From: Herbinix hemicellulosilytica | GTDB lineage: Bacteria; Bacillota; Clostridia; Lachnospirales; Lachnospiraceae | Direction of reading: 5' to 3' | Length of the DNA stretch: 64,000 nucleotides | Assembly (NCBI RefSeq): GCF_002904165.1 | Contig: NZ_CVTD020000023.1 | Location: forward strand, 1-64,000 | In this document: piece after piece, positions 1 to 64,000 of the stretch | Layout of the letters: every line of letters begins with the position of its first letter | How positions within the stretch are numbered: position 1 is the stretch's first letter | Position numbers and translations under genes: made by a program | The notes under the pieces: generated by a model | Database searches by the model: none | Seen by the model: the letters and a program-made list of their open reading frames with translations, nothing else | What the model was told of the DNA's origin: nothing

Positions 1-1
1 A

Positions 2-41
2 AACTCTTCTTAGGTATTATTAATTTTCCCTAAGAAGAGTT
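2..41 (-). terminator. Probable rho-independent terminator at the window edge
   Basis: A perfect 13-bp inverted repeat (2-14 with 29-41) surrounds a 14-base A/T loop, just downstream of the stop of the 68-346 gene on the minus strand. Any T-run would lie beyond base 1, so termination rather than another hairpin role is inferred. Confidence 0.6.
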
Positions 42-67
42 GATTATACTAATTTTTATTTGACTTT

Positions 68-346
68 TTACTTAAACCACACATGAACACAAAACATAAT
101 GAACAGAAAGAGTATGAAGATAAACACCAATCCTACCAATAGTCCGCCCAATGTGGCACTAAGTGTTATCCGTCTTAAATCTTTTTTGCTAAGTTCAGGC
201 AGAGGTGGTCTGTCACCGTTTTCCTCGTTTATATTTAGGGGTTTTCCCCCACGATACCAAGGCATTCCCTCTACATTCATATTGGCCACAACCAGGTTGT
301 CGTCTTCATTGTCAGGTATATCAGTGTTTCTCTTTCTAAATATCAT
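68..346 (-). CDS. Small single-pass membrane protein, unknown function
   Basis: This is a 92-residue protein I do not recognise. The first ~55 residues are hydrophilic and rich in Asp, Glu and Pro. A single strongly hydrophobic segment at about 63-88 reaches almost to the C-terminus, so it is probably tail-anchored in the membrane. The start is supported by AGAAAGGA about 7 bases upstream. It follows oppF by about 25 bases on the same strand and could be the last gene of the opp transcript, ahead of the hairpin at the window edge. A role in peptide transport would only be guilt by association. Confidence 0.65.
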   Translation of the reverse strand: MIFRKRNTDIPDNEDDNLVVANMNVEGMPWYRGGKPLNINEENGDRPPLPELSKKDLRRITLSATLGGLLVGLVFIFILFLFIMFCVHVWFK

Positions 347-371
347 AAATAATCCTTTCTAAGCCAAGTTC

Positions 372-1388
372 CTAATCATTATACAAATGACATTGTACAA
401 AATGGCCTTCCTCAATTTCCTTTACCTCAGGTACCTGGGTCCTACAGCATTCCATGCACTTGCTGCACCTGGTGTGGAACTTGCAGCCGGAAGGAGGATT
501 TGCCGGTGAAGGAATGCTTCCTTCAAGAATTATACGGTTCATCTTTACATCCGGGTCCGGAACCGGTACTGCACTAAGCAGTGCCTGCGTATAAGGATGG
601 GCCGGATTTCTGAATATATCTTCCTTCTTGCCGTATTCGACCAGATTTCCCAGATACATAACGCCTACCGTATCGGAAATATGTTCAACGACAGACAAGT
701 CATGGGAAATAAACAAATATGTCAGATTTCTTGACTTTTGCAGGTCACTGAGCAGGTTTATAATTTGCGCCTGAATGGATACATCAAGTGCCGATACCGG
801 CTCGTCACATACTATAAACTGAGGATTTACAGCCAAAGCTCTGGCTATACAAATTCTTTGTCTTTGTCCTCCGGAGAATTCATGAGGATAACGATCCTTA
901 TGGTAAGGCTGCAATCCGCAGGCAGCCATTATGTCATCAATATAATCTTCATATTCTTCAGGAGGTACTATATTGTGCTCCCTTACTGCTTCTCCGATAA
1001 TTTCACCGATAGGAAGTCTCGGAGAAAGACTTGAATATGGATCCTGGAAAATTATCTGCATATCGGTGCGCAATTTTCTCAGGTCTTTTTTATTTATATC
1101 AAATATATCTTTTCCGTTAAATAAAACTTCTCCGTCAGTTTTTTCAATCAATCTTAATATGGTTCTTCCAACGGTGGATTTTCCGCAGCCGGATTCTCCA
1201 ACCAGGCCCATAGTAGTACCGCGTTTAATCTTAAAACTTACACCGTCTACAGCTTTCACTTCACCCTTCTGCTTGGCAAAAACATTGGTTTTTATCGGGA
1301 AGTATTTCTTCAGGTCTCTTACTTCAAGAATATAATCGGACTGTGAGTCTTCAGAAACCTGATTTACTTTGTTTTTATCTTCCATCAT
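372..1388 (-). CDS. oppF: Oligopeptide/dipeptide ABC transporter ATPase OppF
   Basis: This 338-residue ATPase is one of two nucleotide-binding subunits of a peptide importer at the inner face of the membrane. It carries a Walker A motif GESGCGKST, the ABC signature SGGQRQR, a Walker B ending IVCDEP, and the C-terminal Cys-rich oligopeptide-transporter tail (CKFHTRCSKC), which in this family can hold an Fe-S cluster. AAAGGAG precedes the ATG. The start overlaps the end of oppD by 14 bases, which indicates translational coupling. It is the last opp gene of the oppA-B-C-D-F order. Family assignment is firm; the peptide specificity cannot be read. Confidence 0.93.
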   Translation of the reverse strand: MMEDKNKVNQVSEDSQSDYILEVRDLKKYFPIKTNVFAKQKGEVKAVDGVSFKIKRGTTMGLVGESGCGKSTVGRTILRLIEKTDGEVLFNGKDIFDINKKDLRKLRTDMQIIFQDPYSSLSPRLPIGEIIGEAVREHNIVPPEEYEDYIDDIMAACGLQPYHKDRYPHEFSGGQRQRICIARALAVNPQFIVCDEPVSALDVSIQAQIINLLSDLQKSRNLTYLFISHDLSVVEHISDTVGVMYLGNLVEYGKKEDIFRNPAHPYTQALLSAVPVPDPDVKMNRIILEGSIPSPANPPSGCKFHTRCSKCMECCRTQVPEVKEIEEGHFVQCHLYND

Positions 1389-2550
1389 CTATTGCTCCTT
1401 TCTTATCATGAAACAAGTAACAGGACACAGCATGGGTGGGTGAAACATTTACTTCTTTAGGATATGGGCCTTCGCATGCCTTAATACACTTATCACAACG
1501 GTCTCTGAAATAACAGTAATTAGGCATATTGATTGGATTAGGCACTTTACCGGGAATACTGTACAGACGGTCCACTTTCTTTCCTACTACAGGTTTACTG
1601 TTCATCAAACCTATTGTATAGGGATGGCAAGGATTTTTGAATATATCATGTACAGTTCCTTTTTCAACAATTCTTCCGGCATACATGACCACAATATAGT
1701 CAGCCATCTCTGCTATAACTCCCAAGTCATGGGTAATAAGCATAATACTGCTGTTGATTTTATCTTTCAAGTTCCTAAGCAAATCCAGAATTTGAGCCTG
1801 AATAGTAACATCAAGTGCTGTTGTAGGCTCATCGGCAATTATTAGCCTTGGATTGCATGCCAGCCCCATAGCAATCATTACACGCTGTCTCATACCGCCG
1901 GACAGCTCATGAGGATACATATTGTATACTCCTTTACTGTTGGCTATACCTACCATCTCCAGCATTTCTATAGAGCGGGCTTTAACTTCTTCTTTTGACA
2001 TACCCTTATTATGAAGTTCTATTACTTCATCCAATTGGGTACCTATCTTAAATACAGGATTTAAGCTTGTCATCGGCTCCTGGAATATCATAGATACCAT
2101 ATTGCCTCTTAACTTTTGCATTTCGTACGTAGGAGTTTTGGCGATATCATAAACTTCCGTACCGGTATTGAAACGTATGGAACCTTTGACAATCTGTCCC
2201 TGAGGTCTTTGAAGCAATTGCATCAATGATAAACTGGTAACGGACTTGCCGCAACCGGATTCACCCACGACTCCGACAGTTTTACCCAGAGGTATATCAA
2301 AGCTTACCCCGTCCACCGATTTTACTACACCTATATCGGTAAAGAAATAAGTGTGAAGATCGTCGAATTCCACTACATTATTGGGATCCCTCATCTGTGT
2401 AATATATTCTTCTCTGGGTACATTCTTTCTGTTTCTCTGCTTTTCCAGTTCATTGGTTATTCTTCTGTTTTCTTTTGAAATCCTTCTGGATTCTTTTGCG
2501 GAAATATAATTTACATTTCCCTTTTTATTAAATAAAGCCAATTTTTTCAC
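1375..2550 (-). CDS. oppD: Oligopeptide/dipeptide ABC transporter ATPase OppD
   Basis: The 391-residue partner ATPase of OppF has Walker A GESGCGKSV, signature LSGGMRQR and Walker B IIADEP, plus a Cys-containing C-terminal oligopeptide domain (CYFRDRCDKC). Compared with a typical ~330-residue OppD it has an extra, highly charged N-terminal stretch of about 50 residues rich in Arg, Lys and Asn before the ATPase fold. The chosen start is a GTG directly after the TAG stop of oppC, with AGAGG just upstream inside the end of oppC. Later starts would shorten the unusual N-terminus but have weaker ribosome binding sites. Confidence 0.92.
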   Translation of the reverse strand: MKKLALFNKKGNVNYISAKESRRISKENRRITNELEKQRNRKNVPREEYITQMRDPNNVVEFDDLHTYFFTDIGVVKSVDGVSFDIPLGKTVGVVGESGCGKSVTSLSLMQLLQRPQGQIVKGSIRFNTGTEVYDIAKTPTYEMQKLRGNMVSMIFQEPMTSLNPVFKIGTQLDEVIELHNKGMSKEEVKARSIEMLEMVGIANSKGVYNMYPHELSGGMRQRVMIAMGLACNPRLIIADEPTTALDVTIQAQILDLLRNLKDKINSSIMLITHDLGVIAEMADYIVVMYAGRIVEKGTVHDIFKNPCHPYTIGLMNSKPVVGKKVDRLYSIPGKVPNPINMPNYCYFRDRCDKCIKACEGPYPKEVNVSPTHAVSCYLFHDKKGAIDDGR

Positions 2551-4293
2551 CTACCTCTTCATCTTCGGGTCAAATGCGTCCCGTAGTCCGTCACCAACGA
2601 AATTAAATCCTAATACGGTTATCAATATCAATAAACCGGCGGGTATCCAAACAAACCAGTAGTTTGTCATAACGTAAATATTATTTACCGCATTAATAAT
2701 ATTACCCCATGACGCATAAGGGAATTTAACTCCCAATCCAAAAAAGCTTAAGGTTGCTTCTGTTAATATAATACTTCCTAAGTCCATTGTCGCAATAACC
2801 GTTAACTGCGGAATTACATTAGGAACCAAATGTTTAAATATTCTTCTCCTTACACTTATACCTAAAGCTTCGGTTGCAGTCATAAATTCCTGTTCACGAA
2901 GTGATAAGATTTGGCCGCGAACCATTCTTGCAATACTGGGCCAACCCAGTAAACCTAATATAATCATAAGTATGAATATTCTTATCTTAGGATCTATCCT
3001 TAAGAAATCCATAACCGAACCGATTATAATGTATAACGGCAAGGACGGAATACAATATATTATATCTACAAATCTCATGATCAGATTATCAACCCATCCA
3101 CCGAAATAACCGGCTACTCCGCCCAGGATAACACCTATTATCAGCTCAATTATCACAACAAGGAAGCCGATCATCAATGATATTCTTCCGCCGTACATTA
3201 GACGGGTTAGGATATCCATACCGTTTCCGTCAGTACCGAGCAGGTGCTTTTTAGATGGGCTTTCGTATACGTTTATTAATTCGGTTTCGGTATATTTTCT
3301 TATAGTATATTGGTTATTTTTCCTTACAAGCCTGTATTCTACTTCCGTACCGTCTTTATCCGGAAATACAAAACTTGTATCCCCGTTATCTATGGCATTA
3401 AGTACGGCCGCTTTAAATTCAATTGATAAGAAATCCTTATCTACAGCATTTATACTCATATTGGAAGCCAGGGCATACTCAATCTTTTGTCCGTCCTTTA
3501 ATAAATAAAATACCGCAGAATTATCTTCTACATCCAAATCCATTTCATATTCCGAACCGTTTACCTCAAAGCGGGATTCCCCGGTATTCATGGCTTTTTC
3601 AGCCGCATAACGGAAGTTATAATCAATAACGGTATCCTGGGAATATGCACTGAACATCATTTTCGATACAATACTGATTTCTTTTGCTTTAGCAATTACT
3701 GTTGTCGAACCGTTCTGCAGTATATGATATACAGTTCCGTCATATTCGAAAGTATCTTGCCCTTCTTCTACCGCTTTCAGATACAAGCTTTCCATTTCAC
3801 TTGTAAATGTTTCTCCTTCGGCAGGAGTAAGTTTACTGATACCTTTTTTGGTAACTATTCTGGCTACTTCCTGATACTGTACTATTCTGTAAAAGTCTTT
3901 ACCTTCATTAATTAAAGAATAATTAACGTCTTTTGAAACAAAGCTGTCTTCCCCGTTATTTATAGCAAGAATTAACTGTGCTTTTGCTACAGCCGGGAAC
4001 GTTTCTCCTTCCGCCTCATAATACTGAAATTCGGTATTAACTGCAGCTCCGGCATAATCTTTTTCAATTATATCATAAAATTTAAATACCTGTGTTTCAT
4101 CGTAAGGTGTCAATAAACCACCTACAAAAGAAAAAAGAAACATAGATATCAAAATTATTATTCCGGCAACAGCCAGACGATTTCTAAAAAATCTCTTGGC
4201 TACCAGCATTCCCGGTGACAGCACCTTAACCCTTTGCTCGTCATCTAAAGCTGTGGAGGTGCTGATATGTCTGTTTTTGTCCTTATTAGCCAT
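2551..4293 (-). CDS. oppC: Peptide ABC transporter permease OppC with large extracellular repeat insert
   Basis: This permease subunit has 580 residues, whereas OppC is normally about 300-340. Residues 41-62 form the first membrane helix. The usual permease core resumes at LLGTDGNG (about 351) and carries the family EAA-type loop and five further helices. Between them lies an extra segment of about 285 residues predicted to face outside. It contains four degenerate repeats 60-66 residues apart, each with a helix, then G-[ED]-x-[ST/R]-F, then a Tyr-containing strand. I start at the ATG, with AAGGAGG 11 bases upstream. An overlapping GTG four codons earlier lies within the ribosome binding site. 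Core function is certain; the role of the insert is unknown. Confidence 0.92.
   Translation of the reverse strand: MANKDKNRHISTSTALDDEQRVKVLSPGMLVAKRFFRNRLAVAGIIILISMFLFSFVGGLLTPYDETQVFKFYDIIEKDYAGAAVNTEFQYYEAEGETFPAVAKAQLILAINNGEDSFVSKDVNYSLINEGKDFYRIVQYQEVARIVTKKGISKLTPAEGETFTSEMESLYLKAVEEGQDTFEYDGTVYHILQNGSTTVIAKAKEISIVSKMMFSAYSQDTVIDYNFRYAAEKAMNTGESRFEVNGSEYEMDLDVEDNSAVFYLLKDGQKIEYALASNMSINAVDKDFLSIEFKAAVLNAIDNGDTSFVFPDKDGTEVEYRLVRKNNQYTIRKYTETELINVYESPSKKHLLGTDGNGMDILTRLMYGGRISLMIGFLVVIIELIIGVILGGVAGYFGGWVDNLIMRFVDIIYCIPSLPLYIIIGSVMDFLRIDPKIRIFILMIILGLLGWPSIARMVRGQILSLREQEFMTATEALGISVRRRIFKHLVPNVIPQLTVIATMDLGSIILTEATLSFFGLGVKFPYASWGNIINAVNNIYVMTNYWFVWIPAGLLILITVLGFNFVGDGLRDAFDPKMKR
3274..4014 (-). 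repeat. Four degenerate protein repeats inside oppC
   Basis: The repeats lie at residues 94-146, 158-209, about 220-275 and about 285-340. The anchoring glycines of INNGEDSF, VEEGQDTF, NTGESRF and DNGDTSF fall at 114, 178, 238 and 304. Repeats 1 and 2 also share AEGETF, 64 residues apart. They were found by eye in the translation. The DNA has diverged, so the duplication looks old. Confidence 0.7.
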
Positions 4294-4309
4294 CTTTACA
4301 TACACCTCC

Positions 4310-5296
4310 TTAATTAATCCTTACCCTAGGGTCTACAACCGCATAGAGTATGTCTGCAATCAAGTTTCCAAGCAGTGTCAGCATTGCCAAAAATACCAAG
4401 TAAAACATTGAAAACGGAATATCTCCGGTAGTCATCGCCTGATAAGCAGTATAACCTATACCCTCGATCTGGAACAATGTTTCGGTTATCATAGCACCGG
4501 AAAACAGTCCCGGAAGGGTTCCGCCTATAATTGTAACTATAGGTATTAAAGTGTTACGGAATGCATGATAATTGATAACACGCCTTTCGGAAAGTCCTTT
4601 TGCTCTGGCGGTCCTGATATAATCAGAGTTTAATACTTCAAGCATATTGGTTCTGGTATAACGCATAAGTGCACCGATATTGACAATAGTTAACGTTACA
4701 ATCGGTAATACCAAATGGTTGGCTCTATCAAGGAATTTACCGAATGGGCTCAAATGCTCATACATACGGCCTATCATTCCGAATAAGTCAAACCATCCCA
4801 ACTTAATTGAAAATACATATTTTAATAAAGTTGCAAAGAAAAATGACGGCAGCGAAATACCTATCAAACCAAAAACCGTAACAGCATAGTCTGTCCTGCT
4901 GTATTGCTTTCTTGCTGCCAAAATTCCCAGAGGAACTGCTATTAATATCTCAAAAATAAATGATATTGCTCCCAAAGTAAAAGAATCCCATATAACTTCA
5001 GAGAACTTCTCAGTAACAGGCACATTAAATGCCCATGAATCTCCGAAATTACCCCTTATGGCTTGTCCCAGCCAATGAATAAAACCTGCAGGTATGCTTT
5101 TATTCAAACCATAAGCCGCTTCCAATTGTTCAAGCCACTCTCTGTAAGATTTACCTCCGGGAAGCGAAGCCTTCTCTCTTGCCATTTTCTCTACGAAGGA
5201 AGCCGGCATACAACGCATTATTGTGTATACAATTAATGCAACAAAGAAAAGGATCACAACACTGATTGCTAATCTTTTTATTATAAATTTTCGCAT
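4310..5296 (-). CDS. oppB: Peptide ABC transporter permease OppB
   Basis: A 328-residue permease of normal length forms the heterodimeric membrane channel with OppC. The sequence shows an N-terminal helix (about 9-29), an extracellular loop (EWLEQLEAAYGLNKSIP), and five more helices with the conserved cytoplasmic coupling loop (DYIRTARAKGLSERRV), which contacts the ATPases. AGGAG lies 8 bases before the ATG. Unlike OppC and OppA it has no extra domain. It is separated from upstream oppA by a 291-base spacer holding two hairpin structures, and from oppC by about 16 bases. Confidence 0.93.
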   Translation of the reverse strand: MRKFIIKRLAISVVILFFVALIVYTIMRCMPASFVEKMAREKASLPGGKSYREWLEQLEAAYGLNKSIPAGFIHWLGQAIRGNFGDSWAFNVPVTEKFSEVIWDSFTLGAISFIFEILIAVPLGILAARKQYSRTDYAVTVFGLIGISLPSFFFATLLKYVFSIKLGWFDLFGMIGRMYEHLSPFGKFLDRANHLVLPIVTLTIVNIGALMRYTRTNMLEVLNSDYIRTARAKGLSERRVINYHAFRNTLIPIVTIIGGTLPGLFSGAMITETLFQIEGIGYTAYQAMTTGDIPFSMFYLVFLAMLTLLGNLIADILYAVVDPRVRIN

Positions 5297-5339
5297 GTCT
5301 GTTTCTCCTGATTACCAAATTTTTTTCTATCTATGCCAC

Positions 5340-5456
5340 TTTATATGTGGGTATAAATATGTGGGTATATGGAATATAAAAGTATAACCAAAAATTACTT
5401 TATTCCATATATGCTTGCATATTCTATATGCCTGCATATTTATGCCCACATATAAA
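5340..5456 (-). repeat. Nested inverted repeat in the oppA-oppB spacer
   Basis: Outer arms 5340-5361 and 5435-5456 are complementary over 22 bases with one mismatch. Inner arms 5366-5376 and 5401-5411 match perfectly over 11 bases. The transcript could fold into a stem-loop of about 117 bases. No T-run follows, so mRNA stabilisation, processing or attenuation is as likely as termination. Confidence 0.7.
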
Positions 5457-5520
5457 TTAATTATCAAAGCTGGTAAAATATGTTAACCGAGGCATAAATT
5501 AGCACGGCTTTAAACATAAG

Positions 5521-5556
5521 GATAAGAATGCCATGAAAAATCATGGCACTCTTATC
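5521..5556 (-). terminator. Hairpin after oppA (partial terminator or stabiliser)
   Basis: Arms 5521-5536 and 5541-5556 pair over 16 bases with one mismatch and a 4-base loop, 31 bases downstream of the oppA stop. Only a weak T-run follows on the minus strand. Such hairpins commonly raise binding-protein mRNA relative to the permease genes. Confidence 0.6.
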
Positions 5557-5587
5557 TTTCATTTAAAAACCAATTATAAGTTAAAAA

Positions 5588-7954
5588 TTATCTTAACTCA
5601 AATTTTTCAATTTCATAGTACCATTCATAGAAGGTTGTAATATCCGGAGTGATTGTATCAGGATTTACACGCTCAGCACTGAATATAACACAGTTCTGTC
5701 TCTGATATACAGGAATTTCAACTGCCCAATCCAAAATAATATCCAGACATTGTTTATATGCGGACTTTCTGTAGGACTGGTCATCGCTCTTTCTTGCTTC
5801 CATGATCAGAGTATCCAGATCAGGATCTGCGATATGATAATGGTTGCTGTCTGTACCGCCTAATCCTACGATATTGGTACTGTGATATACCTGATACATA
5901 TCAGGATCGATGGTTGCACCCCATGCAGCACACCACATTTCCTGAGTACCTGCATCAAGTCTGTCCCAAAGGATATTAGAATCAGTCAGATCGTTAACGG
6001 TAAGAGTGAAACCAATTGTCTTTAATGCTGCAGAAGCATCGGTTAATATTGCAAAGGAAGGATGGTTACCTTCACCGTCACCGGGGATCAGTACTTCATA
6101 TTCAAGCTTAGCACCTGCGGGAGCGGCTACCAACTTACCGTCCTGTACGGTGTAACCTGCAGCTTCAAAGTAACCCAGTGCAGCCTGTAATGCAGCAGCA
6201 TACTTATCTTCAGAGCTCATATCCGGTGTATAAATAGGATTACCGTTAACATCTCTTGAGAATGCAATCTCATAATCCGGATCGGATTTCTGAGGTGCTG
6301 CCCAGGATGTATTGGATATAGGATAGTTAATTACAGTTGCGGCATCGCCATAGTATGTATCAATGGCAACATCACGATATACAGATAAAACAGTAGCAAT
6401 TGCTTTTCTTAAATTCTTGGATGCTTCGGACGCGGAATCGTCACCTACTCTTACTGCATCTGCGTTAATTCCGATATAACCGTAACCAAGGTTATCAACT
6501 GAGCTTGTTATAATTTTATCGCCGGATAATTCACCGTTGCTGTTAATCTTTGCAATCTGTTCAAATACTTCTTTCTTACCGGTAGGATCGGTAATATCCA
6601 GTGTACCTTGTTCAATACCTGTAACCTTATCAGCTTCTGATGTTTCTTTTAATTGTACATATTTGATCTTAGGAGCACCTTTGTAGTAGTGTTCGTTTGC
6701 CTCTAAGAATACAACTTTATTTTCATACTTTACAAACTTGTAAGGACCGGCACCCAGAGGCTTGGTTGTCTTAGATTTTACGATTGACAGATCTCCTCTC
6801 GGGAAACCGAACTTATTGTTTTCATAGTCATATTGAGATTCATCACCGTAGTAATGTAAAGGAGCTACTATAATGCCACCGATCTTATAAATAGCGGTTG
6901 CATCATAACCTTTTGTTGTTACACGGATTTCAGTATTGCTGATTTTTTCAATACCGTCAATCTTATAAACATCTTCGCCTTGACCTGTTGCTTTCAACTC
7001 TTCGATGATAAGGTCCTTAACTTTAGAGTCAAAGTATGTTGCATCACCTGCATAAGTATCTGCCAAGGTCTTATAGTCTGTGCCATATTGGGCAATAATA
7101 TCTTCTATAACTTGCTTCTCATCGCTTACTTTAGATGCATCATAATTATCATCTAAGTTATAGAAATATGCAAACAAATCTTTCTGTACCGGATATTTAT
7201 CGGTATAAGATTTGTATTGATCGTTACCATAAAGGCTACCAACCCACTCATATTCTTCTTCCAGTGTAGGTCTTATAATATTATCAACTATAGCCTGCTT
7301 AAGTTCCTCGCTGGGATTTTTCATTACTTCTGCTACATATTCATCTGTAACCATATCAGCAACTGTGCTGTTTGCACGATAGTTTTGCATACCGATAATA
7401 GGTATGGAATATAATGTTGATGATCCGTCATAGCTAGGATCTGATAATACGTAATAAGTGAAAATAATATCATCGGCGTCCATGACATGGCCGTCACTGA
7501 ACTTAACATCGTCTCTGATCTTGATATCGTAAGTTGTTATATCTTTTTCTTTGTCATAATTAACCTTGAAGTTAGCTATACCATAATATGTATAGTCTTT
7601 TCCGTTATAAGGTATTGTCTCCCCTTCAATAGCATTGTAAACTATACCGCCGGTTCTGTCAGTGGTCATTAACTGAACACCGGTAAGCTCAACAACGTCC
7701 TGATCATAGCCTGAATCGGCAAAGAACGGACTGAACTTTTCGCTAAACGGCAGATATCCAACTACCAGCGGTGTCTCATTTCCGCTTGTGTCGGTTTTAT
7801 CTGTACTGTCTTTGCTCTCATCTTTTGAGCTGTCCTGAGTTTCCGTCTTGTTATCAACGGAAGAACCCTTCTCTTTTTTGCCGCATGCCGATAATGCCAT
7901 TAATGCCATAGCAAGCACCAGTAAAAGAGAAATGATTTTTCTCATTTTTTTCAT
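5588..7954 (-). CDS. oppA: Peptide-binding lipoprotein OppA, enlarged
   Basis: This 788-residue lipoprotein is the extracellular solute-binding component of the peptide importer. A signal peptide ends in lipobox LSAC with the lipidated Cys24. A Ser/Asp/Lys/Thr-rich linker follows (about 27-62), then the family-5 solute-binding fold, recognisable from the VKFSDGHVMDADDIIFTY and KPLGAGPYKF segments. Typical OppA proteins have about 530-600 residues. Much of the excess lies between about 170 and 330, an acidic, Tyr-rich helical insert that interrupts domain I. AGGAGG precedes the ATG. It is the first opp gene, as expected for the most abundant component. Ligand preference cannot be deduced. Confidence 0.93.
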   Translation of the reverse strand: MKKMRKIISLLLVLAMALMALSACGKKEKGSSVDNKTETQDSSKDESKDSTDKTDTSGNETPLVVGYLPFSEKFSPFFADSGYDQDVVELTGVQLMTTDRTGGIVYNAIEGETIPYNGKDYTYYGIANFKVNYDKEKDITTYDIKIRDDVKFSDGHVMDADDIIFTYYVLSDPSYDGSSTLYSIPIIGMQNYRANSTVADMVTDEYVAEVMKNPSEELKQAIVDNIIRPTLEEEYEWVGSLYGNDQYKSYTDKYPVQKDLFAYFYNLDDNYDASKVSDEKQVIEDIIAQYGTDYKTLADTYAGDATYFDSKVKDLIIEELKATGQGEDVYKIDGIEKISNTEIRVTTKGYDATAIYKIGGIIVAPLHYYGDESQYDYENNKFGFPRGDLSIVKSKTTKPLGAGPYKFVKYENKVVFLEANEHYYKGAPKIKYVQLKETSEADKVTGIEQGTLDITDPTGKKEVFEQIAKINSNGELSGDKIITSSVDNLGYGYIGINADAVRVGDDSASEASKNLRKAIATVLSVYRDVAIDTYYGDAATVINYPISNTSWAAPQKSDPDYEIAFSRDVNGNPIYTPDMSSEDKYAAALQAALGYFEAAGYTVQDGKLVAAPAGAKLEYEVLIPGDGEGNHPSFAILTDASAALKTIGFTLTVNDLTDSNILWDRLDAGTQEMWCAAWGATIDPDMYQVYHSTNIVGLGGTDSNHYHIADPDLDTLIMEARKSDDQSYRKSAYKQCLDIILDWAVEIPVYQRQNCVIFSAERVNPDTITPDITTFYEWYYEIEKFELR

Positions 7955-8018
7955 AAACTTGTCCTCCTCTTTTTATTTTTATATATATTTAAACTTAAAA
8001 TATATAACATATTAAATA

Positions 8019-8048
8019 ATTTACAGGTGTCCTCCCTGAAATGTAAAT
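8019..8048. promoter_or_regulatory. Inverted repeat ATTTACA...TGTAAAT upstream of oppA
   Basis: Seven-base arms at 8019-8025 and 8042-8048 flank 16 bases in the 118-base gap before oppA. The same TTTAC core recurs four times at 8648-8681. This is a candidate operator for oppA. No regulator is identified, and in A/T-rich DNA chance is possible. Confidence 0.3.
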
Positions 8049-8072
8049 AGGGAAAGACTTCCTTCATTATAA

Positions 8073-8624
8073 TCAACTGTTATAATCGGGATCTTTCACC
8101 TGATAGGTTACTTTCTTTTGTAATTGTAAAAAAACAATATTTATTATTAAAACCAGCAGCATGCTCACCGCAAACATCCATTCGTATTTCAATATACCAT
8201 TGTCATTCTCATTTATAATTAATATTACATCTCCGACAAAAGTCATGCTGCTAAGTATTATCTGCCATACGGTAGAACTAAAGATTCTTTTTTTGGTTTT
8301 ATCATATGCGGCTTGTTCCAATATATTTCCTTCCCTTATAAATCTTACAGTTCCCATGAAACAGAAAACTATCGGCAAGAATAAACCCACATATGGTAAA
8401 GCCACATATAAAACTCTGCTGCCTGGATTATTTATAAATCCGATTCCTATTGCAGTGGCATCACTGCAAAGCACTAAAGCAAAAAAGTATAATTTAATTT
8501 TTTTTAGCTTACTTTCATCCAATTGGCATATATAATATTTCCCTATATATTCTGTCTCTTGTTTTAATGTACCGTCAGGCTGTTCTTTTTTTACCAGTCT
8601 GTAATCTTTGTGATACTTCTTCAT
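8073..8624 (-). CDS. Four-helix membrane protein, unknown function
   Basis: I do not recognise this 183-residue protein. After about 45 hydrophilic residues it has four predicted membrane segments (roughly 45-65, 75-95, 120-140 and 150-170), arranged as two hairpins with short loops and a charged C-terminus. The longest frame begins eight codons earlier at 8648, but the ATG at 8624 has AGGG five bases upstream while the earlier one has none, so 8624 is preferred. It lies just upstream of oppA on the same strand. Whether it shares a promoter with opp is unclear. Confidence 0.65.
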   Translation of the reverse strand: MKKYHKDYRLVKKEQPDGTLKQETEYIGKYYICQLDESKLKKIKLYFFALVLCSDATAIGIGFINNPGSRVLYVALPYVGLFLPIVFCFMGTVRFIREGNILEQAAYDKTKKRIFSSTVWQIILSSMTFVGDVILIINENDNGILKYEWMFAVSMLLVLIINIVFLQLQKKVTYQVKDPDYNS

Positions 8625-8987
8625 TTTTTCCCTGTTCTTACACAACATTTACTGTTTTTACTTTGTATTTACTCTTTTTACATTTGTCCTTCCGGGACTT
8701 ACATGTCCGGTACTAAAAAAGTCGTCTATACCGACGACCTCATTGTCTCATGTATATCCGAACAGATCAATTTACATATACAATTGATAACCATATTTTA
8801 ATCAAGTTGTAAGCTTAAAATTTTCGTATCACTTGTATCTTTTATTAAGATATCATAGTATTTTTTCCTTGTCAAGCATAAGCTTTAGACTTCTATTATT
8901 TTCTATATAACCAGTTCCTCCCATAAGCCGTATAATAACACCTTTTTTCTTCTAAAAACATATAATGTCACATAAGGAGGAAAGAAA
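8625..8987. other. Spacer between a minus-strand membrane gene and dpaA
   Basis: About 340 bases without a convincing gene. Four TTTAC boxes at 8648-8652, 8657-8661, 8668-8672 and 8677-8681 (spacings 9, 11, 9) form a 20-base direct repeat next to the minus-strand gene. The dpaA side is A/T-rich and should hold a mother-cell sporulation promoter, but no sigma-K or sigma-E match was clear enough to call. Confidence 0.45.
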
Positions 8988-9854
8988 ATGGCATTAAATA
9001 TCGGAATTTTTGGCGGGGATAAACGCCAGGTTTATATGGCCTTAACCTTGCTTGTAAAAGGTTACTCCGTATTCACTTATAAACTTTATGAACAAATAGA
9101 TCACAACAATCATACAGCTCTTAACAGTCTTGAAGAATTAATAAAAAAATGCAGGGTACTTATAGGTCCCATACCCTTTACAAAAGACAATATAATAAAA
9201 ATATCATCCGACACTCAGGCCAATTCAAACGGCAATACTATAGTACATTTTTTAAATAAAGAACACATTCTTATAGGAGGGGTAATTCCCAAAGATATTC
9301 GCTCATCATGTGAAGAAAAAGGAATTTTCTATTTCGACCTTATGGACAGCGACAAAATTGCCATTATGAACGCCATCGCCACGGCTGAAGGTACAATTAT
9401 GGAAGCAATAAGAAGCAGCAACATAAATCTTCATAACAGCAATTGTCTTGTTTTGGGCTATGGACGCTGCGGCAAAGTCCTTGCATCTAAACTTAAGGGG
9501 CTGGATGCCAACGTTACCGTAGCAGCCCGAAACAAAGATGCTTTAGCCTATGCACATGCAATGGGATTTTCTGCTGTGCATCTTAAGGATATAAAATCGT
9601 TTCTGCCATACTTCCATTTTATATTCAACACCATACCTGCCCTGATTTTAGATGAGGATTGCTTAAAAAATGTATCCGAGGATGTTGTTATTATAGATAT
9701 AGCTTCCGCACCTGGCGGAGTTGATTTTGAATATGCCATAAATCATGGCATTAATGCTAAACTGTGTCTTGGTATACCAGGTAAAATAGCTCCGAAAACC
9801 TCGGCAGATATTTTGGTAAATGAAATTGAAGCTCTGATAAAAGAGGTGATTTAA
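8988..9854 (+). CDS. dpaA: Dipicolinate synthase subunit A
   Basis: This 288-residue subunit of dipicolinate synthase acts in the mother cell during sporulation. It converts a lysine-pathway intermediate (dihydrodipicolinate) to dipicolinic acid, the spore-core chelator. The N-terminal domain starts IGIFGGDKRQVYM. A Rossmann nucleotide-binding motif, LVLGYGRCGKVLA, at about 150-162 fits an NAD(P)-dependent dehydrogenase. AAGGAGG lies 7 bases before the ATG. The stop overlaps the dpaB start as TAATG. In Bacillus subtilis the orthologues (spoVFA/spoVFB) precede asd and dapG; here the pair stands alone. Confidence 0.92.
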   Translation: MALNIGIFGGDKRQVYMALTLLVKGYSVFTYKLYEQIDHNNHTALNSLEELIKKCRVLIGPIPFTKDNIIKISSDTQANSNGNTIVHFLNKEHILIGGVIPKDIRSSCEEKGIFYFDLMDSDKIAIMNAIATAEGTIMEAIRSSNINLHNSNCLVLGYGRCGKVLASKLKGLDANVTVAARNKDALAYAHAMGFSAVHLKDIKSFLPYFHFIFNTIPALILDEDCLKNVSEDVVIIDIASAPGGVDFEYAINHGINAKLCLGIPGKIAPKTSADILVNEIEALIKEVI

Positions 9855-10441
9855 TGAGTATAAAAGATAAAAATATAGGTTTTGCATTTACCGGTTCTTA
9901 TTGTACTTTTGATAAAGCTTTTACTCAACTGGAACGTCTTGTAAAGGAAGGAGCAAATGTATATACCATTTTTTCTTATCAGGCACAAAAAACCGATTCA
10001 AGATTTGGTAAAGCAGAAGATTTTTTAAAACTTGCCAAAGGAATAACTGGCAAGGAGCCAATAACAACAATAGTTGACGCAGAGCCTCTCGGTCCGAAAA
10101 ACATCCTTGACCTTATCGTCGTTGCCCCTTGTACAGGCAATACTATAGCCAAGCTGGCCCATGCCATTACTGATTCTCCGGTTTTAATGGCAGTTAAGGC
10201 TTTACTTCGAAATGACAAGCCCGTAGTATTGGCAATATCGACCAATGACGCTCTGGGTAACAACCTTAAAAATATAGGACTTCTTATAAATCACAGTAAT
10301 ATTTACTTTGTACCTTTCAGACAGGATAATTATAAAAATAAACCACATTCCATGGTAGCCGATTTTGATTTAATCCTTCCTACAATTGAATACGCATTGG
10401 AAGGCAGGCAGCTTCAGCCTATGGTGCTGGCACCGGCATAA
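9854..10441 (+). CDS. dpaB: Dipicolinate synthase subunit B (flavoprotein)
   Basis: This 195-residue second subunit has the flavoprotein (HFCD/Dfp-like) fold. It opens with a nucleotide-binding start (IGFAFTGSYCTF) and contains DLIVVAPCTGNTIAKLAHAI, the phosphate- and flavin-contacting segment typical of this family. It works only with DpaA. Its ATG shares one base with the dpaA stop, so the two are translationally coupled and probably made in equal amounts. The presence of both subunits argues for endospore formation. Cluster I clostridia usually lack this pair, which supports placing the organism outside that group. Confidence 0.92.
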   Translation: MSIKDKNIGFAFTGSYCTFDKAFTQLERLVKEGANVYTIFSYQAQKTDSRFGKAEDFLKLAKGITGKEPITTIVDAEPLGPKNILDLIVVAPCTGNTIAKLAHAITDSPVLMAVKALLRNDKPVVLAISTNDALGNNLKNIGLLINHSNIYFVPFRQDNYKNKPHSMVADFDLILPTIEYALEGRQLQPMVLAPA

Positions 10442-10791
10442 TAATTATAAATTAATCAAAATTATTTTTGCAAAACTATGACCTTGTTTATGTAATTAAA
10501 ATATGCCCTGGTCATATTCTTATACGTATTACAACCGGGGCATAAATTATTGTATATAAATACTGATAATATAATAACTGCAATTTATTTGTCGGTGTTA
10601 AAATATTATAAGATAAAGAGAAATTTTATTTTACTGTTTATACATCAATATATGTTGGGGTATTAGGAATTGAAAATGCATATAATATTTCGTAACCATT
10701 TACTGAATAACCTTATAAATAATATATAAAAGCATCATTATACGGTTGACCCTAGCCCGTTACCCGTTAATGATGCTTTATACTTTTTATA
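10442..10791. other. 350-base convergent spacer between dpaB and yajC
   Basis: No gene is seen. At 10502-10544 a 10-bp stem (one G-T pair) with a 23-base loop may end the dpaAB transcript, though its T-run is poor. The part nearer yajC is A/T-rich and ends in the strong hairpin listed separately. Confidence 0.5.
10729..10779 (-). terminator. Terminator of the tgt-yajC unit
   Basis: Perfect 12-bp arms (10729-10740, 10768-10779) lie 12 bases past the yajC stop, followed on the minus strand by TTTTATATATTATT. A T-rich tract also follows on the plus strand, so it may act in both directions. Confidence 0.8.
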
Positions 10792-11130
10792 TTATGCTTT
10801 ATTTTCTGTATTCGGTTTTTCTACTTCAACAATGGCAGACTTTTTCATAGGTATTCTGCAGTTTTTATTGTTGCCGAATTCCACAATTACTACCTCATCC
10901 ATAACGTCTATTACGACTCCGTAAAATCCGCTGCTTGTTAAAACACTGTCTCCCTTTTCCAAAGTAGAAAGCATCGCCTGCATAGCCTTTTGCTGTTTCT
11001 TCTGGGGACGAATCAGCAAGAAATAAAATACCAGACCCAGAACAGCAAATTGTAAAATCAAAAATGCAATCGATCCTGCTCCTCCCGTAGTAGACTCTGT
11101 AGTTCCCTCTAACAAAATTAAATTATACAT
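10792..11130 (-). CDS. yajC: Preprotein translocase subunit YajC
   Basis: This 112-residue accessory protein of the Sec translocase (SecDF-YajC) has a single N-terminal membrane helix at about 22-42, followed by the family signature LLIRPQKKQQKAMQAML and a small cytoplasmic beta domain (LEKGDSVLTSSGFYGVV). TAGGAGG lies about 7 bases before the ATG. It follows tgt by about 80 bases, the common tgt-yajC neighbourhood. secD/secF, often next in line, are absent here: a terminator and the convergent dpaAB follow. Confidence 0.93.
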   Translation of the reverse strand: MYNLILLEGTTESTTGGAGSIAFLILQFAVLGLVFYFLLIRPQKKQQKAMQAMLSTLEKGDSVLTSSGFYGVVIDVMDEVVIVEFGNNKNCRIPMKKSAIVEVEKPNTENKA

Positions 11131-11211
11131 AAAATTACCTCCTAGGTTAAGTTTCTATCTTTATACCCGGATTTTTATTATAAATCGGGTTTTGGTCAAC
11201 AGACCTGTTTG

Positions 11212-12345
11212 CTATTCTACTCCTCTTTTAAGATTCTCAAGTTTTGATTTTTTATATTGCTTATAGCAATTATTGCGGATAGCTTCCCTGATTTCCTCCA
11301 TCAAATGATTGTAAAAATACAGATTATGAAGTACTATAAGGCGCATTCCAAGCATTTCTTTGGCTTTTAGCAGATGCCTGATATATGCGCGGCTGTATGT
11401 CCGGCATGCAGGACAACCGCATCCTTCTTCTATGGGCCTGTCGTCGGTTTCAAACTTTGCGTTAAGTAAATTTATTTTACCAAACCCGGTATAAGCATGT
11501 CCATGCCTGCCGTTACGGGACGGATATACGCAATCAAAGAAATCTACTCCCCTGTCTACCGCTTCAAGAATATTTGCAGGAGTTCCTACTCCCATCAGAT
11601 AAACAGGCTTATTAACCGGTAGGTATGGTACGGTCTCTTCCAGAATATAATACATTTCCTCATGGCTTTCTCCAACAGCCAAACCTCCGACAGCATAACC
11701 ATCCAGATCCATTTCGGTAATTCTTTTCGCATGGTCTATTCGGATGTCTACGTAAGTACCTCCTTGATTTATGCCAAACAACATCTGATTTTTATTGACG
11801 GTATCCTCAAGGCCGTTAAGCCTGTCCAGTTCCTTCTTGCATCTTACAAGCCATCTGGTGGTCCTATCTACCGAATTTATCATGTAAGAACGCTCCGACG
11901 GATACGGAGGACATTCGTCAAAGGCCATAGCTATAGTGGACCCCAAATTTGACTGTATTCTTATGCTTTCCTCCGGCCCCATAAATATTTTTCTTCCGTC
12001 TATATGAGAATTGAAGTATACTCCTTCTTCTTCAATCTTTCGAAGCTTTGCCAGAGAAAATACCTGAAAGCCACCCGAATCTGTAAGTATCGGCTTATCC
12101 CATACCATAAATTTATGGAGGCCGCCCATCTTTTTAATCAATTCATCACCGGGCCGTAAATGAAGATGATAAGTATTGGATAGCTGTACCTGTGTCCCTA
12201 TTTCATTTAAATCAACTGTTGATACGGCTCCCTTTATGGCTGCTGCCGTACCTACATTCATAAAAACAGGAGTTTGAATGGTTCCATGTACAGTATGAAA
12301 TTCAGCGCTTTTTGCCCGACCATCCTGTGCTACAACTTTATACAT
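11212..12345 (-). CDS. tgt: Queuine tRNA-ribosyltransferase
   Basis: This is the bacterial Tgt (377 residues), which exchanges the wobble guanine of GUN-anticodon tRNAs for the queuosine precursor preQ1. Visible motifs are TDSGGFQVFSL near the catalytic aspartate, the second aspartate in FFDCVYPSRNGRHG, GGLAVGE, and the C-terminal zinc site CGCPACRTYSRAYIRHL. I start at the ATG three codons inside the longest frame, because AAAGTGAG precedes it. The GTG at 12354 is the alternative. Length and motifs are complete. Confidence 0.95.
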   Translation of the reverse strand: MYKVVAQDGRAKSAEFHTVHGTIQTPVFMNVGTAAAIKGAVSTVDLNEIGTQVQLSNTYHLHLRPGDELIKKMGGLHKFMVWDKPILTDSGGFQVFSLAKLRKIEEEGVYFNSHIDGRKIFMGPEESIRIQSNLGSTIAMAFDECPPYPSERSYMINSVDRTTRWLVRCKKELDRLNGLEDTVNKNQMLFGINQGGTYVDIRIDHAKRITEMDLDGYAVGGLAVGESHEEMYYILEETVPYLPVNKPVYLMGVGTPANILEAVDRGVDFFDCVYPSRNGRHGHAYTGFGKINLLNAKFETDDRPIEEGCGCPACRTYSRAYIRHLLKAKEMLGMRLIVLHNLYFYNHLMEEIREAIRNNCYKQYKKSKLENLKRGVE

Positions 12346-12500
12346 AGTACTCACTTTCTAAATCAACATTTTCTTTTTAAATTTATAATGTTAGTTATTA
12401 GTAGATAACAGTACAAGTATACCTTGAAAAATTATTATTTTCAACTATAAATTCCTTCGATATTTATTTACCCTTACTGTTGTTCCTTATAGAATCATAT

Positions 12501-12529
12501 TGCATAATTTTGTCTGAATTGGTAGAATA
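12501..12529 (+). promoter_or_regulatory. Possible sigma-A promoter for the GGDEF-EAL gene
   Basis: TTGCAT, exactly 17 bases, then TAGAAT, 41 bases before the start codon. The -35 element matches the consensus poorly (3 of 6) and the -10 well (5 of 6). Confidence 0.45.
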
Positions 12530-12569
12530 AGTGTAACGAATTTAAGGTATACAGTCGGAGGTCTGTATA

Positions 12570-15032
12570 ATGTCAATTAAAAAGTCTCTGCGCATTATAC
12601 TTATTATTTTTTCTATCATTCCCGTTGTAATAATTGCTTCAATTTCCCATGGTCTAATATCATACAGACTTCTACAGGTTCAAAAAGAAAATCTGAAAAA
12701 AGCAGCCGAATTAAACCGTTCCGGCCTGGAATCCATGATTGAAACACATAAAACGGAAATAAACCTGCTTTCCGTTGAGCAGGATTTAATAAATCTTGTT
12801 AATGAAATATATCCTGCTGATGACTTATTAACAGATACGGTAAATAAGATATTAAAGGACCGAAAAGATTATAATCCGTACTGCTGCAATATAACACTAT
12901 ATAATAAAGATATAATAGCCGTAGCCAGCTCTGATACAGATCAAATCGGCAAAGATGGTAAAAAAGATTTGACATTGTCATATCTTTATGCAACCAATAA
13001 AACAGCCGTAGGCGTAAGCGGTATTGTATCACATAAATCAAATTCAGATCCACATAATGCAATAGAAATAGGGTTTCCGATTTTTAACACTTCTCTTTCT
13101 AATAAATCCCCCGTCGGTTATATTGTAAGTATGTTGCAGCTAACATATTTTGACCATTTTCTTGATGGGGTTACTTTCGGAAACACAGGATATGCAATAT
13201 TGCTAAATAAAAACGGGGATATTCTTTATCATCCGAACAAAAAACTTATCGGTAGTAAAATAAACTCAACCCGGCTTGCCGAAATTGTTAACGAATATAA
13301 TAATGGTTTACTTCAACTTAGCGGTACTTTTGAATATAAATATGAAAATACCAATCAGGTTTTCGGATACTGCATTATTCCCGAATTCGATTGGGTTCTT
13401 TTGGTCAAACAGAATATTTCGGAAATTCAGTCAATGACAAAAATTATTCTTATGTTACTTGTCTTTATATGTTCGGTATTGCTGATTTTTATAATATTAT
13501 TTGCTCATTCAATGGCAAAAAGATTCACCGAACCTATAATAGCCTTAAGGGATGCTATGCGCACAGCCTCAGACGGAGATCTTACTGTTCAAACCAATAT
13601 CAGGAGCAAAAATGAACTTGGAGAATTGTCAAAAAGTTTCAATAAAATGCTGCACATTATAAAAACAAACTATGAGGACCTTGCTTCTATGCACGATGAA
13701 CTGCTCTCCAATGAGGAACAATTAAGGCGCAATTATGATCATATAGAGTATCTGGCCTACCATGATACACTGACGAATCTTCCGAACAAACTGGCTTTTT
13801 TGGATTACGTCAATTCTGTATTGGTTTCATCCCCCGGAGCCAAGAAAATGCATGCCATATTTTTTATTGATATTGACAATTTTAAAACAATAAACGATAC
13901 TCTCGGTCATGAATACGGCGATTCTCTTCTTATCCATACGGCAAAAATATTGACTTCTATCGGTGATAACGGCATGTTGGCCAGAACCGGCGGGGATGAG
14001 TTTCTTGTTTTTAAAGAAAATTTGTCCTCAAAGGATGAAGCCATAAACTATGCTTCAAATATCATAGAGCGTTTCAGAGAACCGATCGATTTGGACGGGG
14101 AAACGGTGTATATTTCATTGAGTATAGGCATTGCTATCTATCCCGATAACGGCCTTTTACCCAACACCTTAATAAAGAATGCCGATATTGCCATGTATAA
14201 ATCAAAAGAGGCCGGCAAAAACAGATATACCATGTTTGATTCCAGCATGGAAGACGAATTAAACCGCAATATCAGTATTATTGAAGTTCTGCGGAATGCC
14301 ATTGACAATAATGAAATTTATGTTAAGTATCAGCCTCAATATGAGCTTAAATCAAATACTATCATAGGATTTGAAGCACTTATGCGAATAAAAAGCAATC
14401 GTCTGGGGCCTTTATCTCCCGATGAATTTATTCCTGTTGCAGAAGAAAGCGGCCTTATAATTGAACTGAGTCATTGGCTGATAAAAGAGGCCTGCAAATT
14501 TAATAAAAAATTAATTGATTACGGCATACCTCCGAAATTTGTATCTGTTAATATATCTTCTGTTCAAATAAACCATCCGGGATTTGTTGAGTCCTTGTCA
14601 GAAATATTGGAGGAAACGGGACTACCGCCTGAATATCTGGTTCTTGAAATCACCGAAAGCACTTTGGTATCATCAATAACGGATGCTACAAAATTATTAA
14701 ATAATCTACAGAAGATAGGCTTAAAAATATCTCTTGATGATTTCGGTACCGGTTATTCATCCTTAAATTATCTTACCAGAATGCCAATTAATACATTAAA
14801 AATTGACAAGTCATTTATTGACCATATATGTACCAGCAAGAAAGATGCTCATATAGCGGAATTAATCATAAGCCTTGCCCATAATCTCCAAATTAAAGTA
14901 GTGGCGGAGGGAGTCGAAAACGAAGACCAATTGGCCCTGCTTCGTGAGAAAAAATGCGATTATGTTCAGGGTTATGTCTTTGCTCCTCCTTTGCATCCGG
15001 AAGAATTGGAAGATTTGATAAAAAAAGAATAA
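12570..15032 (+). CDS. Membrane-bound GGDEF-EAL cyclic-di-GMP protein with Cache sensor
   Basis: This 820-residue sensor and signalling enzyme has a helix at about 8-30, an extracellular double-Cache-like domain (about 35-285), a second helix (about 288-312), HAMP (about 315-370), GGDEF and EAL. The cyclase active site is an intact GGDEF at 474-478 and no RxxD inhibitory site precedes it. The phosphodiesterase domain keeps the EAL motif at 602-604, DDFGTGYSSL and VVAEGVE, so both activities look possible. Cache domains usually bind small extracellular ligands such as amino acids. CGGAGG precedes the ATG. It is monocistronic, ending at a hairpin shared with fba. Confidence 0.93.
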   Translation: MSIKKSLRIILIIFSIIPVVIIASISHGLISYRLLQVQKENLKKAAELNRSGLESMIETHKTEINLLSVEQDLINLVNEIYPADDLLTDTVNKILKDRKDYNPYCCNITLYNKDIIAVASSDTDQIGKDGKKDLTLSYLYATNKTAVGVSGIVSHKSNSDPHNAIEIGFPIFNTSLSNKSPVGYIVSMLQLTYFDHFLDGVTFGNTGYAILLNKNGDILYHPNKKLIGSKINSTRLAEIVNEYNNGLLQLSGTFEYKYENTNQVFGYCIIPEFDWVLLVKQNISEIQSMTKIILMLLVFICSVLLIFIILFAHSMAKRFTEPIIALRDAMRTASDGDLTVQTNIRSKNELGELSKSFNKMLHIIKTNYEDLASMHDELLSNEEQLRRNYDHIEYLAYHDTLTNLPNKLAFLDYVNSVLVSSPGAKKMHAIFFIDIDNFKTINDTLGHEYGDSLLIHTAKILTSIGDNGMLARTGGDEFLVFKENLSSKDEAINYASNIIERFREPIDLDGETVYISLSIGIAIYPDNGLLPNTLIKNADIAMYKSKEAGKNRYTMFDSSMEDELNRNISIIEVLRNAIDNNEIYVKYQPQYELKSNTIIGFEALMRIKSNRLGPLSPDEFIPVAEESGLIIELSHWLIKEACKFNKKLIDYGIPPKFVSVNISSVQINHPGFVESLSEILEETGLPPEYLVLEITESTLVSSITDATKLLNNLQKIGLKISLDDFGTGYSSLNYLTRMPINTLKIDKSFIDHICTSKKDAHIAELIISLAHNLQIKVVAEGVENEDQLALLREKKCDYVQGYVFAPPLHPEELEDLIKKE

Positions 15033-15055
15033 ATACATAAATTAAATTACAGACA

Positions 15056-15104
15056 AAATAATGGCTCAGGAAAATCCGTAGAAGGTTTTACCTGAGCCTT
15101 ATTT
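15056..15104. terminator. Bidirectional terminator between GGDEF-EAL gene and fba
   Basis: Perfect arms GGCTCAGG (15063-15070) and CCTGAGCC (15091-15098), extended by AATAA/TTATT, are followed by a T-rich tract on the plus strand. It lies between two convergent genes. Confidence 0.8.
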
Positions 15105-15146
15105 TAATTATTTTCAGTTTATTAGTTGACAGGCACTTAGCCGACC

Positions 15147-16085
15147 TTATTTTGCGGCACCTGAGCAACCAAGAACGTTTATAATCTTATGCTTAACCAG
15201 AGCTTTTACATATTCTCTTCCCTTAGCAAGATATTTTCTGGGATCGAAATCTGCAGGATTATTCATTATATATTCTCTTACACCTGCTGTGAACGCAAGT
15301 CTTAAGTCGGAGTCAATATTGATCTTACATACAGCCATGCTGGCAGCCTGTCTTAACATATCCTCAGGAATACCGATTGCATCGTCTAATTTTCCGCCGT
15401 TTTTATTAATAATATCAACATATTCCTGTGATACGGATGAAGCTCCGTGTAAAACGATAGGGAAGTTCGGAAGTCTTCTTTGGATTTCCTCTAATATATC
15501 AAAACGCAGCTGAGGCTTTTGACCGGGTTTGAATTTGAATGCGCCGTGGCTTGTTCCGATAGCTATAGCAAGAGAGTCTACACCGGTACGGGAAACAAAT
15601 TCTTCAACTTCATCAGGTCTTGTAAATAATGCGTCTTCAGCACTTACGTTTACATCATCTTCAATACCTGCCAGACGGCCTAATTCGCCTTCTACAACAA
15701 CTCCACGCTCATGAGCATATTCTACAACCTTTTTGGTCAGTGCGATATTGTCTTCAAAGCTGTGCTTGGAGCCGTCAATCATAACGGAAGTAAATCCACC
15801 GTCGATACAAGCTTTGCAAATTTCGAAATCCTCACCGTGATCCAAATGCAACGCTATAGGTATATCGGTATCCAGTAATGCAGCTTCAACAAGTTTTACA
15901 AGATAATCATGCTTTGCATATTTTCTTGCACCTGCAGATACCTGCAGAATTACCGGAGCATTTTCTTCCTTTGCAGCCTCTGTAATAGCCTGTATTATTT
16001 CCATGTTATTAACATTGAATGCTCCGATTGCATATCCGCCTTCATAGGCTTTACGGAACATTTCTTTAGTTGTTACTAAAGCCAT
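15147..16085 (-). CDS. fba: Class II fructose-1,6-bisphosphate aldolase
   Basis: This 312-residue zinc-dependent aldolase splits fructose-1,6-bisphosphate into dihydroxyacetone phosphate and glyceraldehyde-3-phosphate. The metal and catalytic site LHLDHGED, the glycine-rich VLHGASSVS and the metal-contacting SHGAFKF are present. The longest frame starts six codons earlier, but that ATG lies inside the AAAGGA ribosome binding site, so the ATG at 16085 (MALVTT) is the real start. It is a single-gene unit with an extended -10 promoter (TGGTATAAT at 16137-16145). Confidence 0.95.
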   Translation of the reverse strand: MALVTTKEMFRKAYEGGYAIGAFNVNNMEIIQAITEAAKEENAPVILQVSAGARKYAKHDYLVKLVEAALLDTDIPIALHLDHGEDFEICKACIDGGFTSVMIDGSKHSFEDNIALTKKVVEYAHERGVVVEGELGRLAGIEDDVNVSAEDALFTRPDEVEEFVSRTGVDSLAIAIGTSHGAFKFKPGQKPQLRFDILEEIQRRLPNFPIVLHGASSVSQEYVDIINKNGGKLDDAIGIPEDMLRQAASMAVCKINIDSDLRLAFTAGVREYIMNNPADFDPRKYLAKGREYVKALVKHKIINVLGCSGAAK

Positions 16086-16399
16086 ATTTATCATTCCTTT
16101 CATATTGTAAATTAAAACACAATAAATGCTTTATTAATTATACCATAAAAATTTCTATTGGAAAGAAAATTTTGAAAATCTGGTATAATAATTATTGACC
16201 AAATAACCCTTTTAATTATTAATTGATTAATTATTATTAAAGATATAAAATATACCAAGAAAGTATTTTTAATTATATTTTCGGTAAATATTCATTATAT
16301 TTTGACAAGGCTGAGGCAATTTTACAGCTTAATCCGCATCCGGCGGAGCCTTTTTATATATCGGATAATTAAAGATTTCTAATGATAACAGGAGGAAAC
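16086..16399. other. Divergent spacer, fba / thioesterase
   Basis: The minus-strand fba promoter is probably the extended -10 TGGTATAAT at 16137-16145, with no good -35. A mirror-image TGGTATAAT on the plus strand at 16179-16187 may start a transcript toward the thioesterase. A short G/C-rich hairpin followed by TTTTTAT lies around 16328-16360, upstream of that gene, and could attenuate it. No riboswitch pattern is recognised. Confidence 0.45.
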
Positions 16400-16873
16400 A
16401 TGAAAGCAAAAAGAGTCGCAGATTCAATAACGGAACAGGTCCATATTGTTATGCCTTCTCATATCAGCGGTACCAACAGGCTATTCGGCGGCCAGCTTTT
16501 GGCATGGATTGATGAAGTTTCCGCAGTAACGGCAAGACGTCACAGCGAACGAAACGTTATTACGGCCTCTATAGATAACCTTCAATTCAAATCTCCCGTA
16601 TATATAAATAATATTTTAGTATTAATCGCCCGCATAACTTATGTCGGCACAACTTCTATGGAAGTGCGTGTTGATACTTATGTGGAAGATCATTTGACCG
16701 GTATGAGAAAAGTTGTAAACCGAGCATATTTGGTTATGGTAGCCCTGGATGAAAATGAAAAACCTACCGAAGTTCCCCGTTTAATACTTGAAACGGAAGC
16801 CGAACGGGCCGAATGGGAAGCAGGTTTAAGGCGATACCAGTTACGGAAAGAAAGAAGAAAAGAAGGATATTAG
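16400..16873 (+). CDS. Acyl-CoA thioesterase (hotdog fold, YciA/BFIT type)
   Basis: This 157-residue single-hotdog thioesterase hydrolyses acyl-CoA esters. The helix-containing segment TNRLFGGQLLAWIDEVSAV carries the acidic catalytic residue, and DNLQFKSPVYINN and ARITYVGTTSMEVRV are typical of the family. AGGAGG four bases before the ATG fixes the start six codons inside the longest frame. The C-terminus is strongly charged (RRYQLRKERRKEGY). The stop codon TAG ends on the first base of a palindromic repeat element, so the present C-terminus may have been set by insertion of that element. The substrate chain length is unknown. Confidence 0.85.
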   Translation: MKAKRVADSITEQVHIVMPSHISGTNRLFGGQLLAWIDEVSAVTARRHSERNVITASIDNLQFKSPVYINNILVLIARITYVGTTSMEVRVDTYVEDHLTGMRKVVNRAYLVMVALDENEKPTEVPRLILETEAERAEWEAGLRRYQLRKERRKEGY

Positions 16874-16967
16874 GTGTCAGGTACAGTAAATTTTTTGTAA
16901 ACATAACATTAACAAATTATGAATAATTATGGTTTATGTTTACAATTTGTTAACAGTACCTGACACC
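16873..16967. mobile_element. 95-bp palindromic MITE/REP-like element
   Basis: Perfect 12-bp terminal inverted repeats GGTGTCAGGTAC (16873-16884) and GTACCTGACACC (16956-16967) bound an A/T-rich interior. The interior has two further complementary pairs: GTAAACATAA with TTATGTTTAC, and TTAACAAATT with AATTTGTTAA. Their order is A-B-A'-B', interlocked rather than nested. No coding capacity. It directly abuts the stop codon of the thioesterase gene. Confidence 0.65.
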
Positions 16968-16970
16968 ATT

Positions 16971-17000
16971 AAAGGCTGTCGGACAATTACCGACAGCCTT
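16971..17000. terminator. Terminator hairpin, probably bidirectional
   Basis: Perfect 11-bp arms AAGGCTGTCGG (16972-16982) and CCGACAGCCTT (16990-17000) with a 7-base loop, between the thioesterase gene and the convergent 124-residue gene. T-runs are short on both sides. Confidence 0.7.
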
Positions 17001-17005
17001 CATGA

Positions 17006-17380
17006 TTATTTATAATTGTCCAATTGCTCCAACCTGTGTTCCTGTTTCTCGATTGCATTCATCAGGGTTTCCCTGTCCATCCGGTCGGCATTGTTTTTCA
17101 AGTACCCGTCTGCATATATGAATCTTTTTTCAGTGTTTCTTAAGTGTTTTTCTCTGGTGTTATTGTCCCCGTGCGCGATAATATTCTTTAAGTTTTCAAT
17201 TTGGTTTTTTCGTTCTTCCTGCAGCTTTTTGGCATGTTCAATACTTTCCGGTGATGAAATATCTGAATGCTCTTCAAGATGCCGTTCGGTTCTTGTGGTT
17301 TTCTCAACCAGATTTACAAGATGATCGAGCCTTCGCTTGTTTTCAAAAGATTTAATATCCCTGATATCGCCATTGCCCAT
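17006..17380 (-). CDS. Highly charged coiled-coil protein, unknown function
   Basis: This 124-residue protein of unknown function is almost wholly hydrophilic and rich in Glu, Lys, Arg, His and Asn, with heptad-like stretches at about 25-75 and 95-120 that suggest antiparallel coiled coils. No signal peptide, membrane helix or catalytic motif is visible. GGCGGA lies about 7 bases before the ATG, and a good terminator follows six bases after the stop, so it is probably a real single-gene unit. I cannot name a family. Confidence 0.6.
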   Translation of the reverse strand: MGNGDIRDIKSFENKRRLDHLVNLVEKTTRTERHLEEHSDISSPESIEHAKKLQEERKNQIENLKNIIAHGDNNTREKHLRNTEKRFIYADGYLKNNADRMDRETLMNAIEKQEHRLEQLDNYK

Positions 17381-17506
17381 GCTACTTCCGCCTTTCCGAT
17401 TTTTTTTGAGAATGATATCTCATCTTTATTTTTTCCGTCCGGCGTTTAAGATATGCTTATTCTCTTATGGGAATAGCTTTATCTAATGTTATTTAATGAA
17501 AATAAT

Positions 17507-18334
17507 TTAATTATTAACTCCATGCACATGCCTTATGTAATAAAACATATATTGCTGCACGATTCCGGCATAACCCTGATACAATGCGGTATCAAACTTA
17601 TTATCGTAATATTCCGAAAGCACCCTTTTCATCCAGACATCTATAGGAAAGGCTTCGATATGATGCAGGCCAAAAAGGGAAATACAATTTGCCACCTTAT
17701 CTCCTATACCCTTAATACTTTTTAAGGTTTTTACCGCTTCCTCATGACTGCATGCCTTTAAAGCTTCCAAGTCAATTTTTCCAAGATACACTGCACGGGA
17801 GGCTTCTATAATATATTCATCCCGGTAACCTAATTTTAAGGCTCGCAAATCTTCCTTTTTTGCTTCAGCCAGCTTATTTGGAGTCGGAAAGGTATAATAT
17901 ACTTTTCCGGTAGTTTTATCTTCTGTTTTGTTTCCGTAAACTTCGCAAATTTTTTCAATACAGGATTTAATCGCAGGAATATTTTTATTCTGGGATATTA
18001 TAAAGCTTATAAGCATTTCAAAAGGGTCCTGCCTTAATATTCTAATACCTTTTCCATACTTGGCAGCTTCTTTAAGAAAATTGTCTGTTCCGCTAACCAG
18101 CTTATCAACAATGCTGCCATAGTCAAAGTCAAGGTGAAAATAATTTTTCCAAATTTTATTGTAGTCTTCTTCGCTGCATGAGATTTCCACGACATCTTCT
18201 TCTAATTGCTCAAGCTCCAGGTATCTGTCAAAAGCAATTAGATAATATTTATTTTGTGATATAGGATTCATCCGGAAACACTGACCGGATTCTGCTATTT
18301 GCTTAAGGTCAAAATTTTTGTTTTCTATTATCAT
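17507..18334 (-). CDS. ogg: 8-oxoguanine DNA glycosylase (OGG1-type)
   Basis: This 275-residue DNA repair enzyme has the OGG N-terminal domain (about 1-110) followed by a helix-hairpin-helix GPD domain. The segment SIKGIGDKVANCISLFGL includes the Lys of GDKVA, the expected Schiff-base nucleophile, and FPIDVWMKRVL gives the catalytic Asp. Both are intact, so it should be a bifunctional glycosylase/AP lyase excising 8-oxoG opposite C. The layout is that of the OGG1-like (Clostridium Ogg) branch rather than MutM. It stands alone on the minus strand, convergent with nothing and divergent from the niacin transporter. Confidence 0.9.
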   Translation of the reverse strand: MIIENKNFDLKQIAESGQCFRMNPISQNKYYLIAFDRYLELEQLEEDVVEISCSEEDYNKIWKNYFHLDFDYGSIVDKLVSGTDNFLKEAAKYGKGIRILRQDPFEMLISFIISQNKNIPAIKSCIEKICEVYGNKTEDKTTGKVYYTFPTPNKLAEAKKEDLRALKLGYRDEYIIEASRAVYLGKIDLEALKACSHEEAVKTLKSIKGIGDKVANCISLFGLHHIEAFPIDVWMKRVLSEYYDNKFDTALYQGYAGIVQQYMFYYIRHVHGVNN

Positions 18335-18499
18335 AAGTTCCTCTTCTTCTATTATTATTTTCGTTTTTTATATAAATATTATAATTTCGATTATACAGTT
18401 CTACAAGTATTTCTATTTTTTGACATGGCTAATAATTATTATATAGAGCTATACTTTTAATAAAAAAGCAGGATAACAGCTTTTTAAAAATAATAATTA

Positions 18500-18528
18500 T
18501 TGACAGTCGAAATGTTATCACTTATAAT
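18500..18528 (+). promoter_or_regulatory. Consensus sigma-A promoter of the NiaX-like gene
   Basis: TTGACA (18500-18505), 17 bases, TATAAT (18523-18528): a perfect consensus promoter 43 bases before the start codon. Such a strong promoter usually needs a repressor, and repeats overlie it. Confidence 0.85.
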
Positions 18529-18573
18529 TAGGTGACAAGACAACTATCAAGACAGTTTGAAGGGTGATAACAT
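18512..18573. promoter_or_regulatory. Candidate operator repeats over the niaX promoter and start codon
   Basis: ATGTTATCAC at 18512-18521, in the promoter spacer, has an exact inverted copy GTGATAACAT at 18564-18573 covering the ribosome binding site and start codon. A related inverted half GTGACAA lies at 18532-18538. CAAGACA occurs twice between them (18535-18541 and 18548-18554). This suggests transcriptional and possibly mRNA-level control. The regulator is not in the window. Confidence 0.5.
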
Positions 18574-19156
18574 GGCAAACTCAAAATTAAATAATTTAAA
18601 TAAAGTGAAAATAATGACGGTATCGGCATTGCTTTCTGCCCTCGGTATTTTAATACCGATGACATTCCCCAGCATAAGATTGGAACCTGCTTCTTATACC
18701 TTAGCCAGCCACGTTCCGATATTCCTGGCTATGTTTATATCTCCTTTAACAGCAGCCTTTGTGGCAGCAGTTACTACTTTTGGTTTTTTTGTAGCCGGTT
18801 TTCCAATTGTAATTGTGCTTAGGGCATTGTCGCACCTGATTTTCTCTTTAACAGGAGCATTTATTCTCAAAAAGAAGAATCAACTACTTACTTCTTTTAA
18901 AAACAACGCTTTATTTAACTTTGCTGTTTCATTAATCCACGCAGCAGCCGAAGTAGCCGTTGTAACTTACTTTTACCGGGTAAGCGGAATGTCATCCGCC
19001 TATTACGAAAAAGGATATTTTTTCTCGGTATTTATTCTTGTAGGAATCGGAACACTAATTCACAGCATGATAGACTTTTCGATTGCCGTTACCGTATGGC
19101 TCCCTCTACAGCATATTATATCTATACCGGCTAATGCAAAAATAAAGATTAAGTAA
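18572..19156 (+). CDS. niaX: Niacin transporter NiaX-like (ECF S component)
   Basis: A 194-residue integral membrane protein with six predicted helices, similar to the NiaX family of substrate-binding components of energy-coupling-factor vitamin transporters. The early segment RLEPASYTLASHVPIFLAMF, following helix 1, is what I recognise from that family. It would capture nicotinate or nicotinamide and use a shared EcfA/A'/T module encoded elsewhere. The longest frame begins with TTG at 18557. The ATG at 18572 with AAGGG seven bases upstream is preferred. Family assignment is from memory of the motif; the vitamin should be treated as probable, not proven. Confidence 0.72.
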   Translation: MANSKLNNLNKVKIMTVSALLSALGILIPMTFPSIRLEPASYTLASHVPIFLAMFISPLTAAFVAAVTTFGFFVAGFPIVIVLRALSHLIFSLTGAFILKKKNQLLTSFKNNALFNFAVSLIHAAAEVAVVTYFYRVSGMSSAYYEKGYFFSVFILVGIGTLIHSMIDFSIAVTVWLPLQHIISIPANAKIKIK

Positions 19157-19216
19157 ACATTACTCATGACATAAAATAAACCGGATGAGCTGCGCACTAA
19201 ATAAATAAGAAAACAT

Positions 19217-19246
19217 AAAACCCAGGCTTAAAAAAGCCTGGGTTTT
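19217..19246 (+). terminator. Terminator of the NiaX-like gene
   Basis: Thirteen-base perfect arms (19217-19229, 19234-19246) with a 4-base loop and a T-run on the plus strand, 61 bases past the stop. Confidence 0.9.
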
Positions 19247-19275
19247 ATAAATATATTTATGCAACTAAATAAGAT

Positions 19276-19470
19276 TTAAATTATTTTAGCATTTTCGATT
19301 ATTTCATCTTCAAAGTATTTCTTATTTATTATAAGTCCATCCAAAACAATTACATCATATATTCCCTGTAATACATATTTTTCATAATTAAAATTAACTA
19401 ATTTAATGCCATTGGAGGCTGACGTAGATATAAGCACCCTAAATAGGGTGCTTAAGTTAGTCTTTAAATA
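19276..19470 (-). pseudogene. Possible 3' remnant of an unidentified gene
   Basis: An open frame of 64 codons, too short and without a plausible ATG, reads as ordinary protein at its end. Residues such as NGIKLVNFNYEKYVLQGIYD and VIVLDGLIINKKYFEDEI have balanced composition unlike random A/T-rich translation. It stops at TAA 19276-19278 and is closed upstream by a TAG at 19471-19473. It runs through a 9-bp palindrome (19432-19453). I infer the C-terminal fragment of a decayed gene, but it could be chance or a small gene with a GTG start near 19446. I do not recognise the family. Confidence 0.3.
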
Positions 19471-19536
19471 CTATCTATATTTTCGGTAGTATAACAAATA
19501 TTGGCATAAATCAGAAGTTATTATTTTGTATTAAGC

Positions 19537-19573
19537 AAAAAGCCTTGTAACCGTTAAGTTACAAGGCTTTTTT
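19537..19573. terminator. Terminator downstream of tRNA-Trp
   Basis: Perfect 11-bp arms AGCCTTGTAAC (19541-19551) and GTTACAAGGCT (19558-19568) are flanked by A5 and T6, so it can work in both directions. On the minus strand it ends the tRNA transcript. A smaller 6-bp hairpin, GCAACC-GGTTGC (19576-19591), lies between the two. Confidence 0.88.
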
Positions 19574-19597
19574 ATGCAACCGTAAGGTTGCTATATA

Positions 19598-19670
19598 CAG
19601 GGGCAGTAGGATTCGAACCCACGACCTGCGGTTTTGGAGACCGTTATTCTACCAGCTGAACTATGCCCCT
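19598..19670 (-). tRNA. trnW: tRNA-Trp (anticodon CCA)
   Basis: A complete cloverleaf on the minus strand: acceptor AGGGGCA/TGCCCCT with discriminator G, D arm GTTCAGCTGGTAGAAT, anticodon loop CTCCAAA giving CCA, T arm GTGGG-TTCGAAT-CCTAC. The outermost anticodon-stem pair is A-C. The 3' CCA is not encoded. Confidence 0.96.
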
Positions 19671-19691
19671 ATACAATTATGTTGCTTATAT

Positions 19692-19720
19692 ATACTACTA
19701 TGAATTGTCCCAATTGTCAA
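19692..19720 (-). promoter_or_regulatory. Sigma-A promoter of tRNA-Trp
   Basis: On the minus strand TTGACA (19715-19720), 17 bases, TAGTAT (19692-19697), 21 bases before the mature tRNA 5' end. The tRNA therefore appears to be transcribed independently of radA. Confidence 0.7.
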
Positions 19721-19817
19721 GATATCTTTGATAATTTATTTGACATAATTAAGCATTAACTTTAATCAGATTATGTATATTAGGATCAAAAACCAATTTA
19801 CATCGGATATTTAACCG

Positions 19818-21182
19818 TTATCTGTTTTCTTTTATGTACTGCAATATTTCCTGTATATTGCTTATTCCAATCAGTTTTATACCGGTATTTACTTTTAAAT
19901 TGGCTTCATTAGCTTTGGGCAGGATGCAGGTTTCAAAGCCCATTTTTGCGGCTTCAGAAACCCTTTGATCCGCTAAATTAACCGCGCGAATTTCACCGGT
20001 AAGACCGATTTCCCCAAAAACTATGGTATTACCGTTGACGGAAATATTGCGGTAACTTGACAGGATTGCCGCTACAATAGCCAGGTCCAGTGCCGGCTCC
20101 GTAATCCGCATACCTCCGGCTACATTTACATATGCATCACAGTCCCCCAACTGTAAGCCAAGCCGTTTTTCCAATACCGCCATCAGCAGGTTTACCCGGT
20201 TATAGTCCGTACCTGCCGCAGTTCTTCTTGGCATATTGAAGCTTGTTCTGCTAATTAAAGCCTGAACTTCCACCAATATCGGTCTTGTACCTTCAATTGA
20301 TGCGGTTACCACTGATCCGGGCTCCCCCACAGGCCGGCCGCTAAGCATATACTCGGAAGGATTTTTTACTTCTTTCAGGCCGGAATTTAACATCTCAAAT
20401 ACTCCGATTTCGTTTGTTGAACCGAAACGGTTTTTTACGGCTCTGAGTACCCTATAAGATACATGGTTTTCCCCTTCAAAGTACAGAACCGTATCTACCA
20501 TATGTTCCAAGACTCTTGGCCCTGCCACCATTCCTTCTTTTGTCACATGACCTATTATAAATATGGTTATACCTATGTCTTTTGCCAGCCTCATCAAGGC
20601 TCCGGTGGCCTCTCTGACCTGACTGACACTTCCCGGAGCCGAAGCTATATCCTCCTTATACATTGTCTGTATGGAGTCTATAACAATTATCTCGGGCTTA
20701 TATTTATGTACAACAGCTTCTATTAAATCCAGGTTTGTTTCACAAAGAAGCAGAAGCTCGCCGCCGAAAGCGCCGAGCCTGTCTGCTCTCATCTTTATCT
20801 GTTCTCTGGATTCTTCTCCTGATATATATATTACTTTTCTGCCTTGCTTTACAACTTCCCTGCACATCTGTAACAGAAGCGTGGATTTTCCGATGCCGGG
20901 ATCACCACCCACCAAAACAAGGCTGCCGGGTACGATACCACCGCCAAGGACTCTGTCCAGCTCTCCTATTCCTGATACCACTCTTGTTTCCGTTTCCGCT
21001 TTCACATCAGACAATAGCACCGGCTCTTTTATTTCTTTTCTTGCAGAAACCGACAAAGTTTTACTTACCACCGGTTCTTCTACAAAAGTATCCCATTGTC
21101 TGCAACCCGGGCATTGTCCCAGCCACTTTGACGATTCATATCCGCACTCTTTACAGAAAAACAGGGTTTTTGCTTTAGCCAT
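19818..21182 (-). CDS. radA: DNA repair protein RadA (Sms)
   Basis: This 454-residue RecA-like protein promotes branch migration in recombinational repair. It has an N-terminal C4 zinc finger (Cys10, 13, 24, 27), the ATPase domain with Walker A GGDPGIGKST and Walker B-type IIVIDSIQTM, the RadA-specific KNRFG motif, and the C-terminal Lon-protease-like domain. Its ATG begins one base after the stop of the upstream 137-residue gene, so the two are coupled. It is the last gene of the gntR-mcsA-mcsB-clpC direction. Bacillus also places radA next to clpC. Confidence 0.96.
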   Translation of the reverse strand: MAKAKTLFFCKECGYESSKWLGQCPGCRQWDTFVEEPVVSKTLSVSARKEIKEPVLLSDVKAETETRVVSGIGELDRVLGGGIVPGSLVLVGGDPGIGKSTLLLQMCREVVKQGRKVIYISGEESREQIKMRADRLGAFGGELLLLCETNLDLIEAVVHKYKPEIIVIDSIQTMYKEDIASAPGSVSQVREATGALMRLAKDIGITIFIIGHVTKEGMVAGPRVLEHMVDTVLYFEGENHVSYRVLRAVKNRFGSTNEIGVFEMLNSGLKEVKNPSEYMLSGRPVGEPGSVVTASIEGTRPILVEVQALISRTSFNMPRRTAAGTDYNRVNLLMAVLEKRLGLQLGDCDAYVNVAGGMRITEPALDLAIVAAILSSYRNISVNGNTIVFGEIGLTGEIRAVNLADQRVSEAAKMGFETCILPKANEANLKVNTGIKLIGISNIQEILQYIKENR

Positions 21183-21183
21183 T

Positions 21184-21597
21184 TTAAAGTTTAACCACCT
21201 TTATTAAATCACATTTGTCTTCGCTTAATTCCACGCTGAATATCAGTTTCCCGCCCAAATTGGTTTTCATCTTGCCTAAAAGTTCATCATTTTTATAAAT
21301 CTCATATTCTTTTTCGGCTTCCAGTTCCAATGTAATCTGAGCTGTTTCTTCTCCGGTTACCTGAAAACAAAGTTCATTCTCCTTATGCTCCAGATGAAAT
21401 ACCGCCGTTCCGGGTACGGATTCGTAGAGGAAACTGCCGTTTCTCTCCAATTTTGTTATTTTATTATAAGTCTTAACCTTATATAAGTCGCCGTTGTGTT
21501 CAAAGTCAGCCATTTTTGACTTTTGACTTAATTTATAGTTGCCGAAACTGAGGGTCCCATCATTTTCACTGCGTATTAATTCTTGAACAACAGCCAT
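21184..21597 (-). CDS. Small conserved-looking protein between clpC and radA
   Basis: This 137-residue cytoplasmic protein is of unknown function. No signal peptide or membrane helix is seen. The sequence is rich in alternating beta-strand patterns and ends KCDLIKVVKL, consistent with an all-beta fold. AGGAGG seven bases before the ATG at 21597 fixes the start 33 codons inside the longest frame. It is 119 bases downstream of clpC and one base upstream of radA, an arrangement that points to co-expression with stress and repair genes. The function cannot be inferred beyond this context. Confidence 0.72.
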   Translation of the reverse strand: MAVVQELIRSENDGTLSFGNYKLSQKSKMADFEHNGDLYKVKTYNKITKLERNGSFLYESVPGTAVFHLEHKENELCFQVTGEETAQITLELEAEKEYEIYKNDELLGKMKTNLGGKLIFSVELSEDKCDLIKVVKL

Positions 21598-21716
21598 TAT
21601 ATGACCTCCTAAATTATTAATAAGGAACTTTCCGACTATATTATAATTATAAAGTAAATGGAGTTCGATTTCTACAGTGTCTTGGTCCCGATGCATCCCG
21701 GTATCTCAGGATTTGC

Positions 21717-24158
21717 TTATATTGCCCTTAATACCACTTCATTATCGATTAATTCAATTTTAACCGTATCCCCTTCTTTGATTGTGCCTGCCAGTACGGC
21801 TTCAGCCAGTTTGTCTTCTACATTTGTCTGTATAGCCCTGCGCAAAGGTCTTGCACCGTATTTTTCGTCATAGCCCTTTTCTGCCAAATACTCCAAAGCC
21901 TCCGGAGTAGCTTCCAGTGTTATATTCATCTGGGCTTTGCTTCTTTTTGCAATGTTTTTAACCATTATGCCGACAATTTCCTTTATATTGTCTTTGGTCA
22001 GGGAATGGAATACGATAATTTCATCGATACGGTTAATGAACTCCGGTCTGAAAATTCTCTTTACCTCATCCATTACGGCTTCCTTCATCTTCTTATAGTC
22101 TTCTTCTTCATCCACTTTGGAAGTAAAGCCTAACCTCTTGGGTGAGATAATATTTTGCGCTCCCGCATTGGAGGTCATTATGATAATGGTATTTTTGAAA
22201 CTTACTCTTCTTCCCTGGGCATCGGTTATATGGCCGTCATCCAATACCTGCAGCAGTATGTTAAACACGTCGGGATGGGCCTTTTCAACCTCATCGAAAA
22301 GAATAACAGAATAAGGATTTTGTCTTACTTTTTCGCTAAGTTGTCCTCCTTCGTCATATCCCACATATCCCGGAGGGGAACCGATAAGTTTGCTGACACT
22401 GTGTTTCTCCATATATTCGGACATATCTACCCGAATAATTGCATTTTCTGTACCGAACATTGCCTCTGCCAAAGCTTTTGACAATTCGGTTTTTCCGACA
22501 CCGGTCGGACCCAAGAAGAGGAATGAACCGATAGGCCTGTTGGGGTCTTTTAAGCCGACCCTGCCTCTTCTGATTGCTCTTGCCACGGCTGTGACCGCTT
22601 CATTCTGGCCGATTACCCTTTCATGCAGTATTTTTTCCAGATTCTGCAGTCTCTGAGCTTCTTCTTCAGCCAGTTTGGATACGGGAATCTTTGTCCAACT
22701 GGATACTATATCGGCAATTTCGGCTTCACTTACAACCAGTTGAGCTTCCGTCCTCTTCTTTTCTTCAATAAGCCTTTGCTTTTCCAACTGCTCCTGAAGA
22801 GCTTCCTGCTGCTTCTTGATTTCGCCGGCTCTTTCATAAGCCTCCTCTTTAATGGCCTTCTCTTTCTCCTGTTCAAGTCTTGCTATTTCTTTTTCCATGT
22901 TCTTTATTTCAGGAGACGAAGTATAGCAGCTTAATCTCACTTTAGATGCCGCTTCGTCCATTAAATCGATGGCTTTGTCGGGAAGATAACGGTCATTGAT
23001 ATAACGGGCTGACAGCTTTACAGCCGCAACAATAGCCGAATCCGTTATCCTTACTTTATGATGGGCCTCATATTTGTCCCTGAGTCCAAACAAAATCTGT
23101 ATGGCCTCTTCTTCTGAAGGTTCTTCTACAACCACAGGCTGGAATCTTCTTTCCAAAGCAGCATCTTTTTCGATATATTTACGATACTCTTCACGGGTTG
23201 TAGCACCAATGATTTGAAGTTCTCCTCTTGCAAGCGACGGCTTTAATATATTAGAAGCATCGATTGCCCCTTCGGCTCCGCCGGCACCTATTATCGTATG
23301 AAGCTCATCTATAAACAGAAGTACATTTCCGTCATTGATTACTTCACTGACAACCTTTTTGATTCTTTCTTCAAATTCTCCGCGATATTTTGAGCCTGCC
23401 ACCAAACCGGACAAATCCAGAGTAACTACTCTCTTATCTTTAATTGTGTCAGGCACATTTCCTTCTATTATCTTTAGGGCGAGTCCTTCCGCAATAGCGG
23501 TTTTTCCGACTCCGGGCTCACCTACCAGACACGGATTATTCTTGGTTCTTCTACTTAGTATCTGTATAACTCTTTGGATTTCGGTTTCTCTTCCGATGAC
23601 GGGATCAAGTTTGCCTTCCAGCGCATACTGGGTAAGGTCCCTGCTGTATTGATCCAGAGTAGGTGTAGATGACTTGCCCTTTTTATTTTTTCCGGGTGCA
23701 AAATCATTCTTTACGGAGCTTACATCTGCTCCCGCAGCTGCAAGCAAGTCTATATAAACCTTTTGTATATTAACTCCGAGAGTATTTAACAGGCGTACTG
23801 CGATACAATCCGTTTCTTTCATTAATGCAATCAATATATGCTCGGTTCCGGCCTGCGCCGCTTTTAATCTGGCAGCTTCGATTTGGCTTTGATCCAAAAT
23901 TCTCTTAGCCCTTGGGGTAAAACTGCCGCCTTCCATGGTGTCGACGCTGCTGCCGGGTGCTATAAGCTGATTTACCAATTCCATAACTTTGTCAACAGTT
24001 ACGCCGTTTTCTCTAAGTACTCTGGAGGCAACTCCGTCTACCTGCATCAGACCCATCAGGAGATGTTCCGTACCGATATAATTATGGTTAAGACGGAAAG
24101 CAATTTCTCTTGCAAAGTTTATTGCTTGGATTGCATTGTCTGTAAATCTGTTGTTCAT
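21717..24158 (-). CDS. clpC: ATP-dependent chaperone ClpC
   Basis: This 813-residue Hsp100 unfoldase feeds substrates to ClpP. It has two N-domain repeats (about 1-145), AAA-1 with GEPGVGKTA, a middle region with a UVR motif (about 410-460), AAA-2 with GPTGVGKTE, and the C-terminal D2-small domain. The conserved VGYDEGG and the ClpP-contact region near LGF mark it as a ClpC rather than ClpB. GGAGG eight bases before the ATG at 24158 decides the start; the longest frame opens inside that ribosome binding site. ClpC normally acts with McsB, which tags proteins with phosphoarginine, and both partner genes lie directly upstream. Confidence 0.96.
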   Translation of the reverse strand: MNNRFTDNAIQAINFAREIAFRLNHNYIGTEHLLMGLMQVDGVASRVLRENGVTVDKVMELVNQLIAPGSSVDTMEGGSFTPRAKRILDQSQIEAARLKAAQAGTEHILIALMKETDCIAVRLLNTLGVNIQKVYIDLLAAAGADVSSVKNDFAPGKNKKGKSSTPTLDQYSRDLTQYALEGKLDPVIGRETEIQRVIQILSRRTKNNPCLVGEPGVGKTAIAEGLALKIIEGNVPDTIKDKRVVTLDLSGLVAGSKYRGEFEERIKKVVSEVINDGNVLLFIDELHTIIGAGGAEGAIDASNILKPSLARGELQIIGATTREEYRKYIEKDAALERRFQPVVVEEPSEEEAIQILFGLRDKYEAHHKVRITDSAIVAAVKLSARYINDRYLPDKAIDLMDEAASKVRLSCYTSSPEIKNMEKEIARLEQEKEKAIKEEAYERAGEIKKQQEALQEQLEKQRLIEEKKRTEAQLVVSEAEIADIVSSWTKIPVSKLAEEEAQRLQNLEKILHERVIGQNEAVTAVARAIRRGRVGLKDPNRPIGSFLFLGPTGVGKTELSKALAEAMFGTENAIIRVDMSEYMEKHSVSKLIGSPPGYVGYDEGGQLSEKVRQNPYSVILFDEVEKAHPDVFNILLQVLDDGHITDAQGRRVSFKNTIIIMTSNAGAQNIISPKRLGFTSKVDEEEDYKKMKEAVMDEVKRIFRPEFINRIDEIIVFHSLTKDNIKEIVGIMVKNIAKRSKAQMNITLEATPEALEYLAEKGYDEKYGARPLRRAIQTNVEDKLAEAVLAGTIKEGDTVKIELIDNEVVLRAI

Positions 24159-24201
24159 CTTTCTGTCCTCCATTCTTTTTACGAGTACCGGATTTTACTC
24201 T

Positions 24202-25236
24202 TTATATTAAATCGGGTAACTCCTTGCTGATATATTCAGCTCTGGCTTTATCCCTTATGGCACTTCCTACACTTTTGCCCAAAGTCCACTGAAGACTTCC
24301 GGGTTGAACACCCATCATCATCTTATGGATATTAAATTCCCTGTTAAATTTTATTAAGCCGCAATCAGCTCCAAACTTCAGTTGTGACAAATACATCATG
24401 GCATCTTCGGAAGTAATTTGTTTTGCATATTTTAAAATACCGTAAGCACGGTAAACCTGGTCTTCTATTTCATCGGAATTTAATGACAGCATATATTCTC
24501 GTCTTTTTCTTTCCTGCTGCATAACCTGATAAACTATACGCTTCAGATTCTCTATTATTTCCTGTTCCGAATTGCCTAATGTTTTTTGGTTGGATATCTG
24601 ATAAATATTCCCCAAACTTCTTGTTCCTTCACCGTATATCCCTCTGATTGTTACATCGTATCTGCCGACCTCTTCAAACAGCTTCTGAATCATTCTGGCA
24701 GCACTCAAAGCAGGAAGAAAAACCATACATGATGCTCTCATCCCCGTACCGGTATTGGTAGGACACGAAGTCATATAGCCGTATTTTTCATCGTAAGCAA
24801 ATTTCAATTTTTCATATGCAATATCATCTATACGGTTTGCAATTTCATATGCCTTTTCAAGATTCATTCCGCCTACGATGGCCTGAATTCTGATATGGTC
24901 TTCTTCGTTGATCATTATGCTGACAGTTTCATCTTCAGATAATATTAAGCCTGTTGTCTGCTCTTTTTCCGCAAGCAAAGGGCTTAATATATGTCTTTCA
25001 ACCATAGCCGTTTTATCAATATCACTAAGGGACTGTATATTGCAGGCATAGTATTTTCTGTTATCCTGCTCGGAAAGAATAGGTGTGATGCTTTTTACTT
25101 CCTCGACCAGTTTTTTAGCATCCTGTTCTTCAAGCAAGGGGGAAAATTTATAATTTTCCAAATTTCTTGCCAGCCTTACCCGGCTGGATATAACCACATC
25201 GCCGTCCGGTACGGTTTCTTCATACCATTTAAGCAT
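24202..25236 (-). CDS. mcsB: Protein arginine kinase McsB
   Basis: This 344-residue enzyme of the ATP:guanido phosphotransferase family phosphorylates arginines of aberrant proteins, marking them for ClpCP. Arg-rich nucleotide-binding elements (SSRVRLARNL near the N-terminus) and the catalytic-loop signature TSCPTNTGTGMRAS with its reactive Cys are intact. It overlaps the end of mcsA by 8 bases, with AGGGAGG inside mcsA, so the activator and kinase are translationally coupled. In Bacillus the kinase also inactivates the repressor CtsR. Here no CtsR is adjacent, so its regulatory substrate may differ. Confidence 0.95.
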   Translation of the reverse strand: MLKWYEETVPDGDVVISSRVRLARNLENYKFSPLLEEQDAKKLVEEVKSITPILSEQDNRKYYACNIQSLSDIDKTAMVERHILSPLLAEKEQTTGLILSEDETVSIMINEEDHIRIQAIVGGMNLEKAYEIANRIDDIAYEKLKFAYDEKYGYMTSCPTNTGTGMRASCMVFLPALSAARMIQKLFEEVGRYDVTIRGIYGEGTRSLGNIYQISNQKTLGNSEQEIIENLKRIVYQVMQQERKRREYMLSLNSDEIEDQVYRAYGILKYAKQITSEDAMMYLSQLKFGADCGLIKFNREFNIHKMMMGVQPGSLQWTLGKSVGSAIRDKARAEYISKELPDLI

Positions 25237-25774
25237 TATTGGCTTCCTCCCTTTTTAACTGCCTGATTAAATCCCTGAGTCTTGCCGCTTCTTCAAATTC
25301 TTCCTTTTCTATAGCTTCCTGAAGTTCCAAAGCAAGTCTTTCGGCTTCCGATAATCCCTGCACCATCCTGTCTGTAGAGGTTAAAAATCCCTTAGGCCGT
25401 TTTCCGGTGTGGACTTCCGCTCCCTGTATGCCTCTTAAGGTTTTACCAAGTTCCTTATGGAAGCTTCGGTAACATTCCGCACATCCGAATCGTCCTCTTT
25501 GCAGAAACTCCTCATAAGTAGTATGACAATTACTGCATACAATATCCTGTCTTCCTTCACCGGATTTCTTGGTGGTATTGGGAGTATATGCTCCAAGCAA
25601 GGTCGACAGCAGGTTGTTTAGTGTAATATCGGTATTAAAAAAAGGTTTATCCATTTGAAAGGATGTATAGTCTGCAGCACATTCCTCACATAAATGCTGT
25701 TCATTTTTTATGCCGTTTATTATTTCCGTATACAGAACTTTTGCGGTCCTTTTATGACACCTGTCACACAACAT
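25229..25774 (-). CDS. mcsA: McsB activator McsA (zinc-finger/UVR protein)
   Basis: The 181-residue McsA activates McsB. Two zinc-binding blocks are seen, CDRCHKR...CEEC near residues 3-32 and CSNCHTTYEEF...CAECYRSF near 80-105, and a C-terminal UVR motif (LQEAIEKEEFEEAARLRD) links it to ClpC partners. GGAGG lies upstream of its ATG, five bases after the stop of the GntR-family gene. Length and motifs match the family. Confidence 0.94.
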   Translation of the reverse strand: MLCDRCHKRTAKVLYTEIINGIKNEQHLCEECAADYTSFQMDKPFFNTDITLNNLLSTLLGAYTPNTTKKSGEGRQDIVCSNCHTTYEEFLQRGRFGCAECYRSFHKELGKTLRGIQGAEVHTGKRPKGFLTSTDRMVQGLSEAERLALELQEAIEKEEFEEAARLRDLIRQLKREEANNA

Positions 25775-25779
25775 AGGAG

Positions 25780-26154
25780 TTACCTCCTTTCAAATTCTTT
25801 AAAAATTTCATCGACTACTTCATATACTTCCTGACAGCTTAAATTTTTGCATATGGCTTTGGCAATACTTACTCTAAGTTCCTCTTTCAGGTTTTCTCTT
25901 GCTTTCATCTTGTTGATATCAATAGCAATTACCGCCCCTTTTCTACGATCAAGCTTTATATATCCCTCTTGCCTAAGTATAGAGTATGCTTTATTGACCG
26001 TATGCATATTAATTCCTATATACTCAGCCAGTTCTCTGACTGAAGGAAGATTATCTCCTTCCTGGAATTGAGAGGTTGCAATGCCATATATGATCTGATT
26101 TATTAACTGAATATAAAGAGCTTCATCACTATTGAAATCAATCTTCATGTGCAT
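25780..26154 (-). CDS. GntR-family (YtrA-type) repressor heading the clp operon
   Basis: A 124-residue short GntR regulator. The N-terminal winged helix (about 5-75) contains LPSVRELAEYIGINMHTVNK and ends in YIKLDRRKGAVIAI. The ~45-residue C-terminal helical tail is the small dimerisation domain of the YtrA subfamily, which has no ligand-binding domain. GAGGTG lies six bases before the ATG at 26154. It sits 5 bases ahead of mcsA, where Bacillus and many Firmicutes have ctsR. A perfect 27-bp palindrome overlaps the promoter, so autoregulation and control of the whole clp operon are likely. It is not a CtsR homologue by sequence. Confidence 0.9.
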   Translation of the reverse strand: MHMKIDFNSDEALYIQLINQIIYGIATSQFQEGDNLPSVRELAEYIGINMHTVNKAYSILRQEGYIKLDRRKGAVIAIDINKMKARENLKEELRVSIAKAICKNLSCQEVYEVVDEIFKEFERR

Positions 26155-26221
26155 TGTATACACCTCTTATATAAATATTTTATGTAGTTACGTTTCCAAG
26201 AAACACAATCATTATAGTTAT

Positions 26222-26248
26222 ATCTGTTATATATATAATATAACAGAT
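26222..26248. promoter_or_regulatory. Perfect palindromic operator, probably for the GntR repressor
   Basis: Eleven-base arms ATCTGTTATAT (26222-26232) and ATATAACAGAT (26238-26248) are exactly complementary around a 5-base centre. The -10 box of the promoter lies within it, so binding would block RNA polymerase. No CtsR heptad repeat (GGTCAAA) is seen nearby. Confidence 0.75.
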
Positions 26249-26263
26249 TGCTTGTTTTGTCAA
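26235..26263 (-). promoter_or_regulatory. Sigma-A promoter of gntR-mcsA-mcsB-clpC
   Basis: On the minus strand TTGACA (26258-26263), 17 bases, TATTAT (26235-26240), about 80 bases before the start codon. It lies directly after the stop of the upstream gene. Confidence 0.82.
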
Positions 26264-26265
26264 CA

Positions 26266-27498
26266 TTATTTCCGTTTTTTATCTTTTGACCTTCTAGCTT
26301 TTGTGTACAGGCGAACAGACAAAATCATAAGCAGCACGCAAAGTGTACTAAGAATAGCTATAATTATAGCAGCTTTATTCAAATTGGAACGATATTTTTC
26401 TAAAGTTGAGTTATCCTCAACAAAATCATTTTCAGGCATTTGAACTGTTACCTGTTCGTCCACATAGCGCTGTAATGTCCTTTCCACTTTATCATAGCGG
26501 TAAAACTTCGCTTCACCCAGTTCATTTTCCGCGTAAATTAATAGAAAATCACTGTCTAGCTGTTTCGGTGCATACACTTCTATGGAAATACCGGATATGA
26601 TAGTCCTGGTCTTTGTATATCCTTCCGGTATCTTGACATTTTCACCGGGCTCTACCAGTTTATATTTTCCCCCATATACGGCAAAAATCTCGTTGTCTAT
26701 ACGGACCAGCTCAAATTTTCCGTGTTTTTCATCAGGTGTAATCGGCTCTATATTGATTTCGTCTTCCGGAGCGCTCTCTTTGGTGACTTGTATTTCATAT
26801 TCTTTTTTATTTCCGGCTTCGGCTGTAACGGTAACGGTAACTTTATTATCTCCTTCGTTTAAGGATTCATTACCGGATATACGGATTGTGGCATTTTCAT
26901 CTTCCGGAAGTGCCGATACAATCAGTTTATTTGTATCATGTCCTACATTGGTACTATACTTGTATATATTTTTATCAAAAGGCGGATTCAGTTCACCCGG
27001 ACTTATTTTTATTGAAGCCAGGTATGCATTATCCGAAGCGGTTTGTGCCGGTTTAACTTCAAGCTCGTATGAATTGCTCGATATGGACATGGGCATGCCG
27101 GATTCAAATTCATATACCATAACCGAACCGGTAAAATCTATTTCACATCTGCCCACTTTAAGGGCCTTAAATTCAAGGACATACTTCCTGTTATCGTCTT
27201 CTTCAGAAATATTAATATCCGATATCCTTAAGAATCCGCTGCCCCCGGTTATAAATGAAACACCGCTTTTATATTCCAGTATATCTGCATCATAAATTAA
27301 ATATGCTTCAACATCACCAAACATGGTGTCGGAACTGATATTTATATACACATATACGGTATCACCGACCGTTACAGGGTTTTTGTCGGCAGATATCTCT
27401 ATATTGGCACTGGCTGCTTTTGCCGTATTCATATTTAAAAAACCGGCAAATATAAAAAGCAGACAGAAAATTATTACTTTTAATTTTACTCTATTCAT
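26266..27498 (-). CDS. Surface protein with cohesin-like and cadherin-like domains, membrane anchored
   Basis: A 410-residue exported protein. A signal peptide ends near NTAKAAS (about 28). Next comes a domain of about 130 residues resembling cohesins (NPVTVGDTVYVYINISSD, then YDADILEYKSG), then a cadherin-like beta-sandwich (about 155-245; FDKNIYKYST...NEGDNKVTVTVTAE), an unrecognised linker domain, and a C-terminal helix (about 372-395) followed by a Lys/Arg-rich tail. This implies display on the outer face of the membrane. The ATG at 27498 with a G-rich ribosome binding site is chosen 14 codons into the longest frame. A dockerin-binding role would be inference only. Confidence 0.75.
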   Translation of the reverse strand: MNRVKLKVIIFCLLFIFAGFLNMNTAKAASANIEISADKNPVTVGDTVYVYINISSDTMFGDVEAYLIYDADILEYKSGVSFITGGSGFLRISDINISEEDDNRKYVLEFKALKVGRCEIDFTGSVMVYEFESGMPMSISSNSYELEVKPAQTASDNAYLASIKISPGELNPPFDKNIYKYSTNVGHDTNKLIVSALPEDENATIRISGNESLNEGDNKVTVTVTAEAGNKKEYEIQVTKESAPEDEINIEPITPDEKHGKFELVRIDNEIFAVYGGKYKLVEPGENVKIPEGYTKTRTIISGISIEVYAPKQLDSDFLLIYAENELGEAKFYRYDKVERTLQRYVDEQVTVQMPENDFVEDNSTLEKYRSNLNKAAIIIAILSTLCVLLMILSVRLYTKARRSKDKKRK

Positions 27499-27592
27499 TA
27501 CTTTTCCCCCTTTTAGATAATAATAACACATCGAATGCAAGAAGCAATAATTTTATTATTTTTTTAATCTATCCTTAATATTTAAAATAGCC

Positions 27593-27631
27593 AAACTCCG
27601 GCCGGAAAGCTTTCCTTCCCGACCGGAGTTT
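27593..27631 (-). terminator. Terminator after the SH3/glucosaminidase gene
   Basis: Thirteen-base arms with one mismatch (27593-27605, 27619-27631), G/C-rich, about 105 bases past the stop. The T-run on the minus strand is interrupted. Confidence 0.65.
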
Positions 27632-27736
27632 ACAAGACATCTTTATTCTGTCATTAGAATGAAGAGGCTAAGATTATCTCAGATTATTGCGGTTAATGCC
27701 TCCGGCAAGAAATCTTCTAGCTTTTTGAGGCTCATA

Positions 27737-30484
27737 TTATTCTCTTATAACATATACGATATAGTTGGCTATATCACCGTTTTCAGCAATAACCTGTATT
27801 GTAATCTCATTGTCTCCGACATTGAGATTATAATATCCGGTTCCGAATACTTTAGCCTTATTGCTTACCGTTGTTGCTTTAATCTCTACCGCTTCAACCT
27901 CATTTCCTACCACCAGATAATAATTGTATACGGTCTGTTCAAATGTAGGTGTAATCGCAAGCTCTTTGCCGTTAATATCAAGAACTTTCAGGCTCTTTAA
28001 TCTGTTATTCGGATTAAATTTGGTAGTAGGTTTCGGACAAGGATTTTCTGGCATATTTAAATAAACCGGTATCGAAAAGACAATGGGTGTATCCAGTAGA
28101 TTTTTATATGCAGTCGCCATTTTTTTAGATTCTGCAAAGGGAGCTTCGACATTGGTCATATACTGATGCGAATATGTCGAAACCGGCGTTACATTGAACT
28201 TTTGAAGATATATAGTATCCTGTCCCCTGTTGATATATGTACTTCCGATGTAATATGCCCCTCCTACTATGGATCTGTAAGGGCTTGTCCATGGAATTAG
28301 ATATTTTTCATTATTAGCCTGGCTTTTAGTTCCGTTTTTGGCAAAATTAAGTCCGTTGGCAATTGCCCCGCCTCCGGGACTGTCATTTGCACCGATATTA
28401 TAAAAGTTATAATATCCCTCATAGCCTTTATAGTTACCTGTAACACTGCCGCTTAAGGTTGTAGGTCCTGTAACAACCTCCTGCTTGACCCTTGAAGCCA
28501 AATGATACGGACTTACACCAGAGTATTCGGCAGCTTTTATAAATGTTTCCGCATAAGTTATTTTTTTTGTTTTACCGTTGTCGTCTACATACTCATAGGA
28601 TTTCTTATATAATGCGGTTCCGGCAAGGATATTTTCTACTCCTTGCGCATTTTGATATTTACTCTGATAAGTTAACAATTCAAACTGGAAGATCCCCTCT
28701 TCCGTAAGGAAATTCCTGGGGTCCATATAATATTCAATTGCTTCTTGGGAAGCCGTTACCCAGTACGTACCGTCATATACTATAAATTTGTCAGTCTTCC
28801 AGTCATAGGCACCATTTGCAAAAGACAGCCATTCCACGCTTTTTGTATTTGGTATGGTATTTTTTCCAGGAATACTTTCATTGGCAATAACCGTATTCCA
28901 ATCAAGACCTGTATGATAAGCCTTAAATATCCAATTAGGGTGAAGGGCATGAAGCTGTCTTAAACCGTTTTTGTAACTTTCAGGAAAGCCTTCTGCAATA
29001 AGCATTTCCTCAAAAGTCATATTATCATATACATCGGACGGAGGAATAGGAGTCGGAATAGGTGTCGGGCTAGGCTTTGTCCCGGTTTCTTCAGGCGGGG
29101 TAGCCGGAGTGTCTGTAAGTTTCCAACTGGCATCCAGCGGAAGCTGTGACCCTACATATATGTACTCTGCTTTTACATGCCCGCTAATAATTCCGTTATA
29201 TGTGATATGGTACCATACTTCTCCGTTTACACTTACCGCATTGTTTATCGTAACTTTGTCCCCGCTTACCAGTAAAACAGGTTTACCGTTTTTGTCATAC
29301 AGGAAATTATCATATGCCAGCTTGTTTTCATATACGTTTAAATATATTGTATTGCAGACATAGCCGTCATTCGGCCCCGTTAAATACGAATATACCGTAT
29401 TATTCCTGATTTCTAGTATCTTTTGCGGTTGAGGAGTCGGTGTCGGGGTAGCACTCGGAACAGGTGTAGGACTCGGAGTCGGTTTTGGTGTGACAGTAGG
29501 AGTCGGAGCAGGCGTAGTACTTGGTGCCGGTTTCGGAGTTGGAGTAGGTTTGGGTGTAGGAGTAGGTGTAGGTGTAGGTGTTGCTTGAGCAGACTCTACT
29601 CTGAAACCGATTTGGTTAGCCGGTGCATATCCTTCGTATTTTACGTCGCTTACCGTAAATGATATCTTATACCATTTTGCTCCCGAAACAACTGCCTGAT
29701 CTATAATGCTTACTTTCTTATCTTTCTTTATGGATACAATATTTCCTTTTTTATCTTTAACATAAGCAGATTTATCACTGGCTGTTTGCCGAACATTAAT
29801 TTTTGATGCCGTTACGATAGCTTTTATACTTTTATTAATTTTTAAATTTATATACTGGCTTGATACGTAACCTAATTTTGCAGAAAAGTTATCAGGCAGC
29901 TCTATTATATACCATTTTGTAGTCGTACTGTCTTCCAAAGCCTCACCGACAATAGAAACAGTACTGTTCTTGCCTAAAGCCCCTAAGGCAGTAAATTTGG
30001 TTCCCGGCCCGCTTCTTATATTAAGCGAACTTGCGGTTACAGCTCCTTCATACTTATATCCGCCAAGTGAAACTTTATCGTTTCCTGATACCGGAGCCGG
30101 AGTCGGAGTCGGCTTGGGAGTGGGAGTAGGTGTCGGAGTCGGGCTTGGTGTCGGTGTAGGTGTCGTACTGTTTTTTACCTTAACATAATCGCTATGTACG
30201 TATCCTTCAACGGTTTTACCGTTAAATTTAAGGGATACATAGTACCATTCCCCTTCTTCCTTAAGAATTGATACGGTTTCATCTTTGCGCAAATAAACAT
30301 ATGTACCGTCTGACAACTGTACCTTTGAAGCCGTTAAGGAAGGTTGACTTCTGACATTCAAAGTACTTGCCGTAACCGTACCTTCTTTTGCCGCCGCGGC
30401 TGTCAGACCGGTTAAAGTGCTTGGTATCAATACAGCAAGACAAAGTACAAAAACTATCAATTTATGATAAAACTGCTTATTCAT
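27737..30484 (-). CDS. Secreted autolysin: SH3b repeats plus glucosaminidase domain
   Basis: A 915-residue exported protein. After a signal peptide (about 1-32) come four SH3b domains, each opening with a VTAS-LN(V/I)R-type motif or a variant, separated by long Pro-Thr linkers (about 107-131, 300-355, 465-485). Residues about 490-810 form an N-acetylglucosaminidase domain ([46 protein letters not shown]), which would cleave peptidoglycan. A C-terminal cadherin-like beta domain follows. AAAGGAG precedes the ATG. A TGTCGAA sequence (30648-30654), matching a Spo0A box, lies upstream but may be chance. Confidence 0.88.
29423..29583. repeat. Degenerate short tandem repeats encoding a Pro-Thr linker
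   Basis: GGTGTAGGAGTCGG-like units repeat many times with a 6-base core, encoding (T-P)n on the minus strand. A second tract lies at 30091-30170. Tracts like these can change length by slippage without breaking the frame. Confidence 0.75.
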
Positions 30485-30662
30485 CGATTACTCCTTTCAA
30501 AAATCATGTCCGATAGTTCTGTCGATTTTACTGGTTTATAATAAAAAAGAGTTATGGCACTTATGTGGCATTTATTGAGATTCATGTAATTTACTGTAAT
30601 ATAAGGTATGTTTTATTATATATTACATATTATGTAAAGGTTATTAATGTCGAAATGTAAAT

Positions 30663-30939
30663 ATCGAGTGTCATAGGTAATAAAGAATATAAAATAAGAA
30701 ATCTGCATAAGACGTATATAACAAATGCGCCTATAAATGCATTAGAGGCTCTTTATCATCTGATTATTGTGCAGGCTCATCGAACAGATTTGTCTGAGCA
30801 AAGCGAGTTATTTGTTCGATGAGCTGTTTTGCACAAAATAATCAGATTATTAGAGCCTCTTATGCATTGAAACCGAAGCATTCATTATACTGTCTTATGC
30901 AGATTTAATGGTGTTTGAATACGTCCTATGACACTCGAT
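30663..30939. mobile_element. 277-bp palindromic MITE-like element
   Basis: Perfect 15-bp termini ATCGAGTGTCATAGG (30663-30677) and its complement (30925-30939) enclose further paired blocks: 30699-30713 with 30892-30906 (15 bp perfect), 30736-30752 with 30852-30868 (one mismatch), ATCTGATTATT with AATAATCAGAT, and 30775-30785 with 30813-30823. The whole can fold into one long imperfect hairpin with a ~27-base loop. No open frame of note. It lies between purD and the autolysin gene and may also act as the terminator of the pur unit. Confidence 0.75.
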
Positions 30940-30956
30940 TTTTAGGTTACTCATTT

Positions 30957-32228
30957 TTATAAATTCTCTACAACTTTACCGATATCTCTTCTCATATATT
31001 TATTTTTGAAATATATCTTATCGGCGGCTTCATATGCTTTCTTTCTTGCTTCTTTTAAGTCTCTTCCTATGGCTGTAACACCTAAAACTCTGCCGCCATT
31101 TGTTAAAACTTTTCCGTTCTCAGATTTTGTGGCTGCATGAAATACTAAAAAATCACTTTCTCCCGCAAAATTCTTAAGCCCTTGGATTTCATATCCCTTC
31201 TCATATTTGTCCGGATACCCTTCCGAAGCCAATATAACGCATACGGCTGCATTATCTTCAAACGAAAGCTCTATCTCATCAAGCCGACCTTCAATGCAGG
31301 CTTCGCATACTTCCACCAGATCATTTTTTAGTCTCGGAAGAACCACCTGGGCTTCCGGGTCTCCGAAACGGGCATTAAATTCAAGGACCTTGGGACCGTC
31401 CTTAGTCAGCATAAGACCAACAAAAAGTATTCCAACAAAATCCCTGCCTTCTGCCTTCATGGCATCTATAACAGGCTGATAAATATGTTTTCTGCAATAA
31501 TTATCTATTTCTTTCGTATAAAACGGACTGGGGGATAAGGTCCCCATGCCTCCTGTATTGGGCCCTTTGTCGTCATCGTATATCCTCTTATGATCCTGGG
31601 CACTGGTCATGGGCAAAATATGTGTTCCGTCGCAAAAAGCAAGGACAGAAACTTCCGGTCCGGTTATGTACTCTTCAATTACAATCCTGTTTCCTGCACT
31701 GCCGAACTTTTTGTCTTCCATAATTGTCTTTACGCCCTGAACTGCCTCATCATAATCATTGCAGATTAAAACTCCTTTACCTAAAGCAAGCCCGTCAGCC
31801 TTAAGAACTATCGGATAATTACATTTCTTTAAATATGCCACAGCCTCATCAGCCGAATCAAAGGTTTCAAAAGCTGCCGTGGGGATATTATATTTTTTCA
31901 TCAACTTCTTTGCAAAAACCTTGGAACTTTCGATAATGGCTGCATTTTTTCTGGGGCCAAATATACGCAAGCCCTTATTTTCAAAAACATCTACCACTCC
32001 TTCAGCCAGGGGATCATCAGGTCCGACTATAGTCAAATCAATCCCGTTTTTTAAGGCAAAATCAGCCAGGGCTTCATGGGCGTTTACGGGAATATCAATA
32101 CACTGTGCATATTCGCTTATACCAGCATTACCGGGAGCACAGTATATCTTATCTACTTTTGGGCTCTTTTTAACTTTCCATACTATGGCATGTTCTCTGC
32201 CGCCAGAGCCTACAACCAATACTTTCAT
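30957..32228 (-). CDS. purD: Phosphoribosylamine-glycine ligase
   Basis: The 423-residue ATP-grasp enzyme joins phosphoribosylamine and glycine in purine synthesis. Seen are the N-terminal GSGGREHAI, the ATP-grasp lysine segment VLKADGLALGKGV, the catalytic GPNTGGMG, and VLEFNARFGDPEAQ. GGAGG precedes the ATG. It is the last of three pur genes (purM-purN-purD), 67 bases after purN. The remaining pathway genes are not in the window. Confidence 0.96.
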   Translation of the reverse strand: MKVLVVGSGGREHAIVWKVKKSPKVDKIYCAPGNAGISEYAQCIDIPVNAHEALADFALKNGIDLTIVGPDDPLAEGVVDVFENKGLRIFGPRKNAAIIESSKVFAKKLMKKYNIPTAAFETFDSADEAVAYLKKCNYPIVLKADGLALGKGVLICNDYDEAVQGVKTIMEDKKFGSAGNRIVIEEYITGPEVSVLAFCDGTHILPMTSAQDHKRIYDDDKGPNTGGMGTLSPSPFYTKEIDNYCRKHIYQPVIDAMKAEGRDFVGILFVGLMLTKDGPKVLEFNARFGDPEAQVVLPRLKNDLVEVCEACIEGRLDEIELSFEDNAAVCVILASEGYPDKYEKGYEIQGLKNFAGESDFLVFHAATKSENGKVLTNGGRVLGVTAIGRDLKEARKKAYEAADKIYFKNKYMRRDIGKVVENL

Positions 32229-32295
32229 TGCTATTTACCTCCGCCAGCTTATGTTTTCGGGTTTTATATGATTGTCCGATAGGTATTATGTAATC

Positions 32296-32931
32296 CTATT
32301 CTTCAGGACTTTCTATTATTACTTTATTACCTGCTACTTTCAGCCTGCCCTGTGAATATAACCTGACCGCTTCGGGAAGAATCTCCCATTCTGCTTGTTC
32401 CATAACTCTTTTTTGCAGAATTTCCGGTGTATCATTCTCATAAACCGGAACCGCCTTTTGAAGAATTATTGGCCCTGTGTCAGTCCCCTCGTCCACAAAA
32501 TGGACAGTCGCCCCGGTAATCTTTACACCACGGGCCAAAGCCGCTTCATGAACCTTAAGCCCGTAAAAACCTTTTCCGCAAAAGGACGGGATTAAAGAAG
32601 GATGTACGTTAATGATCCTGTTTTGATAAGTTTTCACTATCTTCTCAGGCAGTATCAACAAAAAGCCGGCAAGCACTATAAGATCAACCTGATAGCTTGT
32701 AAGCAGATTATAAAAAGCATCCTCAAATTGCTGAGAATTTTCATAATCTTTTTTTTCAATCACAGCGCAAGGTATATTATGAGCAAGTGCTCTTTTTAAA
32801 GCATAGGCATTTCTGTTGCTGCTTATTACAACTTCTATCGATACATCCGGCAGCCTGCCCTTATTTATTTGGTCAATCAAAGCCTGCAGATTCGTTCCTC
32901 CGCCTGATACCAAAACGGCCAGTTTCAGCAT
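32296..32931 (-). CDS. purN: Phosphoribosylglycinamide formyltransferase
   Basis: The 211-residue enzyme transfers the formyl group of 10-formyl-THF to GAR. Motifs are [14 protein letters not shown] for phosphate binding, the catalytic Asn in [10 protein letters not shown], and [13 protein letters not shown] with the catalytic His and Asp. It overlaps the end of purM by 7 bases and has AGAGGTG within purM, so the two are coupled. Length is normal. Confidence 0.95.
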
Positions 32932-33950
32932 ATGCTTACACCTCTGTTTTCTTTGCGGATCTCTCCTATTATGTAGGCCTTTTCTCCGTTTTTATTAATT
33001 ATGGAAATTGTCTTGTCGGCCTGATCGGGCTCCACGGCAATAACCATACCAATGCCCATATTGAAAGTATTATACATCACATCATCCGTAATATTGCCGT
33101 CTTTCTTTAACATATAAAAAATAGGAGGTATTTCATAACTGTTTTTAAAAATATAAGCCCGCATATTTTCGGGAAGCATTCTTGGTATATTTTCGTAAAA
33201 GCCGCCGCCTGTTATATGGCTGCAGGCCTTTACCCTTATACCTTCATTTTTTAAAGCCCTCAAAACGCCGACATATATTTTCGTTGGAGTAAGCAATGCT
33301 TCCCCTAGAGTCATGCCAATAGCCTCATAATATGTATCAAGAGTTTTCCTATTCATTTTAAATACCTTACGAACCAATGAATAACCGTTGCTGTGAATAC
33401 CTGACGAAGCAATGCCGATAAGCACGTCTTTTTCTTTGACCTCTTGTCCTGTAATCATATCCTTTTGATCTACGATCCCTACCGCAAATCCTGCCAAATC
33501 ATATTCATCTTCGGGATAAAATCCCGGCATTTCAGCCGTTTCTCCGCCTATCAATGCGGCATTTGCCTGTCTGCAGCCTTCCGCAACACCTTTAACTATA
33601 CTGGCTATTTTGGCCGGCTCATTTTTTCCGCAGGCTATATAATCCAGGAAAAACAAAGGCTCCGCTCCACAGCAGGCTATATCATTGACACACATGGCAA
33701 CACAATCTATACCTACGGTGTCATGCTTATCCATAATAAAAGCTAACTTTAACTTTGTTCCGACACCGTCGGTTCCGGAAACCAAAATCGGATGTTCCAT
33801 AGTTATAAACGGTTTTAAGGAAAAAGCTCCCGAAAAGCCTCCTATATCGGTAAGGACTTCCCTTCGCAAGGTTTTATTTATATGCTCTTTCATTAATTCT
33901 ACTGCTTTATAACCGGCTTCTATATCTACTCCTGCCTGTTTATAATCCAT
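32925..33950 (-). CDS. purM: Phosphoribosylformylglycinamidine cyclo-ligase
   Basis: The 341-residue AIR synthetase closes the imidazole ring in purine synthesis. The motifs [36 protein letters not shown] and [13 protein letters not shown] are all present. GGGAGG five bases before the ATG at 33950 places the start 31 codons inside the longest frame, and the promoter found upstream (33982-34010) confirms that the extra codons are not translated. First gene of purM-purN-purD. Confidence 0.95.
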
Positions 33951-33981
33951 GATTGCCTCCCACATTTTTCTTCCTGCCAAC

Positions 33982-34010
33982 ATTCTAGCATACCTAAAAT
34001 AATCTTTCAG
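33982..34010 (-). promoter_or_regulatory. Promoter of purM-purN-purD
   Basis: On the minus strand CTGAAA, 17 bases, then an extended -10 TGCTAGAAT (TAGAAT at 33982-33987). The transcript would begin about 25 bases before the purM start codon. No purine riboswitch or PurR box is recognised. Confidence 0.6.
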
Positions 34011-34085
34011 CAGAATTATTCTTATGGTTTCTATAAGCGGCACTAATAAAACATCTTTATATATAAGTTTTTGTTATAATGGTAT

Positions 34086-35654
34086 TCATAGTTTTATAAA
34101 CTTATTTACACCCTTTTCGGTCAAAACTTTATAAATTATAATATTAAGAATCCATATAAGGCATATGAACAATAAAGCCCCTGTATAAAAATTATCCGTA
34201 AACTTAATCAGGCCATAAAAAACGGCAACAAGCCCTATGCAGGAAAATATCGAAATCACGGACGCCGTGCTTTGTTTTACGACAACCGTTTCGTTAGTCC
34301 ATGTCAGATTGGGAAAGCTTAAATTTATTACCAAACCGAAAGCCGGAACAAACAAGGCAAAAGATACAACTAAGAGCAATACTAATAGCTCGTCAATAAA
34401 GGAAAACTTAAGGATTATTCCGATAATTACGGATGCTAAAACAGACGGAGAAAGTAGGGTTAAATTCACCAATATTTTCGAAGCAAAAATTGTTTTTGCA
34501 GATACCGGAATGCTTTTTAAAATCCATAAATTTTTTCCTTCCATGGATACTGATGCCATTGTAGTACAAGTAGTTGCCATGCAGAACAAAATAATTAAAG
34601 GGACAAATTCCTTCAATGATACGGCAAGCTGCACATCTCCCATTAAATCGCGCATATCTATAAAAGGTAAGCAAACGGTTAATATCAATAGTAAAGCCAT
34701 CCCAAAGCCGGTGTTTAAAACGTAAACCGGAGATGCAAAATAACGTTTAAACTCCTTTTTATACAAAGCCATAAGTGGGGAGGAAATATTTAATTCACCC
34801 AATTTGTAAGCGGCTTTATAACTTCCTGTCATTACTTCGGTGTTTAATTTAACGAATATCTTTCCTATCCCCCAGGTAAAAAGCATAAATGCCAGTATGG
34901 ATACAGCCGCAAAAATAATCATGGACATGATGTTACCTTGAGTTACTGCCTTGGAATAAAGTCCGGCCAGAGGATAAATTGTATTTATCCGATCTGCCAT
35001 CGCCTTGCTGGCCTCGGCAAGAGCCTCATTGGTATCAATTGAAAACGGCAAAAACATCCAGACAAGAACAAGCAGAAATACCAGCACTATATATATTATA
35101 TTGCTGTACTTTAAACGAATGGATATAAAGGACAGTATAGTTCCCAGTACCGACGCTATTATAATAGGTATCAGAGGCAATAAAAATACTGCAAGGAAAT
35201 TAAATAAATAAAATATAAGCCCCGGCCTAGCCAGTATTCCATATACTACAGTCACCGCCCCCATTGTTATAAATACAAATACAAAATTTAATACATATAA
35301 AAGCATGATCCTGCTGGCAACTATTTTGCCGTTGCTTACAGGCATCGACATTAGCAAATCAAAGTCCTTAAACCCGAATAAAGTTCCTTTGACTTTATAT
35401 AATGTGGTGAATAAAACCATTATACAGGCAAAAGCCATGAACAAAGAGGGTAAAACTTCAATACTGTTATATGCTTTAAGGATACTTCCTACAAAGTATG
35501 CGTAATAGCATAAAGTTCCCCCTAATACTACGGTAAAAAGCACTATACCCGCATAAATAACATTGACTTTTTTCTTTTTTAAATCTCCTACGGAAAGCAT
35601 ATTTGCCAGCATTGCCCATATCTGCACATTTACAAGTCTGATAACCTTCTTCAT
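34086..35654 (-). CDS. ABC transporter permease, multi-helix (ABC-2 like)
   Basis: A 522-residue integral membrane protein with about twelve predicted helices and short loops. The polar stretch at about 300-325 (ISSPLMALYKKEFKRYFASP) is a cytoplasmic linker between two halves that each resemble an ABC-2 type exporter permease. The adjacent ATPase gene lies 18 bases upstream on the same strand, so the pair should form an exporter. AAAGGTG precedes the ATG. The substrate is unknown. Comparable ATPase/permease pairs include EcsAB-like and antimicrobial-peptide exporters. Confidence 0.8.
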   Translation of the reverse strand: MKKVIRLVNVQIWAMLANMLSVGDLKKKKVNVIYAGIVLFTVVLGGTLCYYAYFVGSILKAYNSIEVLPSLFMAFACIMVLFTTLYKVKGTLFGFKDFDLLMSMPVSNGKIVASRIMLLYVLNFVFVFITMGAVTVVYGILARPGLIFYLFNFLAVFLLPLIPIIIASVLGTILSFISIRLKYSNIIYIVLVFLLVLVWMFLPFSIDTNEALAEASKAMADRINTIYPLAGLYSKAVTQGNIMSMIIFAAVSILAFMLFTWGIGKIFVKLNTEVMTGSYKAAYKLGELNISSPLMALYKKEFKRYFASPVYVLNTGFGMALLLILTVCLPFIDMRDLMGDVQLAVSLKEFVPLIILFCMATTCTTMASVSMEGKNLWILKSIPVSAKTIFASKILVNLTLLSPSVLASVIIGIILKFSFIDELLVLLLVVSFALFVPAFGLVINLSFPNLTWTNETVVVKQSTASVISIFSCIGLVAVFYGLIKFTDNFYTGALLFICLIWILNIIIYKVLTEKGVNKFIKL

Positions 35655-35672
35655 ATCAATACCGCACCTTTC

Positions 35673-36392
35673 CTATGGCTGCTTTGTTTCTACAAGCTCC
35701 ATAAATACATCTTCCAAACTAGAATCTCCTGTAACCTCCTGTGTAGGTCCGTAAGCAACAAGTTTACCGTTTTTTATAATGCCGATTCTATTACAAAGTT
35801 TTTCGGCCACTTCCAGGACATGTGTCGAGAAAAATATGGCACTGCCGTTTTTGCACATCTGCGCCATAATGCCTTTTAATGTATGGGCTGCCTTTGGATC
35901 AAGACCGACAAAAGGTTCATCAAGGACCAAAAGTTTGGGGCTGTGTATCAGGGCAGAAATGATTGCCAGCTTTTGCTTCATTCCGTGGGAATATGAAGAT
36001 ATGCTGTCTCCCAAATTTGAAGTAAGTTCAAATGCATCCGCATATTTCTCTATTAAATGTCTCCGATCAGATTTTTCAACTTCATAAATATCCCCGATAA
36101 AGTTCAGATATGCTATGCCGGAAAGATGCTCGTATAAATCAGGATTATCGGGAATATATGCGGTTACTTTTTTGCAATATACGGGGTCTCTTTTAATAGA
36201 AACTCCGTCTATCAGAATATCTCCTTCTTCAAAATTAAGAACTCCAGCAATAGCACGAATGGTTGTGGTTTTACCTGCACCGTTATGGCCTATAAAGCCG
36301 AAAATATCTCCGCTGTTTACCTCAAGACTTAGTCCGTCAACAGCCCTTTTTCCTCCCTTATATGTTTTTGAAAAGTTAACTATCTGTAACAT
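35673..36392 (-). CDS. ABC transporter ATP-binding protein
   Basis: This 239-residue ATPase pairs with the downstream permease. Walker A GHNGAGKTTT, Q-loop, signature SYSHGMKQK (a variant of LSGGQ typical of this exporter branch), Walker B LLVLDEP and the switch His in FFSTHVLEV are present. GGAGG lies directly before the ATG. The peptidase gene upstream ends about 40 bases before it, so the three genes may be one operon. The cargo cannot be read. Confidence 0.9.
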   Translation of the reverse strand: MLQIVNFSKTYKGGKRAVDGLSLEVNSGDIFGFIGHNGAGKTTTIRAIAGVLNFEEGDILIDGVSIKRDPVYCKKVTAYIPDNPDLYEHLSGIAYLNFIGDIYEVEKSDRRHLIEKYADAFELTSNLGDSISSYSHGMKQKLAIISALIHSPKLLVLDEPFVGLDPKAAHTLKGIMAQMCKNGSAIFFSTHVLEVAEKLCNRIGIIKNGKLVAYGPTQEVTGDSSLEDVFMELVETKQP

Positions 36393-36431
36393 GGCCCCTC
36401 CGTAATCTTATTAATAATGATTTTATATTCT

Positions 36432-38507
36432 CTAATTTGCATCAAATGCTTCATTTAAAATCTCAGTTCCATGAAGGACAAACCTGGAATCCTTGATTAT
36501 GGGTATAACAGTACCGTCATTTAATACAGCAGATATTTCTGCAATTTCATCATAAGGCAGGGTTATATCGGTATGGCAATTAAAATATGCCTTGCTTATA
36601 TCGGTTTTTCTAAGGAGCGATATTTCATTGTCTCTTGCTATAATTTCCTTGCCGTCCGGATTATAAACCTTCAGATCCTCTCTAAATGAGTAACATGTAT
36701 CACCGACCGCAAAATGGGGTCCGGTTTTTTCCGCTATCAGAATTGGAAGCTTGGATGCTATGTCATATTTTCTTCCCATCATATAGGCCGTTGTATTAGT
36801 ACCTATGGCAAATTCACCCAAAGGCAAAGTATCATGATTATATAACAGATTTTCTTTTACAAAACTTTTATTTTTTTCTTCATCTTCATAGTTTTTGCAG
36901 GAGTAGTCCACAATTTTGCCGTCTTCAAACTTCAGTTCCAGTTCGTGATAAGCCAGGTCGTTAAGGTATACCAAAGGAACATGTAAAATACCGTTGGTAC
37001 CTTTAAGCATAGGCGATGTAAACACCTCACCAACCGGTATATTTACGTCAGCCACACAGTTTTCAAAATTTGTTTCTTTTTCCGGATCGTTAAGGGGATG
37101 AAGCTTCACTTTCATATCGGTTCGGTTTTTGCCTTTCCCCAGTATCCGAACATATTCTCCCTTATCAAGTACATCTATTATCCTCTGCTGAATTTTTAAA
37201 TAAAGCTCATTGTCCAGAGTATTAACCTTTACTGTCTCGGCAAATATAGCATCAAAATCTTTTCCTATCTCAGGTATAGGATAAGCAATTATTGTAAATG
37301 AAGTTTCATCCAGCTTTAAATATTCTTTTAAAAGCAACCTTTCGTCATTATTATACTGAGTAAGTAACTTTTGCTGAACTTTACTAAGTTTAACCGCTTC
37401 CGCCTTGTCTTCCGGCGAAAACAACTCCTCACCAAATACTTCAATTACAGCAGGGCCGGCATAAAATTCCGCATAATCTTTGTGTTTCTCCAAAGCGTCT
37501 TTTTTTGCCTGAAGTTTTCTTTTATTAAAGGCTGCATTAAGGAAAATGCCTATATCAAAACGGTGGTCGTAATCATACTGTTTATTCGGAGATGTTGCAT
37601 GATATCCGATTTTTAAATGCTGTTTTTTGTTTATTGCCAGGTAAGCGGCACGATAAATTACAGGTTCCAGCCCCATTTGCCTGAAATTATGTATTGCCTC
37701 ACGCACCAAACGTTCAAATCCGATTTGATATCTGATATTTACATAGGATTTCTTAGAAAGATCCAGTCTGTTTACCTCAAACCCTCTTTTATAACCGGAA
37801 GTGTAAGTATCTGCCATAGCCTTAATCTGTTCATAAGGCAGGCTGTTTAAAAATTCCGCTGTTTTGATCTCATTTTCAGATATATAGTCCCCATATTTAT
37901 ATAAATACCTAAGATCATTTAAATCGGAATTTAATATTATGTCCTTGGCAAAAGAAAAATTAGGATTTACCGTTTCTGCTGTCTGGCGATAGACTAAAAT
38001 ATCGCAATAATCATACATAAATTCATAAATCGCCCGTTTTATATCCTTATGGGCAAAATCAGCTTCCCATCTTGACAAACCGTAGATCTGTATGAATAAT
38101 TCCAAGTATATGGTATGTAAAAAAAGTTCCTTTTCAAAAGCAAAAACGATAGTTCCACGTAATTCTGTATAAAGGAAAGACAGCAGTTTACCGTATTTTT
38201 TGCCCAATTTTTTGCAGGCATATACGGGATTGGCATAGCTTAACAGATAATTATCTCCTCTAATGTCATCATAAAGGGAGCAATTTATTGATTTAAGCTC
38301 GTCCAAAGAACGTTTATCATATGATCCTTCCCTTATCATTTGGGCCACTTTATCTACCATAACCAAAAAAGCGGCTACCTTATGAAAATAATCTTTCAGG
38401 GCAGGATTTACCTCATCTTCCCTTTCTATCTGGCGGATACGTTCCATGGCCAAATCATATCTCTCTTTTATTTCATCAATTTCTATATCATCTAAAATCA
38501 TTTTCAT
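36432..38507 (-). CDS. M29-like aminopeptidase domain with long N-terminal extension
   Basis: A 691-residue protein. The C-terminal ~300 residues resemble the thermophilic (M29) aminopeptidases AmpS/PepS/AmpT. GEVFTSPMLKGTNG, GEFAIGTN, GPHFAVGDT and CHTDI supply the expected ligands Glu494, Glu565, His598, His645 and Asp647 of the two-metal site. M29 enzymes usually have about 370-410 residues, so the first ~370 here are extra: a helical, Tyr- and Lys-rich region I cannot assign. No signal peptide, so cytosolic. It lies upstream of an ABC exporter pair. GGAGAG precedes the ATG. Function as a peptidase is likely but unproven. Confidence 0.75.
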   Translation of the reverse strand: MKMILDDIEIDEIKERYDLAMERIRQIEREDEVNPALKDYFHKVAAFLVMVDKVAQMIREGSYDKRSLDELKSINCSLYDDIRGDNYLLSYANPVYACKKLGKKYGKLLSFLYTELRGTIVFAFEKELFLHTIYLELFIQIYGLSRWEADFAHKDIKRAIYEFMYDYCDILVYRQTAETVNPNFSFAKDIILNSDLNDLRYLYKYGDYISENEIKTAEFLNSLPYEQIKAMADTYTSGYKRGFEVNRLDLSKKSYVNIRYQIGFERLVREAIHNFRQMGLEPVIYRAAYLAINKKQHLKIGYHATSPNKQYDYDHRFDIGIFLNAAFNKRKLQAKKDALEKHKDYAEFYAGPAVIEVFGEELFSPEDKAEAVKLSKVQQKLLTQYNNDERLLLKEYLKLDETSFTIIAYPIPEIGKDFDAIFAETVKVNTLDNELYLKIQQRIIDVLDKGEYVRILGKGKNRTDMKVKLHPLNDPEKETNFENCVADVNIPVGEVFTSPMLKGTNGILHVPLVYLNDLAYHELELKFEDGKIVDYSCKNYEDEEKNKSFVKENLLYNHDTLPLGEFAIGTNTTAYMMGRKYDIASKLPILIAEKTGPHFAVGDTCYSFREDLKVYNPDGKEIIARDNEISLLRKTDISKAYFNCHTDITLPYDEIAEISAVLNDGTVIPIIKDSRFVLHGTEILNEAFDAN

Positions 38508-38535
38508 ATACCGACTCTCCTTCTATTATAAATTT

Positions 38536-38910
38536 TTATCTTATAATGCCCAGTATGTATATTATCATATATACAATCAGCATAATACCGTTGGTTATCA
38601 ATCCCGTCATAGGAAACCGATAAAAGATATCCCTTTGCTTAAAAGCTTTGTATGACATAATAAATCCAAACAAAGATATAACAAACAAAAAAAGTCCTAT
38701 AATACCGAATATTTGGCCGCCCTCTCCTCCTTTTAAACCGGATGCTATACAGGCAGCTATAAATCCCAAAACTGTAATTATACCAAAAACTGCCGAAAGG
38801 ATACCAAGTCCGGGATGTTTTCGACCTGAAAATTGTATCGCTTCCTTTTTTCTGAATAATTTAAATATACATATACCTCCTTTCACTTCGGTATGTATAA
38901 ATATTTTCAT
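38536..38910 (-). CDS. Small membrane protein, DUF6142-like
   Basis: A membrane protein with three hydrophobic segments after the sequence FSGRKHPGLGILSAVFGI, which I associate with the DUF6142 group of small clostridial membrane proteins. The start is unclear. The frame is open from 38958, and in-frame ATGs at 38958 and 38910 lack ribosome binding sites. The best one, AAAGGAGG (38876-38883), lies inside the frame, and the codon 7 bases after it is ATA at 38868 (giving ~110 residues, a typical family length). I give the ATG at 38910 as a conventional compromise. Confidence 0.65.
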   Translation of the reverse strand: MKIFIHTEVKGGICIFKLFRKKEAIQFSGRKHPGLGILSAVFGIITVLGFIAACIASGLKGGEGGQIFGIIGLFLFVISLFGFIMSYKAFKQRDIFYRFPMTGLITNGIMLIVYMIIYILGIIR

Positions 38911-39048
38911 AAAGTATACACGGCTTATTAGTAGTCTTTCTAAAGCAATAAAAGCCATTGTATCCGGTTAAATATAGCGGTAACTTCAAAATCTGCAATA
39001 TTTGCGTTTCAATGATATTTAACTGATAACATACATTACTTAAAGATA

Positions 39049-39516
39049 TCAGGCTTCTTTTTTTATATAAAACTTCAGGTATAGAGAGTGCAAAATCCTA
39101 AATGCCAAATATCCCAGTATTCCTCCGATTGAATTCATCAAAATGTCGTCAACGTCAAAAACACCTACTTTTAGTAACAGCTGAACCGTTTCTATAATTA
39201 AACTAAATAAAATGCTTAATACAGTAATTATATAAAATTTTCGGTATGATTTATTCAGCATGGGAAGGAAAAAACCAAAGGGTGAGAAAGCAAATATATT
39301 GCCAAAAATATTCACCAAAAAACCTTCCAGTCCGATATATTCTCTATATTTAATAAAACGCTTAATTTCCCTGAATAAATGTAGATTATATTCCTCTGTT
39401 ACCAGGTCTCTTCCGTACCTTTCACTAAAAAATAAAAAATATGATAAAAGCAAAATGTATATATAAAACATAATCCAAGAAATTATGATTATTTTTCGTT
39501 TACTTTCTGTATTCAA
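39049..39516 (-). CDS. VanZ-like family membrane protein
   Basis: A 155-residue protein with four predicted helices. The motif around NIFGNIFAFSPFGFFLP, followed by SLIIETVQLLLKVGVFDVDDILMNSIGGILGY, is the VanZ/teicoplanin-resistance-like core including the conserved acidic residues. The role of most family members is unknown; one confers low-level teicoplanin resistance. The start is TTG with GGAG seven bases upstream. It is divergent from the hydrogenase gene across 186 bases. Confidence 0.85.
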   Translation of the reverse strand: MNTESKRKIIIISWIMFYIYILLLSYFLFFSERYGRDLVTEEYNLHLFREIKRFIKYREYIGLEGFLVNIFGNIFAFSPFGFFLPMLNKSYRKFYIITVLSILFSLIIETVQLLLKVGVFDVDDILMNSIGGILGYLAFRILHSLYLKFYIKKEA

Positions 39517-39702
39517 TTTTCTTCTCCATACATTTTTTTATTAGATTTTCCTGATTTTACTTTTATATTCATTAAATCAGTACTATAATTCATTTTAATC
39601 AATTATAAGCCAAATACATCTTCCAGTAAAGAACAGATCGGAATATTAAAGCAGCTTTTGCAAATAATACATCATACAATAAGCAACCAGAGGTGCATTT
39701 AA

Positions 39703-40962
39703 ATGAAAAGGTTTGATGACCTGTATAAAGAATTGCTTATAGCAACCATCGAAAACCGCGACGAAGAATATTTAAAATCCCTTGACCCATTTGACGTTCA
39801 TCAACTGGATTGTCTTCTTAATCCGAAAAAACATCCCGTCGTCTGGCATACGGACGAATGCGACTGTGATGATGATGAAAGACATTGCGTAAAAGTTTGT
39901 TCATTTCATGCCATACATCCGGACGAAGAAGGTAAATTGCAAATAGATGAAGAGGCCTGTTCAGGATGCTCTTATTGCATACAGGAATGCCGTTCCCATA
40001 AATTAACCTCAAGTAAGGATGTAATTGCGGTTTTGCGGGCTATACGTTCCCATAACGGGCTGGTATATGCCCTTATAGCTCCTGCATTTTTAGGGCAGTT
40101 TTCAAAAGAGGTTACACCAGGTAAGCTAAGAACTGCTTTTAAAAAAATAGGGTTTGACGGGATGCTGGAAGTGGCCTTATTTGCCGATATATTGACACTA
40201 AAAGAAGCCCTGGAATTTGATAAAAACATAAAAACTGAAAAAGATTTTCAACTTACAAGCTGCTGTTGTCCCGTCTGGATTTCTTTGATAAAAAACGTAT
40301 ACAGTGAACTGGTTCCCCATGTACCGCCTGCAGTTTCACCTATGATAGCAAGCGGCCGTACGGTAAAAGCCCTGCATCCCGATGCCCTTACAGTATTTAT
40401 AGGGCCATGCCTTGCAAAAAAAGCAGAAGCCAGGGATAAGGACATTGCCGATGCCATTGATTATGTGCTTACATTCCAGGAAGTCCAGGATATTTTCAAT
40501 ATTATGAATATTGATCCGGCCCGGATGGAAGAAAGTGAAAAAGATCACTCTTCCAGAGCCGGCAGAATATATGCCCATACCGGCGGTGTCAGCGAAGCGG
40601 TAAAATTAACTTTGGAAAGAATTAACCCCAACCGGCATATCAAAATCCGGACTCTTAAAGCCGACGGAGTTAAAGCCTGCAGGGAATTAATCAATGATAT
40701 ACTTGCCGGAAATATAACCGCCAATTTTTATGAAGGAATGGGCTGTGAAGGAGGCTGTGTGGGAGGTCCCAGGGTACTGATCCCTCATGAAGAGGGAAGA
40801 AAAAACGTCGAGGAATACGGCAAACAAGCTACTTATCCTACTCCTATAGACAACCCCTATGTAATAGAGCTGCTAAAACGCCTTGGTTATGAAACCGTGG
40901 AAAGCCTGCTTGATGAAAGCGAAATATTTTCCCGAAATTTCACAAAGTCCGGTGACAACTAA
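39703..40962 (+). CDS. [FeFe]-hydrogenase-like protein, group B type
   Basis: A 419-residue protein. Two ferredoxin-type Cys clusters (CDCDDDERHCVKVC and CSGCSYCIQEC, about 53-98) precede an H-cluster domain. The four H-cluster cysteines are present at 187 (TSCCCPVW), 236 (GPCLAKKAE), 348 and 352 (GMGCEGGC). The L2 motif is GPC rather than the MPC of catalytic group A enzymes, and L3 is MGC rather than MAC, which resembles the group B (Clostridium pasteurianum hydrogenase III-like) branch whose physiological role is unsettled. No maturase genes are near. AGAGGTG precedes the ATG. A single-gene unit with a strong terminator. Confidence 0.88.
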   Translation: MKRFDDLYKELLIATIENRDEEYLKSLDPFDVHQLDCLLNPKKHPVVWHTDECDCDDDERHCVKVCSFHAIHPDEEGKLQIDEEACSGCSYCIQECRSHKLTSSKDVIAVLRAIRSHNGLVYALIAPAFLGQFSKEVTPGKLRTAFKKIGFDGMLEVALFADILTLKEALEFDKNIKTEKDFQLTSCCCPVWISLIKNVYSELVPHVPPAVSPMIASGRTVKALHPDALTVFIGPCLAKKAEARDKDIADAIDYVLTFQEVQDIFNIMNIDPARMEESEKDHSSRAGRIYAHTGGVSEAVKLTLERINPNRHIKIRTLKADGVKACRELINDILAGNITANFYEGMGCEGGCVGGPRVLIPHEEGRKNVEEYGKQATYPTPIDNPYVIELLKRLGYETVESLLDESEIFSRNFTKSGDN

Positions 40963-40984
40963 AAAATATTCTATATTATATCTT

Positions 40985-41034
40985 AAAAGAAGGGTATACA
41001 GATATATTCATATATATCTGTATACCCTCTTTTT
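40985..41034. terminator. Strong bidirectional terminator
   Basis: Perfect 16-bp arms (40992-41007, 41012-41027), a 4-base loop, A-rich before and T5 after, between the convergent hydrogenase and Ig-like surface protein genes. Confidence 0.9.
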
Positions 41035-41058
41035 ATAAATCAACTTTAACCGTTAATC

Positions 41059-43620
41059 TTAATATGATGCCACTACGTGGATCTGTGTATTCATCGGAGT
41101 TGTTTCATTACCGCTTGTATCTTTAATCTTGTTGTCAATTATGTCAATTCTTAACCGCGAATTATTTCCGGGTGTACTGAGCAATGTAATGATAACATCT
41201 GTTCCCGAAACGGTTACCGTATTACCGATCTCATAGCTGTAGCCACCCACCTGGTTGGTTACCTTAACAACCATACTTCCCGTAATTTCTTCACTGAATC
41301 TCAGCCTTACTTCATTCATCTTGTTCTTATCATAGATTGCAGTTACATAATACGGTTTCTTGTTGTCCTTTAAGTATACGGTTGCAGTGAAGTCTGATAT
41401 CGGTGCGTATGTTCCGCTATAGCTCTTAACACCGCTAATCTTTATCGGTCTTTCAAGTGAAATCTCGATAGAACCGTCAGCAACCGTAAGCACTACGGTA
41501 GCACCGTCGTCTTTGGTGTTCTTCACCAACTTAGCATTCAGGATGGTTACACCAGGTATGCTGTAATTTGCCACATTCTGGGCTGATGCCACATCCAGCA
41601 TATGAGCAAATTCAAGATAGATTTCACTTAAGTTGGTTGTGGACTGAGTTATTAAATACGGTCCGGGAAGCTCTATGTTAGCTCCTTCGGTGTTGCTTAT
41701 GGTTATGGTTCTTTCCAGTCCGTAATTTCTGAAATTGTCCATAACAAAGAACTTATCCAAAGTAAATGTATAATTACCGTAGTAAGTCATATTGGTAAGC
41801 TGTAACTTAATTACCTTAGGATCGTCGCTTGATAATCTGGTGTAATTAATAATATTATTCGGTCTGATTTCATCATTTATGGTTACCAGTGTTGCATTGA
41901 ATGCACCGGTGTTGGAGCTTAAGGTAACCTCTTTATTGTATGTAAGTGTCAAGATACCGGTTTGTGCGTCGAACTCTTCCTTAAGAAGTACAGGATTTGT
42001 TTTGTCTACATCAAAGTTGACGCTTCGTTTATGTTGCTGATAAGAAGTCGTATCATCAGGTTTTACATTGTATGCCTGCCAGCCGGTAACCATTACGGTC
42101 TGTACGCCTGTCCTTGCGGCATCAGCTTCGTTCATAGTGTAATGAACCTTCTTAGGATCTTTCTCATCTACAATACCATACATTACCGAACCGCCCTGGA
42201 TTGTAGCATAACCACCGTAATTAATTGAACGGTCAAAGGTAGCCGTCAATGTATAGTAACCGGTTCTTATAATATTTATTAATTTTGCCTGAAGCTTCGG
42301 TGTATTATCGGTTCTCAAATAAGCTATCAGATATGAATTTGCGGGAGGATTACCTGCCATATCCTTAATACCCGAGATAGCTACCGTAAATATCTTATTA
42401 AAGTCCGTATAAGCTATATTCGACAGGTTGATGGTCAGTGACCTCTTGTCATCACTTACAATATAATTGTTCTTGTTTGTAATAATACTTGCCGTAATCG
42501 GATCTATTGTAGTGGATGTTGATTGTCCGGGCAGTACCGATAAATTGGATATTTTAAGTCCTGAAAAATCAATAGGCTCACTAAACTTAATAGTAACAAT
42601 CATGCCCGTATCATCCATGACACTATCCGTAATTGTAGGAGGAACTGTGTCGGCATATTTCATCAGTTTATAATCTTCCGTAAGAGCAATACCTTCAGTC
42701 GTCTTAATATTGCTTGAAAAGTTTATGACATATTCGCCGTCAAAGCGGTTAGATGCAGTAATAATAAGAGTTTTCTTGTCATCAGAAAGCTGTGCTTTAA
42801 GTTTTCCCGGATCTGATGCCATGACACCTTTTATATTGCTTTTAAGCGTTATAGTTATAGTGTCAAGCAAAGAACCGTCCGTACCGATAACGGTACTTTC
42901 ATCAATAGGGCTGTCAAACACAACTTTTATCTGTGCACTGTCTACGATCTCTGCCGAAGTAACCGATGCGGAGGGAGCTACAACTCTGATTATTATGGCA
43001 TCGTCTACTATGCTTTTCATAGCATCTTCTTCGGTTGCGGTCCTGGCTGCCGTAGCCTTTAAAACAACATAGCCGGTCTTTATGGCCTGTACTTTACCTT
43101 TTGAACTGTCTAAAATTTTAAGGCATTCAGGGTCTCCGCCACCTATGGACCAATAGGTCTTATCGGAAGAATTGGAAGGCTCAATATCCCTGTTAAAATC
43201 ATAGACTTCACCCAACCTAAGAACGTGGGCTCCGTTAACTTCATTGGCATTATTGATCCTGATTTTTGTTGCGGGAATAATAACTTTAACTTTACAAGTA
43301 AGAGTCTTTGTCTTATTATTTGAATACGTAACTACACATCTTATGGTAGCCGAACCTTTTCCTACAGAAGTTACAACCCCTTTGCTGGAAACTCTGGCAA
43401 CCTTTGTATTGGAAGATGACCATTTATACTTACTGCCGTCCACTTTATTTACTATGTCCAGCTGATAAGTTTCTCCGACACCGATAATTTCAATGCTTTT
43501 TTCTTTAAAAGCCGGTGCCGCTGCCAATGCTTCGGATGTACTTTGAAGCCAAAATATAGGTGCGAGCAGTAATGCCAGCATCATAATCAGGGCTGCTTTC
43601 TTTCCTGGTTTTTTCTTCAT
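41059..43620 (-). CDS. Secreted Ig-like multidomain surface protein
   Basis: An 853-residue exported protein. A signal peptide (about 1-35) is followed by a bacterial Ig-like BIG2 domain (about 38-115; WSSSNTKVARVSSKGVVTSVGKG), a second degenerate one to about 215, and then a series of beta-rich repeats of about 100 residues, each with phrases such as KVVFDSPID, IKFSEPIDFSG and TLTYNKEVTLS followed by a TFTLD/YVINFSS-type strand. These resemble SwmB/SbsA-type Ig-like domains of S-layer and adhesin proteins. There is no LPXTG, SLH or membrane anchor, so attachment is unclear. AGGAGG precedes the ATG. An S-layer or matrix role is possible. Confidence 0.78.
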   Translation of the reverse strand: MKKKPGKKAALIMMLALLLAPIFWLQSTSEALAAAPAFKEKSIEIIGVGETYQLDIVNKVDGSKYKWSSSNTKVARVSSKGVVTSVGKGSATIRCVVTYSNNKTKTLTCKVKVIIPATKIRINNANEVNGAHVLRLGEVYDFNRDIEPSNSSDKTYWSIGGGDPECLKILDSSKGKVQAIKTGYVVLKATAARTATEEDAMKSIVDDAIIIRVVAPSASVTSAEIVDSAQIKVVFDSPIDESTVIGTDGSLLDTITITLKSNIKGVMASDPGKLKAQLSDDKKTLIITASNRFDGEYVINFSSNIKTTEGIALTEDYKLMKYADTVPPTITDSVMDDTGMIVTIKFSEPIDFSGLKISNLSVLPGQSTSTTIDPITASIITNKNNYIVSDDKRSLTINLSNIAYTDFNKIFTVAISGIKDMAGNPPANSYLIAYLRTDNTPKLQAKLINIIRTGYYTLTATFDRSINYGGYATIQGGSVMYGIVDEKDPKKVHYTMNEADAARTGVQTVMVTGWQAYNVKPDDTTSYQQHKRSVNFDVDKTNPVLLKEEFDAQTGILTLTYNKEVTLSSNTGAFNATLVTINDEIRPNNIINYTRLSSDDPKVIKLQLTNMTYYGNYTFTLDKFFVMDNFRNYGLERTITISNTEGANIELPGPYLITQSTTNLSEIYLEFAHMLDVASAQNVANYSIPGVTILNAKLVKNTKDDGATVVLTVADGSIEISLERPIKISGVKSYSGTYAPISDFTATVYLKDNKKPYYVTAIYDKNKMNEVRLRFSEEITGSMVVKVTNQVGGYSYEIGNTVTVSGTDVIITLLSTPGNNSRLRIDIIDNKIKDTSGNETTPMNTQIHVVASY

Positions 43621-43727
43621 ACCCGATTCCTCCTATGTTATAAAACGCAGTTTATCTTATGCTTTATACTATATATGGTATCATAACAGTAACTTTTTGT
43701 CAAAATATAGCTGGTTTAAAACAGTGC

Positions 43728-44081
43728 TTATTCTCTTTCCGACTTACAATTCTTATCCAGAGCTTCACATTCTTTTTCCTCGGTTTTTATTTCCCAATGG
43801 ATAAGAAATGCTAATGCTGCTCTCAAAAGAATTATTCCGGCAACCATACCTATTTCTGACACACGGGTAACGCCTACTGTTCTTAGAATTTCTCCGCCCA
43901 TTTTAAATTCTAAGCCCAGAGCCATTCCCTTTGCCAATTCAAGTCTTGTATACGGGTTTCTTCTTATTTGGTTATAAACTCCTTTAATGCCTGATATAAT
44001 AAGAATAAAAACTCCAATGTACTCAAACATAAGAATTGCGCTTTCGCATAAAATCTCCAGTCCTTCATGCAGTATTTCCAT
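43728..44081 (-). CDS. DUF1622 family membrane protein
   Basis: A 117-residue membrane protein with three hydrophobic segments. The central motif TRLELAKGMALGLEFKMGGEILRT matches DUF1622, a widespread family of unknown function. The C-terminus is acidic and contains two cysteines. AAGGAG precedes the ATG. It stands alone, divergent from the small Asp-rich gene. Confidence 0.85.
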   Translation of the reverse strand: MEILHEGLEILCESAILMFEYIGVFILIISGIKGVYNQIRRNPYTRLELAKGMALGLEFKMGGEILRTVGVTRVSEIGMVAGIILLRAALAFLIHWEIKTEEKECEALDKNCKSERE

Positions 44082-44314
44082 AAATATGTCTCCTTTTTCC
44101 TTAATTGCTTGTATTATTTGGGCGATTTTTGTTATGTTATATCCATATAATATGATATTTGAATGTAAAAGTAAAGGTACAAATAATGATAATATAGTTG
44201 CATTTTTTCAAAATTTTAATAAAAATATTTTTTACTTTCCTTTTTTTCATATCAGAATTATAATGATAGAATAGTATATAATTATAAAATATAATTGAAA
44301 GGATGAGTTGGCAT

Positions 44315-44587
44315 ATGAAAAAGGCAGGTAAGTTTATACTGGGAACGCTCTCTGCAGCTGCACTTGCAGCAGGTGCTTATTTTGCTTATAAGAATTTCTT
44401 TAAGATCGATACAGATGATTTTGATGAATTCGACGATGATTTCGACGATTTTGACGAAGCTGAAACAGAAGACAATACTTCCGGAAATAATGGCAGAGAG
44501 TATGTATCTATACAGATAGATTCTGAATCGGCAGGAGCTGATGCTGAAACTGAAACAGCCGATGAAAATACGAAAAAATCAGAATAA
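44315..44587 (+). CDS. Small membrane-anchored Asp/Glu-rich protein
   Basis: A 90-residue protein of unknown function. A Lys-Lys-Ala-Gly start leads to a hydrophobic segment (about 5-25, Ala/Gly-rich), then a Lys/Phe patch and an exceptionally acidic tail with DDFDEFDDDFDDFDEAETED. It is probably a single-pass membrane protein with a disordered polyanionic tail that could bind cations. The frame opens four codons earlier at 44303, but that ATG is part of the AAAGGATG ribosome binding site, so 44315 is preferred. A hairpin terminator follows. Confidence 0.68.
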   Translation: MKKAGKFILGTLSAAALAAGAYFAYKNFFKIDTDDFDEFDDDFDDFDEAETEDNTSGNNGREYVSIQIDSESAGADAETETADENTKKSE

Positions 44588-44600
44588 ATAACCTAGCATT

Positions 44601-44647
44601 GAGGCTGTGCAAAATGATATTATTAAAAACTCATTTTGAACAGCCTC
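44601..44647. terminator. Bidirectional terminator
   Basis: Arms GAGGCTGT-CAAAATGA and TCATTTTG-ACAGCCTC pair over 17 positions with one mismatch, between the convergent Asp-rich gene and the anti-sigma gene. Confidence 0.8.
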
Positions 44648-44666
44648 TTAAATTTTATAAATTTAC

Positions 44667-45545
44667 TTACTGCTGTAATAAATAATCCAGTTCTTCTGCC
44701 AGCCTGTTATAATCCACGGCACTGTATATACTGTGAGAAGCAATCTCATTATCTGTCAAATCCGCTTCGATGATATCTTTACCGATTACAATTTTACTTA
44801 CCTTGTCCTGTCCGGTAATTTCAACTATATACTGGCCTTCGGCCTTTCCGTCGGTTTCCCGGATAAATGAATGGCTTGCCATTTTGGCATAAAATTGATT
44901 TATTCGGTCTTTATCACTAAACATAACGGTCTTGCCGCTTATTACTGAAGTTATTGATACCGATTTGGCATCGCCGGCCTCTATAGATGCAATCTCCGCA
45001 AATCCTATTTCATTCACTGTAAGGGCGGATGCCAAATTTATATTATCTTCCCCTACACCTTTCTGCTTACTCAAATCTTCTCCGTTTTCTGCATTTTTAC
45101 CTTTCAAATCATACTCATCGGAAGCTATTTTCATTTCATCATCTGCCAATATGCTTTCTGATACATCCGATTCCATGGTTATTTGCGGTGCCAAATCAGC
45201 CTTTTCGCTCGAACCTGAATAATTGTATTTTGCATACTCATCGCTCTGCTTTTTATCGGATGATAAAAGGTTAATCGCACTCATCCCGACCAAAAGTATT
45301 ATAACCGCTGCAGCGGCAGAAACCAAAATTCTTGTCTTTCTTAATATGAAAGCGGGCTTGAAATTCTTATCATTATCTTTTAAATGGTCCAAATCATCTA
45401 CTTTTTGATTTTTTATTGCATCCAAAGTTCTATTAATTAAATCATCCGAAACACTTATCCCTTCATTTTCAAGGGAAGCGTTCAGACGATCTTTTAAATT
45501 CAACTTATCTAAATCAAATTTATTGCTCTTCTTATCAAAACTCAT
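44667..45545 (-). CDS. Probable membrane anti-sigma factor
   Basis: A 292-residue protein. A cytoplasmic N-terminal region of about 70 residues, with an amphipathic helix (DRLNASLENEGISVSDDLINR), precedes one membrane helix at about 73-95. A Ser/Asp/Lys-rich linker and an extracellular domain (about 170-290) follow. It overlaps the upstream ECF sigma gene by 11 bases, the usual arrangement of sigma and anti-sigma, which is the main reason for the call. No zinc-binding HxxxCxxC motif is seen. GGGAGGG before the ATG at 45545 places the start 8 codons into the longest frame. Confidence 0.68.
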   Translation of the reverse strand: MSFDKKSNKFDLDKLNLKDRLNASLENEGISVSDDLINRTLDAIKNQKVDDLDHLKDNDKNFKPAFILRKTRILVSAAAAVIILLVGMSAINLLSSDKKQSDEYAKYNYSGSSEKADLAPQITMESDVSESILADDEMKIASDEYDLKGKNAENGEDLSKQKGVGEDNINLASALTVNEIGFAEIASIEAGDAKSVSITSVISGKTVMFSDKDRINQFYAKMASHSFIRETDGKAEGQYIVEITGQDKVSKIVIGKDIIEADLTDNEIASHSIYSAVDYNRLAEELDYLLQQ

Positions 45546-46083
45546 CTGATACCCTCCCTTCCAAAACATCTTTTAACTTTTGCCTTGCTCTTGCAAGCCT
45601 GCTTTTTGCCGTTCCTTCCGCAATATTGAGTACCTTTGCGGTTTCAGCTATGGACATGTCATTAAAATAAACACACATCACTACATCTCTGTATTTTGCA
45701 GGCAGGGAAAGGACTGCTTCTTTTATCAGATGATTAGTATCCCGCTTCTCAACTTCATCATAGTCCGATTCTGTAGAAATCGCATCTTCACGGTAATCCG
45801 TCATCGGAACTACCCTTCTGTTATAAGCACTTTTCAGATAGTCTTTACAGGTATTTATAGTTATCCTGATAATCCAGGTTTTTATACTGGAATTTCCTAC
45901 AAATGTAGAGAGATTCTTATATACCTTTATAAAGACTTCCTGGAAAATGTCTTCTGCAACATGAGCATCTTTGACATACATATATGCTGTTCGAAGCACA
46001 TCATTTCCATACTCTCTGATAAGGGTTTCTATCTCATTAACAGATGACTGCCATGAGGCGTCATTTTGCTTATCTTTTTGCAT
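45535..46083 (-). CDS. ECF-type RNA polymerase sigma factor
   Basis: A 182-residue extracytoplasmic-function sigma factor. Region 2 (about 20-90; DIFQEVFIKVYKNL and IKTWIIRITINTCKDYLKS) recognises and melts the -10 element. Region 4 (about 120-175; LPAKYRDVVMCVYFNDMS, then the helix-turn-helix AETAKVLNIAEGTAKSRLARARQKL) binds the -35. The downstream overlapping gene is its likely anti-sigma. A sigma-A promoter lies upstream. The signal sensed is unknown. Confidence 0.92.
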   Translation of the reverse strand: MQKDKQNDASWQSSVNEIETLIREYGNDVLRTAYMYVKDAHVAEDIFQEVFIKVYKNLSTFVGNSSIKTWIIRITINTCKDYLKSAYNRRVVPMTDYREDAISTESDYDEVEKRDTNHLIKEAVLSLPAKYRDVVMCVYFNDMSIAETAKVLNIAEGTAKSRLARARQKLKDVLEGRVSDEF

Positions 46084-46142
46084 CCAAAAATCCCCCTATA
46101 CTATATCTAATAAATCAGGTCAGCAATTATCAAGCTATCTAT

Positions 46143-46171
46143 AGTATACATGTACAATTAACTAATGTAAA
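46143..46171 (-). promoter_or_regulatory. Sigma-A promoter of the ECF sigma operon
   Basis: On the minus strand TTTACA (46166-46171), 17 bases, TATACT (46143-46148), 60 bases before the sigma gene start. No ECF-type -35/-10 pair (GAAAC/CGTC) was recognised, so autoregulation is not evident. Confidence 0.7.
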
Positions 46172-46383
46172 CGTTTATTTGGATGCAAACATAGTCATCT
46201 TTCCCTTTCCGAATATTAGACGCCAAAGAAGACGACAAAGTTCCATAATTTTTGATCTGTCCATAAATTTCCGGTACAGGTTTTATAAAGTATTGGCGCT
46301 GTAATTGCAAAAATTTTAATATTTTTTAGCTCTAACCATTTATTGCTTTGAGAAATGCGAAAGTTATGAAAAATAACCGCAAA

Positions 46384-46424
46384 AATAGGCTCCCTTGTCC
46401 GATAAATCGGATAAAGGAGCTATT
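46384..46424 (-). terminator. Terminator of dnaE-pfkA-ABC unit
   Basis: A long stem (AATAG-CTCC, then TCCGAT/ATCGGA) with a small loop, 14 bases past the ABC exporter stop, followed by T5 on the minus strand. Minor mismatches only. Confidence 0.85.
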
Positions 46425-46438
46425 TTATATGTCTTTAA

Positions 46439-48184
46439 TTACTCTTCATCGCCATATGCCAGTTTATACAAGCCGGCATAAATCCCGTTTAAAGCCAGTA
46501 ATTCATCATGAGTACCGGTTTCCTTAATCCCATCTTCCGTAAGTACAATAATTCTTTTAGCATTCTTAATAGTAGAAAGCCTGTGGGCAATAACTATGGT
46601 AGTACGGTTTTTCGCTAATTTTTCCAGAGAATCTTGTACTACTTTTTCGCTCTCATTGTCAAGGGCCGATGTTGCTTCATCAAATATAAGTATAGGCGGA
46701 TTTTTAAGGAAAACCCGGGCTATACTGATTCTTTGCTTTTGTCCTCCCGAAAGCTTAACTCCTCTTTGGCCGATATCGGTATAATAACCGTTGGGAAGCT
46801 CCATGATAAAATCGTGGGCATTGGCGTTTTTGGCTGCCTGAATTACTTCCTCATCCGTGGCATCTGCCTTTCCGTATCTTATATTGTCCATTACCGTACC
46901 GGCAAAGAGATATACATCCTGCTGCACAATTCCGATATTTTTGCGAAGGGATTTCAGTTTGACATCCCTTATATCTATCCCGTCTATGGTAATAACACCA
47001 TCCGAAACCTCATAAAATCTGGGTATCAGGCTGCACATGGTAGTTTTTCCTACGCCGGAGGATCCTACCAATGCAATATATTCCCCGGCTTCCACCTTAA
47101 GATTTATGTTTTTGAATACATCCCCGGACTCCTCGTTATATTTGAACGATACGTTTTTAAACTCTATTTCGCCTTTTATATCTTTAAGCTCAATAGCATC
47201 AGGTTTATCAACAATATCCGGTTCAATCTCAAGGATTTCATAAAAACGGCTAAAACCTGACATGCCGTTTTGAAACTGTTCCGTAAAGTTTATAAGTTTC
47301 TTTACGGGATCTACAAGTAAATTTATATAAAGCAGGAAGGTCAGCAAATCACCGACATTTATAATATTGTTGGCTATAAACAGGCCACCTCCGGCTATTA
47401 CCGCTATATTTATCAGTGCGGTAAATAAGGTCAGACCGGAATGAAAAGACGCCATGTTCCAGTAGCTGTTTTTCTTGCTGTCTACAAATTTTAAATTACC
47501 TTCCTTAAACTTTTGCATTTCAACCGATTCATTGGCAAAGGATTTTACAACCCTGATACCGGACAGATTATCTTCGATCTGGGCATTAATATCTGCTATT
47601 CTTTCCCTGTTTCTTCTGAATGCCCGGCGCATTTTTCCTCTCATAAACACTGCAAAAATAAACATAAGAGGAAGAAAAGCAAAGACAATCAGAGTCAGGG
47701 GCAAATTAATGCGGATAAGAATTATAAAAGCCCCGACAAATTTGATTGTAGATATAATTATATCTTCCGGCCCATGGTGGCACAGTTCCGTTACATCAAA
47801 TAAATCGTTTGTTATCCTGCTCATAAGCTGGCCTGTCTTTTGTTCATCATAGAATTTAAAAGACAGCTTCTGAAAATGCTCAAAGATCTCATTACGCATA
47901 TCGTATTCAATCTTTGCACCCATAATATGTCCCTTATATGAAGTGAAAAATGTACTGATAAATTCGACAGCTGCCAGCCCAAGCATTGCAAACAACAGTT
48001 TAACAATAATCGGTACCGCTTCCGATATGTCGTAGCGTAGTAAAATATTATTGGTAATATGCCTTACGATCATCGGGTAAATCAGGGATACAACCGATGC
48101 CAGCAATGAAAAAAACATATCCGCTATAAATAACCCGAGGTAAGGCTTGTAATAAGACAAAAACTTTTTAGTTTTCTTGTCCAT
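46439..48184 (-). CDS. ABC exporter half-transporter (MsbA/BmrA-like)
   Basis: A 581-residue protein fusing a six-helix exporter membrane domain (about 15-310) to an ATPase domain (about 340-581). It has Walker A GSSGVGKTTM, signature LSGGQKQR, Walker B ILIFDEATSALD, and a switch His in VIAHRLST. It should act as a homodimer or with a partner, exporting lipids, drugs or peptides; the substrate is unknown. It lies about 25 bases after pfkA on the same strand and shares its terminator. The longest frame is accepted as the start. Confidence 0.92.
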   Translation of the reverse strand: MDKKTKKFLSYYKPYLGLFIADMFFSLLASVVSLIYPMIVRHITNNILLRYDISEAVPIIVKLLFAMLGLAAVEFISTFFTSYKGHIMGAKIEYDMRNEIFEHFQKLSFKFYDEQKTGQLMSRITNDLFDVTELCHHGPEDIIISTIKFVGAFIILIRINLPLTLIVFAFLPLMFIFAVFMRGKMRRAFRRNRERIADINAQIEDNLSGIRVVKSFANESVEMQKFKEGNLKFVDSKKNSYWNMASFHSGLTLFTALINIAVIAGGGLFIANNIINVGDLLTFLLYINLLVDPVKKLINFTEQFQNGMSGFSRFYEILEIEPDIVDKPDAIELKDIKGEIEFKNVSFKYNEESGDVFKNINLKVEAGEYIALVGSSGVGKTTMCSLIPRFYEVSDGVITIDGIDIRDVKLKSLRKNIGIVQQDVYLFAGTVMDNIRYGKADATDEEVIQAAKNANAHDFIMELPNGYYTDIGQRGVKLSGGQKQRISIARVFLKNPPILIFDEATSALDNESEKVVQDSLEKLAKNRTTIVIAHRLSTIKNAKRIIVLTEDGIKETGTHDELLALNGIYAGLYKLAYGDEE

Positions 48185-48208
48185 CTGTATGCTCCCAAAA
48201 TCTCAGTT

Positions 48209-49189
48209 CTAGAAGTTTCCGGCCAGTTTTTTTGCAAGATCAAACAAGTGTTGATCTATATCCTTTGTCATAGATAAAGCCTCATCAATGTCATAGTCTA
48301 CAAATTTATCGTTTTTGTAAGCAATAACACGGTTTGTGGCACCCTTAATCAGCAAATCTACTGCCATACCGCCCATAGCTGAAGCATATACCCTGTCTCT
48401 TACGGTAGGGCTGCCTCCTCTTTGAGCATGGCCTATAATGGTAGCTCTGGTTTCCATTCCCGTTGCTTTTTCTATTCTTTCTGCCATACCGTAGGAATCG
48501 CCTATTCCTTCGGCATTAATAATAATGTAATGCTTTCTGCCTGCTTTTCTTCCCTTTTTAATTTTATCTATAATAACCTCTTCATTGTAATCATAACGTT
48601 CGGCAATAAGAATATCCTCCGCACCGTTTGCTATGCCACACCAAAGAGCTATATATCCTGCTTTTCTTCCCATTACTTCAATAATGCTGCATCTTTCATG
48701 GGATGTGGATGTATCCCTTACCTTGTCAATTGTCTGCATAGCAGTATTTACTGCGGTATCAAATCCGATAGTGTAGTCGGTGCAGGCAATATCCAGGTCA
48801 ATAGTACCCGGCAGGCAAACCGTATTTACACCTCTTTTTGCCAGGTCTCTTGCCCCTCTGAACGATCCGTCACCGCCTATTACAACAAGGCCGTCAATTC
48901 CATGTTTTTTGCAAATTTCTGCTCCCTTCTCCTGATATTCCGGCTTCATAAATTCAGGACAGCGGGCTGTATAAAGGATTGTTCCTCCTCTTTGTATAAT
49001 ATCGGACACGCTTTTTGAATCCATATCATAGATATCTTCTTCGAGCAGCCCCATATATCCCCTTCTAATTCCTTTTACATTGACACCTTCAGCCAATGCT
49101 GTTCTTACTACAGCACGTATAGCGGCATTCATTCCGGGGGCATCTCCTCCGCTGGTAAGAACTCCAATAGTTTTAACTTTTCTTTCCAT
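48209..49189 (-). CDS. pfkA: ATP-dependent 6-phosphofructokinase
   Basis: The 326-residue glycolytic enzyme phosphorylates fructose-6-phosphate. GVLTSGGDAPGMNAAIR and GGDGSFRGA mark an ATP-type (Gly104-class) enzyme. The catalytic loop reads PGTIDLDIACTDYTIGFDTA: both aspartates of the usual TIDND motif remain but the Asn between them is Leu. GGAGG before the ATG at 49189 puts the start 8 codons into the longest frame. It follows dnaE by about 45 bases; dnaE-pfkA neighbourhoods are common in Firmicutes. Confidence 0.95.
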   Translation of the reverse strand: MERKVKTIGVLTSGGDAPGMNAAIRAVVRTALAEGVNVKGIRRGYMGLLEEDIYDMDSKSVSDIIQRGGTILYTARCPEFMKPEYQEKGAEICKKHGIDGLVVIGGDGSFRGARDLAKRGVNTVCLPGTIDLDIACTDYTIGFDTAVNTAMQTIDKVRDTSTSHERCSIIEVMGRKAGYIALWCGIANGAEDILIAERYDYNEEVIIDKIKKGRKAGRKHYIIINAEGIGDSYGMAERIEKATGMETRATIIGHAQRGGSPTVRDRVYASAMGGMAVDLLIKGATNRVIAYKNDKFVDYDIDEALSMTKDIDQHLFDLAKKLAGNF

Positions 49190-49235
49190 AAATGACCTCC
49201 ACTCTACACTCAAATGATATTGTATTCTAATTTAT

Positions 49236-52200
49236 TTATTTGCCTGAATCAAGACATTTTTCGACTAATCTTATGTTTTTTTCCGAATATATTTGATTAA
49301 GCCTGCTAATAAGATCCGAGTCCGCTTTGACGTTCATGCTTTTAGGAAGTCGCTTCATAGCCTTTTCCTTCTCACAGTATATAACTACCGTATCGTTTCC
49401 GTCATACTCCTCCAGTATTTTAAATAATTCCTTTTCTGCTTTCAAATACTCGTACAAATCAGCAAAACGAATCCAAATTTCTCTGGGAACAGCATCAAAA
49501 GGTATAATTTCCTGGCATATCAGCTTGGCATCCTTGTCCTCTTCTGTTGTTGCCCTTCCCCGTATAAATACTTTATTGTCTATTTCAAGTATGGATTTAT
49601 ACTTCTCAAAATCCTTCGGGAAAATTATCACCTCAACAGACCCGAACAAATCCTCCAGGGTTATAAATGCCATGATACCGTTATTTCTTGTAGTTTTAAC
49701 GGTTTTTGATGTAATCATTCCCCCTATGACATAAAGGCTGCCGTCTTCTACTTTGGTTTTACCTGTCTCCTCGTCCACAATAAAATCATATGAGTAACCG
49801 GTAACATTTTTACTGATTTTTTCTTTATAGTCATCAAGAGGATGGCCGCTTACATATATACCCAGCACTTCTTTTTCAAAGGCCAGCAATTCTTCTTTTG
49901 AGTATTCCTCCACATAGGGATAGTGAAAATCATATTCCTGTTTTTCATCCTTGTCGGCAAAATCAAACAGGCTCATCTGGCCTGCCAGATTTGACTTTTT
50001 TTCCTCGGCTATCTGATCAAGTATCTGGACATAACAAAGCATCAGCTGGCGCCGGTTACTGTGTATATTACTGAAAGCTCCGGCTTTTATAAAACTTTCG
50101 ATGGTTCTTTTGTTGACCTCTTTTCCCGAAAGACGGCTTGCGAAGTTTTTCAGGCTGGTATACGGCCCATGAGCTTCCCTTTCAGCCACTAGAGCTTCGA
50201 TTACAGGCCGTCCTATTCCTTTTATGGCAGACAGGGCGTATCTTATTGCACCGTCATGAACGGTAAATACCACATCTCCCGTATTGATATCCGGAGGAAG
50301 TATCGGAATATTCATCTGCCTGCAACTGTAAATGTACTGGGATACTTTACCGGGATTATCAATTACCGATGTCATCAGCGCCGCCATAAACTCTACGGGA
50401 TAATGACATTTTAAGTAAGCTGTCTGATAAGCAACTACTGCATAAGCGGCCGCATGGGATTTATTAAAGGCATACTTGGCAAAATCCAGCATCTCATCAA
50501 ATATTTTATTTGCAACGGCCTCAGGTATTCCGTTTTTTACACAACCCGGAATACCTTCTATTTCATTTCCGTATATAAATGTCTGCCTCTCTTTAATCAT
50601 TATTTCTTCTTTCTTTTTTGCCATGGCCCTGCGGACCAGGTCGCTTCTGCCATAACTGTATCCGGCCAGTTCCCGCACAATCTGCATAACCTGTTCCTGA
50701 TACACTATACAGCCGTAAGTCGGAGCTAAAATATGCTCAAGCTGCGGACAGTCGTAAGTGATTGTTCCGGCATTATTTTTTCCCTGAATATACTTTGGTA
50801 TAAAATCCATTGGCCCCGGCCTGTACAGGGCTATACCCGCTATAATGTCTTCCAGGTTGCAAGGTTTTAATTCTTTCATAAAGTTTTTCATCCCTGTACT
50901 TTCCAACTGAAATACACCTTCGGTTTTACCGGAACCGATCATTTCATAAACCTTGCTGTCGTTATAATCTATTTCCTCTAATTTTAATTTATCATTCTCA
51001 CTTCTGTTCTTATTTATAAGATTTACGGCATTTTGTATAACGGTAAGAGTTCTGAGCCCCAAAAAGTCCATTTTTAACAATCCCAGTTCCTCTAAAGTCA
51101 CCATAGGAAACTGTGTGGTTATGGTATCGTCGGCTGCCCTGGACAGGGGTACATATTCCACAATACTATCTTTACCTATAACAACGCCGGCAGCATGCAT
51201 GGAAGTATGTCTCGGAAGCCCTTCTAACCTCTTGGACATATCAATAAGCCTTTTAATTTCCTCATCGGTTTCATATAGCTTACTTAAATCCGGATTAATC
51301 TTAAGAGCTCTTTCAATCGTAATTCCTAGTTCGTTCGGAATCATTTTGGCAACAGTATCCACCTGGGCATATGGCATATCCAAAGCCCTGCCCACATCAC
51401 GGATTACAGCCCTTGCCGCCATGGTACCGAAGGTAACTATCTGTACCACCTTATCCTTGCCGTATTTATTCGTAACATAATCAATTACTTCCTGCCTTCG
51501 TTCAAAGCAAAAATCTATATCAATATCAGGCATAGTAAGCCTTTCGGGATTTAAAAAACGCTCAAAGAGCAAATTGTATTTTATGGGATCGATATCTGTG
51601 ATTTTTAAAGCATAAGATACAATGGAGCCTGCCGCACTGCCACGGCCGGGTCCTACCATTATACCGTTATCTTTGGCATATTTTATAAAATCCCATACTA
51701 TCAGGAAATAATCCACAAAACCCATATTATTAATGGTTTCAAGCTCATATTCAAGCCGGTTCCAGAGTTCCTTGGTAACCTCTTTGTATCTTTCTTTCAA
51801 GCCTTCAGTACAAAGCTGTTTCAGATATTCAAAAGATGTATACGGAGCAGGTACCGGATAGACCGGCAGCTTATATTCTCCGAATGTGATAGTTACATTG
51901 CAGCGCTTGGCAATTTCGTAAGTATTTTCAAGGGCTTCTTTGGCGTAAGGAAAGATCTGATACATTTCTTCGGGAGATTTAAGATAATACTGTCCTCCCT
52001 CATACTTCATCCGGTTTTCGTCCGTAACCTTCTTTTGAGTTTGAATACAAAGGAGGATATCGTGGGATTCCGCATCCTCCGCATATATGTAATGGACGTC
52101 GTTGGTGGCAACAAGTTTTATTCCGGTTTCTTTGGATAACCTGATAAGTCCCTGATTAACAGTCTTTTGCTCAGGAATTCCGTGGTCCTGCAACTCAAGG

Positions 52201-52715
52201 AAGAAATTGTTTTCTCCAAAGATATCACGGTAAGTCAAAGCCGCTTTCTTTGCTTCCTCATAAAAACCTCTTCTTAAGTTTCCGGCCACCTCACCACCCA
52301 GACAAGCGCTTAGGGCAATTATCCCTTCGTTGTAGCGCTTTAAGACCTCTTTATCAATTCTGGGCTTATAATAAAAACCTTCCAGAAATCCTGCAGAAAC
52401 TATCTTCATTAAATTTTGATAGCCTATATTATTTTCTGCCAGAAGAACCAGGTGATGGTAGCGATCCTCTGTCGCCCCCGGTTCCCGGTCAAATCTGGAA
52501 TTGGGTGCAACATATACCTCACAGCCTATAATGGGTTTAATATCCTCAGAAAGACAGGCTTTATAAAATTCTATGACTCCATACATCACTCCATGATCGG
52601 TAATCGCAAGGCTGTCCATACCAAGCTCTTTAGCTCGCAGGACCATTTCGTGAATTTTCCCGGACCCGTCAAGAAGGCTGTACTGTGTATGCAGATGCAA
52701 GTGAGTGAATTTCAC
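49236..52715 (-). CDS. dnaE: DNA polymerase III alpha subunit DnaE
   Basis: An 1159-residue replicative polymerase of the DnaE type. It has an N-terminal PHP domain (HLHLHTQYSLLDG), a polymerase core with the catalytic aspartates in MPDIDIDFCFERR, the fingers/thumb region (GPGRGSAAGS; RPGPMDFIPKYI), a helix-hairpin-helix (about 830-860) and an OB-fold near the C-terminus (about 985-1070). Firmicutes usually have this plus PolC, with DnaE extending primers. The start is GTG with AAGGAGG upstream. First gene of the dnaE-pfkA-ABC run. Confidence 0.96.
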   Translation of the reverse strand: MKFTHLHLHTQYSLLDGSGKIHEMVLRAKELGMDSLAITDHGVMYGVIEFYKACLSEDIKPIIGCEVYVAPNSRFDREPGATEDRYHHLVLLAENNIGYQNLMKIVSAGFLEGFYYKPRIDKEVLKRYNEGIIALSACLGGEVAGNLRRGFYEEAKKAALTYRDIFGENNFFLELQDHGIPEQKTVNQGLIRLSKETGIKLVATNDVHYIYAEDAESHDILLCIQTQKKVTDENRMKYEGGQYYLKSPEEMYQIFPYAKEALENTYEIAKRCNVTITFGEYKLPVYPVPAPYTSFEYLKQLCTEGLKERYKEVTKELWNRLEYELETINNMGFVDYFLIVWDFIKYAKDNGIMVGPGRGSAAGSIVSYALKITDIDPIKYNLLFERFLNPERLTMPDIDIDFCFERRQEVIDYVTNKYGKDKVVQIVTFGTMAARAVIRDVGRALDMPYAQVDTVAKMIPNELGITIERALKINPDLSKLYETDEEIKRLIDMSKRLEGLPRHTSMHAAGVVIGKDSIVEYVPLSRAADDTITTQFPMVTLEELGLLKMDFLGLRTLTVIQNAVNLINKNRSENDKLKLEEIDYNDSKVYEMIGSGKTEGVFQLESTGMKNFMKELKPCNLEDIIAGIALYRPGPMDFIPKYIQGKNNAGTITYDCPQLEHILAPTYGCIVYQEQVMQIVRELAGYSYGRSDLVRRAMAKKKEEIMIKERQTFIYGNEIEGIPGCVKNGIPEAVANKIFDEMLDFAKYAFNKSHAAAYAVVAYQTAYLKCHYPVEFMAALMTSVIDNPGKVSQYIYSCRQMNIPILPPDINTGDVVFTVHDGAIRYALSAIKGIGRPVIEALVAEREAHGPYTSLKNFASRLSGKEVNKRTIESFIKAGAFSNIHSNRRQLMLCYVQILDQIAEEKKSNLAGQMSLFDFADKDEKQEYDFHYPYVEEYSKEELLAFEKEVLGIYVSGHPLDDYKEKISKNVTGYSYDFIVDEETGKTKVEDGSLYVIGGMITSKTVKTTRNNGIMAFITLEDLFGSVEVIIFPKDFEKYKSILEIDNKVFIRGRATTEEDKDAKLICQEIIPFDAVPREIWIRFADLYEYLKAEKELFKILEEYDGNDTVVIYCEKEKAMKRLPKSMNVKADSDLISRLNQIYSEKNIRLVEKCLDSGK

Positions 52716-52886
52716 GGCCTATCCTCCTTTCCAATTTAATTCAAAATTTCTTAAAATACATTGTTATTAATTCATAAGCCTGTATTGTCTTATACTCATT
52801 GGCATCCATGTAAATATCCCTATTGTAAAACAATAAACAGTATGCCAAGTATTTTTTAATATGAATTTGCATAAGCCAATTTATAT

Positions 52887-52925
52887 TGAATAAAATAAGG
52901 GAATCCCATTCATGCCGGGATTCCC
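52887..52925 (-). terminator. Terminator of the polysaccharide deacetylase gene
   Basis: Perfect 9-bp arms GGGAATCCC (52899-52907) and GGGATTCCC (52917-52925), 7 bases past the stop, then TTATTTTATTC on the minus strand. Confidence 0.88.
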
Positions 52926-52931
52926 ACGGGT

Positions 52932-54371
52932 TCACCAGTTCCTGGGTGGCCTCTCGGGATCAATTATTTCTTCTACATTAAACAAATCCGCTAAACGTTC
53001 CGGAAACTGGAGCATAGCCTGTCCATCCAACGGCCGTCTGGTCATTCTGACATAATCGTCTTTTATATGCATCCAGGGTTTTGAATATACCCCGCAATAG
53101 TAATTGAATCCGACTTCCTTAAGGAATTTAAATTTATCGCTGCTGTAATGTCCCATCGTCGTTTCTATATCAACACCAAAAGGGAAAATTAATATATCTG
53201 TGGGACCGACCAGGGAGCCGACTTCATCAAGCCAGCGTAAAGTATCGTTTTTAACAAATTCGAAGGATTTTTCCTGCATATTTTTATGGCCCCAACTGTG
53301 GGAAGCAAATTCCCATCCGTTTTCTTTCATAACCCTAACCACTTCTTTTGCTGCCTTTACATCCTCTTCATACGTTGGAGAAGTAGGGTCGTTGGTTCTG
53401 TAACCTAAAATACCTTCGTAACCGGTAAGGGCTATTATTCCTTTCGCTCCCTTATATGAGAAGTCGGGGTGTTCTTCCACAAATGCATCAAGAATAGGTA
53501 CCATATCAAACGGTCCCCGAACAACACTTCCGTCATCCAGTATCATTTCACAGGTAACTTTGCCGTCATCATCTATTACCATTCTTGATGCAAATCCGTC
53601 CCCGTCCATATATTCATAATAGCTGACATCATCCTGGGATATTACAAGAGGTTTCTTTCCGGGCGGAAGATAAATCTCACCTTCCACAAATTTGGTGTTT
53701 CCGTTCTCATCGGTCACCTGTTTTGCTATATCATGAATACTTACCAGTACATAGCCGTCCGCATACAGCTTCTCTATCATCTTATTAAATTCATAAATAG
53801 TGGTCATATACATATTATATCCTACGGAATCGTAATCGCCGTCAAAAGCCTTGCTGTTGTCTGCTACTAAAGAGTGAAAGAATATATGGTTAATCTGAGT
53901 CACAGAGGTATATGAACCGCCGTATAAGACCAGTTTACTTTTTTCTTCCTCCAATTCATTAATAGCCGCAACCAAAGCAGGATAAACTTCATATCCGCCT
54001 TCTTTTCCCTGATAACTCTTTATCAATTCAATGGCACCGTCATAATCATAGCTTAATGTAAGCCTTTTTGCCTGCTCTATCAAAGCTTCTCTCTCAGCTA
54101 CTTCCTGCCTTAATCTTTCCTGCTCTCTTAAAGCTTCCTCTTCTTCCGGTGACAGTTTATTTTCCGTATCATTACCGTCTTTATCTTCCTTGTTTTCATT
54201 TCCCTGAACATTTTCATTTACTTTATCGGGATTATTATTCTTTATATTCATTTTCGTAAATAAAAAATATGACCCTGCCAATAGAACCAAAACCAAAATT
54301 TCAATTATAAGAATAGCCCGCATCCTTTTTAAATTTCTTTTTTTTCTTCTTTTCTGCCCTTTATCTGACAT
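52932..54371 (-). CDS. Membrane-anchored polysaccharide deacetylase
   Basis: A 479-residue protein. A basic N-terminus and one membrane helix (about 18-40) are followed by an acidic, coiled-coil-like linker (about 45-110) and an extracellular NodB-like deacetylase domain (about 150-450). The metal-site elements SQDDVSYY (catalytic and metal Asp) and SHSWGH (two His) are visible, so it should be active on a cell-wall or exopolysaccharide N-acetyl group. The substrate is not determinable. GAGAGGTG four bases before the ATG at 54371 is preferred over the frame opening at 54422. Single-gene unit. Confidence 0.87.
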   Translation of the reverse strand: MSDKGQKRRKKRNLKRMRAILIIEILVLVLLAGSYFLFTKMNIKNNNPDKVNENVQGNENKEDKDGNDTENKLSPEEEEALREQERLRQEVAEREALIEQAKRLTLSYDYDGAIELIKSYQGKEGGYEVYPALVAAINELEEEKSKLVLYGGSYTSVTQINHIFFHSLVADNSKAFDGDYDSVGYNMYMTTIYEFNKMIEKLYADGYVLVSIHDIAKQVTDENGNTKFVEGEIYLPPGKKPLVISQDDVSYYEYMDGDGFASRMVIDDDGKVTCEMILDDGSVVRGPFDMVPILDAFVEEHPDFSYKGAKGIIALTGYEGILGYRTNDPTSPTYEEDVKAAKEVVRVMKENGWEFASHSWGHKNMQEKSFEFVKNDTLRWLDEVGSLVGPTDILIFPFGVDIETTMGHYSSDKFKFLKEVGFNYYCGVYSKPWMHIKDDYVRMTRRPLDGQAMLQFPERLADLFNVEEIIDPERPPRNW

Positions 54372-54457
54372 AGTACACCTCTCTAATTCATCTGTATATA
54401 TTATCTCATATTGCCCGGGCAATATGACTTGGAAATTTTTGAGATTTAATGAAGAAA

Positions 54458-54511
54458 AAGAAGCATCCCAAAGATATCCGGAACGATGATAAATCTTTGT
54501 GATAGCTTCTT
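54458..54511 (-). terminator. Terminator after the crh-like gene
   Basis: A long interrupted stem (AAGAAGC-TC-CAAAGAT with ATCTTTG-GA-GCTTCTT) 12 bases past the crh stop, followed by CTTTTTCTTC on the minus strand. Confidence 0.75.
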
Positions 54512-54523
54512 AAATCTTCTGGC

Positions 54524-54778
54524 TTATTTGCTGCTCAAATATTTCTCAATATTATCAATTGCCTTTTCTTCATCCGGTCCGTCTGCAGTTACTGTTATAG
54601 TTTCGCCGGATGCAAGTCCTAAGCTCATCATACCCATTATGCTTTTTGCATTTACTTTTTTATCATCGCTTTCCACATAGATACTGCTTTCATATTGGCT
54701 GGCTACCTGAACCAGCATAGCAACAGGTCTGGCTTCCAAACCATTGGGGATATTAATTACAATTTCTCTTTTTACCAT
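54524..54778 (-). CDS. crh: HPr-like regulatory protein with Glu15 (Crh-like)
   Basis: An 84-residue HPr fold. At the site where PTS HPr has His15 (GLHARP) this protein has Glu (NGLEARP), so it cannot carry PTS phosphate on His. Ser46 and its surroundings (NAKSIMGMM) are intact, the target of HPr kinase, whose gene lies in the same cluster. Crh of Bacillus likewise lacks His15 (Gln there), keeps Ser46, and is encoded right after whiA. A catabolite-control role with CcpA is therefore inferred. AAGGAGG lies 9 bases before the ATG. The gene overlaps the end of whiA by 26 bases. Confidence 0.85.
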   Translation of the reverse strand: MVKREIVINIPNGLEARPVAMLVQVASQYESSIYVESDDKKVNAKSIMGMMSLGLASGETITVTADGPDEEKAIDNIEKYLSSK

Positions 54779-55733
54779 TTAAGCTTTCCTCCTTATGCTC
54801 CCGATAATAATCAGCAATCATACTTAATTTCCGTAATCTATGATTAACACCGGATTTACCGATTGACGGTGACAACATAGTTCCCAGCTCTCTAAGCGAG
54901 GCTTCCGGATGTTGTATCCTAAGTATAGCTACTTCTTTAAGTCCTTCGGGTAAAGTACCGAATCCGACATGATCTCTTATATATATTATATCCTCTATCT
55001 GTTTGGATGCCGCTTCAACGGTTTTGCTGATATTGGCGGCTTCGCAATTAACATGGCGGTTTACCTGATTTCTCATTTCTTTCAGTATCCGCACATTCTC
55101 CAAATCCATCAATGCTTCATGGGCTTCCATAACATTGAGCAAATCCACAATCTGTGATCCCTCTTTTATATATGCCACAAAATTTTTCTTTCTCTTTATA
55201 ATCTTGGCATCTATTTCAAATGTATTGATTATTTCAGCCAATTTTTCCGCTTTTTCTAAATCATCCGTAACAAATTCCAGGTGATATGATTTTTTTGGAT
55301 TGCTCATAGACCCTGACAAAAGGAATGCCCCACGAATAAATGCTCTCTTGCAACAGGTTCTTTCAACAATGAGCTGGCTGGGAAAGCCGATTCTTCCTTC
55401 TTCTGCAGCGTGTATATCATGCTTTGTGGCCTGCAGAATTTTAGATACTGTATCATTATTATAAATTATCAAGGTATATGTCAGGTTATTCTTTGCACTT
55501 TTATTTTGCTTAACTGAAATTTCAATATTAATATTAAAGGTTTTTTTTATTAATGTAAAGTACTTTCTTGCAACTGTCTGATTTTCGGTCTGTAGTTTTA
55601 AAATCTGACGGTCCCCACTTTTAATCAGTTGCCCCCCGAAAGTCAAAATGGCTGAAAGTTCTGCAAGCCTGCAATGCCTGGCACTGCCTTCCTGCATAAC
55701 CAATTCGTCTTTTACCTTCTTTGAGAATGACAT
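54753..55733 (-). CDS. whiA: WhiA-family DNA-binding protein
   Basis: A 326-residue WhiA homologue. The N-terminal domains are of LAGLIDADG homing-endonuclease type (RGAFLLSGSMSNPKKSYHLE) without catalytic function, followed by a C-terminal helix-turn-helix (LRELGTMLSPSIGKSGVNHRL). WhiA affects division and sporulation in Streptomyces and cell division in Bacillus. The ATG at 55733 (MSFSKKVKDE) is chosen, with AAGGTG 10 bases upstream; a TTG two codons earlier is possible. It sits 25 bases after rapZ and is fused by overlap to the HPr-like gene. Confidence 0.93.
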   Translation of the reverse strand: MSFSKKVKDELVMQEGSARHCRLAELSAILTFGGQLIKSGDRQILKLQTENQTVARKYFTLIKKTFNINIEISVKQNKSAKNNLTYTLIIYNNDTVSKILQATKHDIHAAEEGRIGFPSQLIVERTCCKRAFIRGAFLLSGSMSNPKKSYHLEFVTDDLEKAEKLAEIINTFEIDAKIIKRKKNFVAYIKEGSQIVDLLNVMEAHEALMDLENVRILKEMRNQVNRHVNCEAANISKTVEAASKQIEDIIYIRDHVGFGTLPEGLKEVAILRIQHPEASLRELGTMLSPSIGKSGVNHRLRKLSMIADYYREHKEESLNGKKRNCN

Positions 55734-55758
55734 TTCCAATCCACACCTTAAAAAATAT

Positions 55759-56610
55759 TTAATCTTTTCCGATATCCCTGTGTTCCGTTTTAACAGCGTA
55801 TCCTAAGCCTGCCATTCTTTCCGAAATTTCATTGGTTAGCGTAACCGAACGGTGTTTGCCGCCGGTACAACCGATGCATATAACCAGTTGGTTTTTACCT
55901 TCGGATATATAATGCGGTATTAAAAATGCAAGCATATCCTCCAGTTTATTTAAGAATATCTTAGCCGTTTCGGCTTCCAATACATAATTTTTCACCTGCT
56001 CGTCCATACCGGTTTTATATTTCAATTCCGGTATATAGAAAGGATTTGGTAAGAATCTTACGTCGAAAACCAAATCGGCATCGGCCGGAATTCCATATTT
56101 AAATCCAAACGACAGGAACGTAACCACGAAGTTCATAAATTTTTTGTCTTCAACATAAATATTATATATTTGCTCCTTAAGTTCCCGTATAAGCAGATGG
56201 CTGGTATCTATGATTACATCCGCTTTCTTGCGCAAAAACTCCAGCCTCTCCCGTTCCAGCTCTATGGCTTTGTCTACTCTGCCGGTTTGGGAAAGAGGAT
56301 GAAGTCTTCTGGTTTCCTTATAACGTTTTATCAAAACATCATGGGAACAGTCCAAAAACAGTATTTCATAAGGAAATCCGGCATTTTTCATATCCCGAAG
56401 AACTATGTCAAGTTCTTCTAATGATTGTCCGCTTCGTACGTCTATACCTAAGGCAACCTTTTCGTTATTTCCCTGCATTATAAGCTTCACAAATTTTTTG
56501 ACAAGCTTTATAGGCAGGTTATCTACGCAAAAGAAACCGGCATCCTCAAGCATTTTTAAAACCGAGCTTTTTCCAGCCCCGGACATACCGGTCACAATAA
56601 CAAATCTCAT
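55759..56610 (-). CDS. rapZ: RNase adapter / nucleotide-binding protein RapZ (YvcJ)
   Basis: A 283-residue P-loop protein with Walker A TGMSGAGKSS at residues 6-15, the middle segment TRRLHPLS, and the conserved C-terminal domain CIGCTGGKHRSV. In E. coli RapZ senses glucosamine-6-phosphate metabolites and guides RNase E; in Bacillus YvcJ affects competence. Here it follows murB by 17 bases and precedes whiA by 25. The yvcK gene that normally lies between rapZ and whiA is absent. The ATG is the frame's first. Confidence 0.94.
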   Translation of the reverse strand: MRFVIVTGMSGAGKSSVLKMLEDAGFFCVDNLPIKLVKKFVKLIMQGNNEKVALGIDVRSGQSLEELDIVLRDMKNAGFPYEILFLDCSHDVLIKRYKETRRLHPLSQTGRVDKAIELERERLEFLRKKADVIIDTSHLLIRELKEQIYNIYVEDKKFMNFVVTFLSFGFKYGIPADADLVFDVRFLPNPFYIPELKYKTGMDEQVKNYVLEAETAKIFLNKLEDMLAFLIPHYISEGKNQLVICIGCTGGKHRSVTLTNEISERMAGLGYAVKTEHRDIGKD

Positions 56611-56627
56611 GTTACAACTGCCTTCCT

Positions 56628-57548
56628 TTAGTCTATAAATTCACCCAGGAATTTCACTTCTGGTTCAAGGCGCACTCCGAATTTTTCTTCAACAACCCTG
56701 ATAACCTCTTTAATTAAAGCCATGAAATCCCTGGCGGTTGCATTGTCTTTGTTAATCAAAAATCCGCAATGTTTTTCGGAAACCGCGGCTCCGCCTATCT
56801 GAAAACCTTTCAGTCCGGCATCGCAAATAAGTTTTCCGGCAAAATATCCTTCCGGCCGTTTAAAGGTACTTCCGGCACTGTATTGATCCAAAGGCTGTTT
56901 TAACTGACGTAAATAGTTAAGCTCTCTGATTTTGTCCTTAATCTCCTGCTTATCGCCTTTGGAAAATTTCATGGTGGCGTCTAATACACACAGATCGCTG
57001 TTTTGTAAAATACTGCTTCTGTATCCTAATTTTAAATCTTCATTGTCAAGTACCCGGATTTCACCCTGTGAGTCGATAACGGTAGCAGAAATAAGACATT
57101 GCTTCATTTCTCCTCCGTAAGCTCCAGCATTCATTGTCACCGCTCCGCCAAGCGTTCCCGGAATACCTGCCGCAAATTCAAATCCGGTTAATGAATTTTC
57201 AGCTATAGCATGGGAAAGCTTTGACAAAAGTACCCCTGCCTGGGCTTTTACAATTCCGTCTTCTTCAATTGTAATCTCCGAAAAATTTTCGCCCAGTTTA
57301 AGTATTAAACCGCGATAACCCAAGTCGGATACCAGGAGATTACTTCCGTTTCCCATAACATAATATGGCATACTATGTTTTTTACATAACAGGATTACCT
57401 GCCTGATTTGCTCAACAGAAGACGGCAGGACCATATAGTCGGCTTCTCCTCCGATATGCAGAGAAGTATGCCGTGACATAGGTTCCTTATATTTAATTTG
57501 ATCATTTTTTAATATATTATTTAATTCGTCTGCGAATAATTTATCCAA
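56628..57548 (-). CDS. murB: UDP-N-acetylenolpyruvoylglucosamine reductase
   Basis: The 306-residue flavoenzyme makes UDP-MurNAc for peptidoglycan. The FAD-binding elements HTSLHIGGEADYMVLP and YYVMGNGSNLLV, the GIPGTLGGAVTMNAGAYGGE loop and the catalytic Ser in GSTFKRPEGYFAGKLI are present, giving a type II MurB. The longest frame opens at 57569, but TGGAGG lies inside it and TTG at 57548 is the codon 5 bases downstream, so a TTG start is preferred. It sits within the hprK-ROK-murB-rapZ-whiA-crh cluster. Confidence 0.93.
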   Translation of the reverse strand: MDKLFADELNNILKNDQIKYKEPMSRHTSLHIGGEADYMVLPSSVEQIRQVILLCKKHSMPYYVMGNGSNLLVSDLGYRGLILKLGENFSEITIEEDGIVKAQAGVLLSKLSHAIAENSLTGFEFAAGIPGTLGGAVTMNAGAYGGEMKQCLISATVIDSQGEIRVLDNEDLKLGYRSSILQNSDLCVLDATMKFSKGDKQEIKDKIRELNYLRQLKQPLDQYSAGSTFKRPEGYFAGKLICDAGLKGFQIGGAAVSEKHCGFLINKDNATARDFMALIKEVIRVVEEKFGVRLEPEVKFLGEFID

Positions 57549-57604
57549 GACTACCTCCACTGTCATCATACAATACTTCTAATCTTTATTCAACCGTAAT
57601 AATT

Positions 57605-58543
57605 TTATGACAAAATTAATCTGGCACAACCGTAAATTCCCGCATCATTTCCCAGGGAAGCCAGTAAAAACTCCCTGTCCTTTAATGCTTTCATAACGTT
57701 AGGTACATAGTGCTTTTTTGTATGTTCAATTAGAATATCTCCCGCCTTAGAAACACCGCCTCCTATAACAAAGGCTTCTGGGTCCACAACCTGAGCCACC
57801 TGGGCTAAAGCTATACCTAAATACCTGCAGGCTTCATCCACAACTTTCAAAGCCAGCTCATCTCCCTCTTTTGCCAGGTCAAATACCAACTTAGCTGATA
57901 TTTCCTCAGTTTCGGAAAGGTTCGTACTTTTATCCCAGTTTTTAAGAAAGTCTTTTGCCAATCTGACAATTCCTGTAGCCGACGCGTATTGCTCTACACA
58001 GCCGCATTTGCCGCAGCCACAAAGCCGGCTTTCATCCGGATTTACAAGTATATGGCCGATTTCTCCTGCTGCTCCGAAGCTTCCGGCTAAAATCTTTCCG
58101 TTAATTATAACTCCGCCTCCGACTCCGGTTCCCAAAGTTACCATAACCATGCTCTGAAAGCCTTTGCCGCTTCCTTTCCACTGTTCACCCAGGGCGGCTA
58201 CGTTAGCGTCATTGGCTGTTCTTACCGTAATTCCGGTAAGCCTATGCAATTCCTCTATAATATTAAAATCAGCCTTACCCAGATTTGCAAAATTGGGAAT
58301 GTACCCGTTTTCTCTTACGGGCCCCGGAACTCCCACTCCGATTCCGAGAATTTGGTCTTTATTTAATTTCATTTCCTTTATTTTAAAGTTAATAAAGTCC
58401 GCGATATCTTTAAAAATGTCTTTAGCATCATCGGTTTTTCTTGTATCGAAAGCCCACTTGTCCACTAAATTGCCTGATGCATCAAACAGGCCTACCTTTA
58501 TGCCTGTTCCCCCTACGTCCACACCAAAACAATACTGTTCCAT
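57605..58543 (-). CDS. glcK: ROK-family sugar kinase, probable glucokinase
   Basis: A 312-residue ROK kinase. The N-terminal phosphate loop FGVDVGGTGIKVGLF, the catalytic Asp region TANDANVAALGE, the GTGVGGGVI motif, and the zinc-binding cluster CGCGKCGCVEQYAS are all present. It most likely phosphorylates glucose, though other hexoses cannot be excluded. CGGAGG precedes the ATG. Placement next to hprK fits the carbon-control theme of the cluster. Confidence 0.9.
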   Translation of the reverse strand: MEQYCFGVDVGGTGIKVGLFDASGNLVDKWAFDTRKTDDAKDIFKDIADFINFKIKEMKLNKDQILGIGVGVPGPVRENGYIPNFANLGKADFNIIEELHRLTGITVRTANDANVAALGEQWKGSGKGFQSMVMVTLGTGVGGGVIINGKILAGSFGAAGEIGHILVNPDESRLCGCGKCGCVEQYASATGIVRLAKDFLKNWDKSTNLSETEEISAKLVFDLAKEGDELALKVVDEACRYLGIALAQVAQVVDPEAFVIGGGVSKAGDILIEHTKKHYVPNVMKALKDREFLLASLGNDAGIYGCARLILS

Positions 58544-58583
58544 ATTTTCCTCCGAAAGTTAATAATATTTGAAAAAATAAATA

Positions 58584-59525
58584 TTACATAACCCGTTTTT
58601 GCGAATTCTTCTGTATCTTGTGCGTAACCCGCTTATATATTTCCTGGGCAGCGTTATAACCCATTTTTTTCTGCCTGTGGTTTACCGCTGCAGTTTCACA
58701 AATTATTGCCAGGTTTCTTCCGGGCCTGATTGGTATGGAATGACATACCACCTTATTGCCCAAAAATTCAATATACTGCTCTTCCAGACCCATTCTGTCA
58801 TATTCCTTGTCCTTGTTCCATTCTTCCAGTTTAATAACCAGATCTATAGCCTGGGTGTTTTTAACACTTTCCACACCGAACAAAGTCTTTACATCAACTA
58901 TTCCTATGCCACGAAGTTCAATAAAATGTCTGGTTATCTCGGTAGCGGTTCCGATTAAAGTTTCGTCGCTGACTTTCTTAATTTCAACTACGTCATCAGC
59001 CACAAGCCTGTGCCCGCGCTTAATCAGCTCAAGAGCTGCTTCACTTTTGCCTATGCCGCTTTCACCCATAATAAGAATACCTTCTCCGTAAACATCCACC
59101 AAAACACCGTGAATAGTTATTCTGGGTGCCAGCTCTACATTGAGCCATCTTATAACTTCCGCCATAAACGAGGATGTGGTCTTAGATGATCTTAATATGG
59201 GAACTTCTTTCTCGGTAGCAAGCTTTATAAATTTATCGCTTACCTCAAGATTCCTGCAAAACACAATACAGGGCACCTTATAGTCCAAAAGCCTGCTGAC
59301 AATCTCAAGCCTTTTCTCTTCTGCAAGTGTCTGCATATAGGCATGTTCCACATAACCGATCACCTGAACCCGCTCCGAATCAAAATGGTCAAAAAAGCCC
59401 GCCAGCTGTAAAGCAGGCCTGTTCACATCCGGTTGGGTTATCTTAATCCTTTTAATATCAATATCCGGAGTTAAATTCTCCAAGTTCATCTTTTCTATAA
59501 GCTGAACCAAATCAACCGTATACAC
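58584..59525 (-). CDS. hprK: HPr(Ser) kinase/phosphorylase
   Basis: The 313-residue enzyme phosphorylates Ser46 of HPr-type proteins when sugars are plentiful and reverses it otherwise. The N-terminal regulatory domain (about 1-130) precedes the P-loop GESGIGKSE, followed by LIKRGHRLVADDVVEIK and the C-terminal HPrK signature region. The start is GTG with GAGG upstream. A Ser46-bearing, His15-less HPr is encoded five genes downstream, a natural substrate. Complete and of typical length. Confidence 0.95.
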   Translation of the reverse strand: MYTVDLVQLIEKMNLENLTPDIDIKRIKITQPDVNRPALQLAGFFDHFDSERVQVIGYVEHAYMQTLAEEKRLEIVSRLLDYKVPCIVFCRNLEVSDKFIKLATEKEVPILRSSKTTSSFMAEVIRWLNVELAPRITIHGVLVDVYGEGILIMGESGIGKSEAALELIKRGHRLVADDVVEIKKVSDETLIGTATEITRHFIELRGIGIVDVKTLFGVESVKNTQAIDLVIKLEEWNKDKEYDRMGLEEQYIEFLGNKVVCHSIPIRPGRNLAIICETAAVNHRQKKMGYNAAQEIYKRVTHKIQKNSQKRVM

Positions 59526-59639
59526 CGCATCATCCTCGCTTTCGTTTTTATTTAATGCTGTAAAATATTATACTTTTATAAAATACTTTATTTCAATCCT
59601 TCAAACATTCTAACATAATATTCGTTACCGTGTAAATCA

Positions 59640-61511
59640 TTATGGAGTATCTATTTTATGAAAGAAATTATATACTTCGGTTGCTGCCGCCTTATTCATT
59701 GAAGGTACTTTCATAAGTTCCTCAATATCCGCATTCTGAATAGCTTCCAGTGATCCGAAATGCCTCATAAGAGCTTTTCTTCTGGCGGGCCCGATACCTT
59801 TAATATCGTCCAATACCGAATGGACCTGTCTTTTTTTCCTTAGGCTTCTGTGATATTCTATGGCAAACCTGTGGGTTTCATCCTGAATTCTCGTAATAAG
59901 CCTAAATAATTCGCTGTTTTTGTCTATGGGAAGCTCCCGGTTATTATAATATAAGCCTCTGGTTCTGTGATTATCGTCCTTTACCATACCGCATACGGGT
60001 ATGTCAAGGTTAAGTTCATCCAATACCCGCAAAGCCACATTAACCTGGCCTTTGCCACCGTCCATCAAAATCAGGTCCGGATATTTGGTGAAGCTTCCAA
60101 GATTTTCATCCAAATTTTTTTCTTTGATTTCTTCCATTTCCCTCATGCCATGGGTAAATCTTCTTATCAGCATTTCATACATGGAAGCATAATCGTCGGG
60201 CCCCCGGACCGATTTAATTTTAAATTTTCTGTAATCGGACTTTTTGGCTTTGCCGTTTTCAAATACTACCATGGAACCTACAGGTTCAAATCCCGCCGTA
60301 TTGGAAATATCATAGGATTCTATCCTGACTATTTCAGGCAAATCAAGGTACTCAGCCAGTTCTTTTAATGCACCGGTTGTTCTTGCCTCTTCCCTTTTTA
60401 ATTTTTCGGCATCTTTATTTAAAATGAGCATGGCATTTTTCTTTGCAAGCTCAACAAGTTTTTCTTTTTCTCCCTTTTTCGGTACCCGCAAATGTACTTT
60501 TTGCCCTCTTTTTTTGCTGAGCCACTCGCAAAGGACTTCCTCGTCTTCAGGTTCCGTCTCCAGAAAAATTTCTCTAGGTATATAAGGAGTTCCGGCATAG
60601 AACTGTTTTATAAAGCTGGTAATCACACCGCTGTCGGTTTCATCTTCCACTCCCGTAAGGTAAAAATGGTCCCTGCCTATAAGTTTGCCGCCCCGTATAA
60701 AGAAAGTCTGTACGACAGCCTCATCTTTATTTCTGGCAAATGCAATGATATCCCTGTCACCGAGATCTGTATAGGTAATTTTCTGCTTGTCCATAATCTG
60801 CCTTACGCTTCCCAAAAGATCCCTCATCATGGCAGCCTTCTCATATTCCATATTAGAAGCTGCCTCGTTCATTTTCTCTTTCAGCATTTTTAGCACAGGT
60901 TCATAGTTTCCCGAAAGAAACTGGATAACCTGCTCTATATTCTTTTTGTATTCCTCCACCGATATAAAGCCCTGGCAGGGGGCATCACACTGGCCCAAAT
61001 AATAATACAGACAAGGCCTCTCTTTTCCTATATCTCTTGGCAAAACTCTGTTGCAGGTTCTTATTTTATATATTTTTCTCAAAAGATCCAGAATATCCTT
61101 TACTGCCGCAACACTGGTATAGGGCCCGAAATATTTAGACTTATCCCTCTTTATCTGCCTCGAAAGAAATACCCTTGGGTAGCTTTCCGAAACCGTTACG
61201 CAGATATAAGGATAGGTCTTGTCATCCTTAAGCATAGTATTGTATTTAGGCCTATGTTCTTTAATCAGGTTACATTCCAATACCAAGGCTTCCACTTCGG
61301 AATCCGTAACTATATATTCAAAATGGTCAATATTTTCTACCATATGCCTGATCTTAGGCGTATGATTCCTGCTGTTTTGAAAATATTGCCGTACCCTGTT
61401 TTTTAAAACAACCGCTTTCCCCACATAAATAATATTATCATATTTATCTTTCATAATATATACTCCCGGTTTGTCGGGAAGAAGTTTTAACTCTTCTTCT
61501 ATATTAAACAT
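59640..61511 (-). CDS. uvrC: Excinuclease ABC subunit C
   Basis: The 623-residue nuclease makes both incisions in nucleotide-excision repair. The GIY-YIG domain ([20 protein letters not shown]), the four-Cys-type segment RTCNRVLP...[15 protein letters not shown], a UVR motif (about 205-240), the RNase H-like nuclease ([31 protein letters not shown]) and tandem helix-hairpin-helix motifs ([20 protein letters not shown]) appear in order. AGGAG precedes the ATG. It opens the run that continues into hprK 114 bases later. Confidence 0.96.
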
Positions 61512-61601
61512 TGATTATACACTCTCCTGTTGTCTTTATTTTATATAAGATATAAGATAAATGCAACCGATACAATTAACGATTATTATATATCTTACCA
61601 C

Positions 61602-61640
61602 AACAAACAAGGTCCGCCTTTATAAAAGACAGACCTGTTA
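61602..61640 (-). terminator. Probable terminator of ftsH
   Basis: An imperfect stem (AACA-GGTC / GACC-TGTT outer, CTTT/AAAG inner) about 75 bases past the ftsH stop, followed by TTGTTTGTTG-like sequence on the minus strand. A second weak hairpin lies at 61671-61694. Confidence 0.45.
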
Positions 61641-61713
61641 TAATTTATTCGATATTAAATTTTATAACGGCTTATCACGTTTTTTATTGATAAGTTTTAA
61701 GCTCTTTATTTCG

Positions 61714-63717
61714 TTAGAAATCGCCCTTCTTATCGGATTCATCTATTTGGGTATTTCCATCCTTTAGGTCATAAGTTTGGGTTGTTTCTGCTAAATCAGC
61801 CTTACTTTCAGCAATATTAAAATCTTTTTCCGGCTCGGTTTCTTTATTGTTTGTTTCTATTCCTTTTACTTCATTAAATATTTTCATAAACTCTTCGCCG
61901 GTAATGGTTTCCTTGCTGATTAAATATTCCGCAATTTTATCAAGAACATCCCTGTTTTCGGCCAGTAACTTTTTGGCTCTTTCATAACAACCGTTTAAAA
62001 TTTTCATTACTTCTTTGTCTATATCACCGGCTGTTTCATCACTGCAGTTTAAGACCGGCCTTCCGTCAAGATATCTGTTTTCTATCGATTCCAGGCCCAT
62101 AAGGCCGAACTTTTCGCTCATTCCGTACTGGGTGACCATTGCTCTTGCAAGTGCCGTAGCTTTTTCTATATCATTGGATGCTCCGGTTGTAATTGAGTTA
62201 AATACCAGTTCTTCGGCAGCTCTGCCTCCAAATAAGGTGGTAATTCTGGTCAGCAGTTCATCTTTGCTCATAAGGTATTTTTCTTCCTCAGGAACCTGCA
62301 TTACATAGCCCAATGATCCCATGGTCCTCGGAACAATCGTAATTTTTTGCACAGGTTCAGCATGTTTTTCAAGAGCTGTTATAAGCGCATGGCCAACCTC
62401 ATGGTAAGCAACAATTCTCTTTTCTTCCTTACTGAGTATTCTGTCCTTCTTCTCCTTACCCGCTATAACTATTTCTACCGATTCAAGCAAATCGTCCTGG
62501 GTAACAACAGTGCGTCCGTTTTTTACCGCCAGTATGGCTGCCTCGTTAATAATATTGGCCAAATCCGAACCGACGGCACCGCTGGTTGCTCTTGCTATGG
62601 CTTCCAGGTCAACGGAATCGTGCATAAGTACGTTCTTTGCATGAACTTTCAGGATATCCACTCTTCCTTTTAAATCCGGCTTATCAACTATAATCCGGCG
62701 GTCGAATCTGCCCGGACGAAGAAGGGCTTTATCAAGCACTTCCGGCCTGTTAGTGGCACCAAGTACCACCAGGCCTTTGGAAGAGTCAAATCCATCCATG
62801 TTGGCAAGCAGCTGGTTTAAGGTTTGCTCTCTTTCATCGTTTCCGCCGCCATAGTGGCTGTCCCTGCTTTTACCGATAGCATCTATCTCGTCAATAAATA
62901 TAATACAAGGAGCATGCTGCTGCGCCTGTCTGAACAAGTCTCTTACTCTCGATGCACCCACACCGACAAACATTTCCACAAAGTCAGAGCCTGACAGTGA
63001 GAAAAAAGGTACCTTAGCTTCACCGGCTACGGCCTTTGCAAGCAGGGTCTTACCGGTTCCCGGAGGTCCCACAAGCAGCGCACCTTTGGGAAGTTTTGCA
63101 CCTATACGGGTATATTTTGCGGGATTGTGCAGGAAATCCACGATTTCCTTAAGGGATTCCTTTGCCTCTTCCTGACCGGCCACGTCTTTAAAAGTAACAC
63201 CGGTAGATTTTTCAACATACACTTTGGCGTTGGCCTTTCCGAATCCCATGACGCCTCCGCTGTTTTTCGATATGGTTTTAAACAAAAACCACATAACAAC
63301 ATAAATCAAAACAAATGGCAGTACCATGGATATTATAGTTTCAAATATGGTATTTCTATTGTCAGGTACTTTTTTCCAATAATCCGTACCGTAATCCTGC
63401 CGGGCTTTATACAACTTGTCAGCCAGGCTGTCATCATCCATCCTGCCCGTAAAATAAGTCATATTAATTCCCGGATAGGGCTGAACTTTCGGAGTAAATA
63501 CAATCTTATCTCCGTCGAAAACTACCGCATCAAGCTCACCGTTTTCGAGCATTTCTATAAATTCCGGATAGGATACTTCCTTGTTTGTGCTTTCTTTTAT
63601 TTGGTTTTGTATAAAAGAAAACATATACCAAATAAATAAAGCAGCTATCAATGTAATAATAAGAGCAGATTTATTTGGAAAATTATTTTTATTCTGCTTG
63701 TCGTTCCTGTTATCCAT
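61714..63717 (-). CDS. ftsH: ATP-dependent membrane zinc protease FtsH
   Basis: A 667-residue AAA+ protease. Two membrane helices (about 18-36 and 108-130) flank an extracellular domain. The AAA domain has [13 protein letters not shown], Walker [12 protein letters not shown] and an Arg-finger region. The zinc site is HEVGH (HEAGH is usual; the ligands are intact). An acidic tail of about 65 residues ends the protein. GGAGG five bases before the ATG at 63717 decides the start; the frame's first ATG is inside that site. It degrades membrane and regulatory proteins and supports sporulation in Firmicutes. Likely its own unit. Confidence 0.96.
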
Positions 63718-63843
63718 CAAATCCTCCATCTACAAAATCATCAATTATTATAAAATCCTTGCCAAGCAATAACACTTAACAGGAAATATTTACCGTATTA
63801 TTTTATATTATATTACTGACAAATTACATAAGTAATATATCTC

Positions 63844-63872
63844 ATTATACTTATTGTAACATTATAAATCAA
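63844..63872 (-). promoter_or_regulatory. Sigma-A promoter of ftsH
   Basis: On the minus strand TTGATT (63867-63872), 17 bases, TATAAT (63844-63849), about 127 bases before the start codon. A long A/T-rich leader separates it from the gene. Confidence 0.65.
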
Positions 63873-63953
63873 TAAAATTGTTCTTAAAATTCTGTGACCA
63901 AACTGTGTTTTGCCGTATGATTAAGCTTTTAATCTATAAATAATCTCCCTATA

Positions 63954-63985
63954 TAAAAAATGCAGTACCTTTAAGGTAACTGCAT
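63954..63985 (-). terminator. Terminator of an off-window gene upstream of ftsH
   Basis: ATGCAGT-ACCTT and AAGGT-ACTGCAT pair with one bulged base (63960-63985), followed by T6 on the minus strand. It ends a minus-strand transcript that enters from beyond base 64000; tilS or hpt often precedes ftsH. Confidence 0.85.
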
Positions 63986-64000
63986 ATCTTTAGTCTTATA

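Follow-up and report, generated by a model that had tools for sequence, protein, structure and literature searches.

We propose that a dimeric YtrA-type repressor of the GntR family has taken over the role of CtsR in Lachnospiraceae, together with a CtsR-like regulon, and we put the probability of this reading at roughly 85%. CtsR, whose operator consists of GGTCAAA heptads, is encoded at the head of the ctsR-mcsA-mcsB-clpC operon in Bacillus and in many other Firmicutes. Non-homologous replacement of CtsR appears to be the best reading of a sequence comparison that covers the gene, its operator and regulon, their co-occurrence, the absence of CtsR and the occurrence of the repressor without McsB. 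In contrast, that the protein forms a dimer, binds and represses, that heat is the signal and how release occurs are inferences, as no binding, expression or heat data are available.

Results

The gntR Gene Heads the mcsA-mcsB-clpC Operon

The window analysed here comprises 64,000 nucleotides of Herbinix hemicellulosilytica (contig NZ_CVTD020000023.1, positions 1 to 64,000). Its minus strand carries, in this order, gntR, mcsA, mcsB, clpC, a gene encoding a 170-aa protein and radA (Table 1). From the listed GTG start the gntR reading frame spans 127 aa, and 124 aa from the internal ATG; 5 bases separate its end (25780) from the start of mcsA (25774), which confirms the gene size and spacing given in an earlier, sequence-only reading of this DNA.

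Table 1. Positions of the operon genes and of the predicted control elements in the window.
Feature	Position	Strand	Basis
gntR, YtrA-type GntR repressor, 124 aa from ATG at 26154	25780-26154	minus	PF00392; orthologues adjoin mcsA or clpC
Predicted operator TGTTATA-N7-TATAACA (no binding data)	26225-26245		Inside the inverted repeat 26222-26248
Half-site-like extension GATATAA, gene side of the operator	26218-26224	minus	Part of the 28-base pattern
-10 box TATTAT, inside the operator	26235-26240	minus	Sequence; similar layout in relatives
-35 box TTGACA, 17-base spacer to the -10 box	26258-26263	minus	Sequence; alignment of relatives
mcsA	25229-25774	minus	NF053706, E = 2.2e-41, 141.6 bits, under the model cut-off of 210; position before mcsB
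mcsB, protein-arginine kinase	24202-25236	minus	PF00217, E = 4e-66; NF002194 above cut-off
clpC	21717-24173	minus	Clp_N, AAA, AAA_2, ClpB_D2-small; weak UVR match at 427-462, under cut-off

The 170-aa protein encoded between clpC and radA (21184-21696, minus strand) has no match in Pfam or NCBIfam, but many family loci long enough to include this position contain matches of 51-85% identity. Upstream of gntR, a gene for a cadherin-like-domain protein (26266-27540, minus strand) is present in 28 of 30 genus loci; the contigs of the other two stop before its place.

All 33 other genomes of the genus that were searched contain gntR, at 66-83% identity. At E ≤ 1e-25, the GntR profile matched 204 of 299 family genomes and found no match in the remaining 95; a few of the weakest of the 204 matches may be paralogues. 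The best 80 of 569 GntR records are mostly labelled as Lachnospiraceae, Clostridiales or genera of Lachnospiraceae. The records include Anaerocolumna, Blautia, Hungatella, Claveliimonas, Diplocloster and Eubacterium ramulus, as well as two metagenome-assembled genomes labelled Bacillus and Gastranaerophilales.

In the 30 fetched genus loci, including that of the window, mcsA always follows gntR directly. Among the 110 best-scoring loci, clpC lies directly behind gntR in 84 and mcsA in 25, and mcsA is 339 bases away in one; wherever an mcsA-type locus reaches far enough, mcsB and clpC come after mcsA. The 20 lowest family matches listed comprise 11 loci with clpC directly behind gntR and nine with mcsA-mcsB-clpC. 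Taken together, all 130 loci examined have gntR ahead of clpC or mcsA; this set includes the 30 best matches of the family profile and the 20 lowest among those listed. A loss of synteny in relatives, which the sequence-only reading had set as a refuting test, was not seen.

CtsR Is Absent from the Genome and from Sampled Genomes of the Order

The CtsR family (PF05848) has no match in the genome of H. hemicellulosilytica and none in 246 sampled genomes of the order. As the same search matches 205 of 291 genomes of the class, this absence does not reflect a failure of the search. Among 14 named control genomes only Lactococcus lactis yielded a match, and the class search serves as the effective control. 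The possibility that CtsR is encoded elsewhere in the genome, which had been named as a refutation of the replacement, is therefore rejected. Twenty stretches ahead of clpC or mcsA, taken from 19 genomes within the order, were likewise inspected by eye and showed no CtsR-like frame, leaving aside four stretches without an mcsA or clpC match.

The window was also searched for known control elements, including CIRCE, the operator of the chaperone-gene repressor HrcA. GGTCAAA heptads with up to three mismatches gave four matches against 7.1 expected, none of them at the gntR-mcsA operon, and CIRCE (≤3 mismatches) was not found. We consequently rejected CtsR boxes and CIRCE as control elements of the gntR operon. 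The earlier statement that this region holds neither a ctsR gene nor a GGTCAAA heptad is borne out, the heptad-like matches not exceeding chance, and the inference that a repressor of a different class stands in the place of CtsR at mcsA-mcsB-clpC is supported by the absence of CtsR and the conserved synteny.

In genome G039, which belongs to another family of the order, a PadR-family gene (PF03551; L269:1669-2067) is located directly ahead of mcsA-mcsB-clpC. This gene may represent a second, independent replacement of CtsR.

The Protein Is a Short GntR Regulator of the YtrA Type

The protein matches PF00392 (E = 1.1e-11; 44.6 bits, cut-off 27), indicating the presence of a GntR winged-helix DNA-binding domain, and PF05848, the DNA-binding domain of CtsR, is not among the Pfam families that it matches. 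The AlphaFold model (mean pLDDT 90.4, pTM 0.66) comprises a winged helix-turn-helix and two C-terminal helices (residues 79-101 and 106-121). This short C-terminal part of about 50 aa without a ligand domain meets the YtrA criterion. The best PDB matches of the model are 6SBS, 4HAM and 3BY6, and 6SBS, the YtrA protein of Sulfolobus acidocaldarius, ranks first both by sequence and by fold. Model, PDB matches and PF00392 thus uphold the YtrA-type assignment proposed earlier. An ABC transporter in the operon, which is a usual though not universal YtrA trait, is absent; mcsA(-mcsB-clpC) or clpC comes next.

Across 107 distinct GntR sequences, including that of the window, the stretch NMHTVNKAY is identical, and Arg40, Asn49, Arg71 and Cys102 (ATG numbering) are invariant. 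The invariance of this helix is partly built in, since part of it was used to find 80 of the loci, i.e., the best 80 of 569, which were retrieved with the peptide NMHTVNK or an LPSVR-type pattern.

A Conserved Operator Overlaps the gntR Promoter

The inverted repeat at 26222-26248 consists of two perfect 11-bp arms, ATCTGTTATAT and ATATAACAGAT, flanking a 5-base centre that is asymmetric and not self-complementary. The sequence-only reading had described it as a perfect 27-bp palindrome over the -10 box of a TTGACA-17-TATTAT promoter; the promoter and the overlap hold, whereas the perfect palindrome has to be replaced by the two 11-bp arms. The predicted operator TGTTATA-N7-TATAACA contains GT-N15-AC and meets the YtrA operator criterion, as the main text of PMC4494728 describes long palindromes for this subfamily in which GT and AC are remote from the centre. 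When up to one mismatch is allowed, the motif matches the window once against 0.03 expected, and the exact motif occurs a single time in the 3.04-Mb genome.

An alignment of relatives revealed conserved operator arms and a variable spacer. The 28-base form of the operator (0-1 mismatch) precedes gntR in 33 of 34 genomes of the genus, the exception being G008, whose contig stops 47 bases from gntR. At the family level, the variant set TGT(TA/GC/GA/TC)TA-N7-TA(T/G)AACA was found within 300 bases of gntR in 85 of 110 loci and only once in 931,082 other coding-strand bases, this hit being located 545 bases ahead of a gntR. Likewise, TGTKMTA-N7-TAKAACA (≤1 mismatch) is present ahead of gntR in 96 of 125 distinct upstream sequences (130 loci), compared with 0 of 507 random windows.

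As TGTTATAnT resembles TGn-TATAAT and a TTGACA-like -35 box lies about 17 bases upstream, the element could instead be a promoter motif of the extended -10 kind, perhaps one read by a particular sigma factor, and no operator at all. This explanation does not account for the right arm TA(T/G)AACA, which is positioned past the -10 box at a fixed offset and mirrors the left arm: counted on both strands, its offset from TGTTATA is 14 in 108 cases and 32 in six, with no other value between 7 and 39. Since the sites for this count were picked by the arm pattern, conservation of the arms is a given, and information comes from the spacing and the flanks alone. The left arm of the operator also serves as an extended -10, so that some of its conservation could stem from RNA polymerase.

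In 23 of 130 loci no operator (≤2 mismatches) was found within 300 bases of gntR. Read by eye, gntR follows close behind another gene in about 15 of these loci, and gntR-clpC is therefore probably not autoregulated there. Farther upstream in the operator-less loci (≤2 mismatches), an exact site was found only in L209 (-545), and a two-mismatch site about 4 kb off in L198. In eight loci without operator (L184, L188, L191, L201, L202, L218, L219 and L229) gntR-clpC is located close behind a gene with a DDDEFEFEFLNM-type tail.

The Recognition Helix and the Operator Occur Together

GntR paralogues with the recognition helix HTVNKAY adjoin the operator in four of four cases (exact for L077, L079 and L082, one mismatch for L083). 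Among paralogues with MTV(N/S)K(T/A)Y, the operator at up to one mismatch was found in none of three (L078, L080 and L081); L081 has a two-mismatch operator. Recognition helix and operator travel together in these GntR relatives.

Operator Sites Are Found at hsp20 and clpB

In the genome of H. hemicellulosilytica, four further sites match the operator with one mismatch, two of which lie over the promoters of hsp20 and clpB. The other two (L032 and L033), which have no recognisable quality-control promoter behind them, were dismissed as chance matches. Loci of the genus that were fetched by protein and not by site contain the operator (≤1 mismatch) at hsp20 in 22 of 24 cases, and in the two remaining loci it is located ahead of a tandem hsp20 gene. 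At clpB, the operator was observed in 20 of 20 genus loci and in genome G036. No operator (≤2 mismatches) was found in nine loci taken as clpB from other genera or families without a close GntR; one of the nine, L155, was rejected as clpB, being clpC.

These additional sites could be due to chance or to another factor, GntR regulating its own operon only. In favour of such strictly local autoregulation, most YtrA-type regulons are single operons, mostly encoding ABC transporters, according to the main text of PMC4494728, and sites with up to two mismatches are not enriched in the own genome (66 against 85 for the reversed pattern). However, across 21 genomes with GntR, the exact motif TGTTMTA-N7-TAKAACA occurs at 61 sites against five for the reversed pattern, and the same gene classes recur behind it: the sites precede gntR (17), hsp20 (20), clpB (15), dnaJ-like genes (2) and mecA (1), together 55 of 61, six being unassigned. 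The six sites without a quality-control gene (G013:C23, G030:C51, G011:C18, G011:C230, G005:C6 and G012:C24) are unexplained or chance matches. It has to be noted that 16 of the 21 genomes belong to this genus or are G036, their sites being partly known beforehand. Pfam searches covered the hsp20 and clpB genes of H. hemicellulosilytica, one other hsp20 gene, both dnaJ-like genes and the mecA gene; the remaining genes behind sites were named by protein match or frame reading. The mecA gene with an operator in front encodes a ClpC adaptor (PF05389; L348:2334-2945, genome G500).

Moreover, the clpB sites track the presence of the gntR gene. The operator (≤1 mismatch) precedes clpB in 15 of 15 genomes with GntR, 14 times exactly, as compared with one of 14 genomes without it (Fisher p = 2e-7). 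The comparison is based on 30 hand-chosen family genomes, 29 of which contain clpB, with those encoding GntR taken from the high-scoring end. The exception without GntR is G307, with one mismatch, and two further genomes without GntR have two-mismatch sites. In addition, the other GntR matches listed for the own genome are weak (3.6e-15 and 2.3e-11), and the one of them that was read, L084, has a different recognition helix. We therefore consider regulation restricted to the own operon very unlikely. The lack of the site (≤1 mismatch) at clpB in 13 of 14 genomes without GntR also speaks against a mere extended -10 motif, which we regard as hardly tenable.

For genomes without GntR, only four hsp20 loci were covered (L118, L122, L124 and L125), and the operator (≤2 mismatches) is absent from all four; the locus L119 was left out, as it has no upstream sequence. 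CIRCE (≤3 mismatches) was detected at clpB in 12 of 14 genomes without GntR and in six of 15 with GntR. By eye, a CIRCE-like element beside the GntR operator was seen at hsp20 or clpB promoters in L103, L110, L111, L115, L117 and L144, which suggests dual control by HrcA and GntR at some of these promoters.

The Repressor Gene Persists without McsB

CtsR is phosphorylated on arginine by McsB and degraded by ClpC. By analogy, McsB could act as the sensor arm here, phosphorylating arginines of GntR and thereby delivering the repressor to ClpC for degradation. In favour of this proposal, the wing arginines Arg70 (97%) and Arg71 (100%; ATG numbering) are conserved in the 107 distinct sequences, and in this genus mcsA and mcsB are co-operonic with gntR. 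However, McsB (PF00217) was found in none of the 20 sampled genomes in which clpC lies directly behind gntR, although gntR persists there, and the clpB operator is kept in the 15 of these McsB-less genomes that were tested. McsB was found in eight of eight genomes of the gntR-mcsA-mcsB type and in one of 14 without GntR. The survey covered 42 hand-chosen genomes, those with GntR again coming from the high-scoring end; four of the 20 McsB-less genomes are less than 90% complete, and none of 14 control genomes matched, so that the sensitivity of the search rests on the own McsB and nine matched genomes.

Because McsB is missing from all 20 sampled gntR-clpC genomes, McsB phosphorylation, considered earlier as a possible inducer, is ruled out as a general one; judged by gene content, phosphoarginine signalling is not what generally relieves repression. 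We thus deem it unlikely that McsB is the sensor arm, although it could still act in lineages that retain it. It seems that the phosphoarginine arm was lost in many lineages while the repressor was retained.

The invariant Cys102 raises the alternative that thiol or redox stress, more than heat, is sensed. The cysteine is found in 107 of 107 distinct sequences, the two residues preceding it being variable; however, this sample was chosen by similarity, and the targets are chaperones and Clp proteins without redox enzymes. Furthermore, a cysteine also occurs in this stretch of L077 and L082, two paralogues located away from clpC, and the residue is therefore not specific to the heat-shock form. 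Sensing through Cys102 remains conceivable, if rather unlikely. The preferred reading retains heat as the probable signal, since the targets are those typical of a heat-shock response.

Discussion

According to the proposed replacement of CtsR, a GntR dimer would, in unstressed cells, occupy TGTTATA-N7-TATAACA across the -10 box and block RNA polymerase at the promoters of its own operon, gntR-[mcsA-mcsB-]clpC, and of the unlinked clpB and hsp20 genes. Protein-folding stress would release GntR, so that the disaggregase and small-chaperone genes would be induced together, and negative autoregulation by GntR would reset the system and hold its own level. Since McsB can be absent, the inducer would act on the repressor directly or through ClpC; release would most likely stem from the repressor itself, through binding that depends on temperature, or follow from the activity of ClpC, with no requirement for McsB.

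A more far-reaching scenario is tentative, and we rate it somewhat short of even odds: Lachnospiraceae would have dropped CtsR and, in most sampled lineages, McsA and McsB, and a minimal GntR would serve as thermosensor or thiol sensor that runs clpC, clpB and hsp20 and, in places, dnaJ-like genes and mecA. Such a one-protein heat-shock switch would have been made from a YtrA protein, which still has its recognition helix and operator in common with relatives encoded next to genes for membrane proteins.

The Lachnospiraceae form a large family living in gut and soil and count among the most common bacteria of the human gut. If the replacement holds true, it is a clear case in which a core stress regulator has been exchanged for a protein that has no relation to it and has gained control of several unlinked operons, and the control of ClpC has been separated from phosphoarginine signalling, with an operator that can be tested. 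It would also raise the question whether heat can be sensed directly by a YtrA-type repressor that has no ligand domain.

Neither part of this system is of a new kind: YtrA-type repressors and clp regulons are both known. Judged by titles and the beginnings of abstracts, we found no paper linking a GntR protein to the control of clpC or mcsA, and none describing how Lachnospiraceae control Clp and small heat-shock genes. The main text of PMC4494728 does not contain 'clp', 'hsp' or 'chaperon'; an entry in its supplementary tables, which lie outside this scope, is possible.

With the YtrA subfamily and 6SBS, GntR has in common its size, the winged helix-turn-helix with two C-terminal helices and a long inverted repeat over the promoter with an extra half-site, flanking half-sites being described for the operator of a YtrA protein (PMC6746942). 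The known YtrA regulons differ, as most comprise a single operon encoding an ABC transporter or, in Sulfolobus, membrane-protein loci, whereas GntR has sites at several protein-quality-control operons. The GntR paralogues beside DUF1648-type membrane protein genes share the operator and the HTVNKAY helix with the clpC-linked GntR; unlike gntR, the paralogues, some beside DUF1648-type genes, do not neighbour clpC, and DUF1648 was confirmed by Pfam for L077 only. We infer that the heat-shock GntR may have arisen from this DUF1648-linked stock.

HrcA/CIRCE resembles the GntR system in acting on chaperone genes, and some hsp20 and clpB promoters combine a CIRCE-like element with the GntR operator; however, its palindrome differs, and clpB of genomes without GntR mostly has a CIRCE-like element without the GntR operator.

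In role, GntR resembles CtsR, whose gene position, promoter-overlapping operator and targets (the clpC operon, clpB and hsp20) match those of GntR. Regulation of several Clp and chaperone operons, a criterion for CtsR, is met for GntR by its sites only, without expression data. In contrast, the two proteins are unrelated, CtsR belonging to PF05848 and GntR to PF00392 without a PF05848 match; the CtsR operator consists of GGTCAAA heptads, as opposed to TGTTATA-N7-TATAACA, and GntR, compared with CtsR, occurs where McsB is missing. The protein is a YtrA-type GntR regulator that works like CtsR, and not a CtsR.
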